Of a stretch of 49,547 nt of DNA, positions 1-49,547 are shown piece after piece (position 1 is the stretch's first letter; the number at the start of each line of letters is the position of its first letter). Below the pieces are notes generated by a model, which worked only from the letters and a program-made list of their open reading frames with translations, was not told where the DNA came from and made no database searches. The translations under genes and the position numbers were made by a program. The DNA comes from Bacteroidota bacterium (GTDB lineage: Bacteria; Bacteroidota; Bacteroidia; JAFLBG01), in NCBI GenBank assembly GCA_017303975.1, contig JAFLBG010000026.1, positions 1-49,547 of the forward strand. Reading direction: 5' to 3'.

Positions 1-921
1 CACCATACCGGTTAGAACCAGTGCTAATATGATATAAACAACGGTGCAAATTAGTAAAGAGTAAATCATTCCTTTGGGCAAATCACGCTGCGGATTTTCA
101 CTTTCCTCTGCCAATGTTGATATCGCGTCAAATCCAATATATGCAAAGAAAACAGCTGATACACCTGCCATTACTCCGCCAAAACCATTTGGCATAAAAG
201 GTGTCCAGTTGTCAATGTCGATATAAAAAACACCAACTACGACTACCAATACAATAATTGCAAGTTTTATGAGAACCATTATATTACTTACGTTTTTCGA
301 CTCTTTAGTGCCAATATAAACAAGCGCTGTTATAAGCACATTTATTAGCACTGCAGGTAAATCAAATATAATTTTTAATCCCCCTACAACAGGAGCGTTT
401 GACCAAGCAATGAAACCTTCTGTAGCGGTTGAGTTTTCTATAAATGCCTTATGTGCCGATTTGTAATTAATGGTAAGCCATTCGGGCAAATGTAATCCAA
501 AAACATCCAATAAATTGGTGAAATATCCACTCCAAGAAAAAGCTATATATATATTTCCTATAGAATACTCCATAAGCAATGCCCAACCAATAATCCAAGC
601 AAATAACTCTCCAAACGAAACGTACGAATAGGTATAAGCACTACCGGAAACAGGAACTCTAGAGGCAAACTCGGCATAACACATAGCTGTAAAACCGCAT
701 GCTACAGCACAAATAATATAAAGAAATACAACTCCAGGACCTCCGGAAAAACAAGCATTACCAATTGCGCTAAATGTTCCCCCTCCTATAATTGCAGCAA
801 TGCCAAAGAAGGTTAAATCTCTTACGGTCAAATGTTTCCCTAAGGCATTTCCATGCAATTCATCGTGCTCTTTTTTAGCTAAAATATTTAAAATGCTCTT
901 TTTGCGAAATAGTTTGTTCAT
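1..921 (-). CDS. APC-family amino acid permease, C-terminus cut by window edge
   Basis: A cytoplasmic-membrane amino-acid transporter of the APC superfamily, probably the cationic amino acid transporter (CAT/YfnA-like) branch. I translated it directly: it starts MNKLFRKKSI at the ATG ending at 921 and stays open for 307 codons to the window edge. The visible part has about 7-8 hydrophobic segments. It includes the TM1 motif (here IGGGTF instead of the common IGAGIF), the FASRVPVSGSAYTY stretch after TM3, and the FFAYIGFDAISTLAEE signature of substrate-site TM6. The C-terminal 150 or so residues are missing. It lies 14 bases downstream of the stop of a membrane protein on the same strand, so the two may be co-transcribed. 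Family assignment is firm; the substrate is not known. Confidence 0.9.
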   Translation of the reverse strand, partial: MNKLFRKKSILNILAKKEHDELHGNALGKHLTVRDLTFFGIAAIIGGGTFSAIGNACFSGGPGVVFLYIICAVACGFTAMCYAEFASRVPVSGSAYTYSYVSFGELFAWIIGWALLMEYSIGNIYIAFSWSGYFTNLLDVFGLHLPEWLTINYKSAHKAFIENSTATEGFIAWSNAPVVGGLKIIFDLPAVLINVLITALVYIGTKESKNVSNIMVLIKLAIIVLVVVVGVFYIDIDNWTPFMPNGFGGVMAGVSAVFFAYIGFDAISTLAEESENPQRDLPKGMIYSLLICTVVYIILALVLTGMV

Positions 922-935
922 TGTATTATTCTTAA

Positions 936-2507
936 TTACTTACTAAAGATAAATTCTTTTAATCTTTCTATTGAATTAAGAATAAATTTAGGAATAAGTG
1001 GAGTTATTCTTTCTTTATCTATTAATAAATAAATGGAAATAAATAAAAAAGGCAGTAGTGGAATTTTATATCTTACAATGGCACCTAATACTGGAGTTGT
1101 AATTCCAATAATTGTAACAAGCAATGAAGAAAATAATAAAGAGAATAGAATTAGATTGATATTGGAACCTCTTTTTTTGAAAAAAAACACTGCCAACAAA
1201 AGCAAGACAATTAAAAAAGAACTTTCAACGGAAGGAACAAAATACAATGCATTTTTCTGTTCCCAAACAAAAGGACGAAATAAAGTATTGGCAATGCCTA
1301 CAGGAAGATAGCTTACTACACTCCACAAATCGGAATCAATAATCTTATTTGAAAGTAAGCTACCGGAGGGTACTAATATATATTTTAGTTTAAACCTGGT
1401 GGTGTCCGATGAGTTCTTTACATAAACCGTATCTTTAAAATCCGACTTTCTTTTCCAGTATTGGTAATCGCTCCCTTCAACAAATCTATAGTACTTAGAG
1501 GAATTTCCTACCGGAATTAAATCGTTTTTGTTTTCATACTCTGTAAATGCAGCTACAGAGTCATTAAATACATAGACACCTCCTTCTGCTAACTTTACAA
1601 AGTCTCTTTGTTTTATTGATAAATGCTTTACCAGATCATATTTAACAAAAAAATTGTAAGAAAAAACTATAGAAAGTATAATAGTAGAGGCAATTACCGA
1701 ATAGGTAAGATAAACCCTACGTATTAATTTATTGTTGGATAAAATAAACGAGATAATTCCTGGAATGAGAGCTAAAAAAATGTAATATTTAACAATTAAA
1801 ATTAGGATGAGAGCAAATAACCCCAAAATAAAGTACGTTGCCTTAAACTTGGTCCCCTTGAGTAGCTCTGATAAGGAAAATAGAGAAACACCAAGTGCAA
1901 AAAATATTATAGATTCTTTTAATAGTGTAGAAGTCCAAAACTGTATAGTTGGAATAAAGAAAACGCATGCCACAACAAAAAAGCTTGTATATGAGAGCGA
2001 ATAGACCAAAAATCTATAAATACCTACAAATCCAATAAGAGATAAAAAAGAAGCAAAAATGGAGTGTACATTAAAAAAACCAAAAGAAAATAATTGCAAA
2101 ATTGCGTTTAAGCGAATAATGGTTCTCGTTCCATTATAGGATTCGGCTCCGTACTTTAAAAGCCAATAATCCATTTGCTTATAGTAGGTTTTCTGAAAAT
2201 AGCTACCATCATCTGCAATGTTAAACACCATCCTAAAATAATCCAATGGATTAGTTTTTAGTGCTCCAAAAATTACTTTACTATCGTCAAAGAATTTGTA
2301 TATATCAGCAGTTGTTCTATCTGTATAATAGAATGTGTAAATACTCCAAACTACAATTGCAATAATAATTTTAAATACAAAAATAGTGCGCAAGAAAAAA
2401 GTACTAAGTCCACTATTAGTAAAAAATGGAATTCTGCCAATAAGAAAAACAAATATTGACGAGTAAAATAGGATAAGAAAAAACTCTATAGCAAAATCTA
2501 AATTCAC
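936..2507 (-). CDS. Polytopic membrane protein, polysaccharide-polymerase-like, unknown function
   Basis: A 523-residue integral membrane protein with about 10-12 hydrophobic segments and one large soluble loop (about residues 290-400). The topology resembles the EpsG/Wzy-like oligosaccharide polymerases common in Bacteroidota, and the segment around residue 197 (STLLKESIIFFALG) is of a kind seen in such proteins, but I cannot name a family. The reading frame opens with GTG (MNLDFAIEFF); there is no suitable ATG nearby. A perfect TAnnTTTG promoter element ends only four bases upstream of that GTG, so the message may be leaderless. The stop is 14 bases before the permease start. No glycosyltransferase lies beside it, so a surface-polysaccharide role is only inference. 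Confidence 0.75.
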   Translation of the reverse strand: MNLDFAIEFFLILFYSSIFVFLIGRIPFFTNSGLSTFFLRTIFVFKIIIAIVVWSIYTFYYTDRTTADIYKFFDDSKVIFGALKTNPLDYFRMVFNIADDGSYFQKTYYKQMDYWLLKYGAESYNGTRTIIRLNAILQLFSFGFFNVHSIFASFLSLIGFVGIYRFLVYSLSYTSFFVVACVFFIPTIQFWTSTLLKESIIFFALGVSLFSLSELLKGTKFKATYFILGLFALILILIVKYYIFLALIPGIISFILSNNKLIRRVYLTYSVIASTIILSIVFSYNFFVKYDLVKHLSIKQRDFVKLAEGGVYVFNDSVAAFTEYENKNDLIPVGNSSKYYRFVEGSDYQYWKRKSDFKDTVYVKNSSDTTRFKLKYILVPSGSLLSNKIIDSDLWSVVSYLPVGIANTLFRPFVWEQKNALYFVPSVESSFLIVLLLLAVFFFKKRGSNINLILFSLLFSSLLVTIIGITTPVLGAIVRYKIPLLPFLFISIYLLIDKERITPLIPKFILNSIERLKEFIFSK

Positions 2508-2511
2508 TTGT

Positions 2512-2519
2512 CAAAGATA
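2512..2519 (-). promoter_or_regulatory. Candidate -7 promoter element (TATCTTTG) for the membrane protein
   Basis: On the minus strand this reads TATCTTTG, a full match to the Bacteroidota TAnnTTTG element. No TTTG lies 19-21 bases upstream. It ends four bases before the GTG of the 936-2507 gene, implying a transcript with little or no leader. Confidence 0.4.
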
Positions 2520-2613
2520 CTATTTATAGAGTAGTAGTAAAATTTGCTTCAAAAATGAAAACTATATGAAGAAGTTGTTTAAAGTTGAACCTGTTTTTAG
2601 CTTCTAATCAATT

Positions 2614-2681
2614 GTCATTCCTGCGAAAGCGGGAATATCTGCTTGTTCCCAACATGAGATAACCGCTTTCGCGATAATGAC
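2614..2681. repeat. REP-like palindrome (GTCATT...GCGAAAGCGG arms)
   Basis: The left arm GTCATTCCTGCGAAAGCGG and the right arm (reverse complement GTCATTATCGCGAAAGCGG) match at all but three positions and can fold into a hairpin with a loop of about 30 bases. A nested GGGAA (2631-2635) / TTCCC (2646-2650) pair offers an alternative inner stem. It is much more GC-rich than its surroundings. The arm closely resembles the GTCATTCC(C/T)GCGAAAGCGGGAAT repeats scattered through many bacterial genomes (REP or dRS3-like). There is no T-run, so it is not a standard terminator. Only one copy lies in this window. Confidence 0.75.
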
Positions 2682-2817
2682 AGTTATTCCGGTTCTTATT
2701 TATGGTTCGACTTTGACAAGCCTGAAAAATAATCTTTGAAAACTTACAAAAAACAAAAAAAAGAAATTGAGAAGGATGTATTATAATATAAATTGAGCCC
2801 GCAACTGATAAACAATT

Positions 2818-3972
2818 ATGAAGGTCTTTTTTTTAAACATACTTCTACTCTTTTCATTCAACATTCTATCACTCCCCCCTTGTTTTACATCTTGTGGAAT
2901 AGGCACAAACTCTCAGGTTCGAGATGGAGCTACATTTACAACCACTACTATTGCAGGATCAAGCTCCGGATGGAGTAATGGAAGTAATTCGCAAACCTCA
3001 AATGATTCAAGGGCAACGAACACTTCTAGTTTGGCCTCAGTAGGTAATTATACAGATTATTTAGTTATTACCAACTTTGGTTTTTCGCTACCTGCAACCG
3101 ATAATGTTCATGCCATTTGGGTAGTAATTGAAAGAAGGGATCCAAATGCAAAAGTTTCTGATAATAGTATAAAAACTGTAGTGTCTGGAAGTATTACAGG
3201 TTACGAAAGAGCAAACACAACTACAACTTGGTCAACTTCAGACACATATATTTGTTATGGAGGAGCTAATGACACCTGGGGAAACATATTGACTGGAGCA
3301 GACGTTAACTCATCGAATTTTGGGGTGGCTATATCCATTAAAAGAAATGTTTCTGGGGGGACGGCAATTGGAGAAATAGACCATGTTTATATAGAGATTT
3401 GTTATAGTCCAGATCCTCCACCTTGGCTGCCAGTAGAACTATTGTATTTTGAAGGCAAACAGATAGACAACAATGTAGCCGTAAATTGGGCTACCGCCTC
3501 CGAAAAAAATAATTCTTACTTTGTTTTGAATAAGATGACAAACACGGATTTTGGGTTTACTCAGAAAGCAACTATTCAAGGATCAGGCAATTCTCAAAAT
3601 TTGAAATCTTACGAATATATAGATACTGATTTAACTTCAGGAACTACTTATTATAGTCTTGACCAAGTTGATTATGATGGAACTATAGAAAACATTGGTA
3701 TAACTGCTATTGACATAAAACTAAAAGAAGACCCAATTTGTCTCTATAGCCACGAAAGCGATGCAATTATTCTTAAGTTGCCAAAAAATGAAACAATAAA
3801 AAGCGTAAAAATACTTGGAATTTGGGGGCAAGAATATATTATCATACCTAATATTAAATTGCAAAATGACCAGCTGGTATTATCCTATGATGTTTCTAAA
3901 CTACCTAGAGCACTATACACTTTAGTTGTAGAAACCAACAATAGCGTATTTTATAAAAAAATAACAAAATAG
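2818..3972 (+). CDS. Secreted protein with probable T9SS C-terminal sorting domain
   Basis: A 384-residue secreted protein. An N-terminal signal peptide (MKVFFLNILLLFSFNILSL) is followed by a Ser/Thr/Asn-rich beta domain to about residue 200. Then comes the linker-type domain very common in Bacteroidota surface proteins: LPVELLYFEG, then VNWATASEKNNSYFVL, then YYSLDQVDYDG (about residues 205-300). The last 80 residues look like a divergent type A T9SS sorting domain (VKILGIWGQEY, LPRALYTLVVETNN, ending FYKKITK). It would be exported by Sec and then by the type IX system. The ligand or enzymatic role of the N-terminal domain is unknown. It is followed tail-to-tail by the minus-strand gene at 3987. 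Confidence 0.82.
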   Translation: MKVFFLNILLLFSFNILSLPPCFTSCGIGTNSQVRDGATFTTTTIAGSSSGWSNGSNSQTSNDSRATNTSSLASVGNYTDYLVITNFGFSLPATDNVHAIWVVIERRDPNAKVSDNSIKTVVSGSITGYERANTTTTWSTSDTYICYGGANDTWGNILTGADVNSSNFGVAISIKRNVSGGTAIGEIDHVYIEICYSPDPPPWLPVELLYFEGKQIDNNVAVNWATASEKNNSYFVLNKMTNTDFGFTQKATIQGSGNSQNLKSYEYIDTDLTSGTTYYSLDQVDYDGTIENIGITAIDIKLKEDPICLYSHESDAIILKLPKNETIKSVKILGIWGQEYIIIPNIKLQNDQLVLSYDVSKLPRALYTLVVETNNSVFYKKITK

Positions 3973-3986
3973 ATTACTTAACTAAA

Positions 3987-5504
3987 TTATGCTTTGGCCT
4001 TCCTAAGCTGATAATCTATCATAGACACTCCTTCAATATTACTATTTACCCAATCTAAAAAATTAAACAAGTAGAAAATGGATTTATTTTCATCATCCTT
4101 AAACAATTTCTCTAGCACAGTTTTTAATCCAATAAATTCCTTTTTAGGTATTATATTGGACATAGCAGAAGAAATATTACGCTTAAAAAAAGAAAGTAAA
4201 AGTTTTTCCACTTCACTTATTCTTTCGTATTTTTTATAAAAACGATCAATAGCTATTATTTTATAATATAATAGCTCTATTTTATCCGCATGGTAATAGT
4301 TAATCAACTGCAGTATTCTAGCAACTATTTTATAATCGTTAAATGGGATAGTATCATCAGAATATACAAGGTATGACAAATACTCTTCAGCCTTATTATA
4401 GTTTTTCTCATACAAATAGGTACAAGCAACTGTAAAATTCCAACGAATTTCCATGGCAATGTTATAATTGCCTTTTGCAAAATTAGTTTTACTGAGCCGA
4501 ACCGTTTCTTCTACCACCTCAATACTTTTCTTGAAATTCCCTCTTGCATTATAATAGTTTATTTGCTGTAAATCTGTACCTATTCGTATTGATTCTTGCT
4601 GCTTTGTAGTAAGAGGCAATAATTTAATTTCCTCTAAAACCTTAACGACTTTACTTAAACTATCGTTTTTTAAGTGAATATTTAATTGCGAAGCTAATAT
4701 TATTGCGGTATAATAAGCTTTTAAGTCTTGATCTATTAAATAATCGTACTTTTGCCATAATTGACGAATTTTATCTCCATTTTTCGAGGCTTTATCTTTA
4801 TCATTTTCTGTGAAAAAGAATTGATCTCTGTTTTGCAGAAACAATAATTCTAGTCGTTTAGATTTTTCAATAATTGACTCAACTTCTTTCTCATTTGCAA
4901 ATAAAGAGTAGTATGCTTTTTTTTCTTTAGGAGTCCTAAATACTCTTTTTCCATTTGACATCAATTTTATGTTCTTCACAAATAAACTCACACAATGAGT
5001 TAATATCTCAGCGTAATTTTGCATTTGGATGGTTTCATTTTCAATAATATCCTTACTTGATTTTTCTGGTTCTCTATATCGCAGTCGTTTTGTCATCAAA
5101 AGTAGAAGATATTCATATTGCTCATTTTCTTTAGCATATTTTATGGCTTTTTCAATTACAATGTTGGCTTGTTCTTTAAGTTCCTTCTGTCTTAAAAAAT
5201 CAATTCTATTTAAGTAGGACCTTGTTTTTTGCTCCTTGCTAATATTAGTATTCTCTAAACATTCCAAAATTAAATTGTACAAATGATTCTTTGTTACATG
5301 AAGCTGTTTTATAAAAGTTGTATCAGCAAACGCTAGTTTTATTTCTTCTTCATTAAAATATGACTGTTTTTCAATCAAATCAAATAATTTAAGAAGATTA
5401 CTGCCTTCAATTTTCGAGTAGCGTTTAGAGTACAATTTAAATTGTCTTTTTTCAGCCTTTGTTAATGAATGTATAAGGTCATATAAATCAGATTTAGGTT
5501 TCAT
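3987..5504 (-). CDS. Uncharacterised all-helical (TPR-like) cytoplasmic protein
   Basis: A 505-residue protein with no signal peptide or membrane segment, rich in Lys, Glu and Leu, and apparently all alpha-helical. The repeated helix pairs resemble TPR/SEL1-type solenoids. The N-terminus (KPKSDLYDLIHSLTKAEKRQFKLYSKRY) recalls a recurrent Bacteroidota family of unknown function that I know only as hypothetical proteins beginning with a 'L(S/T)KxEKRxFKL' helix. No catalytic motif is visible. It sits antisense within a run of secreted T9SS-type proteins, with a short divergent spacer (5505-5590) to the next one. Whether it regulates them is unknown. The start ATG at 5504 is the first in the frame. 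Confidence 0.75.
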   Translation of the reverse strand: MKPKSDLYDLIHSLTKAEKRQFKLYSKRYSKIEGSNLLKLFDLIEKQSYFNEEEIKLAFADTTFIKQLHVTKNHLYNLILECLENTNISKEQKTRSYLNRIDFLRQKELKEQANIVIEKAIKYAKENEQYEYLLLLMTKRLRYREPEKSSKDIIENETIQMQNYAEILTHCVSLFVKNIKLMSNGKRVFRTPKEKKAYYSLFANEKEVESIIEKSKRLELLFLQNRDQFFFTENDKDKASKNGDKIRQLWQKYDYLIDQDLKAYYTAIILASQLNIHLKNDSLSKVVKVLEEIKLLPLTTKQQESIRIGTDLQQINYYNARGNFKKSIEVVEETVRLSKTNFAKGNYNIAMEIRWNFTVACTYLYEKNYNKAEEYLSYLVYSDDTIPFNDYKIVARILQLINYYHADKIELLYYKIIAIDRFYKKYERISEVEKLLLSFFKRNISSAMSNIIPKKEFIGLKTVLEKLFKDDENKSIFYLFNFLDWVNSNIEGVSMIDYQLRKAKA

Positions 5505-5590
5505 GTCGTTCTAATTTTATTTTTGAAAAATTACGAATAAATAAATTAAGTTGACATATTTTCTGTTCAGTGTAGTAGTTTGTAGTAATT

Positions 5591-7456
5591 ATGTTTATAA
5601 AAACTACCATTCCGATTATATTGCTACTAATTATTGGTAATTATATTTTATCTTTTTCACAAACAATTTGCTTGCCAAACTCTTCATTCGAAAGAGGAGT
5701 TGTTTACAGCTTAGGGAGCCGAGTTCCGGATGGATGGCAACTAAGTGGTGGTTCTGCTGATGCGCAACCAGGTAACTGGGGTGTAACACAAACTGCATCA
5801 GATAGCAATTATTATATGGCATTTTGTAATTGGGAAAAAATTTGCACGGATGTTCCGGGATGCCTACAAGCGGGGAAAAAGTATAAATTTAGCTTAGATG
5901 CATCATTAATTTCAAGCGATTATTACTCTACCAATTCCAACAACTACAATGCAAGTTCTAGTAATTGTGTTTTGCCTCTTATGGGCGTTTGGGGAAGCAA
6001 TCATTGTGATAGTTTAGACGAGCTATTGTTCGATACTGTTATCACACATATAGGATGGCAAAAATACACTATAGAATTTGTTCCGAGCCAAACATATTGT
6101 AAAATTATTATAGGATTCTACAACGAACAAATCGCCTCTATAGCACAATGCACTGGTATTACTGCCGGATATTCTTACTTTGGAATTGATAACCTGAGCT
6201 GTATTTATTCCGAAAAATCTGTAAAATATACTAACCAGACTTGTTATAGTAGTTGCGATGGAACAGCCAAAATTGAGATGATGACAGGTACTCCTCCTTT
6301 TGGCTATGTTTGGACTCCAGGAGCTTATACAACCGATAGTATTTCCGGGTTATGTACAGGAAAATATTATGTAAATATTACCGATAGCATTGGCAACACT
6401 TTTCTTGATTCTGTTGAAATAATAGCCCCTCCTGCACTTGTAGTTTCAGATACTATTACACCCGCATCTTGTGGTAAACAGGATGGGGAAATTCATGTAT
6501 CTGTTTCGGGAGGAGTTCCGAACTATACCTATAATTGGTCGAACAACACTACATTAAACAAGGCAATTGGTTTAGCTGCTCAAAACTATAGCCTTCTTAT
6601 TACAGACTCTAACTTATGCCAAACACAATATTCTTACAATGTACCAGAAATGCCCGGTCCTACTATTTCCTATACAAGTAATATAAATAGTGGATGTCCC
6701 TCTACGTGTATCAACTTTGGATTGGATGCTGCTAATAACGGAACCATGGACTCTATTTTATGGGATTTTGGAGATGGAAATACTGCTAACACAAACTCAC
6801 CTATACATTGCTACACACAATCAGGCACATATAGCACATCTGTTTGGATTTTAGACACAGCAGGTTGTGCCAGCAGACAAACAATAGAAAATCACATAAC
6901 TATTTTTCCTACTCCTAAAGCAGATTTTTTTACACAAACCGATGAAACAACTATTAGTAATCCGGAAATCGTTTTTTTTAATACATCAACTGGAGCACAT
7001 ACACAAAGTTGGTATTTTAGAGATACATACGGAGGAATAAGCACAGAGAAACATCCTAAACACTTTTATTCCGATACAGGGTTATATTGCACCCAACTAA
7101 TCGTTGAAAACACATTTAGCTGCAAAGACACTATTGAAAAATGCGTTTATATAAAAGATGACTTTATTTTTTACGCACCTAATGCTTTTACACCTAATGA
7201 TGATGCAACAAACAATTTTTTCAGAGGCGTTGGAAGCGGGATAGTTGAATACCAAATGTGGATATTCGATCGCTGGGGTAGTTTGGTTTACAACACAGGA
7301 AAATGCACAGACCCAGATCAAGCAGAATCGTGGAATGGAAAAACAAACAACAACCTAAATCCCGCACAACAGGATGTATATGTTTGGAAAGTTGTAATCA
7401 AAGATTTGAAAGGTAACCAACATAATTTCATAGGACACGTAACTATCGTAAGATAA
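5591..7456 (+). CDS. Secreted PKD/SprB-repeat protein with type B (CHU_C) T9SS sorting domain
   Basis: A 621-residue cell-surface or secreted protein. It has a signal peptide (MFIKTTIPIILLLIIGNYILSFSQ) and then a carbohydrate-binding-like jelly-roll domain (about 25-205, containing four to six Cys). Two SprB-type repeats follow (about 215-350; NQTCYSSCDGTAKIEM, ASCGKQDGEIHVSVSGGVPNYTYNW). Next come two PKD-type domains (about 355-520; WDFGDGNTANTNSPIHCY is the classic PKD core). A C-terminal gliding-motility-associated domain ends the protein (about 527-621; APNAFTPNDDATNNFF, IFDRWGSLVYNTG, VYVWKVVIKD, GHVTIVR). Such CTDs direct export by the type IX system, often with a PorP/SprF partner. 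It is the first of three co-oriented secreted-protein genes. Confidence 0.93.
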   Translation: MFIKTTIPIILLLIIGNYILSFSQTICLPNSSFERGVVYSLGSRVPDGWQLSGGSADAQPGNWGVTQTASDSNYYMAFCNWEKICTDVPGCLQAGKKYKFSLDASLISSDYYSTNSNNYNASSSNCVLPLMGVWGSNHCDSLDELLFDTVITHIGWQKYTIEFVPSQTYCKIIIGFYNEQIASIAQCTGITAGYSYFGIDNLSCIYSEKSVKYTNQTCYSSCDGTAKIEMMTGTPPFGYVWTPGAYTTDSISGLCTGKYYVNITDSIGNTFLDSVEIIAPPALVVSDTITPASCGKQDGEIHVSVSGGVPNYTYNWSNNTTLNKAIGLAAQNYSLLITDSNLCQTQYSYNVPEMPGPTISYTSNINSGCPSTCINFGLDAANNGTMDSILWDFGDGNTANTNSPIHCYTQSGTYSTSVWILDTAGCASRQTIENHITIFPTPKADFFTQTDETTISNPEIVFFNTSTGAHTQSWYFRDTYGGISTEKHPKHFYSDTGLYCTQLIVENTFSCKDTIEKCVYIKDDFIFYAPNAFTPNDDATNNFFRGVGSGIVEYQMWIFDRWGSLVYNTGKCTDPDQAESWNGKTNNNLNPAQQDVYVWKVVIKDLKGNQHNFIGHVTIVR

Positions 7457-7525
7457 ATTAATCTAAGTTGAAACCTTACGAAAAGAAAATATATAAATAA
7501 ACCTATATGTAATAGTTACATTAAC

Positions 7526-8029
7526 ATGAAACATTTTTGCTCTATTATATTCAAACTTCTACTTTTTGTTAACAATTACAATGCTCAAGAGATTATTAAC
7601 TCAGGTAGCTCAAATTTTACTACACACAACATTGCACACACCTTCTCGGTAGGAGAGTTGGCTCTAATTGACACCTATAATCAAAACAGCATCATTATTA
7701 CACAAGGTTTTTTACAACCAACTGCACTCCCTAATAATATAAATAAAGTACAAGAGCTTTTTGCTAATAATAAAATACTTATTTATCCTAATCCTTGTAT
7801 GTGTAATGGCGAAATACATCTTTACTCTAGTACCAAAACAGTAAGCAATATAAATATTAAAGTAATTAATCAAATTGGGCAACAAGTATTCACAAAAAAC
7901 AACTTACTTGTAAGCACTCACGATGAGAGCATTTCTCTTCCAAAAGATTTAGGTAAAGGAATATTCTATATTTCATATTACACAAAACACGATACATTAC
8001 TGTACTCAGACAAACTTATTATTGAATAA
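7526..8029 (+). CDS. Short secreted protein with type A T9SS sorting domain
   Basis: A 167-residue secreted protein: signal peptide ending NYNAQ, a short N-terminal module (INSGSSNFTTHNIAHTFSVGEL then ITQGFLQP), and an approximately 80-residue C-terminal type A sorting domain (ILIYPNPCMCNGEIHLY, INQIGQQVFTKN, LGKGIFYISYY, DKLIIE). The SVGE-TQGF-QP module is common in short Bacteroidota surface proteins and often encoded next to larger adhesins, as here (69 bases after the PKD/CHU_C protein). Function is unknown; the sorting domain call is secure. Confidence 0.88.
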   Translation: MKHFCSIIFKLLLFVNNYNAQEIINSGSSNFTTHNIAHTFSVGELALIDTYNQNSIIITQGFLQPTALPNNINKVQELFANNKILIYPNPCMCNGEIHLYSSTKTVSNINIKVINQIGQQVFTKNNLLVSTHDESISLPKDLGKGIFYISYYTKHDTLLYSDKLIIE

Positions 8030-8080
8030 CGCCATGAAATAGAGCTGTTTTATAAAGTGTATCAATAAAATAATATAACA

Positions 8081-9526
8081 ATGAAAAAAACAACGATTTG
8101 CTTCATGAGCTTCCTTCTGTATACATTTATTCATTATGCTCAGACGCCCTCTGCAATAAACTATCAAGGTATTCTTCGAAATATAAACGGACTACCAATT
8201 AACAACAAAACAATAAGTGTGCGATTAAGTATTCTACACAATAGTGTTAACGGCAGTATTGATTTTCAAGAAACACATGTTGACACCACCAATCAGTTTG
8301 GATTATACACCCTACACATAGGAAGAGGAAATGTAACGACAGGAAATTTTATTTCGATTGATTGGGGACTGTCATCGCATTTTTTACAGGTAGATATTGA
8401 TACCTCAGGAGGAACAAACTACATTACAATGGGAACATCCGAATTACTTGCAGTACCATATGCACTACATGCAGAAAAAGCAAATACCTGTACTCAACTA
8501 GACACAGGAAGTATCGCACAAACACTGCGCCATAATGGAACCAAGTGGATTGCAGATACACTGTTGTATAACAATGGTACAAAAATAGGGATAGGCACTA
8601 CTAATCCATTAGCTAGCGTAACAATTCAAAACACTGCAGGAAGTGCATTAGCGCTTACAAATACAAAACTGAACCCTAATGCAGGTGACTTACTTGGAGC
8701 TTTAATGTTTGGAACCCAGGCAACATCAAACTCTATTAATAGCTATGATGCTGGTATAAAAGCATTTGCGGAGCAAAATCATTCAGGCTCAAATCACGCT
8801 ACCTACTTATCTTTTCATACAAAACCCTCTACACTAGGTCCAGGAAGTGCGTCTATAGAAAGAGCTAGAATTAATGCAAACGGCAGTTTCGATTTCGGTA
8901 CCTCAAAATTTTCATGGGGGCCTACTATAGGCAATAATGATGTTTCAATGTATAGAACGTATCCTAATGTATTAAAAATTGATGGGGCCTTGTTTGTTGG
9001 AAATTTTGGTTCTCCCGATGCAGACTGGACAGTAAGACCTGCACGAACTTTTACCGCAACCGGTAGAGCCGGGCAATTAGGCGTAAGAGGACAAATTACT
9101 ACGGCAAATGGGCACGATACCTATATGGCCTTAATAGAAAGTGATGGTATTAATATACCTAGTGGATACTCCAGCTCAACCATCGCCTCTTTAAGAGTAG
9201 ACGAACCCAACATTACTTTAGGAACATCTGTTAATTTAGGCAGCGCTGCCTCTGTATTAATTGCAGGAGCACCTACAGAGGGAAGTGTAAATTATGGTTT
9301 ATGGACAAAGGGAGATGTACGTTTTGACAATAAAGTTGGAATAGGTATAGGCGCCACTCAACCACAAGGAGCATTGGATATACAATCAACGGAAGGTGGA
9401 TTAATTGTACCGAGAATGACAACTACTGAGAGGAACGCACTATTGCCAATCAATGGAACAATTATTTATAATACAACTACTAATCAATTCAATTTTTACG
9501 AAAACAATAATTGGGGCACAAAATAG
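8081..9526 (+). CDS. Secreted tail-fibre-like surface protein
   Basis: A 481-residue protein with a signal peptide ending YAQ. The N-terminal domain (about residues 22-130) is the module starting SAINYQGILRNINGLPINNK and ending TSELLAVPYALHAEKA, very common in Bacteroidota extracellular proteins. A long Gly/Asn/Thr-rich region (about 150-420) follows, with KIGIGTTNP and KVGIGIGATQP motifs typical of tail-fibre or trimeric-adhesin-like beta repeats. The C-terminus (GLIVPRMTTTERNALLPINGT...YNTTTNQFNFYENNNWG) is the short closing motif usual for this architecture. There is no recognisable T9SS domain, so its export route is unclear. It lies 51 bases after the type A protein and is probably part of the same transcription unit. 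Confidence 0.85.
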   Translation: MKKTTICFMSFLLYTFIHYAQTPSAINYQGILRNINGLPINNKTISVRLSILHNSVNGSIDFQETHVDTTNQFGLYTLHIGRGNVTTGNFISIDWGLSSHFLQVDIDTSGGTNYITMGTSELLAVPYALHAEKANTCTQLDTGSIAQTLRHNGTKWIADTLLYNNGTKIGIGTTNPLASVTIQNTAGSALALTNTKLNPNAGDLLGALMFGTQATSNSINSYDAGIKAFAEQNHSGSNHATYLSFHTKPSTLGPGSASIERARINANGSFDFGTSKFSWGPTIGNNDVSMYRTYPNVLKIDGALFVGNFGSPDADWTVRPARTFTATGRAGQLGVRGQITTANGHDTYMALIESDGINIPSGYSSSTIASLRVDEPNITLGTSVNLGSAASVLIAGAPTEGSVNYGLWTKGDVRFDNKVGIGIGATQPQGALDIQSTEGGLIVPRMTTTERNALLPINGTIIYNTTTNQFNFYENNNWGTK

Positions 9527-9664
9527 CTTTACAATTTCTAATTAACGAAAATGCTTATCTAACTCTCCTGAAGAACTTAAAACAGTTGCATTTAAACTAA
9601 TAGTGGAATAAAAAGAAACATTTTAAACAATTTCCCACATATAAATTGAATATAGAAATATTGA

Positions 9665-10510
9665 TTATAAACTATTCAGCATAAATGCTTCTGTAGCTAT
9701 AAAGCCTCTTTCTGTTGTTTCAATTTTGCAGCATTCATGAATTGGGTCGTGCTCAAAAAACAAGGTGTAATTATTTTTCACAGCTTGCTGCAAAAATTCC
9801 TGTTTTTCGCTTAGCGACACTAGTGGTCTTGTATCATACGCCATTACATACGGAACAGGAATATGTCCTATAGATGGCATTAAATCTGCCATAAATACAA
9901 TTGTTTCATTTTTGTATTTTATCATAGGAAGCATCATGCTTTCGGTATGTCCGTTTACAAAATGCATGGATATCGAACTTCCTAATTCGTTATTCTTGGT
10001 TTTATCAATAAATTTTAATTGACCACTTTCCTGTATTGGCAATATATTTTCTTTTAAAAAACTAGCCTTCTCTCTTGCGTTTGGATTAACAGCCCAATCC
10101 CAATGTTCTGTGGTACTCCAATAGGTTGCATTTCTAAAAACGGGTTCGTAATGAGTTTTGTTAGTATTCCATTTTATCGCGCCACCACAATGGTCAAAAT
10201 GAAGATGTGTTAATACCACATCCGTTACATCATTTAACGAAAATCCTAATTTGTGAAACGATTTTTCTAGAGTGTCGTCTCCATGCAAATAATAATAGCC
10301 AAAAAATTTATCACTCTGTTTATTACCTAATCCGGTATCAACTAAAATTAACCGATTGTGATCTTGAATAAGCATGCACCGCATCGCCCAAGTACACATA
10401 TTATTTTCATCTGCAGGATTTAATTTATTCCAAATTGATTTAGGCACTACACCAAACATTGCACCACCATCTAATTTAAAAAGACCTGTGTTAACTGAAT
10501 AGATATTCAT
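9665..10510 (-). CDS. MBL-fold metallo-hydrolase (lactonase-like)
   Basis: A 281-residue cytoplasmic enzyme of the metallo-beta-lactamase fold. It has the dinuclear metal motif HxHxDH (VVLTHLHFDHCGG), a later metal His in VNGHTESMM, the bridging Asp in VFMADLMPS, and the final His in LFFEHDP, so the active site is complete. The overall layout (IYSVNTG start, LVDTGLG strand, long insert after the HxHxDH motif) resembles the AiiA/AttM-type N-acyl-homoserine lactonase branch, but hydrolases of other esters share it and substrate cannot be read from sequence. It starts six bases after the stop of the alanine-dehydrogenase-like gene and is surely co-transcribed with it. Confidence 0.9.
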   Translation of the reverse strand: MNIYSVNTGLFKLDGGAMFGVVPKSIWNKLNPADENNMCTWAMRCMLIQDHNRLILVDTGLGNKQSDKFFGYYYLHGDDTLEKSFHKLGFSLNDVTDVVLTHLHFDHCGGAIKWNTNKTHYEPVFRNATYWSTTEHWDWAVNPNAREKASFLKENILPIQESGQLKFIDKTKNNELGSSISMHFVNGHTESMMLPMIKYKNETIVFMADLMPSIGHIPVPYVMAYDTRPLVSLSEKQEFLQQAVKNNYTLFFEHDPIHECCKIETTERGFIATEAFMLNSL

Positions 10511-10516
10511 AGAATA

Positions 10517-11734
10517 TTATATGGCGGACATAAACAAATCAATGTCTTTATGCGGAATTTCAAACAATTCTCCTAAATATCTATTTACCAAAATACCATT
10601 GTATATGTAAACACTATTTCGAACTCCCGAGGTAGACTTAAGCATTTTTTCCACTCCACCTTCTTCTCCAATACTCAATAATATGGGCGAAAATATAGTG
10701 CTAAAGGCATAAGAGGCTGTTCGAGAAACACGAGAAGCTATATTAGGTACGCAATAATGCACTACTCCATGCTTTCTAAATACAGGATTTGTATGATTTG
10801 TTACACGAGATGTTTCAAAGCATCCACCCTGATCAATACTAACATCAATAATTACAGAACCGGTTTTCATTTCAGCCACCATCTCTTCAGTAACCACCAG
10901 TGGAGTCCTTTTTTGCGTTGCTCTTATAGCACCAATTACAACATCCGCTGTTTTCAAATGTTTTGCCAATACTTTAGGTTGAATAATAGATGTAAATACT
11001 GGCATTCCTAGGTTGCTCTGCAGTCTTCGTAGTTTATAAACAGAGTTGTCAAAAACTTTTACTTGAGCTCCAAGACCCATAGCTGTGCGTGCTGCAAACT
11101 CCCCTACTGTACCTGCTCCTAAAATTAGAACTTCTGTTGGCGAAATTCCGGAAATCCCTCCTAAAATTAAACCTTGTCCATTATTTACGTTGCTTAGATA
11201 CTCAGCAGCAATTAATATAGATGCTCCACCTGCAATTTCGCTCATAGAGCGTATTACAGGGTATACCCCTTCTTCGTCTTGTATCCAATCAAATGCAAGG
11301 GCTGTAACGCGTTTTGCCATCAATTGTTTTACATAATTTTCAGGCTGAACGGTAAGTTGTAATGCAGAAATAAGCGTTTGCTTAGGCTGCATATACTCTA
11401 TTTCTTTTAACGTTGGCGGTGCAATTTTTAATATAATATCAGCTTTATACACATCTTCAGTTGTATAAACAATCTCTGCTCCTGCTTCGCTATAATCGTT
11501 ATCCTGAAAATTGGACATTTTTCCTGCATTGGTCTCCACCAATACTCTGTGCCCGTTATTAATCAGCACTCCTACAGCATCAGGAACTAACGCTACTCTG
11601 TTTTCTTGAAAAGATGTTTCTCTTGGAATTCCAATATATAAGCTACCTTTCTTCTTGGCTATTTCAAGCATTTCTTCTTGTGGAAGCATTACACCTCTTG
11701 CCAAAGAAGCCATTAGTTCTTTTGATGTTTTCAC
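10517..11734 (-). CDS. ald: Alanine dehydrogenase-like protein
   Basis: A 405-residue member of the alanine dehydrogenase / PntA family; the classical reaction is L-alanine + NAD+ to pyruvate + NH4+. It has an extra N-terminal segment of about 30 residues and then the family core: IPRET...NRVALVPDAV with substrate Arg46, Lys103 in DIILKIAPPT, the NAD-binding Rossmann fold (VLILGAGTVGEFAAR), the IDVSIDQGGCFETSR stretch with the catalytic Asp, and HYCVPNIASRVSRTAS. At the position of the catalytic His (His96 in the Phormidium and Mycobacterium enzymes, context LHL) this protein has Gln126 (ALQL), so classical activity is doubtful. The frame opens with GTG, and a TACATTTG -7 element lies upstream (11758-11765). 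Confidence 0.85.
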   Translation of the reverse strand: MKTSKELMASLARGVMLPQEEMLEIAKKKGSLYIGIPRETSFQENRVALVPDAVGVLINNGHRVLVETNAGKMSNFQDNDYSEAGAEIVYTTEDVYKADIILKIAPPTLKEIEYMQPKQTLISALQLTVQPENYVKQLMAKRVTALAFDWIQDEEGVYPVIRSMSEIAGGASILIAAEYLSNVNNGQGLILGGISGISPTEVLILGAGTVGEFAARTAMGLGAQVKVFDNSVYKLRRLQSNLGMPVFTSIIQPKVLAKHLKTADVVIGAIRATQKRTPLVVTEEMVAEMKTGSVIIDVSIDQGGCFETSRVTNHTNPVFRKHGVVHYCVPNIASRVSRTASYAFSTIFSPILLSIGEEGGVEKMLKSTSGVRNSVYIYNGILVNRYLGELFEIPHKDIDLFMSAI

Positions 11735-11757
11735 GCAATTATATTTTTGAGATAGTT

Positions 11758-11765
11758 CAAATGTA
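11758..11765 (-). promoter_or_regulatory. Candidate -7 element (TACATTTG) for the ald-MBL operon
   Basis: Minus-strand TACATTTG matches the Bacteroidota TAnnTTTG consensus fully and lies 23 bases before the GTG of the ald-like gene. I see no TTTG at the expected -33 distance, so the call rests on one element. Confidence 0.4.
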
Positions 11766-11812
11766 ACAATTTAGGTTAAGATAATAGAGGACATATATCA
11801 TTGCCATACATT

Positions 11813-12229
11813 TTATTCAACAATTTTTATCATTCTTTTTGCTTCGGAAATCACTTCTATTTTTACTTTTAATAAATTACCAGGGAGCAAACTTTCAATT
11901 CTTTCCGGCCACTCCAGTAAACAGATATTACCACTAAAAAAATAATCTTCACACCCAATATCAATAGCTTCTTGTATTGAATTTATTCTGTAAAAATCAA
12001 AATGATAAATTGGTTTATTGGCAGCTGTTCTATACTCATTTATGATTGAATACGTAGGACTTGTAACTGAATCAGTAACAGCTAATGCAGCGCATATTTC
12101 CTTAATAAAAGTGGTCTTGCCAGCTCCCATAGCTGCGTAAAAAGCAACAATAGAATGTGTTTTTAAGTATGGTAAAAGCAATTTTGCGGCTTTTCCTAAA
12201 TCGTCTGTATTGTCAATAAAAACTTCCAC
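11813..12229 (-). CDS. tsaE: TsaE, tRNA threonylcarbamoyladenosine biosynthesis ATPase
   Basis: TsaE is the small ATPase that works with TsaB and TsaD to make the universal t6A37 modification of tRNAs reading ANN codons. The sequence shows the P-loop (AAMGAGKTTFI), the switch-like SPTYSIINEY, the YHFDFYRI motif and the LLEWPERI motif in the usual order. I place the start at the GTG at 12229 (MEVFIDN, 138 residues, normal for the family). The longer frame begins at a GTG at 12280, which lies upstream of the probable -7 promoter element at 12250-12257 and would add a non-conserved tail. It is divergent from the secreted-protein gene at 12352. Confidence 0.92.
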   Translation of the reverse strand: MEVFIDNTDDLGKAAKLLLPYLKTHSIVAFYAAMGAGKTTFIKEICAALAVTDSVTSPTYSIINEYRTAANKPIYHFDFYRINSIQEAIDIGCEDYFFSGNICLLEWPERIESLLPGNLLKVKIEVISEAKRMIKIVE

Positions 12230-12249
12230 AATTGCTTGATTTATAAGGC

Positions 12250-12283
12250 TAAATATACAAAACTCTAAAGTTAATCGCACAAA
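12250..12283 (-). promoter_or_regulatory. Probable tsaE promoter (TTTG-N22-TATATTTA)
   Basis: On the minus strand TTTG (12283-12280) is followed after 22 bases by TATATTTA (12257-12250), one base off the TAnnTTTG consensus and slightly long in spacing. It supports the downstream GTG start of tsaE at 12229. It lies back-to-back with the promoter at 12298. Confidence 0.5.
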
Positions 12284-12297
12284 TAAAATTGCTGTTT

Positions 12298-12328
12298 TTT
12301 GACTTTTGGCACGCTATTTGGTATATTG
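12298..12328 (+). promoter_or_regulatory. Promoter for the 12352 gene (TTTG-N20-TATATTG)
   Basis: TTTG at 12298-12301 is followed after 20 bases by TATATTG at 12322-12328, close to the Bacteroidota consensus. The same bases also read as TTGACT-N17-TATATT, an E. coli-like sigma-70 layout. The predicted start of transcription is about 16 bases before the ATG at 12352, which supports that start over an upstream in-frame ATG at 12289. Confidence 0.65.
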
Positions 12329-12351
12329 TTAGTAGATTAAAACTTACAAAA

Positions 12352-12813
12352 ATGAAAATAATAAAGAAACTTACCATTTTAGCTTCATTGGTTGCAGTAT
12401 TTAATACTACCAGTGCACAAGACGAATTAGTTCCGGATCAAAATCCGAATTACAGAAAAAGTATGGATAAATACATGACAGTAAAAGACGATTTAACAAA
12501 AAGCGAAAGTACTACTATTCAAGCTACATACAAGGCTATTGATGATATGGAAATAAGGAAAGAAAGACGTATGCAAAGAAAAGAATGGCGTCAAGATAGA
12601 AGAATGGCTAGAATTAACAACCGTGGTCTATTTTGGGGTAACGGTTATTACAATAATTCGTTTGGGTATAATCCATACAATTACAACTACTATAGCCCTT
12701 TTTCTCCATACGATAACTTTAACATGGGTTACACCCCTTACTTTAGAAGAGGTTTAAATACTGCAACCACACTTGGTCTTTTAGGCTTAGGCACGTATTT
12801 ATTATTGAGATAA
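12352..12813 (+). CDS. Small secreted Arg/Tyr-rich protein of unknown function
   Basis: A 153-residue protein with a clear signal peptide (MKIIKKLTILASLVAVFNTTSAQ). The mature part begins acidic, has a strongly basic helix (about residues 73-95, many Arg/Lys with repeated RRMQR/RRMAR), then a Gly/Asn/Tyr-rich low-complexity stretch (NNSFGYNPYNYNYYSPFSPY), and ends with a short hydrophobic tail (TTLGLLGLGTYLLLR). I do not recognise a family. I chose the ATG at 12352 because the signal peptide begins there and the promoter lies directly upstream. It precedes the LpoB-like and COG3014-like lipoprotein genes in the same direction, which hints at an envelope role only. Confidence 0.75.
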   Translation: MKIIKKLTILASLVAVFNTTSAQDELVPDQNPNYRKSMDKYMTVKDDLTKSESTTIQATYKAIDDMEIRKERRMQRKEWRQDRRMARINNRGLFWGNGYYNNSFGYNPYNYNYYSPFSPYDNFNMGYTPYFRRGLNTATTLGLLGLGTYLLLR

Positions 12814-12956
12814 TGAAATATATCATAAACAATTTAACTAAAACAAAATAATTCAGTAGATTCTTCTAACCAAACAGCATGTTACTCCGTTAACCCATTT
12901 AGCTCTTTAGTTGCTAAAAATTAAAAGGAATAGCATATTTAAAAAAATAAAAAAAC

Positions 12957-13541
12957 ATGAAAAAGATTATTTTAAGTGCCTCTTTAATATTAGCACTAGT
13001 AGTAACAGGTTGTCAACGTAAAGTAACACGTGTTGAGCCCGAAAAACAGATTGATTTAAGTGGCAGATGGAATGACGTAGATTCAAGAATGGTTGCAGAC
13101 GAAATGATAAAACAAGTGCTAGGAGAAAAGTGGTTGAGTGACTACATGCAAGCCAACGGAGGAAAAAAACCTGTAGTAATTGTAGGTTTTGTTAAAAACA
13201 AAAGCCACGAACAAATAGAGGCCGAGGTTTTTATGAAAGACATAGAAAAATCTTTTATAAAATCGAATCAGGTGCGACTTGTGCAAGGTGGAGAAAAACG
13301 TGAGCAAGTGCGTGGAGAGCGTGCTGACCAACAAGACAACTCTTCTCAATCAACCATGAAAAAATGGGGATTAGAAATTGGAGCAGATTTTATGATGCAA
13401 GGCACAATAAACTCTGTTGTTGATTCTTACAAGAGAGATAAAGTTGTATTCTATAAAACAAATTTAGAATTAACCAATATTCAAACCAATGAAATTGTTT
13501 GGATTGGAGACAAGGAAATAAAGAAAACAGTAAAGAATTAA
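12957..13541 (+). CDS. LpoB-like penicillin-binding-protein activator lipoprotein
   Basis: A 194-residue lipoprotein with an N-terminal lipobox (LVVTGC, lipidated Cys19). The body matches the LpoB family (COG3417): DLSGRWNDVDSRMVADEMIKQVL, then KKPVVIVGFVKNKSHEQIEAEVFMKDIEKSFI, EIGADFMMQGTINSVVD and TNLELTNIQTNEIVWIGDKEIKK. In enterobacteria LpoB is an outer-membrane lipoprotein that activates the peptidoglycan synthase PBP1b. Whether Bacteroidota homologues have the same partner is not established from this sequence. A strong intrinsic terminator follows. The next gene is a COG3014-type lipoprotein, a neighbour pairing I recall from gamma-proteobacteria. Confidence 0.88.
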   Translation: MKKIILSASLILALVVTGCQRKVTRVEPEKQIDLSGRWNDVDSRMVADEMIKQVLGEKWLSDYMQANGGKKPVVIVGFVKNKSHEQIEAEVFMKDIEKSFIKSNQVRLVQGGEKREQVRGERADQQDNSSQSTMKKWGLEIGADFMMQGTINSVVDSYKRDKVVFYKTNLELTNIQTNEIVWIGDKEIKKTVKN

Positions 13542-13573
13542 TCTAATTCTTTTACAATTTGAAAACTAAAAAT

Positions 13574-13617
13574 AAAAACACCTGCATTAAATAGAATTAA
13601 GCAGGTGTTTTTATTTT
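13574..13617 (+). terminator. Intrinsic terminator after the LpoB-like gene
   Basis: AAAAACACCTGC (13574-13585) pairs with GCAGGTGTTTTT (13601-13612) around a 15-base loop, and the stem runs into a T-rich tract (TTTTTATTTTT). It lies 33 bases after the lpoB-like stop codon and only about 30 bases before the next gene, so that gene needs readthrough or its own promoter. Confidence 0.85.
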
Positions 13618-13641
13618 TCAGCTCTCTAAAAAAGTACACCC

Positions 13642-15024
13642 ATGCATTCTCGAGTATATTTTTCTTTTTTATTCATAATTGCTTGCCTCGGTATTCTGTT
13701 ATCCGGCTGCTTTAGTTATTACGAAAGAAATGCCGTTTTAATGACTGCTTTTGAGCAAAAAAACTATGCAAAGGCGGAAGAAGTGTTAAGTACCAAAAAA
13801 TGGGAAAAGAGGAAGAAAAACAGATTGCTTTATTACATGAATAAAGGAACTATTCTCCATTTACAAAAAAAATATAAAGAGAGTAATATCTATTTTCAAA
13901 AGGCTGATTATTATATAGAAGATTTTCAAACTAAGTGGGCTCTCAAACCTGTTGAATTTGTTAGTAATCCTTCTGTTCAGCCATATAGAGGAGAAAATTT
14001 CGAGCAACTCTTAATACATTACTATAGCACATTGAATTATTTGCAAATGGGAATGTTAGACGAAGCACTCGTTGAATGCAAACGAATGCAATTGAAAATG
14101 CAAAAGATTACAGACTACTATAAAAAAGAAAACAAATACAGTCGTGATGCATTTTCTCATTTACTTTTAGGTATAATTTACGATGCGCAAAAAGATTACA
14201 ACAGTGCTTTTATTGCATATAGAAATGCCTATGAAATATACCGGGATGATTATGTAAGAATGTTAAATACAGATGTTCCCAATCAGCTAAAAAAAGATTT
14301 AATTAGAACTGCTTATTTAAATGGATTTTATAGTGAAAGTTCGCAATACGAAAAAGAGTTTGGTATAACGTATGATAAAAATGATAACACAACCTCTTTA
14401 GTTTGTTTTTGGAACAACGGTTTAGGCCCGGTTAAAGATTCAAAAGATTTTAGTTTTATTCTTTCCTCTATTTCCGGAGGGTTTGGTACGTTTACCAATC
14501 TTGAGTTGGGATTAACAATACCAGTATACTTAGGAAATGATCAAAAGAAAAATGACAAACTAATTAATTTGAAAGTATTTAAAGTGAGTTATCCAACCTT
14601 TATATCGCGAGCGCGCATTTATACAAATGCATCTATTGAAAACGGTTCACAATCAACAAATTTTGAAACTGCAGAAAATATTGAGGCGATAGCTTACAGG
14701 TCATTGCAAGATAGAATGCTTAAAGAAATTGGAACAATGCTTGCTAGAACAGCACTTAAACTTGCTGCAGAAGCAATGGCTGAAAATCAAAATGAAGGAT
14801 TAGGGGCAGCCGTTAATTTATTTAATGCACTTACTGAAAATGCAGATACCAGAAATTGGCAAATGTTACCCCAATCTATCAATTATGTAAGAGTACCACT
14901 TAATGAAGGGAAAAATAATTTGTTGCTAAAGGCGTCCGGAACACAAAGAACTACATCAGATACACTAACAGTTGATGCTAAAAAAAATCAAACTAAATTT
15001 CACATTTTTAATACACTCAACTAA
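13642..15024 (+). CDS. COG3014-like TPR lipoprotein of unknown function
   Basis: A 460-residue lipoprotein: signal sequence with lipobox LLSGC (Cys23), then TPR-like helices (about 35-235; YAKAEEVLSTKKW, ESNIYFQKADYYI, LLIHYYSTLNYLQMGMLDEALVECKRM, HLLLGIIYDAQKDYNSAFIAYRNAYEIYRDDY). A beta-rich C-terminal half follows (about 240-460; GPVKDSKDF, VSYPTF, YVRVPLNEG). The order matches the uncharacterised COG3014 family as I know it. That family is often encoded beside LpoB-type lipoproteins, as here, suggesting a shared role in cell-wall synthesis. The stop overlaps the stop of the convergent phosphatase gene in the four bases CTAA. Confidence 0.78.
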   Translation: MHSRVYFSFLFIIACLGILLSGCFSYYERNAVLMTAFEQKNYAKAEEVLSTKKWEKRKKNRLLYYMNKGTILHLQKKYKESNIYFQKADYYIEDFQTKWALKPVEFVSNPSVQPYRGENFEQLLIHYYSTLNYLQMGMLDEALVECKRMQLKMQKITDYYKKENKYSRDAFSHLLLGIIYDAQKDYNSAFIAYRNAYEIYRDDYVRMLNTDVPNQLKKDLIRTAYLNGFYSESSQYEKEFGITYDKNDNTTSLVCFWNNGLGPVKDSKDFSFILSSISGGFGTFTNLELGLTIPVYLGNDQKKNDKLINLKVFKVSYPTFISRARIYTNASIENGSQSTNFETAENIEAIAYRSLQDRMLKEIGTMLARTALKLAAEAMAENQNEGLGAAVNLFNALTENADTRNWQMLPQSINYVRVPLNEGKNNLLLKASGTQRTTSDTLTVDAKKNQTKFHIFNTLN

Positions 15025-16808
15025 ACTCTTACACCCCAAATTAAAATATCATCTACCTGTTCTTTTGTTCGTCTCCAATCTTCAAATGCCTTGTTAATTA
15101 CTTCCTTTTGCAAATCGATAGGCTGTTTAGACACCTCTAATAGTAATTGTCTAAATCTACCTACCATAAATTTCTTGCCCAAAGGTCCTCCAAATTGATC
15201 TGCAAAGCCATCGGAAAAAATATAAATTGTATCGTTCTTTTGTAGCTTTAAAACATGATTGTTAAACTTAGGTCGTTCTTCTCCAACATAAAATCCAATT
15301 GGAAACTTATCTGCTTTAATTTCTATTACTTCATTGTTTCTTATTACAATCAAAGGGTTGTATGCCCCAGCAAATTGTAACTCTAAATTTTCATAGTCTA
15401 TAGAGCAAAAAGACAAATCCATTCCATCTTTTGCTTTAGCTACTTCTTCGGTATTGTGTAATGTTTGGCTAACACCTTCATTCAAGGCATCTAGAACATC
15501 TCCAGGAGTAATTTTATCAGTATGAACAACCACATGGTTTAGTAAATTATATCCTACAATAGACATAAATGCTCCAGGAACCCCGTGCCCGGTACAATCA
15601 ATAGCTGCAAATAAAACTTTTCCATTCTTTTGATTTATCCAGTAAAAATCACCACTCACAATATCCTTAGGTTTATATAATACAAAGCTTTGTGGCAACA
15701 ATTGTTTTACTAAACTATCAGGAGGCAAAATAGCTTCTTGAATTTTTAAAGCGTACTTAATACTGTCAGTTACTTGTTTGTATAAATCTTGCAATGCAAC
15801 ACTCTTCTCCTCTATCTCTTGTTTTTGTCTTACAACTTCTTCTGTACGTTCTACCACCTTTCTTTCAAGTACTCTTTCGTTTTCTGCTAAATCGGTACGC
15901 ATTTTTAATAACGCTTGTCCTAGCGTATCCTCGTTACTTAATGGTTTATAAACTGCATCAAAATTTCCTGCCCCAACTTCATAGGCAAAATCTGTTGTTC
16001 GCTTTAGTCCATCTACAAGACCCACTAATGCATCAGACATCTCACCAATCTCATCATTTCTCCCCTCTATTCTTTCTTTAGGTAAAACCCCTCTTCCCAT
16101 TAACAATAACATTCCTTTAAGCTTTGCCACAGGGTTTACAATACTCCTAACCGTATAAATAGCAATAAACAAACCTCCTACAGCTAAAACAATTCCCAGA
16201 TACTTTACCAACAATTCCAAAAAATTAAACGAAGTTACCATCTCTTTCGTCTCAATTTCAGCATTCTCTGTTTGGGTTGTAATTAAATCATTTAATTGAA
16301 TTAATATTTTATCTGTAGAATCTTTAAGATCTTCTTTAGCTAAATTTTGACGCGAAAGAATAAGATATCCATCTTCATATGCGGAAAAAAAGTTTAGTTG
16401 AGACATAATCTCTTTCTTATAAACATCATAAAGTTGATCTGTGCTTGTTATTATACCAGAAAGAGAATTAGCTTCTTTGGGAGCAAAGCTGCCAGATTGC
16501 TTTTTAAGCCTCTTTTTCAAATTTGGATAATCTATATCTAACAATATTTTAAGTTTATCCTTTTGTGGATCATCGTCTTCTTGAGAATAAACCCAATTCA
16601 ATAATAAATTTCTAGATTCTGTAATTTGAGAGTAAAAATTTTTAAGCTCATTTACCGAAGGCAAGTAAACATCAACAACTTTGTCGGTTTTTTCTTTACT
16701 TGTTTTTGTAATGTATAGTGTATATATAAAGGCAATAAGGGTTAAGAATATAAGTATTCCAAACCCTAAACCAATTCTTCTTCCTACCGAAAAATTAAAT
16801 TTACCCAT
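15021..16808 (-). CDS. Membrane sensor PP2C phosphatase (4HB-HAMP-SpoIIE)
   Basis: A 595-residue membrane signalling protein. TM1 lies at about 12-32, followed by a periplasmic four-helix-bundle sensor of the MCP type (about 35-200), TM2 at about 200-220, HAMP (about 220-320), a coiled coil (about 325-350) and a SpoIIE-type PP2C phosphatase domain (about 375-595). The metal-binding acidic residues are in place: VSGDFYWI, AAIDCTGHGVPGAFMS, FSDGFADQ and VDDILIWG. It should dephosphorylate serine or threonine on a protein partner, classically an anti-anti-sigma (STAS) factor, but no STAS or anti-sigma gene is nearby. It is the last gene of an operon with a TPR protein (19-base gap) and a YfiR-like protein. 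Confidence 0.93.
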   Translation of the reverse strand: MGKFNFSVGRRIGLGFGILIFLTLIAFIYTLYITKTSKEKTDKVVDVYLPSVNELKNFYSQITESRNLLLNWVYSQEDDDPQKDKLKILLDIDYPNLKKRLKKQSGSFAPKEANSLSGIITSTDQLYDVYKKEIMSQLNFFSAYEDGYLILSRQNLAKEDLKDSTDKILIQLNDLITTQTENAEIETKEMVTSFNFLELLVKYLGIVLAVGGLFIAIYTVRSIVNPVAKLKGMLLLMGRGVLPKERIEGRNDEIGEMSDALVGLVDGLKRTTDFAYEVGAGNFDAVYKPLSNEDTLGQALLKMRTDLAENERVLERKVVERTEEVVRQKQEIEEKSVALQDLYKQVTDSIKYALKIQEAILPPDSLVKQLLPQSFVLYKPKDIVSGDFYWINQKNGKVLFAAIDCTGHGVPGAFMSIVGYNLLNHVVVHTDKITPGDVLDALNEGVSQTLHNTEEVAKAKDGMDLSFCSIDYENLELQFAGAYNPLIVIRNNEVIEIKADKFPIGFYVGEERPKFNNHVLKLQKNDTIYIFSDGFADQFGGPLGKKFMVGRFRQLLLEVSKQPIDLQKEVINKAFEDWRRTKEQVDDILIWGVRV

Positions 16809-16827
16809 GATTATGGGTATTAAGATA

Positions 16828-17715
16828 CTAATTTCCCTCTATTTTCTTCTTTTCCGCTTTAAACTTTTCAGATTTTTCCTGATCGTTTAGTGTGTAGTAA
16901 ATTCCTTCTAACGCTTCAATTACCTTTATTTTTTTCGAATTTAACATATACGCCTTTTCAAAATATGGTAATCCTTTCTTAAAATAATTAGCAGCTATAT
17001 CTTGTACTTTTTCTATTTCAGCAAGATCTGTTGAATAATCTGTTTGATTTATAACCGTAACGCCTTTGTTATAATACAAACTACCAATATTGTAATAAGG
17101 ACTGTAATCATTTGCATCCAACTCAATTGCTTTGCCATAATTTTCTATTGCCAAATCAAAACACTTACTATTTACTATTTGATTGGCCTCAAAAATGTCT
17201 CTATACACACTAGCTAGCCCATTATAAAATTGAAGATCAAATTCTTTGAAATTAAAATTTGGATCTGCTATTTTTTTTGCGCTTTTAAATTGATCGTAAT
17301 TTTTTATAGCAAGCATAAAATTACTTGTATCCATCAACCTTACGGATTCCTTTTGAAACGAAGATGCCAATGCTGCTATTACCTTCTTTATGTTGATGGT
17401 GTGTTCTTGAGTTACATCTAACTCCAGCGCTTTTGTTAAACATTTAATGGCATCTGTTCGATATTGCCCCATTCCAGTGCCGGCATCGTTTTGTTTTGAT
17501 ATTTCTTTCAATATAAATCCTTTTACATACCAAACAAATGCATCCTTGCTTGTTTCAGGATGATCTACCGTTTTGGATATGTAAATATAAGCACTATCTA
17601 TTTTTCCTGCCTGAACAGCTTTTTGCGCTTTATCCACCAAATCATATTGAGCAAAGCCCATACCTGCCTTTAAAAGCAACGCAAACAAAATGATATTTTT
17701 ATTGTAAAAATTCAT
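16828..17715 (-). CDS. Periplasmic TPR protein in the YfiR-SpoIIE operon
   Basis: A 295-residue protein with a signal peptide ending GFAQ and a chain of TPR-type helix pairs across the whole mature part, for example LVDKAQKAVQAGKIDSAYIYI, AIKCLTKALELDV, LAIENYGKAIELDANDYSPYYNIGSLYYNKG and GLPYFEKAYMLNSKKIKVIEAL. It has no lipobox or catalytic motif. It starts two bases after the stop of the YfiR-like gene and ends 19 bases before the phosphatase, so the three are co-transcribed. Its likely place is the periplasm, where it could act as a scaffold between the YfiR-like protein and the sensor domain of the phosphatase (inference). Confidence 0.85.
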   Translation of the reverse strand: MNFYNKNIILFALLLKAGMGFAQYDLVDKAQKAVQAGKIDSAYIYISKTVDHPETSKDAFVWYVKGFILKEISKQNDAGTGMGQYRTDAIKCLTKALELDVTQEHTINIKKVIAALASSFQKESVRLMDTSNFMLAIKNYDQFKSAKKIADPNFNFKEFDLQFYNGLASVYRDIFEANQIVNSKCFDLAIENYGKAIELDANDYSPYYNIGSLYYNKGVTVINQTDYSTDLAEIEKVQDIAANYFKKGLPYFEKAYMLNSKKIKVIEALEGIYYTLNDQEKSEKFKAEKKKIEGN

Positions 17716-17717
17716 AT

Positions 17718-18245
17718 CTATTCAGCAGGCAATGCCAATGATTTTAAATTCGAACTAATTTTCAATTTGTATTTCTCTGCGTTTGCCGAATTAAGCTCAA
17801 ACTTTTGCTTATTATCTTTTACCACAAAGTTTATTGCCGACCATTGTTTGGCTAATCCGGTTTTTTCAGTAACTAAAAGAGTACTCTTTCCCTTTAGTTT
17901 AGAGCTTATATCACTTACAGATATTTCTGTATCGGGACTAATAAATAAGATGTGGTATTTATCTTTTGAAGATATGCTAGTTAACTGTTTAACTTCAAAA
18001 TCTTGGAATCCGGCTTTTTTGGTAGAAGCCATTTTAGTAAGTTCCGCAATTAAAGATGGATTAGAGCCAACAATTGCTATCGTAAAGTTTCCTGATTTAT
18101 ATTCTTGAGGCCAATCGATGTATTTTGTAAAGTTATAGATGTAAACAGTCTTTACTTTTGCATTTACAGCTTCGGGGGAGGTCGTATTATCCGTAGTGGC
18201 GGATAATAGAAAAATAAATAGGATTATGTAAAGAAGATTTCGCAT
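17718..18245 (-). CDS. YfiR-like (DUF4154) periplasmic protein
   Basis: A 175-residue exported protein (signal MRNLLYIILFIFLLSATT) of the DUF4154/YfiR family: VKTVYIYNFTKYIDWPQ, NFTIAIVGSNPSLIAELTKMA, YHILFISPD, KSTLLVTEKTGLAKQWSAINFVV, KFELNSANAEKYKLKISSNLKSLA. In Pseudomonas, periplasmic YfiR restrains the membrane diguanylate cyclase YfiN through its periplasmic domain. Here no GGDEF gene is present; the downstream membrane partner is instead a HAMP-SpoIIE phosphatase. First gene of a three-gene operon. A TATATTTG element lies 15 bases before its ATG. Confidence 0.9.
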   Translation of the reverse strand: MRNLLYIILFIFLLSATTDNTTSPEAVNAKVKTVYIYNFTKYIDWPQEYKSGNFTIAIVGSNPSLIAELTKMASTKKAGFQDFEVKQLTSISSKDKYHILFISPDTEISVSDISSKLKGKSTLLVTEKTGLAKQWSAINFVVKDNKQKFELNSANAEKYKLKISSNLKSLALPAE

Positions 18246-18260
18246 CTACAAAATAGTAAT

Positions 18261-18268
18261 CAAATATA
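18261..18268 (-). promoter_or_regulatory. Candidate -7 element (TATATTTG) for the YfiR operon
   Basis: Minus-strand TATATTTG fits TAnnTTTG exactly and sits 15 bases before the ATG of the YfiR-like gene. A matching -33 TTTG is not evident. Confidence 0.45.
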
Positions 18269-18324
18269 GTACCAATTTGTAAATGAAATACTGATTTTAG
18301 AAAATAATGGGAATAAAATGAAAA

Positions 18325-18579
18325 TTACTTCTTAACGGTAGGCTTAGTTGAGGAAGTACCCCCACCATTACCTTTGTCTTTGTCTTTAGACACGGTAATA
18401 TCGCCACCTGTTTCAGTTTCATTTGTAGAAACTGTTGTAGAAGAAACATCTCCGGATATTCTAGCGCCTTCCATTGGTTTAGAAGTCTTATTATCGCAAG
18501 ACGGTTTTATTGATTCTTCCTTCTTGCATGACTGGAATGCTAAGAAAACAACTAATGATATGTATAAATACTTTTTCAT
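18325..18579 (-). CDS. Small surface-type lipoprotein
   Basis: An 84-residue lipoprotein. Starting at the ATG at 18579 it reads MKKYLYISLVVFLAFQSC, a signal peptide ending in a Bacteroidota-type lipobox, directly followed by KKEES. Positive-then-acidic residues after the lipidated Cys resemble the lipoprotein export signal that sends lipoproteins to the cell surface in Capnocytophaga and Flavobacterium. The rest is Ser/Thr/Gly/Lys-rich and disordered-looking. A longer frame to 18630 exists but would begin upstream of the promoter at 18588-18619 and overlap the kinase stop. Function unknown. Confidence 0.75.
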   Translation of the reverse strand: MKKYLYISLVVFLAFQSCKKEESIKPSCDNKTSKPMEGARISGDVSSTTVSTNETETGGDITVSKDKDKGNGGGTSSTKPTVKK

Positions 18580-18587
18580 TCTTATAT

Positions 18588-18619
18588 CAAATATATAACA
18601 TTTTTTCATATTAGTCAAT
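18588..18619 (-). promoter_or_regulatory. Promoter of the small lipoprotein (ATTG-N20-TATATTTG)
   Basis: On the minus strand ATTG (18619-18616), 20 bases, then TATATTTG (18595-18588). The -7 element is perfect and the spacing is ideal. It sits between the kinase stop (18623) and the lipoprotein ATG (18579), so the lipoprotein can be expressed on its own. Confidence 0.65.
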
Positions 18620-18622
18620 AGT

Positions 18623-21601
18623 TTATACATTTTTTTTTAATTCAATCACAATTTCAACCCTCGTGCCTCTTTTCCCCTCATTTTTTAAATCGTATGGTCC
18701 TTTAATTTCAATCTTCATTCCTGTCATTTTACGTAATAAATTGATTCGGGTTACAGTTATTTCTGTTCCTTTTGAATCGTGCTCGGTTGGGAATAATGTT
18801 TTTTTCTCATAACTGGCATCAATACCTACTCCATTATCCTCAATAACAAAGCATAACTCGCTACTGGTTAGCATATTAACAAAAATACTTAGTTTTCCCA
18901 CTTCTTCTAAAGGCAATAAACCGTGCCAAATACTATTTTCAACAAATGGCTGAATAATCATGGGTGGTATTTGCACTTCTTCGGTATTTACCTCCGGAGA
19001 AACAACTATTTCATACTCGAAACGAGTAAAACGCATCTGTTCGAGAGAAATATAAAGCTGCAACCGCTCCAACTCCTCCTTCAAAAGCACAAAATTATTT
19101 TGAGAACTGTCTAAATTTTTTCTTATCAATTTGGCAAAACTGGTTAAATACTTATTTGCAGCAAGCTTATCTTGTCTATTTATATAGTACTGAATAGAGT
19201 TTAATGAATTAAAAATAAAATGCCTGTTCATACTTGCATTTAATGTTTGCTGTTCTAGTGCAAGTAATTTAGATCTATACAACAATTGTTGAGTTAATCG
19301 TTTTCTTTTTGCCACAGTTAGACGCCAATTGTAAATCAACCATGTTGCAATAACCAAGGCTATAAAACACGACAAGATAAACCACCATGTTCGAAAAAAA
19401 GGAGGTGTAATTGTAAATTTAAAAGTAACAGGTTCTAACCAGTTATAGCCATCAATGGATGTAGTAACATAAAATACATACTCTCCTTCCGAAAGATTTG
19501 AATAGGTGGCAAAATTAGCTTCTGTTGCGGGAAGCCAATCGGAGTCGAATCCATCTAATTTAAATTTATATCGAATTTTTTCGGGGTGAGTAAAATAGAT
19601 TGCATTAAAATCAATGGTTACGTAGTTGTTTTTAAAATTTAATTTTAAATCTAATGGTAATCCGGTTTTTGAATCTATTCCACTTGAAAAATCGGTTAAA
19701 TCCTTTTTCTGTAAAAATAATCTTATACCTGAAATGATAACTTCGGGTAAAACGTTTGTTTTTTTGTCTTTTTCATGTTGATATTTTAATAAACCATCTA
19801 CTGTTCCAAAATAAATATCCCCGGAAGAATCGCCCCAAATTGCATTTTGATTAAACTCTAGCGATGATACACCATCAGAAATAGAATAGTTTTGAATTTT
19901 ATACGGTTTGTTTTCTGAATAGTACTCATTCAAATCAAATCTATAAAGTCCAAAATAAGTACCAATCCAAAAATTATTTTTCTTATCAATATAAGTACTT
20001 ACAATTCGATTGGCAGCAGGATTGTCAGAAAAAACAAGAGTATCAATTTTATCATTCTTTAAAATATTTAAGCCTGCATTTGTTCCAATCCAATAATTGC
20101 CTTTAAAATCTTGCTTGATGTTATACACCAAATTATCGCACAATCCATCTTTTACTGTATAGCTTTTACTATTATTCCCATTAAGGAAACACACTCCACC
20201 GCTAGAAGCAATAGATAGTTGATTCTTGTTATCAATAAAAATATCGTTTATGTGTTCCGAATCGAAATTGCAACTATTTATAAGGTTGGCGTTTCCGGTT
20301 CCTTTATATTCATACAAACCCAACCATGTACCTAAATAATACGTATTGTTTTTTGACTGATACATGGACAAAACGAATTCCTTAACTCCAATAATCTCTT
20401 CTGTCAATTTATTTGAGGTTGGGTTGTAGGAATAAAATTTATCAGCAGTGTTAAACCAAAGTTTCCCTGCGTTATCAATAAAGCATTTATAAATAATCTC
20501 ATTTGCAATTGCGCTATTGTTTATCGCTTTTTTAAATTGACCATTTTCAAGTTTATTTATCCCACCACCGTAAGTTCCTATCCATAAGTTATTCAGCTTG
20601 TCTTGTGCTATAGACATTACGGCATTGTTTGATAAACCATCCTGCTTTTTATAGGATATAAATTTTTCGCCTAAAAACTTTACTAATCCGCTGCCATCTG
20701 TTCCTATCCATATATTATGCTCTTTATCCTCAAAAACACAATTAATAAGATTAGTTGGTAATCCGTTTTGGGTTGAGTACTCCTTTATAGAATAATCATT
20801 TTGAATTTTAAATAATTTTTCTTGAGATGACAACCAACTGTTTTTTTCCGAATCAGTATATATGTTTGGCAAATATTCCGGGAAAGATTGTTTGTTGGAA
20901 ATTATTCCTGTTGTACTACTAATATAAATTACTCCATCTGTCTTTGTAGACAAACAAAGAAGCCCATCCTTTTCGGAAATAGATAAAACATGAATAGTTG
21001 AATCGATTGTTTTTACTTGTTCAAAAGAGTTGCTATTAGCATCTTTTTTTAGCAATCCATTTTTCGTTGCGACCCAAATATTTTGATTTCTATCAATAAA
21101 TATTTTTTCAAATAAATTATTTGCTGAGTTAATTTTGCAAATTGAGTTAAGTTGATTTTTTAAAGGGTAATAAGAAAAAATTTCTTCTTTGGTTGCAATA
21201 TAAATAGTATTGGAACTACCTTGAGCTATTGACTTTATTATCGTTTTATCAAACGTATTTTCTAAAATCTTTGGAGTAAATATTTTTTCATTATTGTACG
21301 TTGCTAAACCGGAAGTTGTCCCAATCCAAAGCTGATTAGCGCTATCACATAATAAAGCTGTTATCTCATTATCAGGTAAGCCTTCAGTCTTAAAAAAATT
21401 TTTAAAGTTTCTACCGTCAAACCTACTCAACCCACCAAATGTGGCTATCCACAAATAGCCCTTTTTATCTTGACATATTGCTTGTACCTGAGATTGAGCT
21501 AATCCTTGATTAATAGAGTAATTGACAAAGCTGTATTGTTGAGAAAAAAAAGCAACAGGAATAAATAGGAGAAAAAATAAAACGTGCTTTTTTATAATCA
21601 T
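18623..21601 (-). CDS. Propeller-Y_Y_Y LytS-type sensor histidine kinase
   Basis: A 992-residue membrane sensor kinase. It has a signal peptide and then about 14 two-component-regulator propeller repeats (about 20-620; blades such as QAICQDKKGYLWIATFGGLSRFDG and CVFEDKEHNIWIGTDGSGLVKF). A Y_Y_Y beta-sandwich (about 660-730; IRYKFKLDGFDSDWLPA), one TM (about 738-760), a coiled coil, a His_kinase domain (PF06580 type) with phospho-acceptor His794 in NRHFIFNSLNSIQ, and a C-terminal HATPase (QPFVENSIWHGL N-box, IEDNGVGID G-box) follow. The outer propellers would sense a periplasmic ligand. The usual partner is a LytTR response regulator, but none lies in this window. Confidence 0.94.
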   Translation of the reverse strand: MIIKKHVLFFLLFIPVAFFSQQYSFVNYSINQGLAQSQVQAICQDKKGYLWIATFGGLSRFDGRNFKNFFKTEGLPDNEITALLCDSANQLWIGTTSGLATYNNEKIFTPKILENTFDKTIIKSIAQGSSNTIYIATKEEIFSYYPLKNQLNSICKINSANNLFEKIFIDRNQNIWVATKNGLLKKDANSNSFEQVKTIDSTIHVLSISEKDGLLCLSTKTDGVIYISSTTGIISNKQSFPEYLPNIYTDSEKNSWLSSQEKLFKIQNDYSIKEYSTQNGLPTNLINCVFEDKEHNIWIGTDGSGLVKFLGEKFISYKKQDGLSNNAVMSIAQDKLNNLWIGTYGGGINKLENGQFKKAINNSAIANEIIYKCFIDNAGKLWFNTADKFYSYNPTSNKLTEEIIGVKEFVLSMYQSKNNTYYLGTWLGLYEYKGTGNANLINSCNFDSEHINDIFIDNKNQLSIASSGGVCFLNGNNSKSYTVKDGLCDNLVYNIKQDFKGNYWIGTNAGLNILKNDKIDTLVFSDNPAANRIVSTYIDKKNNFWIGTYFGLYRFDLNEYYSENKPYKIQNYSISDGVSSLEFNQNAIWGDSSGDIYFGTVDGLLKYQHEKDKKTNVLPEVIISGIRLFLQKKDLTDFSSGIDSKTGLPLDLKLNFKNNYVTIDFNAIYFTHPEKIRYKFKLDGFDSDWLPATEANFATYSNLSEGEYVFYVTTSIDGYNWLEPVTFKFTITPPFFRTWWFILSCFIALVIATWLIYNWRLTVAKRKRLTQQLLYRSKLLALEQQTLNASMNRHFIFNSLNSIQYYINRQDKLAANKYLTSFAKLIRKNLDSSQNNFVLLKEELERLQLYISLEQMRFTRFEYEIVVSPEVNTEEVQIPPMIIQPFVENSIWHGLLPLEEVGKLSIFVNMLTSSELCFVIEDNGVGIDASYEKKTLFPTEHDSKGTEITVTRINLLRKMTGMKIEIKGPYDLKNEGKRGTRVEIVIELKKNV

Positions 21602-21685
21602 AACTACATTAAATGTACAGAAAATAATAGCTATTGGCTAGATTCTTAAACAAAATTGATTTTAAAATTGTACTTTCAAGTATCA

Positions 21686-23272
21686 ATGAAAAGGTTGCTT
21701 TTTGTATTTGCTATTTTGTATTTACCTGTTCAATGTCAAGAAAAGTACTTGGTTTTTTTTTCTGACAAGAATGGCAGCACTTTTAATCCATATACTTATT
21801 TTGATTCAAAAGCCATAGAAAGAAGAATTAAGCACGGTATAAATTTATACGATAGTACCGATTTCCCTATTAACCAAAATTACGTTGCTAAAACCCAAAA
21901 CAGTGTTGATTCTATTGGAAAACAACTGAGATGGTTTAATGCGGTAACTGTATTTGCCAATACGAATCAAATAGATGAGGTGAAGAAATTTTCATTTGTA
22001 AGAGAAGTAGTTTCTATACATACACAAGCTCAATTATCAACTGTTGAAGAGAGCTACAATACAGTGCTTAAAGTAGAACACGAAAAAATTTTGCAACGGC
22101 AACTAAATAGAATGCAAGGAGATTTATTTATAAACTCGAATAATACCGGCAAAGGAATACGAATAGCGGTGTTTGATGCCGGCTTTCCAACGGTAGATAC
22201 AAATCCTTGTTTTGAGCATATAAGAAAACGAGGTGGATTTATAAAAACATACGATTTTGTAAAAAACAGAGATTTTGTTTACTCCTACAATCAGCATGGA
22301 ACAATGGTTTTATCATGTATTGCAGGAAAGTCGAACACAAAATATATTGGACTTGCAACAGAAGCAGAATTTTTATTGGCACGAACTGAATATGGCCACC
22401 GAGAACCATTCTCTGAAGAGGAAAATTGGCTAGCAGCTGTTGAATGGGCTGACAAAAATGGGGCTGACATCATTAACAGTTCACTTGGTTATACAAATAA
22501 AAGATATTTTACAACAGAGATGGATGGGCACACTAGCTTAGTTTCCAAAGCTGCTAATTTAGCTGTTAAGAAAGGTATATTAGTTGTAAATGCAGTTGGA
22601 AATGAGGGTAGCGATAATTGGAAGACCATTATAACCCCCTCAGATGCAGACAGTGTTTTAGCGGTTGGCGGAATAGATCCCGACACAGACTATCGTATTT
22701 CGTTTAGCTCTTTTGGTCCGAATAGTGAAAAAAAAATTAAACCCAATGTTTGTGCTTTAGGGAAAGTAATTGCAGCGGGCAAAAAAGGATTAGAGGTTAC
22801 GCAGGGTACATCTTTTGCAAGTCCTTTAATTGCAGGATTTGCGGCATGTGTACTAAGTATGAATAAAAATTTTACCGCAATGCAATTATTTGATACTGTT
22901 CAAAAATCGGGCGATTTATATCCTTATTTCGATTATGCTCATGGGTATGGTGTGCCTCAAGCAGAAAAATTTATGCAAAAAAGTAACACGCCCCTCCCTA
23001 CTGAATCCTTTGAATTAATTGAAAATAATGGAGTTTTAGAAGTAACAGTGAATGATAGTTATGTAAATACTACCAACGAGAGTAGAAAAGAAAATAGTTA
23101 TCAAAACCATTTATTCTATCATATTGAAAACAAAGCCGGATATCTTAGCAAATATTATCTAATTAAAGTTAGCTCCAAACAACCTGTGCGGCTTGTTATA
23201 TCAGACTTTGAAGTTGGTACTACACTTCGCTTCCATTACCAGAAACATACAATAACATATACCATTAAGTAA
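21686..23272 (+). CDS. Secreted S8 (subtilisin-like) serine protease
   Basis: A 528-residue secreted protease. The signal peptide (MKRLLFVFAILYLPVQC) is followed by a prodomain-like region (about 20-130; YLVFFSDKNGS...YFDSKAIERR, an N-terminal module usual for Bacteroidota S8 peptidases) and the catalytic domain (about 150-440). The triad is complete: Asp164 in IAVFDAGFP, His204 in NQHGTMV and Ser376 in GTSFASPLIAGF, with the oxyanion Asn in VNAVGNEG. A short C-terminal beta domain without a clear T9SS signature ends the protein. I chose the ATG at 21686 because the signal peptide begins there. Its stop abuts the ATG of the next gene with no spacer. Confidence 0.93.
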   Translation: MKRLLFVFAILYLPVQCQEKYLVFFSDKNGSTFNPYTYFDSKAIERRIKHGINLYDSTDFPINQNYVAKTQNSVDSIGKQLRWFNAVTVFANTNQIDEVKKFSFVREVVSIHTQAQLSTVEESYNTVLKVEHEKILQRQLNRMQGDLFINSNNTGKGIRIAVFDAGFPTVDTNPCFEHIRKRGGFIKTYDFVKNRDFVYSYNQHGTMVLSCIAGKSNTKYIGLATEAEFLLARTEYGHREPFSEEENWLAAVEWADKNGADIINSSLGYTNKRYFTTEMDGHTSLVSKAANLAVKKGILVVNAVGNEGSDNWKTIITPSDADSVLAVGGIDPDTDYRISFSSFGPNSEKKIKPNVCALGKVIAAGKKGLEVTQGTSFASPLIAGFAACVLSMNKNFTAMQLFDTVQKSGDLYPYFDYAHGYGVPQAEKFMQKSNTPLPTESFELIENNGVLEVTVNDSYVNTTNESRKENSYQNHLFYHIENKAGYLSKYYLIKVSSKQPVRLVISDFEVGTTLRFHYQKHTITYTIK

Positions 23273-23983
23273 ATGAAGAATCTATTAGTTATATCTTTTT
23301 TTTTAATCTCTGTTCTTTCATTTTCGCAAGAAATATTGCTTGAGCAAAATGTACTTGAGGATGAGAAACCTACACTGTATGGTCCCAATAAGAAAAACTA
23401 TTACCACATGTATTTAGGGGCTGGAGTTTTAGTTGGGAAAACAGATAAGCCTGAATTAGAGGTTAAAAGTGGCTTGCAACTGATGTATGGCTTTAGATAT
23501 AAAAGAAGAATAGCTAGTTTTTATGCAGCAGGATTTGATGTTTCTTTTTTAATGAATAGATTTAACATTCAACAAGATTCACTTACCATATTTCCTTACA
23601 AAAGTATCAACAACAAAGCTTGGCTTACCCTCCCTGCGATACAGGGTGAGATATATAATCGTTTTAACCTAAATAAGAAAAGAGGAAATCATGTAGGAAC
23701 ATTTATTGATATTGGAGGATATGCCCAATGGGTGTATAATGCAAAATACGTTATGATAAACAAATTTGAAACAGCCAATCAATCCGGGGCAGGAAAGACA
23801 AAATCAATAAATAATAACTTGGTTTACACAAACGATTTTATTTACGGGTTAAATTTTAGACTAGGATTTAATAAATATCTTATTTATTGTTCTTATAGGC
23901 TCACAGATGTTTTTAAGAAACAATTTATTTACCCTGAATTGCCAAGAATAAACGTTGGTATTCAAATTGGGTTACACAAATAG
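23273..23983 (+). CDS. Probable outer-membrane beta-barrel protein
   Basis: A 236-residue exported protein with signal peptide MKNLLVISFFLISVLSFSQ and a mature part of alternating polar and hydrophobic strands rich in Tyr and Gly (for example YYHMYLGAGVLVGKT, GLQLMYGFRYKRRIASFYAAGFDV, YGLNFRLGFNKYLIYCSYRL). It ends in an amphipathic strand (RINVGIQIGLHK), which fits an 8- to 10-strand outer-membrane barrel. No family is recognised. Its ATG follows the protease stop with zero spacing, so it is translationally linked to the protease. A joint role at the outer membrane is plausible but unproven. Confidence 0.78.
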   Translation: MKNLLVISFFLISVLSFSQEILLEQNVLEDEKPTLYGPNKKNYYHMYLGAGVLVGKTDKPELEVKSGLQLMYGFRYKRRIASFYAAGFDVSFLMNRFNIQQDSLTIFPYKSINNKAWLTLPAIQGEIYNRFNLNKKRGNHVGTFIDIGGYAQWVYNAKYVMINKFETANQSGAGKTKSINNNLVYTNDFIYGLNFRLGFNKYLIYCSYRLTDVFKKQFIYPELPRINVGIQIGLHK

Positions 23984-23993
23984 AAATTGACAA

Positions 23994-24635
23994 TTATTTT
24001 TTACGAATTGCCATTATACCATCCCTGATAGGCAATAAAACATTTTCTACTCTACTATCAGCCGTTATCTTTTTATTAAAATCGTTTATCGCTTTTGTAT
24101 CCTCATCCATCTTTGCAGCATCCATCAATATTTTTCCGCTCCATAGCACGTTATCTGCAAGAATAAAACCGCCAGCATTAAGTTTATCAAATACTAAATC
24201 GAAATAAGTAGAATAGTTTATTTTGTCGGCATCAATAAATACCAAATCAAATTTCTGAGTTAGTTCCGGAATAATTGTTAATGCATTGCCAATGCGATAC
24301 TCAATTTTTTCAGCATACTTCGAATTATTAAAATGCGCTCTTACAGTTGTTTCAAGCTCTTCGTTAATATCTATTGTAATTAGTTTTCCGTTTTCTTGTA
24401 ACCCTTCGGCAAAACAAATAGCAGAATAACCGGTGTAGGTTCCTATTTCTAAAATATTTTGTGGGCGAATCATTTTGCTAAACATGCTTAGCACTCTTCC
24501 TTGCAAATGCCCCGAAAGCATTCGTGGCATCAATACTTTTGCATAAGTTTCTCTGGAAATAGTTTTAAGTAAATCCGATTCTTCTTTAGTATGTTTTTCT
24601 ACATACTCCTCTATTTCAGGTGGTAAAAAATTCAA
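23994..24635 (-). CDS. Class I SAM O-methyltransferase (COMT-like)
   Basis: A 213-residue cytoplasmic methyltransferase of the catechol/caffeoyl-CoA O-methyltransferase family. Visible are the SAM-binding motif ILEIGTYTGYSAICFAEGL, the acidic ribose-binding strand LITIDINEE, and the metal/catalytic region FDLVFIDADKINYSTYFDLV then FILADNVLWSGKI. These enzymes methylate catechols and similar hydroxyls with a divalent metal; the substrate here is unknown. It starts 11 bases after the stop of the M3 peptidase and closes the minus-strand unit that begins with tRNA-Leu. Confidence 0.92.
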   Translation of the reverse strand: MNFLPPEIEEYVEKHTKEESDLLKTISRETYAKVLMPRMLSGHLQGRVLSMFSKMIRPQNILEIGTYTGYSAICFAEGLQENGKLITIDINEELETTVRAHFNNSKYAEKIEYRIGNALTIIPELTQKFDLVFIDADKINYSTYFDLVFDKLNAGGFILADNVLWSGKILMDAAKMDEDTKAINDFNKKITADSRVENVLLPIRDGIMAIRKK

Positions 24636-24646
24636 TGTAATTTATC

Positions 24647-26350
24647 TTAATTTAATCGTGAATCATCAACTTGTAAAAGCCAATTATTAACCTCTGTAGC
24701 AACACTCTCCAAACAACCTTCTTTAAACGGAGAATCTATGTTTGCAATCTCTACTAATTCTAAAAATGATTTACTTCCACCCGCTTTACAGAGTTCTAAA
24801 TAATCTGACATTGCTTCTTTCTTATTCTGATTAAATTTTTTCCAAAATTGAAATGCGCAAATTTGAGCAAGCGTATAATCGATATAATAAAATGGACTTT
24901 CGTATATATGGCGTTGTTGCTGCCAATATCCACCATCTTCCAAGTATTTATTGTCATCGTAATTTCTGTATGGAATATATTTTTGCTCTATCTTTCGCCA
25001 CTGCGCATTTCTTTCTGTTGAAGTAACATTTGGATTCTCGTATATCCAATGTTGAAATTCATCAACAGCAACGCCATAAGGAAGAAAAATTAAAGATTTT
25101 GCAACATGCGAATATTTAAACTTGTCTGTATCTTCTTTAAAAAACAAATCCATCCAAGGCCAAGTAAGAAATTCCATACTCATAGAGTGTATTTCGCACG
25201 CTTCGTAAGTTGGAAAATTATATTCCGGAACATCGAATTTTCTGCTGCAGAAACCCTGAAATGCATGCCCTGCTTCATGCGTAAGTACAATTATATCGTG
25301 AGCAGTTCCATTAAAATTTGAGAATATAAACGGACTTTTGTAATTGCTAAAATAAGTACAATACCCTCCAACAGCCTTACCCGAACGAGATTCTAAATCC
25401 AGTAGTTCATTTTGGGTCATAAACTGAAAAAATTCTCCTGTTTCGGGGCTAAGCTCACTATACATTTTTTTAGCATTGTCAACAATCCAATCCGGACTAC
25501 CTTTAGGCACAGCGTTTCCACTTTTAAAAGAAAGTGCCTCGTCATAATAATATAATTTATCTAACCCAATTCGTTTCGCCTGCTTTTCTGCCAATTTTTC
25601 TGTAAGCGGTACAATATATTTTTTTACTTGATCTCTATAATCAGAAACCATCTGGGCGTTGTAATCGCCTCTTAACATTCGTTTATAGCCTAATTCAACA
25701 AAATTATTGAATCCCAATTTTTTAGCAATAGATGCTCTTACCTTTACAAGGTCATCAAACAATCTATCTAACTCAATCTTATTTGAACTGAAAAAATTAT
25801 ATTTTGCTTCGTTAGCAGCCTTTCTAATCGTTCTATCTTTTGAATTTAAATAAGAGCCTAGCTCAGATAGGTTAAGCTCTTTGTTATCAAATTTTATTTT
25901 TGCCGAGCCTAAAAGTTTAGTGTATTCGCTTCCTAATTGATTCTCTTTTTGTAGTTCCTCTACAATAGAATCAGAAAAGGTATCTACAGTCATTTGCGCA
26001 ACAGAAAAAAGTTGATTGCCATATTTCAGAATCAAATCTTGTTTAAATTTCGACCTACTAATTGTCTCATAAAACTTAACCTCCAAACCTAAAAAGGCAG
26101 GGGATAATTCATCAAAAAAATCTTGCTCTGCTTGATAATCGGCATTGGTGGTGTCTTGCGTATATTTTACACCTGCAATGGAACGTTGTGTATTAAAATC
26201 GTTTCTTATTTCATTTACTTTATCAATAATTTCCATTTGACTTTTTGCGTTTCCGGCTTTTTCAAATTCCACTAACAATGAGTCAATATTTTTAGATATA
26301 GAAGCTAAATCTGGACGATAGTAATTAAATTCTTTAAAATTCATACTCAA
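24647..26350 (-). CDS. pepF: M3 family oligoendopeptidase
   Basis: A 567-residue cytoplasmic zinc metallopeptidase of family M3 (oligoendopeptidase F type), which degrades short peptides. The zinc motif HEAGH (His358-Glu359-His362 in VLTHEAGHAFQGF) and the downstream Glu-containing helix (YEACEIHSMSMEFLTWPW) are intact. The long N-terminal helical region (1-200) and the C-terminal tyrosine motif (YIDYTLAQICAFQFW) are as expected for the family. The start is either Met1 at 26350 or Met3. It follows the propeller-protein gene by 28 bases. The symbol is by family resemblance. Confidence 0.92.
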   Translation of the reverse strand: MSMNFKEFNYYRPDLASISKNIDSLLVEFEKAGNAKSQMEIIDKVNEIRNDFNTQRSIAGVKYTQDTTNADYQAEQDFFDELSPAFLGLEVKFYETISRSKFKQDLILKYGNQLFSVAQMTVDTFSDSIVEELQKENQLGSEYTKLLGSAKIKFDNKELNLSELGSYLNSKDRTIRKAANEAKYNFFSSNKIELDRLFDDLVKVRASIAKKLGFNNFVELGYKRMLRGDYNAQMVSDYRDQVKKYIVPLTEKLAEKQAKRIGLDKLYYYDEALSFKSGNAVPKGSPDWIVDNAKKMYSELSPETGEFFQFMTQNELLDLESRSGKAVGGYCTYFSNYKSPFIFSNFNGTAHDIIVLTHEAGHAFQGFCSRKFDVPEYNFPTYEACEIHSMSMEFLTWPWMDLFFKEDTDKFKYSHVAKSLIFLPYGVAVDEFQHWIYENPNVTSTERNAQWRKIEQKYIPYRNYDDNKYLEDGGYWQQQRHIYESPFYYIDYTLAQICAFQFWKKFNQNKKEAMSDYLELCKAGGSKSFLELVEIANIDSPFKEGCLESVATEVNNWLLQVDDSRLN

Positions 26351-26378
26351 TTAAATAAAAGTTGTTTTTAAGTCTAAG

Positions 26379-27266
26379 TTATTCTTCACTCGAAAATGCA
26401 TATCTTTTTAAATCTTTGCTAATTGCAAGCCTATTAATTGTTTTTATTTCATATTTGGTAAAATCGGCAATTGTGTTCCACTTTCTTTCCGGAGAACCAA
26501 TCTCGTAAGAGACTAGCTTTTTACCAAAACTTGTCCAAATATATTTTTTTCCGTTTATAGCAATTACAACAAAGTCTTGCGAATTCATATCCGGGCTATC
26601 TATCAAATACTCAATTTTATTCGTGTTCTTTAATGGTACTATCGCAAAAACTCTCTTCCCGTCTATAATTAAAGTAGTAATTAAAGAATCGTTACCATAT
26701 CCTAAAAATGTTCTACCGCAATTATTAGCAATTAACATACTCTTTTTGCTATCTAAATCTTGCAACCAAAGACTTGGTGGTTCCGTAATTTTAAACCACG
26801 CTAATGATTTATGAGCAATCCAAGTATAATAACCAATCGAGTCGATGGATTTATCCACCTCAAACTTTCTAGTCAAATCAGTTTGGTCGTATTTCCATAA
26901 ACGTTGTACCGAATCTAAATCAATACGAACTGTTGAAATGTAGCGCTTGTCTGGAGTTTCTTTGGGAGAAAATTCGCTTTCCTTGGTTTTGGTTGCATGC
27001 ATATTTACATTCTCTGTAAAATCATAAACCCAAATATCATTTTGATTATTAATGGTTGTGGAATAAAACAGTCGCTGATTATCAGCAGCAAAAAAAGGTT
27101 GGTTGTCATATCCTTTGCGATTAGTAAGATTAACGGGCGTAGAAAACACCGGATTAATGGCATCTAATATTGTTATTCTTCCAACCCAAACATCTGTATC
27201 AACAGCCTTTTGCGCAAATGAAGATAGAGTAATACAAAAAAAAGAAAAATAGAGTTGAATTTTCAC
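26379..27266 (-). CDS. Secreted TolB-like beta-propeller protein
   Basis: A 295-residue exported protein with PD40/TolB-like propeller blades, for example NLTNRKGYDNQPFFAADNQRL followed by FYSTTINNQNDIWVYDF, and later blades around DSVQRLWKYD, KSLAWFKITEPPSLWLQD and KKYIWTSFGKKLVSYE. The frame could be extended to an ATG at 27401, but that extension translates through tRNA-Leu and is certainly wrong. The credible start is the GTG at 27266, which begins a proper signal peptide (MKIQLYFSFFCITLSSFAQ); a TTG one codon upstream is the alternative. Function is unknown; such proteins are usually periplasmic. Confidence 0.78.
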   Translation of the reverse strand: MKIQLYFSFFCITLSSFAQKAVDTDVWVGRITILDAINPVFSTPVNLTNRKGYDNQPFFAADNQRLFYSTTINNQNDIWVYDFTENVNMHATKTKESEFSPKETPDKRYISTVRIDLDSVQRLWKYDQTDLTRKFEVDKSIDSIGYYTWIAHKSLAWFKITEPPSLWLQDLDSKKSMLIANNCGRTFLGYGNDSLITTLIIDGKRVFAIVPLKNTNKIEYLIDSPDMNSQDFVVIAINGKKYIWTSFGKKLVSYEIGSPERKWNTIADFTKYEIKTINRLAISKDLKRYAFSSEE

Positions 27267-27311
27267 CAAATGTTGCTTTAAAATATATTTTTCCTTTTGT
27301 CTAACTAGTTG

Positions 27312-27391
27312 TGCCCAGAACGAGATTCGAACTCGTACGGTTACCCGCCACCCCCTCAAGATGGTGCGTCTGCCAATTTCGCCACCTGGGC
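27312..27391 (-). tRNA. tRNA-Leu (anticodon GAG)
   Basis: An 80-base tRNA. On the minus strand: acceptor GCCCAGG pairs with TCTGGGC (one G-U), discriminator A, D-stem GCG/CGC around AAATTGGCAGA, anticodon stem CCATC/GGTGG with loop TTGAGGG (anticodon GAG), a long variable arm (CGGGTAACCG) typical of class II leucine tRNAs, and T-arm ACGAG-TTCGAAT-CTCGT. The 3' CCA is not encoded (CAA follows). It leads a minus-strand gene set and ends 45 bases before the GTG of the propeller-protein gene. Confidence 0.97.
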
Positions 27392-27398
27392 AATGAAA

Positions 27399-27406
27399 CA
27401 AATATA
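27399..27406 (-). promoter_or_regulatory. Candidate -7 element (TATATTTG) for tRNA-Leu
   Basis: Minus-strand TATATTTG matches TAnnTTTG exactly and ends seven bases before the first base of the tRNA, which would leave a leader of only a few bases. The -33 element is not recognisable. Confidence 0.5.
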
Positions 27407-27527
27407 AAATATTATTGAAAGATTACCTAGTTGCGAATGATGAAACAAATTATTGAACAAGTGTATTAGATTTAGTTTAATAATTTATATTTACACTCAT
27501 AATTAATTTAATTTAAAGGTTTAAGTA

Positions 27528-28457
27528 ATGAAAAAAATACTTGTTACAGGTGGTGCCGGTTTTATTGGAAGTCATTTAGTGAAACGATTAGTGGAAGATG
27601 GGAATGAAGTAACTGTTCTGGATTCTCTTTTAAGAGGTAATAAACTTGAAAAAAATATCCTTACATCAATTAATTTTATTGCTGGAGATGTAAGAGATAA
27701 AGAATTGGTGTTAAAACATGCAAAAGGATGTGAATTAATATATCATTTTGCTGCAGTTTTAGGTGTTGATGTGGTTGCGGATAATCCGGTAGAAACAATG
27801 GAAACCGAAATTATTGGCATGAAAAATATTGTTGATGCCGCCATGTTGTATAAAACAGAAAAAATAATTTATGCTTCTACTAGTGGCGTTTACGGACATT
27901 CGGCTATTGAAAAATCTGTAACTGAAACGATTCAAATAGACCCAAGAACTAGTTACGCAATAGCTAAACGCTATAACGAAATTTATTTAAAAGCATTAAA
28001 CGAAGAAAAAGGATTAGATTCTGTTTCTTTACGTTTTTTTAATGTGTATGGAAAAAGACAAGACAACAGAATGGTTGTTCCTCGTTTCTTAGAGCAAGCA
28101 TTTGCAGGAGAACCTATTACAGTTTATGGGAACGGAAACCAAACACGCGACTTTACCTATATTGATGACACAATTGAAGCATGTCTTCAATTAACAGAGA
28201 AAGCAGGAGCTAGCGAAATATTCAATATTGCAAATGAAGACGAAATTACGATTAAGCAATTAGCTGATACAATTGTTAAAGTAACCGGTTCAAAATCTCA
28301 AATAAATTATATACAAGCTCCTACAAAAAGGTATGATTACGAAGTAGAAAGAAGATTTGGAAGCTCTGAAAAATTATTTAAACATACAGGATTTAAGCCT
28401 AATACGAATCTGGAAGATGGATTAAGACTGATAATGGACGATTATAATCATAAATAG
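27528..28457 (+). CDS. NAD-dependent sugar-nucleotide epimerase/dehydratase (extended SDR)
   Basis: A 309-residue cytoplasmic enzyme of the extended short-chain dehydrogenase family, related to UDP-glucose 4-epimerase. It has the NAD-binding GGAGFIG motif (8-14), a catalytic Ser/Thr stretch YASTSGVYG (115-123), catalytic Tyr143 and Lys147 in SYAIAK, and substrate-domain motifs RFFNVYGKRQ and YGNGNQTRDFTYIDD. It likely makes an activated sugar for surface glycans, but the exact reaction (epimerase, dehydratase or decarboxylase) cannot be fixed. It stands alone, followed by a strong terminator. Confidence 0.92.
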   Translation: MKKILVTGGAGFIGSHLVKRLVEDGNEVTVLDSLLRGNKLEKNILTSINFIAGDVRDKELVLKHAKGCELIYHFAAVLGVDVVADNPVETMETEIIGMKNIVDAAMLYKTEKIIYASTSGVYGHSAIEKSVTETIQIDPRTSYAIAKRYNEIYLKALNEEKGLDSVSLRFFNVYGKRQDNRMVVPRFLEQAFAGEPITVYGNGNQTRDFTYIDDTIEACLQLTEKAGASEIFNIANEDEITIKQLADTIVKVTGSKSQINYIQAPTKRYDYEVERRFGSSEKLFKHTGFKPNTNLEDGLRLIMDDYNHK

Positions 28458-28476
28458 AAATAAGAATTTGAATTTG

Positions 28477-28517
28477 AAAAAAAACAGGCTACCTCTTTGA
28501 GGTAGCCTGTTTTTTTT
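28477..28517 (+). terminator. Strong intrinsic terminator after the epimerase gene
   Basis: AAAACAGGCTACCTC (28481-28495), a TTT loop, and GAGGTAGCCTGTTTT (28499-28513) form a perfect 15-bp stem, flanked by A-run and T-run. It lies 23 bases after the stop codon and, being symmetric, could act in both directions. Confidence 0.95.
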
Positions 28518-28613
28518 GACAATAAGCCTTTCCCTTAAAATATCAATTAACTGCCAACAGAAACACTACCAAAATAACTACATAATGCTTACTTTTAAAC
28601 AAATAATAGCAAT

Positions 28614-29771
28614 ATGATTTCAATTGGTATAATCGGTTCTGGCGCTATGGGCAGCGGAATAGCACAAGTAGCAGCAACCGCAGGACACAAGACTTTTATT
28701 TTTGATACAAATACTGCTGCTCTTCAAAAAAGCAAGGATGCAATTTATTTGTCACTACAAAAGCTGGTTGAAAAACAAAGAATAACAACAGAAAAGGCAT
28801 CCTCCATTCAGTCGAACTTACAGTTTGTTTCGTCCTTACAAGATTTCAAAAATTGTGGTCTTATCATAGAAGCCATTGTTGAAATCCTGGAGGTAAAACA
28901 AAATTTATTTACTGAATTAGAAAGCATTGTAAGCAATGATTGTATATTAGCCAGCAATACATCTTCTTTATCAATTGCGTCAATTGCATCCAGTTGCAAA
29001 CTAAACAACAGAGTAATTGGAATACATTTCTTCAACCCTGCTCCTATTATGCCGTTGGTAGAAATTATCCCTGCCATTACTACTAACGCAGCTACCACAA
29101 AAACTGCAAAACAACTCATTGATAGTTGGGGAAAACAAACTGTTTTGGCTAAGGACACACCTGGTTTTATTGTTAATCGTGTTGCCCGTTCATTTTATGG
29201 AGAAAGTATTCGTTTGTACGAAGAAGGTTTTGCTGATTTTGCAACTATAGATTGGGCATTAAAACAATTTGGTGGATTTAAAATGGGACCATTTGAGTTA
29301 ATGGATTTTATTGGAAATGATATTAATTATAAAGTAACTGAATCTGTTTGGGAGCAATTTTTCTTCGAACCTCGATTTAAACCCTCCCTAACCCAAAAAA
29401 GACTTTTTGAAGCTAAATTATTTGGACGCAAGTCCGGCAAAGGTTATTATGATTATAGTGCAAATTCAACTTTACCAATTCCTAATATGGATGAAAAGTT
29501 AGGAAACTTTATTTTTGAAAGAGTTATTTGCATGCTTATAAACGAGGCTATTGACTCATTTTATCTAGGCTTAGCTTCCAAAGAAGATATAGATACCGCC
29601 ATGACTAAAGGAGTAAACTATCCAAAGGGATTGTTGAAATGGGCTGATGAAATTGGATTGCCCAAGATTTTGAATACACTTACCGGATTATATAACGAAT
29701 ACCAAGAAGATAGATACCGACCTTGTGTGTTACTAAAACGAATGGTATCAGAAAACAAAACATTCTACTAA
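28614..29771 (+). CDS. 3-hydroxyacyl-CoA dehydrogenase (PaaH/Hbd type)
   Basis: A 385-residue NAD-dependent enzyme oxidising (S)-3-hydroxyacyl-CoA to 3-oxoacyl-CoA. It has the N-terminal Rossmann motif GSGAMGSGIAQVAA, the catalytic His in IGIHFFNPAPIMPLVEII with the Glu of the His-Glu pair, and KDTPGFIVNRV closing the NAD domain. Two copies of the C-terminal 3HCDH helical domain follow (about 185-280 and 295-385; ANSTLPIPN between them). The two C-domains match the PaaH layout rather than the short Hbd form. It lies in the same direction as a PaaI-like thioesterase two genes on, but no paaABCDE genes are in the window. Confidence 0.92.
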   Translation: MISIGIIGSGAMGSGIAQVAATAGHKTFIFDTNTAALQKSKDAIYLSLQKLVEKQRITTEKASSIQSNLQFVSSLQDFKNCGLIIEAIVEILEVKQNLFTELESIVSNDCILASNTSSLSIASIASSCKLNNRVIGIHFFNPAPIMPLVEIIPAITTNAATTKTAKQLIDSWGKQTVLAKDTPGFIVNRVARSFYGESIRLYEEGFADFATIDWALKQFGGFKMGPFELMDFIGNDINYKVTESVWEQFFFEPRFKPSLTQKRLFEAKLFGRKSGKGYYDYSANSTLPIPNMDEKLGNFIFERVICMLINEAIDSFYLGLASKEDIDTAMTKGVNYPKGLLKWADEIGLPKILNTLTGLYNEYQEDRYRPCVLLKRMVSENKTFY

Positions 29772-29781
29772 ACTGGAACCT

Positions 29782-30261
29782 TTGCTTACATATAAATCAT
29801 TCTACAATTCACCACTAGGAACTATTTGTGTAGAAAACGATGACATGGCTTTAACAAAGCTTTACTTTACCCATCATGTGCATGAAAATCCGGCACAAGT
29901 AACTGAGATTGGAGAAATGGCAATACTTCAGTTAGAAGAATATTTTACAAAAAAAAGAAACTCCTTTACCCTTCCTATTAATCCATACGGTACAGATTTT
30001 CAAAAAAAAGTTTGGAAGGCTTTGTTAGATATTCCTTTTGGTTATACATACTCTTATCTCAAATTAGCTCAAAAATTAGGCGATTCAAACCTTACTCGGG
30101 CCGTTGGGAATGCCAATGGCAAAAATCCAATTCCAATTATTATTCCATGTCATCGAGTAATTGGTGAGAATGGAGATTTAACAGGATACAGCATGGGACT
30201 TGATCGCAAAAAATGGTTGTTAGATTTTGAAAGTAGTATTCGATTTCCTAAACTTTTTTAA
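29782..30261 (+). CDS. ogt: Methylated-DNA-[protein]-cysteine S-methyltransferase
   Basis: A 159-residue DNA repair protein that removes O6-alkyl groups from guanine by suicide transfer to a cysteine. It has the acceptor motif IIIPCHRVIG with Cys123, the helix-turn-helix region FQKKVWKALLDIPFGYTYSY (Arg finger in LTRAVGNANGKNP) and the LTGYSMGLDRKKWLL tail. The frame has no ATG: between the in-frame stop at 29734 and the conserved region only CTG (29773) and TTG (29782) can serve; TTG is the more usual. It begins 10 bases after the dehydrogenase stop, within the same operon. Confidence 0.92.
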   Translation: MLTYKSFYNSPLGTICVENDDMALTKLYFTHHVHENPAQVTEIGEMAILQLEEYFTKKRNSFTLPINPYGTDFQKKVWKALLDIPFGYTYSYLKLAQKLGDSNLTRAVGNANGKNPIPIIIPCHRVIGENGDLTGYSMGLDRKKWLLDFESSIRFPKLF

Positions 30262-30270
30262 ATAGAATAC

Positions 30271-30690
30271 ATGAATACGTTAGCAAAAAAAGTAGTAGAA
30301 AAAATGATGTCGGCCGACTGGTTTAGTCAATGGCTAGGAATAGAGGTTTTAGAAGCATCTGAAGGAAAATCAAAGTTGCAATTAAAGGTACGCAAAGAAA
30401 TGTTGAACGGATTTGCAATTGCGCATGGAGGAATAACCTACTCCATTGCTGATAGCGCATTGGCATTTGCCTCTAATTCTTACGGCAGAATGAGTGTTTC
30501 AATAGAAACATCTATATCGCATACTAAACAAGTAAAAGAGGGCGAAACAATTACCGCAACGGCAAAAGAATTAAGTAAAACAGATAAAATTGCTATCTAT
30601 CAAATTGATATTACCAACGAGCAAAACGATGTAGTTGCACTTTTTAAAGGAACAGTTTATCGTACTCATAAGGACTGGCAAGTAGAATAA
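30271..30690 (+). CDS. PaaI-like hotdog-fold acyl-CoA thioesterase
   Basis: A 139-residue thioesterase of the hotdog fold, hydrolysing (hydroxy)phenylacetyl-CoA or similar acyl-CoAs. The PaaI signature MLNGFAIAHGGITYSIADSALAFASNSYG carries the HGG motif and catalytic Asp; the N-terminal WFSQWLGIEVLEASEGKSKL and C-terminal IYQIDITNEQNDVVALFKGTVYR are also as expected. It lies ten bases after ogt and with the PaaH-like gene forms a small acyl-CoA set. In phenylacetate degradation PaaI relieves CoA trapping; a general housekeeping role is also possible. Confidence 0.88.
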   Translation: MNTLAKKVVEKMMSADWFSQWLGIEVLEASEGKSKLQLKVRKEMLNGFAIAHGGITYSIADSALAFASNSYGRMSVSIETSISHTKQVKEGETITATAKELSKTDKIAIYQIDITNEQNDVVALFKGTVYRTHKDWQVE

Positions 30691-30696
30691 ACCTGT

Positions 30697-30727
30697 TTTG
30701 TCCTTTAAAGTAAATACTTTACTTTTG
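30697..30727 (+). promoter_or_regulatory. efp promoter (TTTG-N19-TACTTTTG)
   Basis: TTTG at 30697-30700 and TACTTTTG at 30720-30727 with 19 bases between: a perfect match to the Bacteroidota housekeeping promoter consensus. The predicted leader is about 20-25 bases. Best-supported promoter in the window. Confidence 0.85.
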
Positions 30728-30756
30728 CCCTAAAATAATAACAAACTAATTTCACT

Positions 30757-31338
30757 ATGGCAGATACAGGAGACATCAACGTTGGTACCGTAATTCGATT
30801 TAATGGAGAATTATGTCAAATTACTGAATACATACACCGTACACCGGGCAATTTGCGTGCTTTTTACCAAGCAAAAATGAAAAATCTTAAAACCGGCAAA
30901 TCTGCTGAGTATAGATTTAGATCAGGCGAATCTGTTGATATTGCACGTGTAGAATACAAAATGATGCAGTATTTGTACCCTGAAAATGATTTTATTGTGT
31001 GTATGGACAGTACTACATTTGAGCAAGTATATTTACAAAAAAATATGCTTGGGACTGGAATTGAGTTCTTAAAAGAAGGAATGGAAGTTAAGATTGCATT
31101 CGAAAATGACGAAGCTATTTTGGCAGAAGGACCCACCTTTGTTGAGCTTGTTGTTACCTATACCGAACCGGGTGTAAAAGGAGATACGGCTACCAATGCG
31201 ATGAAACCCGCTACACTTGAAACCGGAGCAATAATTAATGTTCCTTTATTTGTAAATGAAGGCGATAATTTAAAGATTGATACACGTACAAGATCCTACG
31301 TAGAGCGAGTTAAAGAAAGTCATAAAGGAGGATATTAA
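30757..31338 (+). CDS. efp: Elongation factor P, PGNLRAF loop type
   Basis: A 193-residue translation factor that relieves ribosome stalling at polyproline stretches. It has three beta-barrel domains: KOW-like N-domain (1-65), central OB (66-130) and C-terminal OB (131-193, YTEPGVKGDTATNAMKPATLETGA, FVNEGDNLKIDTRTRSYVERV). The loop reaching into the ribosomal P-site reads RTPGNLRAF; the position of the beta-lysylated Lys34 of E. coli (PGKGQAF) is Asn32 here, flanked by Leu33 and Arg34. So the usual modification residues are absent at that place. It has its own strong promoter and is followed 19 bases later by an lpxD-like gene. Confidence 0.96.
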   Translation: MADTGDINVGTVIRFNGELCQITEYIHRTPGNLRAFYQAKMKNLKTGKSAEYRFRSGESVDIARVEYKMMQYLYPENDFIVCMDSTTFEQVYLQKNMLGTGIEFLKEGMEVKIAFENDEAILAEGPTFVELVVTYTEPGVKGDTATNAMKPATLETGAIINVPLFVNEGDNLKIDTRTRSYVERVKESHKGGY

Positions 31339-31357
31339 ATCCATTTTTTTATATTAA

Positions 31358-32284
31358 ATGAAACTAAACCCACCACAAACACTACAAAAAATTGCGTCCA
31401 TTATTGGAGCTAAGTTTGTTGGCAATCCGGATTTTTTAATTTCGGGAATAAATGAAATACATGTGGTGGAAGCTGGCGATATTGCATTTGTAGATCATCC
31501 TAAATACTATGAAAAAGCCTTAAACTCTAAAGCAACAACAATATTAATTAATAAAGAGGTTGAATGTCCAGAAGGCAAAGCGCTTATTATTTCTGATGAT
31601 CCGTTTAGAGATATAAATAAACTAATTACTCATTTTTCGCCTCGCTCCTACTCTACGTTGCAGGTGGGGAAAAATTCGATAGTTGATGTAAGTGCAACCG
31701 TTATGCCGGGAGCTTATATTGGTGAAAATGTGAAAATTGGCAAAAACACGGTAATCTATCCCAACGTTTCTATTTACAACAATGTTGAAATTGGCGACAA
31801 CGTTATTATTCACGGTAATACAGTATTGGGAAGCCATGCATTTTACTACAAAAAACGAGCTTCTCATTTTGAAAAACTACAAACCTGCGGCAAGGTAATT
31901 ATTGAAAACGATGTAGAAATTGGAGCATCTTGTACTATTGATGCAGGAGTTACAGGAGATACTCGTATTGGAGAAGGAACAAAAATTGATAATCACGTGC
32001 ATATTGGACACGACACCACTGTTGGAAAAATGTGTTTATTTGCCGCTCAGGTTGGCATAGCCGGGGCTTGTGTTATTGAAGACAAGGTTACACTTTGGGG
32101 GCAAGTTGGAATAGCAAGTGGAATAACCATTGGTGCGGGAGCTGTGGTATATGCACAATCCGGTGTAGGAAAAACATTAAAAGGCGATAAAACCTATTTT
32201 GGCAGCCCTGCAGGCGAGGCTCGAGAAAAAATGAAGGAAATGGCTATGATTAAGCAAATTCCATCTTTGTTCGAAAAAAAATAG
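31358..32284 (+). CDS. lpxD: LpxD-like UDP-3-O-acylglucosamine N-acyltransferase
   Basis: A 308-residue acyltransferase of the left-handed beta-helix family, shorter than typical LpxD (about 340). It has the uridine-binding N-domain (1-105; IASIIGAKFVGNPDFLISGINEI, GDIAFVDHPKYYEKA), hexapeptide repeats (about 105-270; IGENVKIGKNTVIYPNVSIY) and the catalytic His region HIGHDTTVGKMCLF with His218, then the C-terminal helix (EKMKEMAMIKQIPSLF). LpxD adds the N-linked hydroxyacyl chain of lipid A. Placement right after efp is familiar in Bacteroidota, which often have a second LpxD-like protein, so this may be that paralogue. Confidence 0.85.
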   Translation: MKLNPPQTLQKIASIIGAKFVGNPDFLISGINEIHVVEAGDIAFVDHPKYYEKALNSKATTILINKEVECPEGKALIISDDPFRDINKLITHFSPRSYSTLQVGKNSIVDVSATVMPGAYIGENVKIGKNTVIYPNVSIYNNVEIGDNVIIHGNTVLGSHAFYYKKRASHFEKLQTCGKVIIENDVEIGASCTIDAGVTGDTRIGEGTKIDNHVHIGHDTTVGKMCLFAAQVGIAGACVIEDKVTLWGQVGIASGITIGAGAVVYAQSGVGKTLKGDKTYFGSPAGEAREKMKEMAMIKQIPSLFEKK

Positions 32285-32336
32285 TACCATAAGCTCTTCA
32301 AAAATGGTATATTAGTAATTCGATTCATCTTATTTT

Positions 32337-33560
32337 ATGGCTCAAGATTCAAATAGAACTAATAGACCAACACGAATAAAAGATATTAAGCTTAATTCGT
32401 TGCTAGAAGTTACTAAAGCTATAAACAACAATTTTACTACAGCAGATTTACTCTTAAAGTTCGAAGACATCTTGAAAAACGAACTAAGCATTGGCAAAGT
32501 AGCCTTGTTTAGTAATGATTTGGGGTGGAAATGCATTATGAAATACGGTGTGGGAAATGAATACGTAAATTTGAATGTAGAAAGAGACTTAATTCATATC
32601 ACAGAAATAAGTACAATAGATTTATCTGCTCAGCTTCACGAAACATCGTTTGAGATAATTATTCCAGTTTTTCATAAATCACAACCTTTAGCCTACGTGC
32701 TTATAGGCGATATTGAAGATAAGTTAGAGGTAAGTCCTGCAATTAAGCATTTACCGTTTATACAAACACTTACCAATATTATTGTTGTTGCCATTGAAAA
32801 CAAAAAACTTGCGAAAGAAAACATACGTCAAGCCGCAGTAAAAAAAGAGTTGGAACTTGCTTCTGAAATGCAATCTATGTTGTTTCCGAGCAGTTTGCCC
32901 AACGATAAACAATTAGAAGTGGCTGCATTTTATTTGCCGCACCAGCAAGTTGGAGGCGATTATTACGATTTTATTCGTTTAAGTGAAGATGAAATAGCTT
33001 TTTGTATGGCAGATGTTTCCGGCAAAGGAGTATCTGCAGCACTGTTGATGGCAAATTTCCAGGCAAACTTAAGAGCACTTATTAATTATTCAAGCTCGCT
33101 TACCGAATTGATTAGGGAGTTGAATAAAAAAGTGATGGCTAATGCAAATGGAGAAAAATTTATTACCCTGTTCATTGCCAAGTATAATTTGGTAACTCGT
33201 ACACTGAATTACGTAAATGCAGCACACAATCCTCCGGTTATAACAAACGGAAAGTCGTGTAGTCTTTTAACGATAGGATGTACAGGGCTTGGAATGTTTG
33301 ATGATTTGCGTAAAATAAAAGAAGGTATTGTTACATTAGAACCGGGCTCTGTTATTCACTGCTATACAGACGGGTTGGTTGAAATTGAAAATACGGACAA
33401 AGAAGAATTTGGCACCGATAGATTAAATGATTTAGTTTTTGATAATGCAGGAAATAGCATGACTTCTTTAAATAATAAAATAATAGATTCTGTACTTGAC
33501 TTTAAAGGCGACATGCCTTACATTGATGATATAGCGCTATTTAGCTGTCGATTTAAGTAG
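32337..33560 (+). CDS. Cytoplasmic GAF-like/SpoIIE PP2C phosphatase (RsbU type)
   Basis: A 407-residue soluble phosphatase. The N-terminal half (about 15-165) looks like a GAF sensor domain (LNSLLEVTKAINNNFTTADLLLKFEDIL start, VALFSNDLGWKCIM), then a linker helix (KKELELASEMQSMLFPSSLP), and the SpoIIE domain (about 205-407) with metal ligands in QQVGGDYYDF, CMADVSGKGVSAALLMA, CYTDGLVEIEN and YIDDIALF. RsbU-like proteins dephosphorylate STAS anti-anti-sigma factors; no such partner is adjacent. The last 24 bases overlap the 3' end of the convergent ligase gene. Confidence 0.93.
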   Translation: MAQDSNRTNRPTRIKDIKLNSLLEVTKAINNNFTTADLLLKFEDILKNELSIGKVALFSNDLGWKCIMKYGVGNEYVNLNVERDLIHITEISTIDLSAQLHETSFEIIIPVFHKSQPLAYVLIGDIEDKLEVSPAIKHLPFIQTLTNIIVVAIENKKLAKENIRQAAVKKELELASEMQSMLFPSSLPNDKQLEVAAFYLPHQQVGGDYYDFIRLSEDEIAFCMADVSGKGVSAALLMANFQANLRALINYSSSLTELIRELNKKVMANANGEKFITLFIAKYNLVTRTLNYVNAAHNPPVITNGKSCSLLTIGCTGLGMFDDLRKIKEGIVTLEPGSVIHCYTDGLVEIENTDKEEFGTDRLNDLVFDNAGNSMTSLNNKIIDSVLDFKGDMPYIDDIALFSCRFK

Positions 33561-34991
33561 CTCGTCTTTCTTATTCTGTCGAATATCAATAGCAACCAAT
33601 GCTGCTAAAAAGCCCCAAAATGGTGCGGAAGCTTTATCCGTATCCAAAAAATTATTTAGTACACCATGCACCAAATACGTAATAAGAGCAAAGAATAGAA
33701 TTAGAACCATTGTTCTTATTTCCTTATCCTGCGAAGCATAATAAATACGAAACCCTAACGAAAAAATAAAAAACACCAGTATTAGAATAGATGCAGCGCC
33801 CAATACCCCACTCTCTGCCAATGGCCCCAGATATTCGCTATGTGCATTACCTCCTGTTCCAAAATTTGTACTGATAATAGTTCTGTCTTTTGCCTCTTGA
33901 AAAGGAGCATATTTAAAACTATATGTGCCCGGTCCCCAACCAAAAACAGGGCGTTCTAAAAACATTTTAATGGCACATTTCCATCTGTTTATGCGTTCAA
34001 CATTCGATGCGTCTGATGATATATTAGAAATAGATTGAATATGCTCAGTAAAATTCTCAGATGCATCTTGCTTGTTTTTTGATAGTTTCATCAAAATATC
34101 AGAACTGTTAAATAACAAGTAACCGATTCCAACTAATGCTAACAGAATTAATGTCCTAAATTTAATTTTCAGTTTTAAAAAAAGTAAAATTACCATAGCT
34201 GCTGCCAGGCTCACCCAAGCCGCTCTGGTATAAGAAAATACAATTGCAATTATAAAAATCAATAAAAGACCTAAGGCTAGTATATTAAGAGTTCTATTAT
34301 AAGTTTTGGTATAAAATGCGTAAGCCAAGAAAGGCAGATACATAACTAAAACTGCAGCGTATGCAGTGTGGTCGTTATAAAATGGATACATGATTGCATT
34401 GGCTGACCTTTCTCCAAAACCAAACTGAGCATGGCTTACAAGTGTATAGGCTATTACAATAAGAATCGTAGAAATACCAATCCACATATATTTTTTTATT
34501 GCAGCTAGATTAGAAAAAATTTCCAGTGCCAAAAAATAGAATACAACTACAAACCAAATTCTTGCCAGCAAAAATTTAAAAGAAACCAATGGCATTTCAC
34601 TTACGATTGCAGTAATTGCTATCCAAGCTATATTGAATAGAATAACTAATGTAACAGGATGAGTATAAATAGATTTATCTATACCACCGTTCATGATTTT
34701 TTTTAGCATAAAAACTATGGTTGCCACTATAATAAGTGGCTCGGCAGGTACACTTAATCCAAGCTGAATAGCAGAGTTTTCAAAAGGAATAGATAGTGGT
34801 ACAACAAGTGCTATTAAGTAAAAAAAATGGTTTAAATGAAAAAAAGCCAAGTACAATGCAATAAGTAATATTGGTATGGAGCAATACAGGTAAAAATAAA
34901 AGCTTTGATACAATAGAACATAAGCTGCACCTAAAATATAGATACAAGAAAGAAGAAGTATATACTGTTTTCTAAAGAAAAAGGTAAACAA
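33537..34991 (-). CDS. O-antigen ligase-family membrane protein
   Basis: A 484-residue polytopic membrane protein with about 11-12 TM segments and the Wzy_C / O-antigen ligase core: NRWKCAIKMFLERPVFGWGPGTYSFKY followed by the loop with GGNAHSEYLGPLAESGVLGA (about 350-410), where the His and Arg/Glu residues of ligases lie. It would join undecaprenyl-linked glycan to lipid A core or polymerise repeat units in the periplasm. It ends a minus-strand unit after a Wzz-like protein (one-base gap) and a flippase, so the three form a surface polysaccharide export set. No glycosyltransferases accompany them. Confidence 0.9.
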   Translation of the reverse strand: MFTFFFRKQYILLLSCIYILGAAYVLLYQSFYFYLYCSIPILLIALYLAFFHLNHFFYLIALVVPLSIPFENSAIQLGLSVPAEPLIIVATIVFMLKKIMNGGIDKSIYTHPVTLVILFNIAWIAITAIVSEMPLVSFKFLLARIWFVVVFYFLALEIFSNLAAIKKYMWIGISTILIVIAYTLVSHAQFGFGERSANAIMYPFYNDHTAYAAVLVMYLPFLAYAFYTKTYNRTLNILALGLLLIFIIAIVFSYTRAAWVSLAAAMVILLFLKLKIKFRTLILLALVGIGYLLFNSSDILMKLSKNKQDASENFTEHIQSISNISSDASNVERINRWKCAIKMFLERPVFGWGPGTYSFKYAPFQEAKDRTIISTNFGTGGNAHSEYLGPLAESGVLGAASILILVFFIFSLGFRIYYASQDKEIRTMVLILFFALITYLVHGVLNNFLDTDKASAPFWGFLAALVAIDIRQNKKDELLKSTAK

Positions 34992-34992
34992 A

Positions 34993-36000
34993 CTAGTTCG
35001 ATTTACTTAATTGACCAAATCTCTCTTTAAACAGCAGTACAATACACGTAAACGCAAAAGCTGAAAATGCTGTAACAAGTACTATTAAACTTCTTATTGG
35101 AGAATGTTTTTTTTGAGGTACATCGGCCTTATTTACAACAAATTTATAAGGTAATGTATTTTCTACATCTGCTTGAGTTTGATCCATTTTTACTTTTAAA
35201 ACTGTCATCCGACCTCTTGCAGCCCATAAATTTTCTTTTAACGATAAAAACCGACCTCCATACACTTTAAACACATTTAATTTCTCCTCTATTTGTTTTG
35301 CGGCATTGGCATTGCCTGCGGCAATTGCCTTTGCATATCCCCTAGTATATTCCTGCACTTGAAGTTCATGATCATAAATACCCATATTTCTAAAGGTCTC
35401 CATAGAATCTTCCATCATATTTACCTCTTTCTTAATTGCCAAATACTCTTTAGTTACAATTTGATATGCTTCTACAGCTCTTTCTTTTGTCATTCTATAC
35501 TTAATGCTATCAAGAAATGCAAGTATGTCATTTGCAATAAGAGCAGCGGTATCGGCACTTTTATCAATTACTTCAATTTTAATTGACATGTACTCGGTGG
35601 CTTTGCATTTAACTGCACCTTCGAATTCATTTTTTACTTTATCATTGGCTTTTGAGTCGTTTGCACTTATTCCGTAATGGGATAATAGGTTATATTTTTG
35701 AGCAATTTTATCTCTAATTTCGTTTGAATTTAGGACTTGTAGTGTTTGTTCTACATGTTCTTCTTCTCCAAATGCTAAATGATCACGCTGGCCTCCATTG
35801 TATTGCTCCAACAAGTTGCGGGAAACAGTATTAGTCATTGTTGGAAAAATAATTGCTGTTGATTTATATTTAGGTGTAAGTAAAAGACTTGCAACAACAG
35901 AAACAACCACTGCAAGTAAGGTAATTTTACCAATAAGTTTTCTTTGTGAATAAAGAAATGAGAGAATGTCGGAAGAATCAAACTGCTTTGAACTTTGCAT
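34993..36000 (-). CDS. Wzz-type chain-length determinant-like protein
   Basis: A 335-residue inner-membrane protein with the Wzz layout: short cytoplasmic N-terminus, TM1 (about 22-42; TLLAVVVSVVASLLLTP), a long periplasmic helical domain (about 45-300; YKSTAIIFPT, QVLNSNEIRDKIAQKYNLLSHY, ESMETF-like coiled coil), the proline-rich PQKKHSPIRS and TM2 (about 302-325). No tyrosine-kinase domain is fused. It controls glycan length together with the ligase or polymerase encoded one base downstream. A promoter-like pair (36018-36048) lies upstream. Confidence 0.9.
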   Translation of the reverse strand: MQSSKQFDSSDILSFLYSQRKLIGKITLLAVVVSVVASLLLTPKYKSTAIIFPTMTNTVSRNLLEQYNGGQRDHLAFGEEEHVEQTLQVLNSNEIRDKIAQKYNLLSHYGISANDSKANDKVKNEFEGAVKCKATEYMSIKIEVIDKSADTAALIANDILAFLDSIKYRMTKERAVEAYQIVTKEYLAIKKEVNMMEDSMETFRNMGIYDHELQVQEYTRGYAKAIAAGNANAAKQIEEKLNVFKVYGGRFLSLKENLWAARGRMTVLKVKMDQTQADVENTLPYKFVVNKADVPQKKHSPIRSLIVLVTAFSAFAFTCIVLLFKERFGQLSKSN

Positions 36001-36017
36001 ACTTTTTAAATTTATGT

Positions 36018-36048
36018 TAAAAGTAGTTATTTTTTCTATAGGCTCAAT
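36018..36048 (-). promoter_or_regulatory. Promoter-like pair (ATTG-N19-TACTTTTA) before the wzz-like gene
   Basis: Minus-strand ATTG (36048-36045), 19 bases, then TACTTTTA (36025-36018): each element is one base off consensus and the spacing is right. It lies 18 bases before the ATG and may give the Wzz-ligase pair its own transcript. Confidence 0.5.
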
Positions 36049-36055
36049 GTGTTGA

Positions 36056-37495
36056 TTATCCGTATTTTAGAATACGAATCGCAGATTTTATATTAATTAA
36101 TCTAATTAAGAATGCCCATACCACACAACCCACCGCAGATGCCACAAAGTTAAGCATCCATTGCTCGGTCATCATTTTTGAAAAATAATTGATACAAATT
36201 ACTCCAAAAACATACACTGCTAGTTTGCTAAGCAATCTATAATTTATATTAAACCTAAATTGGTATTGTACCATTAATACTTGCGCAAGCCCAGTTGCTA
36301 CTTGCGTAAACAAACTTGACATAGCAGAACCGGTTGCTTTGTAAACCGGAATGAGTAAAAAATTGAGTGCTATATTTACAACCATTCCCGAAGCTGCAAT
36401 GGTATTTAGTTCTTTTAAATTTCCGTTAGCGGTTAATAATGTACCAAACACATATGTTGTAGAGGTTGCGATAAAGCAACACATTAAAATAGCAAATACC
36501 GGAGATGATAGTTCAATATGCTGTTTATACAATAAATGCATAAACTCTTCTGAATAAAAGGCGCAACACACTGCTACCATTACCGAAAGTGTTATAAGCA
36601 AGGTGAAACAAAGCTTTACTAATTGTTCAACCGATTCCTTGTATTTAATCATTCTTGAAAAAATGGGAAGTAGCATGCCCGCAAACAGAAAAGCAATCAT
36701 ATTCGTTGCATCTAAAAGTCTATATGCTTGTGCATAAATACCTGATTGTTCTTCTCCGTCAGGCAATATACGTTCTAACATTACTGCATCAATTCTGTTG
36801 TAAAAAGTCATCAATAAAACTAAAACAGCAAACGGAAAGCTCTTTTTTAAAATCATTAACGAAAAAGGGAAACTCCATTTCAATTGAAGCGAGTCCACCT
36901 TTCTAACTACAATAATAAACGTGATTAAGGCTGTAAAGAAATAAGCTGCTGTTTGTGAATACACAAACCAAATAATATCAAATTGAACATCGAACACATT
37001 GCCCCACAACAAAACACCACAAATAGCAATCATAATAAGCCTATCTAAAATAGAAACAAAACTGTCTGTTTTAAATAGATGCAATCCAGCCAGATTTGAC
37101 CTTAAATACATGATAAATGAAATTAAAAACTGATTGAATGCCAAAAGAATGAGCATTTTGGTAAGCTTTACATCATATCCAATTACAAAACCGCTAATAA
37201 TGGTAATTATTAAATAGATAACTGCTAAAATGATCTTTAGTACTACAATGCTAGAAAAGTGTTTTGTTAAAAGATGGTTGTTTTGAGCAATATTCTTATT
37301 ATTAAAATTGGTAATTCCAAAATCAAGAATAATATTCAGTAGGAAAGAAAAATTGAAAAGAGCAAAATACATTCCATAATCCGCAGCTCCTACAGCATTT
37401 TGAACAGAGCGATCTATCCCTAATATCCAAAATGGCTTAATAAGTAAATTAAGAAATAATAGAAGCGCTAAATTTGTAACAAACTTTTTTTGCAT
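36056..37495 (-). CDS. Wzx-like polysaccharide flippase (MOP superfamily)
   Basis: A 479-residue polytopic membrane protein with about 12-14 TM segments in the MATE/Wzx pattern: N-terminal LALLLFLNLLIKPFWILGIDRSVQNAVG, YGMYFALFNFSFLLNIILDFGITNFNNKNIA, then repeated amphipathic TM pairs including YNRIDAVMLERILPDGEEQSGIYAQAYRLLDA, a recognisable flippase signature. It should move lipid-linked oligosaccharide across the inner membrane. It is the first gene of the flippase-Wzz-ligase series; a TATATTTG element precedes it. Confidence 0.92.
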   Translation of the reverse strand: MQKKFVTNLALLLFLNLLIKPFWILGIDRSVQNAVGAADYGMYFALFNFSFLLNIILDFGITNFNNKNIAQNNHLLTKHFSSIVVLKIILAVIYLIITIISGFVIGYDVKLTKMLILLAFNQFLISFIMYLRSNLAGLHLFKTDSFVSILDRLIMIAICGVLLWGNVFDVQFDIIWFVYSQTAAYFFTALITFIIVVRKVDSLQLKWSFPFSLMILKKSFPFAVLVLLMTFYNRIDAVMLERILPDGEEQSGIYAQAYRLLDATNMIAFLFAGMLLPIFSRMIKYKESVEQLVKLCFTLLITLSVMVAVCCAFYSEEFMHLLYKQHIELSSPVFAILMCCFIATSTTYVFGTLLTANGNLKELNTIAASGMVVNIALNFLLIPVYKATGSAMSSLFTQVATGLAQVLMVQYQFRFNINYRLLSKLAVYVFGVICINYFSKMMTEQWMLNFVASAVGCVVWAFLIRLINIKSAIRILKYG

Positions 37496-37523
37496 TTAAG
37501 CCTACCTGAAATTTATGTGGTGG

Positions 37524-37531
37524 CAAATATA
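37524..37531 (-). promoter_or_regulatory. Candidate -7 element (TATATTTG) for the flippase gene
   Basis: Minus-strand TATATTTG, exact match to TAnnTTTG, 28 bases before the ATG of the flippase gene and downstream of the nrnA stop. No clear -33 TTTG. Confidence 0.45.
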
Positions 37532-37564
37532 AGATTTTAGTTGTAAGTGGAAAACTAACGACTA

Positions 37565-38575
37565 TTAGCTTCTGGTAAGCTCCGTTTTATAGTCAGGTAA
37601 AGCTTTTAAAAACTTATCTATTGTTTGTTTTAAACTTAATTTGCTACTTGCTCCGGAGGCATTTTTATGTCCTCCTCCATCAAAATGTTTACGAGCAAAT
37701 TTATTTACATCAAAAGCTCCTTTTGAGCGGAATGACATTTTTACTTTACCGTCTCGTTCTGTAAAGAAAACCGAAAATTTAATTTCTTTAATTGAAAGTG
37801 CATAATTAACCAATCCTTCCGTATCGCCTTTTTTAAAGTTGAATTTGTCTTGCTCTTTTTGTGTTAATCCTAAGTAAGCAGTGTGAATTTCCGGCATAAC
37901 ATTCAACTTTTCGTATAAACTATACCCAAGCAATTTTAATCTATCGTATGTATAGTTGTCATGTATTAATGAGTTGTTTTTTGAATTTTCGGCTCCGGCT
38001 TCAATTAAATCGGCAATTACGCGATGTGTTTTTGCTTTTGTAGATGGAAATTTGAAAGAGCCGGTATCTGTCATTATTCCGGTGTACAAGCAATTAGCTA
38101 TGTTTTTAGTAATAGCTTTTTTGCCACCTAAGCTGCATATAAAATCATACACCAACTCGCACGTTGACGAAGAATGCACATTATGCAATACATAATCAGC
38201 AGCTATCGTTGGCTGCTCATGATGATCAATTAAAACTTTTAATCCTTTTGCTTTTGAAGCTATTGCTCCCAATTTATCTTCTAATCGGTAATAATGATTG
38301 AAATCTAAACAAAAAATAATATCAGATTTTTGAATGTGGGCAAGTGCTTTTTTCTCTTCTTTTTGAAAATCCAGTACATTACTGTTTCCGGGAATCCAAT
38401 GCAAATAGTCCGGATAATCGTTGGGGGTAATTACTCGAATAGTGTGTTTTCCTAATTTTAAGTAATTGTATAGACCTAAAGAAGAACCCATTGCATCTCC
38501 ATCAGGCGACCAATGAGTAAATATGGTTATTGTTTGTTTTTTTGATAACGTTTTTTTTAGCTGCTGTAGTGTCAT
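37565..38575 (-). CDS. nrnA: NrnA-like DHH-family oligoribonuclease/pAp phosphatase
   Basis: A 336-residue cytoplasmic phosphoesterase that hydrolyses very short RNAs (nanoRNA) and 3'-phosphoadenosine 5'-phosphate. It has the DHH motifs THWSPDGDAMGSSLGL (motif I), CLDFNHYYRLEDKL (II), VLIDHHEQP (III), TGIMTDTGSFKFPS (IV), and the C-terminal DHHA1 domain with the substrate-binding FDGGGHKNASGAS. The active-site set is complete. It lies between the polysaccharide genes and the giant surface protein on the same strand, with an AT-rich palindrome just upstream (38605-38634). Confidence 0.95.
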   Translation of the reverse strand: MTLQQLKKTLSKKQTITIFTHWSPDGDAMGSSLGLYNYLKLGKHTIRVITPNDYPDYLHWIPGNSNVLDFQKEEKKALAHIQKSDIIFCLDFNHYYRLEDKLGAIASKAKGLKVLIDHHEQPTIAADYVLHNVHSSSTCELVYDFICSLGGKKAITKNIANCLYTGIMTDTGSFKFPSTKAKTHRVIADLIEAGAENSKNNSLIHDNYTYDRLKLLGYSLYEKLNVMPEIHTAYLGLTQKEQDKFNFKKGDTEGLVNYALSIKEIKFSVFFTERDGKVKMSFRSKGAFDVNKFARKHFDGGGHKNASGASSKLSLKQTIDKFLKALPDYKTELTRS

Positions 38576-38604
38576 GCCTTTTTATTTCGATTAGTTTAGT
38601 TTCT

Positions 38605-38634
38605 ATTGAATATCTAATTTTTAGATTATTCAAT
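38605..38634. repeat. AT-rich inverted repeat between nrnA and the giant surface-protein gene
   Basis: ATTGAATATCTAA and TTAGATTATTCAAT form an imperfect palindrome (one bulged base) around a few T residues. It has no adjacent T-run on the minus strand, so it is a weak terminator candidate; an operator for nrnA is the other option. Confidence 0.4.
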
Positions 38635-38657
38635 CTATATGAGACAAACAATTTGGT

Positions 38658-41645
38658 TTAATAAATTAGTGATATTGGTCCTGTAAATTTTTGTTCGTCT
38701 CCGTTTTCAAATAGTACTTTAACGTAATAACTATATACACCTTCTTCGGCTTTTTTACCTTTGTGAGTTCCATTCCAACCATCAGAAATACTAGTAGATT
38801 CAAACATTTTTGTACCCCATCTATCGTAAACTAAAAAAGTTAAACTTACCACACATCCACCTCTTACATAAAAAACATCATTCATACCATCGCCATTCGG
38901 AGAAAATAAGCTTGGGATAAAAAAATCATCACATTTTTCGGTAACAGTAATCGTAACTTCATCCATATTGCTACACCCATTAACATCAACAGCAAGTACA
39001 CTATACGTAGTTGTGACACTTGGCGTTGTTGTGGGACTGGCACAGGTAAAGCAATCTAAAAATGTTGCAGGTATCCAAAAATAAGTAACACCTCCGGAAG
39101 CATTTATAACAGTGCTACTTCCAAGTGTAACACTTTTATCAGGTCCGGCATCAATGGAGGGCAAGGGATTTACTGTTACAACAACGGTGTCGTTTGAATA
39201 ACATTTTGCTCCGTCAAATGCAGTTATTATTAATGAGTTTGTGGTAGTTGGAGAAACTACAATGGTACTGGTTGTAGAGCCATTGTTCCAAACATAGCTT
39301 ATTCCACCGGAAGCAGAAAGGGAAATTTGTTCTCCAACACATATACTCACATCAATTCCTGCATCGGCAAAATCGGTTGACAAAACACCTACATTAGTAA
39401 TAGAAGTGTCTAGACAACCATTTAAATCTACTCCTGTAACGACATACTGAGTAGTATTTGAAGCAGATGCAACAACACTTGCACCTGAAACAGATGACAA
39501 TCCTGCACTTGGAGACCATGCATAGGTTGTTGCCCCGGAGGCAAAAAGATTGGCGGCACCTCCAAAACAAATAGATGTATCATTAGAGCTGGAAATATTG
39601 GGCAGCGGAAAAACGGCAACAGTAACAGCAGCTGTATCTTTACAACCATTGTTATCTGTTCCCTCTACAAAATAAGTACTTGTTGTGGTAGGATTCGCAA
39701 TTACTGAGGCTCCTGTAGTTGGAGATAACCCCACAGTTGGAAACCATTGATAAGTAGTTCCTCCAGTTGCATTTAAAGAAGTAGAACTTCCAACACAAAT
39801 GTTACCGGAATTTGAAGCATTTATAGTTGGAGATACCAGCACAAGAACGGTATCGCGATACGTTCCGGGACAAGTACCTACATAATATAATCTTGATGAT
39901 TGCAAAGGAGTGGTAGTATAAGTTGGTCCACTTGCAATGGAATTGCCTCCGGATGCTGAATCGTACCATTGAATAGTAAAGCTACTTGGCGGAGTACCAA
40001 GCAAAGTAGCAGAAATAATTGCAGTAGTATTTTTACAAATGGTATCTCCAGTCGATTTTATGTAATAATGTGGGGCAGATGCACCAGTTGTTCCATTCCC
40101 GCCTTTTGTTGCTCCATTTGCAGGGAATTCAGTAAGAGCATCAGAATCGGTTGTTCCATTTGCACCACCAGTTGCAGTCATTGTGGGGGAGCCACTTGAA
40201 ATAGCTATATGTCCGCCACCGCCACCACCACCCGGACCTTGCGCTTCATCTGTAATTCCAACAACAGGAGAAATATATTGATCACCACCTTTTCCGCCAT
40301 TTGCATTAATGGTAATTCCACTAACATTTCCCCACACATTTACTACAATTGTGCCCCCTGCACCGCCACCACCTGCACCATCTTTACCTGTAGAAGAAAA
40401 TGTTCCAGTACAACAGGCATCTCCTCCATTTTGTCCGTTTGCCACAATTTGCCCTGCTCCGGACACAAATCCATAACACATAATATAAGCCAGTCCTCCT
40501 CCTACACCTCCATAGCCATTTGTATTACTATTACCATCAGCAGCTCCTCCGCCCCCACCTAAAAATAATTTTCCGGTAGAATAATCAAGAGGCCTTCCTC
40601 CCAAACCACCTTGTTTGCTTCTCAAATCGCCTCCCCACAATATATTGTCAGGACCAATCGAAAGTGCGCCATTGTTGCTAGATGACATAGTATATCCACC
40701 TTTACCACCGCCACTGGATGTAGAATTAGCAAAACCATTGTATTCTAAGTTCCATGCAGCTATCCAATTTGTATTACTAATATCCGGATTGCCTGAACCT
40801 TTCCATAAATTTATATTTCCACCATTTGCACCTCCGCCACCACCGGCATTGTGCGCAGTGCCGCCACCACCGGCATTGGCAGCAGCTCCTTTGCAATACC
40901 TTCCTCCAAAAGTAGCATAGTCGGATTGATAGCCTGCAATACCCTCGCCTTTTTCTCCTCCAAATTCTTTTTTTATTGCCGCAGTATAATTAACTCCAAA
41001 ATTGGAAGAACTATCAACTTGCCCACCTCTAAAACCTTTTGCACTTACATCTATTTTTGCACCTGCATTAATCGTAATATTTCCGCGCACCTCTATGGTT
41101 GCAATACCACCTTTTTGCCCATTCCACGCATCTGCTGTAATTACACCACTATTGAAAATAGTTAAGGTTGAGTATCTTGGAACTCTTACTATTTGAACCT
41201 TTCCTAGTGCTACATAGTTATTAGAAATAGGGCAATCGAGTTCAATTGTATTAATATTGACCAAACTTTTTACTTGGGCAAATTCATAATTACCGCAACT
41301 TCCGTACGAAAGTATTTCGCCCCAAGTACTGTCAGAAGGAGTTGCCCCATCTCCACTTGCTGTACCGTTTATAATAGCTCCTTGCATTTGAATAATAAGA
41401 ATTAAATCGCCTTGAGCTAATGGACCAGAGAACCTGCTGGTTGAATTTAAAAAGCCATCGAAAACGGTAAGTGTTGTAGTCCCACTAAGAGCATCGGCAG
41501 TTAAATAGGTATATTCATTTACAATAGTATTGGCAGAAGTAATAATTTTTGCTCCATGCTTACCTCTCTGAGCAACCAATTGCAAAGAAGTAATATAAAG
41601 TAGAATAAAAAGAGGAATATGTTTACAAAAAAATAATTTACGCAT
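38658..41645 (-). CDS. Giant glycine-rich surface protein with type B (CHU_C) T9SS domain
   Basis: A 995-residue secreted protein. The signal peptide begins at the ATG at 41645 (MRKLFFCKHIPLFILLYITSLQLVAQ); an upstream in-frame ATG adds a non-conserved tail. An N-terminal domain (about 25-190; TYLTADALSGTTTLTVFDG, GDLILIIQMQGA) is followed by a glycine-rich region (about 190-510) with many GGGGGxxGG clusters, resembling the N-terminal part of AgmC-type proteins. Four Ig/PKD-like repeats come next (about 540-890; pattern ICVGSSTSLNATGGTTYQWFP...TSTYFVEGTDNNGC), and then the C-terminal gliding-motility-associated domain (about 900-995; IPSLFSPNGDGMNDVFYVRG, VYDRWGTKMFES, VYSYYVKVLFENG). It should be exported by the type IX system and displayed as an adhesin. 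Confidence 0.93.
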   Translation of the reverse strand: MRKLFFCKHIPLFILLYITSLQLVAQRGKHGAKIITSANTIVNEYTYLTADALSGTTTLTVFDGFLNSTSRFSGPLAQGDLILIIQMQGAIINGTASGDGATPSDSTWGEILSYGSCGNYEFAQVKSLVNINTIELDCPISNNYVALGKVQIVRVPRYSTLTIFNSGVITADAWNGQKGGIATIEVRGNITINAGAKIDVSAKGFRGGQVDSSSNFGVNYTAAIKKEFGGEKGEGIAGYQSDYATFGGRYCKGAAANAGGGGTAHNAGGGGGANGGNINLWKGSGNPDISNTNWIAAWNLEYNGFANSTSSGGGKGGYTMSSSNNGALSIGPDNILWGGDLRSKQGGLGGRPLDYSTGKLFLGGGGGAADGNSNTNGYGGVGGGLAYIMCYGFVSGAGQIVANGQNGGDACCTGTFSSTGKDGAGGGGAGGTIVVNVWGNVSGITINANGGKGGDQYISPVVGITDEAQGPGGGGGGGHIAISSGSPTMTATGGANGTTDSDALTEFPANGATKGGNGTTGASAPHYYIKSTGDTICKNTTAIISATLLGTPPSSFTIQWYDSASGGNSIASGPTYTTTPLQSSRLYYVGTCPGTYRDTVLVLVSPTINASNSGNICVGSSTSLNATGGTTYQWFPTVGLSPTTGASVIANPTTTSTYFVEGTDNNGCKDTAAVTVAVFPLPNISSSNDTSICFGGAANLFASGATTYAWSPSAGLSSVSGASVVASASNTTQYVVTGVDLNGCLDTSITNVGVLSTDFADAGIDVSICVGEQISLSASGGISYVWNNGSTTSTIVVSPTTTNSLIITAFDGAKCYSNDTVVVTVNPLPSIDAGPDKSVTLGSSTVINASGGVTYFWIPATFLDCFTCASPTTTPSVTTTYSVLAVDVNGCSNMDEVTITVTEKCDDFFIPSLFSPNGDGMNDVFYVRGGCVVSLTFLVYDRWGTKMFESTSISDGWNGTHKGKKAEEGVYSYYVKVLFENGDEQKFTGPISLIY

Positions 41646-41653
41646 ACTGTGTA

Positions 41654-41661
41654 CAAAAGTA
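41654..41661 (-). promoter_or_regulatory. Candidate -7 element (TACTTTTG) for the giant surface-protein gene
   Basis: Minus-strand TACTTTTG is a perfect TAnnTTTG element ending eight bases before the ATG at 41645. An ATTG lies 23 bases upstream, slightly farther than usual. The transcript would have a leader of only a few bases. Confidence 0.45.
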
Positions 41662-41694
41662 GGAACAATCAACCATCTATCATACAATTTTAGG

Positions 41695-41726
41695 TTTGAA
41701 TAATTAGTTATTTTAAAATATCTTAG
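41695..41726 (+). promoter_or_regulatory. Promoter of the WG-repeat/PorP operon (TTTG-N20-TATCTTAG)
   Basis: TTTG (41695-41698), 20 bases, TATCTTAG (41719-41726), one base off consensus with ideal spacing, 22 bases before the ATG at 41749. It is divergent from the giant-protein element 34 bases away. Confidence 0.65.
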
Positions 41727-41748
41727 CCATTAAATCTAATTGTTAATC

Positions 41749-42453
41749 ATGAAAAAATACAGCTTTGCTATCCTATCTTCTTTTATCTTTTTAAGTTCAT
41801 TGGCGCAAGACAAAACGCCTATTCGATTTTATAAGAATGCTAAAGTTGGATACAAAGACGAATCCGGAAAAGTTATTGTTGAACCTACCTATCAAGCAGG
41901 TAGCGATTTTTACAATGGCTATGCACTAGTATTAAAAAATAACAAAAGAGGGTTTATAAATAATACAAGCAACGTAGTAATCGATTTTATATATGACGAT
42001 GCTTCTGTTTTTACACAACTTGGGTTTGCCAGGGTAACACAAGGTGGCAAAAGTGGATACATAAATAAAGCTGGAAAAGTTATAATCCCGTTAGAGTTTG
42101 ATTTTGCAGATGATTTTAATAAAGATGGCTTGGCAAGAGTTAGCAAAAATAGCAAGTTTGGTTATATAAACCCAAAGGGAGTTGAGGTTATTAAACTTCA
42201 ATATGAAAATGCACACAATTTTACGGAAGAAGTTGCTGCGGTTCAAAATGCTGATAAAAAATGGGGCTATATAAATAGCAAGAATGTTTATACAATAGCT
42301 GCTACGTTTGATGAAGCTGCACCATTTTACAATGGACTAGCAAGAGTAAGAAAGGACAATAAAGCCTATTACATAGATTTAAAAGGTAATTGGGTAAAAG
42401 ACGAGAAAAAGCCGGAAGAGGAAGAAATGGAAAAGCTAGAAAGAAAACATTAA
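41749..42453 (+). CDS. Exported WG-repeat protein
   Basis: A 234-residue protein with signal peptide MKKYSFAILSSFIFLSSLAQ and about six WG-type beta repeats (KVGYKDESGKVIVEPTY, KRGFINNTSNVVIDFIYDDA, KSGYINKAGKVIIPLEFDFA, KFGYINPKGVEVIKLQYE, KWGYINSKNVYTIAATFDEA, KAYYIDLKGNW) and an acidic-basic tail. WG repeats are protein-binding or carbohydrate-binding folds in bacterial surface proteins. I place the start at the ATG at 41749; a TTG nine bases earlier is unlikely. It is followed seven bases later by the PorP/SprF gene. Confidence 0.88.
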   Translation: MKKYSFAILSSFIFLSSLAQDKTPIRFYKNAKVGYKDESGKVIVEPTYQAGSDFYNGYALVLKNNKRGFINNTSNVVIDFIYDDASVFTQLGFARVTQGGKSGYINKAGKVIIPLEFDFADDFNKDGLARVSKNSKFGYINPKGVEVIKLQYENAHNFTEEVAAVQNADKKWGYINSKNVYTIAATFDEAAPFYNGLARVRKDNKAYYIDLKGNWVKDEKKPEEEEMEKLERKH

Positions 42454-42460
42454 GAATAAA

Positions 42461-43480
42461 ATGAGTTTCTCTAATCTATTTTATTCTTCAACAAAAAAGA
42501 ACTCTGTTATTTGCTACGGATTGTTTTTAATCTGTTTGAGTTCATATAGTCAACATGTTGTTCCATTTTCACAATTTTATCAAAACGAAACACTTTTAAA
42601 TCCGGCACTTTCCGGTCAAGTCGGAACAGATGTAGGTCTAAATTTTCGCAGTCAGTGGAGTAGCGCAAATTCTCCTTTTAGAACAATTGCCGCCAATGCT
42701 GGAATAAAAACACTTCAAAACTTTGAAAAGACTCGGCACTTAGGCGTTGGTGCTTATGTACTAAATGACAAACTTGGTGCAGGACAAATTAAATCGAATG
42801 TTTTAGGTGGTGCTATTAGTGGTCATATTAAACTAGGACTCAGTAATACCTTGTCGCTAGGGTTAATGGGTAATTTCAGAATGAATACCGTTGATATAAG
42901 TAAATTTACTACCGACAATCAATATCAAAATGGAACATTTGACCCCGGTGCATCTATTGGAGAAAATTTTGCTTTAACTAGACAATCGTATTTGAACTAT
43001 ACAGGCGGTTTGAGTTGGAATTATGTTCCTAAAACTGCTTTCTCTATGCAAAACAGTGACTTTAGCTTTAATGCAGGACTTAGTGTTACATACACACCAA
43101 ACAAAAGTGTATTTATTGCAGGCAGTTCGCCCAAGTATTGGAGATGGCAAGGTCACGGAAATTTTCACTTTGCATTAAACAGCGGAAATAGTTTTGAACC
43201 GTCTGTCTTATACATAAAAGATGGACCATTTAACCAAGTTGTAGTTGGAGCTTCCGTAAAATCATACTTTAAGGCAGGTTCAAAATACACAGAACTTGTG
43301 CATGGCGCAACCATTTCGTATGGTGCGTTTTATAGGTTTAAAGACGCTTTATTTGCTCAGTTTTTAATTAAAATGTCTAATTACCAAATTGGATTAAGTT
43401 ATGATTTTACCATTTCACGATATATTGTAGCAAGCAAAGTAAGAGGGGGTCCCGAAATTTCGTTACGCTACTTTTTTTAG
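42461..43480 (+). CDS. PorP/SprF-family T9SS outer-membrane protein
   Basis: A 339-residue outer-membrane protein of the PorP/SprF family: signal peptide ending SYSQ, then the family N-terminus HVVPFSQFYQNETLLNPALSGQVGTDVGLNFRSQW and a beta-barrel of about 14 strands, ending YFF-like with a terminal aromatic (EISLRYFF). In Flavobacterium SprF is needed for secretion of the adhesin SprB, and such genes are generally linked to type B CTD substrates. Here it is divergent from the giant type B protein at 38658-41645, which is its likely client. Confidence 0.93.
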   Translation: MSFSNLFYSSTKKNSVICYGLFLICLSSYSQHVVPFSQFYQNETLLNPALSGQVGTDVGLNFRSQWSSANSPFRTIAANAGIKTLQNFEKTRHLGVGAYVLNDKLGAGQIKSNVLGGAISGHIKLGLSNTLSLGLMGNFRMNTVDISKFTTDNQYQNGTFDPGASIGENFALTRQSYLNYTGGLSWNYVPKTAFSMQNSDFSFNAGLSVTYTPNKSVFIAGSSPKYWRWQGHGNFHFALNSGNSFEPSVLYIKDGPFNQVVVGASVKSYFKAGSKYTELVHGATISYGAFYRFKDALFAQFLIKMSNYQIGLSYDFTISRYIVASKVRGGPEISLRYFF

Positions 43481-43492
43481 TAGTTATTTTAC

Positions 43493-44758
43493 ATGCCGTT
43501 ATTCAAACTAAATTCTGAAAAACTAGAAGTACTTCAAAACAAGCATTTTTTATTTTTTTCGTTATCTCGATTTTTACTCACAATTGCTATTCAGATGCAA
43601 AGTATTTTAGTGGGATGGCAGGTATACGAATACACAAAAGATGCATTGTCATTAGGACTGATTGGACTTGCAGAAATTATACCTTTTATAACTATTATTT
43701 TGTTTGCAGGACATATTGCTGACATTTTTAATCGTAAAAAAATAATATTAATTGCTCTTATCTTTTATTTGTTTACATCAACGGGCTTTCTACTGCTCTC
43801 TTTAAACTCATTTGAGTATTTAAATTATTTTGGAATATTTTCAGTTTACGTACTTATAGGACTTACAGGAATAATACGTGCATTTTTGGGCCCATCCTAC
43901 TTCGCTTTACTATCGCAAGTAGTAGAAAAAAAACATTACGCAACTGCTGCAACCTGGAACAGCAGCGTATGGCAAATAGGTGCTGTTATTGGACCCGCTT
44001 TGGGCGGTATTGTTTTTAGTTATACTAATTACGTGTTTTCTTACGGACTCGTAATTTTTTTATTTACCATATCACTTATTTCTGCTCTTTTATTACCTAT
44101 GATAAAAAGCAATGCTGTTGAAAATAAACGAGAGCCAATTTTTAAAAGTATATCAAAGGGAATTCGTTTTGTTTTTAAAAGCAATATTGTGTTACCTGCT
44201 ATCTCACTAGATTTATTTGCAGTATTATTTGGAGGAGCTGTAGCATTGTTGCCAATATATGCCGATCAAATACTGCATACCGGAGCCATTGGTTTGGGAT
44301 GGCTAAGAGCAGCACCATCTATAGGAGCTGTTATAATGGCACTAGTACTCGCATTTTTTCCTCCGCTTAAAAATGCAGGAAAAAAACTTGTAGTTGCTGT
44401 AATTGGATTCGGCATCACAATTATTTTATTTGGCATATCTACCAATTTTTATTTTTCATTTACGGTATTACTCCTTGGCGGAGCATTCGACAATATTAGC
44501 GTTGTGATAAGACACACTATTTTACAACTTTATACACCGGATGAAATGAGAGGAAGAGTGTCGGCAGTGAATAGTATATTCATTGGCTCGTCAAACGAAA
44601 TAGGGCAATTTGAATCTGGCGCTGCAGCAAAATTAGTTGGATTGGTTCCTTCTGTTATAATTGGCGGCAGTATTACAATTGCAACGGCATTAGCAACAAT
44701 AAAATTAGCTCCAACTCTTATAAAACTTAACTTGTCTGCAACGAATGAAAACAAATAA
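43493..44758 (+). CDS. MFS exporter (EntS-like)
   Basis: A 421-residue major-facilitator transporter with 12 TM segments. Motif A (GHIADIFNRKKI) follows TM2; IIRAFLGPSYFALLSQVV and GAVIGPALGGIVF are typical of the drug/siderophore-export branch (EntS-like), as is EMRGRVSAVNSIFIGSSNEIGQFESG in the second half. It probably exports a small molecule; the substrate is unknown. It starts 13 bases after porP/sprF, and its last 14 bases overlap the start of the next gene, so translation is coupled. Confidence 0.92.
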   Translation: MPLFKLNSEKLEVLQNKHFLFFSLSRFLLTIAIQMQSILVGWQVYEYTKDALSLGLIGLAEIIPFITIILFAGHIADIFNRKKIILIALIFYLFTSTGFLLLSLNSFEYLNYFGIFSVYVLIGLTGIIRAFLGPSYFALLSQVVEKKHYATAATWNSSVWQIGAVIGPALGGIVFSYTNYVFSYGLVIFLFTISLISALLLPMIKSNAVENKREPIFKSISKGIRFVFKSNIVLPAISLDLFAVLFGGAVALLPIYADQILHTGAIGLGWLRAAPSIGAVIMALVLAFFPPLKNAGKKLVVAVIGFGITIILFGISTNFYFSFTVLLLGGAFDNISVVIRHTILQLYTPDEMRGRVSAVNSIFIGSSNEIGQFESGAAAKLVGLVPSVIIGGSITIATALATIKLAPTLIKLNLSATNENK

Positions 44759-45530
44759 GTTAAGTCTTAACGAATTAAAAGAGTTTTTAGATGAAAAGTA
44801 TAATTATTTCAACTCTCATCAATTTATTCAAACTGACCCTATCTGTATTCCGCATCAATTTAACGTAAAAGAAGATATAGAAATTTCCGCTTTTTTAATA
44901 GCTACTATTGCTTGGGGGCAGCGTGCAAGTATAATTAAAAATGGGAATAGATTAATGCAATGGATGGACAATTCGCCTTACCATTTTATTCTTCATTCAT
45001 CTGAGAAAGACTTAAACGTGTTCAATAAATTTGTTCATCGCACTTTTAATGGAATTGATTGCATTTACTTTCTTAACTCTTTAAAAAATATTTACAAGAA
45101 TCATAGCGGCCTAGAGCAATCATTTTACAAGGGGTACAAAGAAAATAATTCGATTAAAAATGCAATTGTAGAATTTAGAGCCATATTCTTCGAGTTGAAA
45201 AAATTTCCAACTCGAACACTAAAACATGTTTCGAATCCAGCAGATAATAGTGCTGCTAAAAGATTAAATATGTTTTTACGATGGATGGTACGAAAAGACC
45301 ATAAAGGTGTAGATTTTGGAATATGGAGAAAAATGTCAATGGCAGCACTTTACTGTCCATTAGATATTCATACTGGGAATACATCTAGAGAACTAGGTTT
45401 ATTATTCCGAAAACAAAACGATTGGAAAGCTGTTGAAGAACTAACAAACTATCTTCGAATGCTAGATAGTAACGACCCTATCAAATACGACTTTGCTTTA
45501 TTTGGGCTTGGAGCAATTGAAAAATTTTAG
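44745..45530 (+). CDS. TIGR02757 (DUF2400) family protein
   Basis: A 261-residue cytoplasmic protein of a conserved but uncharacterised family (TIGR02757/DUF2400), largely helical, with family motifs VKEDIEISAFLIATIAWGQRASIIKNG, SPYHFILHSSEKD, KRLNMFLRWMVRKD, GVDFGIWRKM and CPLDIHTGNTSRELGLL. The family is distantly like helix-hairpin-helix DNA glycosylases in overall shape, but no reaction is known to me. It overlaps the MFS gene by 14 bases and is followed after two bases by the GT87-like gene. Confidence 0.92.
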   Translation: MKTNKLSLNELKEFLDEKYNYFNSHQFIQTDPICIPHQFNVKEDIEISAFLIATIAWGQRASIIKNGNRLMQWMDNSPYHFILHSSEKDLNVFNKFVHRTFNGIDCIYFLNSLKNIYKNHSGLEQSFYKGYKENNSIKNAIVEFRAIFFELKKFPTRTLKHVSNPADNSAAKRLNMFLRWMVRKDHKGVDFGIWRKMSMAALYCPLDIHTGNTSRELGLLFRKQNDWKAVEELTNYLRMLDSNDPIKYDFALFGLGAIEKF

Positions 45531-45532
45531 CT

Positions 45533-47107
45533 ATGGATCGATTCAAGGATATTACTCCCGCCTTTATAATAAGCCTGTCCATCTTACTTATTGGAATTCT
45601 CATAAGTTTTTATTGTATTCATAAGCCATTAGGAGATTTTGGTAATTATTATTTCGGAGCAAAATTAATTGAAAAAGAAAATGTGTGGAATTCTATCTAT
45701 GATGTATATAATTTTAATGAGCAAATTCGCAAATTAGGATATGAAAACTTATTTCTAAGCCATACCACTGTTGCTCCTCAATCATTATTATTCTACAAAC
45801 CACTTTCATACGTATCTAATCCATTCTTAGCAAAGCTTATTTTTAACCTTAGTGGTGTAGTTTTATTTTCAATTTGTTTCTTTTATTTTCTTCGCACTAT
45901 AAAAATTGAAATACATCATATAATTATACTTGCAAGTGCAGTTATTCCGATCTATTACAATATTCTTTTTGGGCAAGCTTATTTATTTGTTTGTGGTGCT
46001 TTGTTAATAATTACACATACCAGGTTCCAAAAAAACAATCATTTTATATCATTTATTCTTGCAATGATAATATCTATTAAAATTACTCCTGTTATTTTTT
46101 TGCTTTACTTTTTTCTCACAAAGAACTATAAAGTACTATTCCTTACTGCACTTTATTGGTGTGTTATTTTACTAGCTACCTCATTAATTGTTGACACAGA
46201 TACCATTTATCGCTTTTACACACAAATAACCCCTAAACTAAGTTCCGGATTTGTAAACGATCCTTTTTCAAGCTCATATTATGGCGTTATCGTAGTATTA
46301 CACAAATTATTTTTGTATGACGAAGTTCTGAACTCAGCTCCTTTTATTCAAATTAGCTCATCTTGGATTAATTTAATAAATGGATGCATTGTTTCTGCAT
46401 TGCTAGTAATAATTGGCATAGTGATAACAAAAATTAAGAATGAAATTGCATTTTGCATATTTACCATTCTTGTTTTCTCTAATATGACTTCTGGTTATAA
46501 CTCAACCTATTCGCTACTCTTGTTAGTTCCCTTTTGCTTAACAACAAAACTTTCCAAAAATTATTTGTTCGTTTTTGCACTTATAGCTATACTATTATTG
46601 CCACCAAGATTATTCGATGGCAGTATAATTATTCTCGCGCACTACAAACTGATACTATTTACCCTATTGCTTATTCTTATTCTTAAAGAAGTTAAGTTTG
46701 AGTTTAAACTGAATAAATCAATACTTTTTATTAGTAGCATTTATATATCACTTATTACAATCAACTTCGCCAGAAGTAAAGACTATGAGTTTAACTACTT
46801 CCCTCCTATTGCAAATAAATCTATACATTATGTACAACAATATTCCCAAAATTCGAATACACTTACTTATACCTATTTTAATTATTCAGGTATTCATATC
46901 GATTCCACAAAGGTTTCAAATCCTATTGAGAAGTGTATAAAAAATAAAAATATACTTTTGCAAGATGGTTCTGAAATAAATACAATTTCTTGTATTGGTG
47001 ATACAATAGTATTTTTGACAGATTATAAGAGAGGTCCCGGATTGTATAATATATTTTATGTTACGAAAAATAATTTACAGGACCTACCATTTACAATGTA
47101 TAAGTAG
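45533..47107 (+). CDS. GT87/DUF2029-like polytopic membrane glycosyltransferase
   Basis: A 524-residue membrane protein with about 11-12 TM segments and a soluble C-terminal part (about 430-524). The first periplasmic loop (GDFGNYYFGAKLIEKENVWNSIYD) contains the Asp expected for the polyprenol-dependent GT-C fold, and FGQAYLFVCGALLII plus SIKITPVIFLLYF match the GT87 (DUF2029) pattern. It would transfer a sugar from a lipid carrier on the outer side of the inner membrane; acceptor unknown. It is squeezed between TIGR02757 and the CXXCH-protein gene with gaps of two and three bases. Confidence 0.82.
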   Translation: MDRFKDITPAFIISLSILLIGILISFYCIHKPLGDFGNYYFGAKLIEKENVWNSIYDVYNFNEQIRKLGYENLFLSHTTVAPQSLLFYKPLSYVSNPFLAKLIFNLSGVVLFSICFFYFLRTIKIEIHHIIILASAVIPIYYNILFGQAYLFVCGALLIITHTRFQKNNHFISFILAMIISIKITPVIFLLYFFLTKNYKVLFLTALYWCVILLATSLIVDTDTIYRFYTQITPKLSSGFVNDPFSSSYYGVIVVLHKLFLYDEVLNSAPFIQISSSWINLINGCIVSALLVIIGIVITKIKNEIAFCIFTILVFSNMTSGYNSTYSLLLLVPFCLTTKLSKNYLFVFALIAILLLPPRLFDGSIIILAHYKLILFTLLLILILKEVKFEFKLNKSILFISSIYISLITINFARSKDYEFNYFPPIANKSIHYVQQYSQNSNTLTYTYFNYSGIHIDSTKVSNPIEKCIKNKNILLQDGSEINTISCIGDTIVFLTDYKRGPGLYNIFYVTKNNLQDLPFTMYK

Positions 47108-47110
47108 CAA

Positions 47111-48295
47111 ATGATTCGAATCAATATAAAGCCAAATAAATCAACCTCCTTAAGTATAATTCTACTTTTCTCTCTTTTATTTATAATACAATCCGCTTAC
47201 ACCAATAAACACAATAGTTCTAGTGCAAACAAAAGTATTACGATTAAGTGGTATAAGTCTTATCCATTACAAACATTTGATAATGTTAAAACAGGAATGT
47301 TGTGGTCCTTTTCGTATTTAGGTGCAAATCTACCTAAAGGATTTTGGAGTGATGCACTTGAACAAATTGACAGTACAACCTACATACTGCATATAAATGC
47401 ACTTGGATTTAATTCGCAAGCAGAGAGTGCGCTAGCCCTAATTTGTGATAGTATAAAAAACACCAACGAGTACAAGCAGAGTAATTTTATTGACATTTCT
47501 AGATTATTAGTACTTACCCTTCACACACCTTACCACTACTATAAAATTACCGGTGTATATCCAACTTTAAAAGATTTTAATAAGCGATATCATGTAGATA
47601 AAGGTTTAACATTTGGAGTTAATCAATCTTGTGTTGCAATAGGAAAAAGAATAATACAATTTTCAACTGGAGAAAATATTCGAGATGTAGCATTTTACGC
47701 CATAGAAGGATTTGATACAACAACTATTAGTTTAACAACCGGAAATACATACGAAGCAATGGATATTTTGGAAAACGGGCAGTTGCGATTTGCTATCTAT
47801 GATAATTTTGGCAATTTAACAACACACTCGCCAAAAGAGTATGGAGAGGCCGGTAAACCAAGTAAATGTTTATGGTGTCACGAATCAATTATTCAGCCTT
47901 TATACACTACCAATACAGCAATTAATGGGATGCTATCAAACGAAGATTTTTTAGCATATCAGCAACGGTTTCAAAAAAAGCTTGACGATTACAGAAGAAC
48001 GTTAAATAGCGAACTTGATTATACCAAAACTAGAGATCATACATATAATGAGTTATTGTATATCACATTTATGGAGCCCAATAAGGATAGGCTGCAGCAA
48101 GAGTTGAAAGGTAAAAATGAAAAAGTATGGGAAACAATTTCAAAGTTTGAAACACATGAGTTTGAGGAGTTTCCTTTTATAGGAAAGCAACTTTACCACA
48201 GAAGCTACATTGACAGTTTGTTAAATATACATGCGTTACGTGTCCCTTTGTCAATAAGAGAAAAGGTGGGAGATGACCCCAGTTTTTTTAAGTAG
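47111..48295 (+). CDS. Exported protein with single CXXCH haem motif
   Basis: A 394-residue protein with an N-terminal hydrophobic signal (about 14-32; LSIILLFSLLFIIQSAY). The body is not recognised. At residues 253-257 it has CLWCH, the classic covalent haem c-attachment motif, within KPSKCLWCHESIIQPLY; candidate axial Met residues follow (for example NGMLSNEDF). Before it is a beta-rich region of about 220 residues; after it an alpha-rich tail with many charged residues. This suggests a periplasmic mono-haem cytochrome-like protein, though one CXXCH could be a metal site. It follows the GT87-like gene by three bases. I do not recognise a family name. Confidence 0.7.
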   Translation: MIRINIKPNKSTSLSIILLFSLLFIIQSAYTNKHNSSSANKSITIKWYKSYPLQTFDNVKTGMLWSFSYLGANLPKGFWSDALEQIDSTTYILHINALGFNSQAESALALICDSIKNTNEYKQSNFIDISRLLVLTLHTPYHYYKITGVYPTLKDFNKRYHVDKGLTFGVNQSCVAIGKRIIQFSTGENIRDVAFYAIEGFDTTTISLTTGNTYEAMDILENGQLRFAIYDNFGNLTTHSPKEYGEAGKPSKCLWCHESIIQPLYTTNTAINGMLSNEDFLAYQQRFQKKLDDYRRTLNSELDYTKTRDHTYNELLYITFMEPNKDRLQQELKGKNEKVWETISKFETHEFEEFPFIGKQLYHRSYIDSLLNIHALRVPLSIREKVGDDPSFFK

Positions 48296-48300
48296 GACAA

Positions 48301-48987
48301 CTACTCATTCTTCTGTCGAACTATCTTGAAAATGTAATTTTTCTCCCACAAAATTTTCTTTTCTTTTACTAATACAAAATCAAAAAAATAAGAAGATGCA
48401 ATTTTCTTTATTCTCTCAATATCGCAGTTGTCGGCCAATACCATAAAAACTTCTGAGTTAGTATGTGTATAAGCAACAAGTTTCGAAAAAAAATTATCGA
48501 AAAAAATTCCATTTAACCCACAATTCCAAGCAGCTTGAGCAAGATTGCTATAGTCTTTAAAAAAATAAGGTGGATTTACCACAATAAAATCAAATTGTTG
48601 AACCGGAATAGCATTGAACACATCGGAAAGATATACGCTTATATTTTCTGAAGGAAATTGACTCGCATTCTTTTTATAATTTAGTTTAATATTTTCTACA
48701 GCATTGGGATTAATATCAGATGCTGTAACAATTGCTTTATTTCTAGAGGCTATCAAACTAATAAAGCCACTTCCGGAACATGGCTCAAAAAACGTTTTAC
48801 CACTTAACGGTAAACCCTCTACAAAATTTGCTAAAAATTTACTGCTAAAAAAAAATTGCGGGTGAAACACTCCAGAAAAAACTGTAATTCTAAGTCCTTT
48901 ATAATAATAGGATGTTTCTCTTTTCAAATAAAAAGACAGTATTGGTTTAATAAACCAAGTAAAAAAATATTTCCCAATGTTATCCAT
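48301..48987 (-). CDS. SAM-dependent methyltransferase with NPPY motif (HemK/RlmG-like fold)
   Basis: A 228-residue class I methyltransferase. It has the SAM-binding motif FFEPCSGSGFISLIAS, the acidic motif VTASDINPNAVENIKLNY, and the catalytic VVNPPYFF, the NPPY signature of enzymes methylating amino groups of Gln, Asn, adenine or guanine. The start is placed at the ATG at 48987, whose A is the last base of the upstream stop (TAATG), so translation is coupled; a longer form from 49023 would overlap the upstream gene. The small size and hydrophobic N-terminus (FFTWFIKPILSFYL) point away from standard PrmC. Confidence 0.85.
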   Translation of the reverse strand: MDNIGKYFFTWFIKPILSFYLKRETSYYYKGLRITVFSGVFHPQFFFSSKFLANFVEGLPLSGKTFFEPCSGSGFISLIASRNKAIVTASDINPNAVENIKLNYKKNASQFPSENISVYLSDVFNAIPVQQFDFIVVNPPYFFKDYSNLAQAAWNCGLNGIFFDNFFSKLVAYTHTNSEVFMVLADNCDIERIKKIASSYFFDFVLVKEKKILWEKNYIFKIVRQKNE

Positions 48988-49547
48988 TAAAAACCTTCCT
49001 TTTCCGGTTGTCGGTATTTCCAAATTTTTAGAAGTAGCTTAATTTCGTATGGGTATCGATACCATTTTAATTTATATCTCAACCAACTTGTTTTACGGAT
49101 TATCCATCGCTTTGTTACAGTCAATCTTGTATCTGTTGCAGTTGGATAGTACCCATTTAAAACTGTTTCAAAGTTTTTAATTGTATTTATCATGTAGGGT
49201 TTAAGCCATGGTGTTAATGGATTCTTTCGCAAATCAAAATTTTCCCAATCGTTACTTACCCAGTCTTCCAACTTTTCAGGAAACTTAAATCCTTGGGCGC
49301 TAATTTCCTTGTACAAATCGCTGTTCTCTGTCGGAACAGGCGAATACACATAAATAATAATCTCTGTTTTAGGATTAATTTCTTTAACCTCTCGAATAAA
49401 ATTAATTTCGTCTAAAATTGCTTCAAATACTTCCTTTTCTTTATCGGATGGAAAGCCAAGAACAAAGGAGTATTCCGGAATAATATCAATTTTTTTTAGT
49501 CGTGCTGCAAACGATTTAATTTGTTCTCGAGTTTGAGTTCCTCCTTT
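48987..49547 (-). CDS. Radical SAM protein, C-terminal part (5' end beyond the window)
   Basis: The frame is open from the window edge: 186 codons, reading KGGTQTREQIKSFAARLKKIDIIPEYSFVLGFPSDKE and so on to a stop at 48989-48987. The pattern of GTQTREQI, SFVLGFP and YSPVPTENSDLY matches the C-terminal half of the TIM barrel of B12-binding-type radical SAM proteins. The CX3CX2C motif and any cobalamin domain lie outside the window. The GTG at 49349 is internal, not a start. Its stop overlaps the ATG of the methyltransferase as TAATG, so the two act in one operon. Confidence 0.8.
   Translation of the reverse strand, partial: KGGTQTREQIKSFAARLKKIDIIPEYSFVLGFPSDKEKEVFEAILDEINFIREVKEINPKTEIIIYVYSPVPTENSDLYKEISAQGFKFPEKLEDWVSNDWENFDLRKNPLTPWLKPYMINTIKNFETVLNGYYPTATDTRLTVTKRWIIRKTSWLRYKLKWYRYPYEIKLLLKIWKYRQPEKEGF

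Follow-up and report, generated by a model that had tools for sequence, protein, structure and literature searches.

YfiR and the Sia proteins have been studied as regulators of c-di-GMP and biofilms in Proteobacteria. In YfiN, the CHASE8/PAS domain is the part bound by YfiR, and redox sensing is known for the YfiR of Pseudomonas. The latter protein has two conserved cysteine pairs (PMC4655355). Yfi systems are widespread and modular, with a PAS/HAMP receptor and HK, HPT, GGDEF-EAL or MCP outputs (Malone 2012, PMC3375315). Many divergent Yfi systems lack YfiB, and the word 'phosphatase' occurs a single time in that paper, inside a cited title, with no phosphatase output described (PMC3375315). 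The phosphorylation state of SiaC Thr68 in P. aeruginosa is controlled by SiaA and SiaB, and it is the unphosphorylated form of SiaC that activates the cyclase SiaD (PMC7647112, PMC8457831).

Here we describe a three-gene cassette in the window, by which we mean the whole 49,547-nucleotide stretch of DNA that was analysed. The explanation that we favour, with moderate confidence, is that a YfiR-like protein, aided by a TPR protein, would gate a SiaA-type phosphatase whose substrate is a phosphorylated SiaC-type switch protein, with an output other than c-di-GMP.

Genes and proteins of the cassette

The cassette lies on the minus strand. Its first gene (17718-18245) encodes a YfiR-like periplasmic protein of 175 residues with an N-terminal signal segment, the second (16828-17715) an exported TPR protein of 295 residues with the signal peptide MNFYNKNIILFALLLKAGMGFAQ, and the third (15021-16808) a membrane phosphatase of 595 residues with a SiaA-type PP2C domain. 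By the ORF coordinates, the gaps are 2 nt between the YfiR and TPR genes and 19 nt between the TPR and phosphatase genes. A -7 element of the Bacteroidota type, TATATTTG, occupies positions 18261-18268 of the same strand, 23 nt upstream of the ATG start codon of the YfiR gene. An earlier sequence-only reading of the window had described both the close spacing and the upstream element, and both hold. The proteins scanned with Pfam at 12289-23272 include no OmpA domain, and no YfiB-like lipoprotein adjoins the cassette.

The YfiR-like protein is the only DUF4154 protein in the genome. It matches the Pfam DUF4154/YfiR profile with 111 bits (cut-off 24.9) and scores 103.9 with the NCBIfam TOL_0243 YfiR-like model, below the cut-off of 125. 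Searching the PDB by sequence alone retrieves no YfiR structure; when the AlphaFold model of the protein (pLDDT 89.3) is used for a fold search, the 15 best PDB matches are all Pseudomonas YfiR structures (E 8e-8 to 3.5e-6, TMt 0.74-0.82, identity 10-14%). Redox sensing of the Pseudomonas type, via cysteines, can be ruled out for this protein because it contains no cysteine; across the cassettes, YfiR has none in 23 of 84 cases and one in 47 of 84. The middle protein matches the Pfam TPR_11 profile with 41 bits. Both it and YfiR have hydrophobic, signal-like N-termini, with no transmembrane (TM) segment in the TM scan, and for the TPR protein a hydrophobic N-terminus is found in 76 of 82 relatives.

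In the phosphatase, the TM scan places segments at residues 12-30 and 199-217, flanking a periplasmic region that is modelled as an all-helical bundle (pLDDT 69.5, a modest value; five sequences). The Pfam matches to 4HB_MCP_1 (24.4 bits, cut-off 27) and HAMP (19.3, cut-off 25) are both sub-threshold, and they are supported by the two TM segments together with the modelled bundle. The second TM segment is followed by HAMP (about 219-269), a helical linker and PP2C (about 375-595; 67.8 bits to Pfam SpoIIE). The catalytic residues of PP2C are all present (SGD387FYW, D404CTG407HG, SD533G534FAD537 and D586D587), so with these and the two TM segments the earlier description of a complete SpoIIE PP2C domain at the end of a four-helix/HAMP protein stands. 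The DCTGHG motif is kept in 81 of 82 cassette phosphatases.

Several comparisons bear on the subtype of this domain. The only strong PDB sequence match is 6K4E, the SiaA PP2C domain, at 7e-36, with 3es2 next at 0.023. With the modelled PP2C part, the best Foldseek match is again 6k4e (1.3e-16, TMt 0.82), with SpoIIE and RsbU-type domains next at about 2e-9 (1.8e-9). Residues D457, D474, G477, D600, G601, D604 and D653 of SiaA, with the metal-binding residues taken from PMC7647112, correspond to D387, D404, G407, D533, G534, D537 and D587 of the phosphatase. The NCBIfam SiaA model matches residues 266-594 only (1.7e-62), and the 211.9 bits obtained are below its equivalog cut-off of 700 bits. 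Judged by its sequence, the window phosphatase is SiaA-like and not a SiaA ortholog.

Conservation across genomes

A draw of 395 genomes across the phylum contains few with a close YfiR, and the window genome is the sole representative of its own order in the collection. In a set of 395 relatives, 141 give a YfiR match at 1e-12. Neighbourhoods were taken for 127 YfiR genes from 106 genomes, and because the genes chosen were for the most part those closest to the window YfiR, the proportions of locus types are skewed toward the cassette. The order YfiR-TPR-4HB/HAMP-PP2C is found at 84 of the 127 loci, in 84 genomes with 20 family codes, including a few loci whose phosphatase gene runs off the contig. 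The whole cassette is also present in the cultured Acidiluteibacter ferrifornacis S-15 (locus L036). The remaining loci divide into YfiR with a TonB-receptor plug or histidine kinase (22, one of them fused), YfiR::PP2C fusions (7), YfiR-TPR pairs at a contig end or without a phosphatase (6), YfiR directly before PP2C with no TPR gene (2, L100 and L125), a YfiR::cyclase fusion (1) and unassigned loci (5). In the fusions, YfiR is followed by a helical stretch, one TM segment (around residue 305-350, or further N-terminal in one truncated fusion) and then PP2C, HK or a nucleotide cyclase.

Identical gene order in 84 genomes is far beyond chance. The sequence-only reading had proposed a neighbourhood search for DUF4154, TPR and HAMP-SpoIIE genes, and would have been contradicted by genes that are rarely adjacent; the search instead finds them intact in these 84 genomes. 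Median gap lengths are 2.5 and 26.5 nt. Within the 150 nt upstream of YfiR, the motif TAnnTTTG is present at 58 of 83 loci, with 11.2 expected, compared with 12 of 84 before the TPR gene (7.3 expected) and 5 of 82 before the phosphatase gene (5.7 expected). This pattern, enriched ahead of the first gene and near expectation elsewhere, fits a single transcription unit. Thus, the cassette is likely to be one conserved transcription unit with one promoter, and the conserved order and the -7 element ahead of YfiR alone agree with the single operon that had been claimed.

Such an order could also reflect shared ancestry within one class, with no functional coupling. All of the cassettes found do belong to one class, and in the YfiR tree essentially all of them fall into one clade (local support 94) that also contains two other rows. 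We consider this explanation very improbable, since order and gaps are fixed despite YfiR identities that mostly go down to 35-55% and flanking genes that vary, the -7 element is kept before the first gene only, and there are separate YfiR::PP2C fusions. The fusions, whose phosphatase is of the cassette's type, independently link YfiR and phosphatase domains, and they lie in a separate clade from the cassettes in the YfiR tree; thus, the wiring of YfiR to a phosphatase probably arose at least twice. Together, the 84 cassettes and the fusions agree with the earlier proposal that YfiR is tied here to a protein phosphatase, not to a diguanylate cyclase; the envelope-stress role that the same reading suggested is conjectural.

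The fusions also matter for whether YfiR acts on the phosphatase at all. With co-expression but no contact between the two, the TPR protein or a ligand would regulate the four-helix domain, and YfiR would serve some other envelope process. This arrangement would suit a receptor domain that is unlike the CHASE8 bound by Pseudomonas YfiR, a difference from CHASE8/PAS that also counts against gating by YfiR, and it would suit a TPR gene that sits between the other two at 84 loci, almost throughout the cassette clade. We nevertheless regard it as unlikely, given that YfiR and PP2C share one chain at the seven fusion loci and adjoin one another without a TPR gene in L100 and L125. In a partial Mantel test on distance matrices, the correlations are significant for every pair of cassette proteins, and the pair of YfiR and the periplasmic domain is not singled out among them.

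Candidate target and output

The sequence-only reading had left the target of the phosphatase unnamed and had noted that no STAS or anti-sigma gene is adjacent. The second point is correct within the window: no Sia, STAS or anti-sigma gene adjoins the cassette, and no STAS or RsbW is found among the neighbour proteins scanned with Pfam profiles. The first can be narrowed to a likely class, because the phosphatase is SiaA-like and SiaC is encoded elsewhere in the genome. The window genome has four SiaC and five SiaB domains, in SiaB-SiaC pairs away from the cassette; in the top-scoring pair, SiaC and SiaB match their P. aeruginosa counterparts at 4e-22 and 1.3e-14, respectively. The phospho-site Y[FY]N[TS] is kept in all four SiaC proteins, as YFNTSS in the one that matches P. 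aeruginosa.

Each of the 94 genomes carrying a YfiR-linked phosphatase (or a YfiR-TPR pair) encodes SiaC, compared with 117 of 301 others (Fisher 8e-32, with genome kinship ignored) and with 6 of 12 genomes that have other YfiR types only. In four families, a gene for SiaB and/or SiaC also lies close to a YfiR-linked phosphatase and is transcribed in the same direction: directly upstream in f6 (L088 and L147; SiaB only in L157), directly downstream of the YfiR-phosphatase genes in f36 (L100), 10 nt after a fusion in f8 (SiaC, L129) and 4-5 kb upstream in f16 (L092, L163 and L168). A rough chance expectation, from about 4-5 SiaC per 3.5-Mb genome, is about 2 for 94 stretches of 14 kb. A SiaC-type protein is thus the likely target class. 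Three observations count against it, or against assigning any one SiaC: SiaB and SiaC lie away from the cassette in most genomes, the window genome included; that genome has 23 SpoIIE domains for four SiaC; and Lys545 of the phosphatase aligns with Phe612 of SiaA, a residue implicated in SiaC contact (PMC7647112).

A different substrate, an RsbV-RsbW-type STAS/anti-sigma pair, would make transcription the output of regulation by YfiR and the TPR protein. STAS-type antagonists are the classical substrates of SpoIIE-family phosphatases, and the window genome does encode two STAS proteins and one RsbW-like HATPase_c_2 protein. These copies sit on other contigs, however, and the PP2C domain is nearest SiaA, so the cassette does not group with RsbU/RsbV/RsbW systems. 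The phosphatase is kin to SiaA, not to RsbU or RssB, and the natural RsbU candidate is a different gene of the same window (32337-33560, SiaA score 4.7e-10), which has the only DVSGKG motif among the phosphatases of the genome, with D[CS]TGHG in 21 others. Judged by this kinship and by the neighbours scanned in the window, a STAS target is quite improbable.

As to what lies downstream, GGDEF is detected in none of 60 relatives, the window genome among them, and in 8 of 14 positive-control genomes; thus, a standard diguanylate cyclase is unlikely as the effector. The genes neighbouring SiaB and SiaC include no clear effector. A conserved propeller-PP2C / lipoprotein / SiaB / SiaC locus is seen among them. 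Class III cyclases are hinted at by two single cases: in L105, YfiR::cyclase and YfiR::PP2C fusions lie side by side, and in L217 a cassette is followed, after 5 nt, by a propeller-cyclase-HD gene.

In the mechanism that we favour, with YfiR gating a SiaA-type phosphatase, the exported YfiR-fold protein would contact and control a dimeric HAMP phosphatase through the latter's helical bundle in the periplasm, presumably as an inhibitor by analogy with YfiR-YfiN, and the exported TPR protein may be a co-sensor or scaffold. From the bundle, HAMP and then a coiled coil would relay the signal to the SiaA-type PP2C domain, which would dephosphorylate a SiaC-type switch protein at its conserved Thr/Ser; a SiaB-type kinase would re-phosphorylate it. 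Once dephosphorylated, SiaC would bind a non-GGDEF effector and switch it.

Comparison with known systems

Like the cassette, YfiBNR (HmsCDE; Pseudomonas, Escherichia and Yersinia) places a YfiR-fold gene beside one for a two-TM HAMP enzyme. The YfiBNR output is GGDEF, whereas that of the cassette is PP2C, and its receptor is CHASE8/PAS, whereas that of the cassette is a helical bundle; in Pfam searches, neither CHASE8 nor GGDEF is found in the cassette phosphatase, though other YfiR loci do give CHASE8 matches. The cassette also has the extra exported TPR protein, no adjoining YfiB-like OmpA lipoprotein and no cysteine pairs. A second comparison is with loci of the same class that combine a TonB receptor, YfiR and a CHASE8/HAMP histidine kinase. 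These also pair YfiR with a membrane signalling protein, but the output is a histidine kinase, an outer-membrane receptor is present and the YfiR proteins are mostly from other clades.

Our literature search, largely outside subscription journals, found nothing joining YfiR with a SpoIIE phosphatase or with Bacteroidota, and relative to the modular Yfi outputs already described, a phosphatase output for YfiR appears to be new. This indicates that YfiR is a versatile input from the periplasm, to which phosphatases, kinases or nucleotide cyclases can be coupled. We see about an even chance for the broader proposal that a YfiR module feeds a SiaA-SiaB-SiaC partner switch without diguanylate cyclases, with a new SiaC output, a four-helix-bundle receptor in place of PAS, and wiring that evolved at least twice. 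With YfiR and Sia proteins joined where no GGDEF is detectable, a role of SiaC outside c-di-GMP signalling becomes testable.

Compared with SiaABCD of P. aeruginosa (PMC7647112, PMC8457831), the cassette has a membrane HAMP-PP2C protein of the same subtype, and the window genome encodes a SiaB kinase and a SiaC phosphoprotein with an NTSS phospho-site. The differences are that the window genome is without GGDEF/SiaD, SiaB and SiaC are unlinked in most genomes, the periplasmic domain of the cassette phosphatase is different and shorter, and the YfiR and TPR genes have been added.

Neighbours of the cassette and a second phosphatase

Upstream of the YfiR-TPR-phosphatase cassette, on the same strand, are genes for a propeller His_kinase (LytS-like) and a small lipoprotein of 101 aa that is probably disordered (window 18325-21601, -); this gene pair was found upstream of none of the other cassettes examined. 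At the opposite end, an LpoB-like lipoprotein gene is followed by a TPR lipoprotein gene (window 12957-15024, +), which is convergent with the cassette phosphatase gene and overlaps it by 4 nt at the phosphatase stop. The window also encodes a second SpoIIE phosphatase, with the motif DVSGKG (32337-33560, +); of the SpoIIE phosphatases read in the genome of the window, no other is of this type. The STAS and RsbW-like proteins, encoded on other contigs, are its probable partners.

Cyclase genes beside YfiR-linked phosphatases

In one locus (L105:8762-14667), three genes follow in succession on one strand: the first encodes YfiR fused to PP2C, the second YfiR fused to an adenylate/guanylate cyclase, and the third is a further cyclase-domain gene. 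In another (L217:10414-14298), the gene for a protein of 1294 aa with the layout propeller - Y_Y_Y - nucleotide cyclase - HD, possibly an output enzyme, starts 5 nt past the cassette phosphatase.

SiaB and SiaC in the class

The main SiaB-SiaC locus of the Bacteroidia is also conserved (L226, L227, L231, L237, L239); it contains a propeller-SpoIIE phosphatase, a probable lipoprotein of ~272 aa, SiaB and SiaC, and is often faced by a TerB-ABC transporter gene. A tandem double-domain form of SiaB is found in this genome (L133:18428-19522), as it is in several relatives. The genome of the window has 23 SpoIIE matches as against 4 SiaC proteins, and these few switch proteins seem to be the point at which many different input domains converge.
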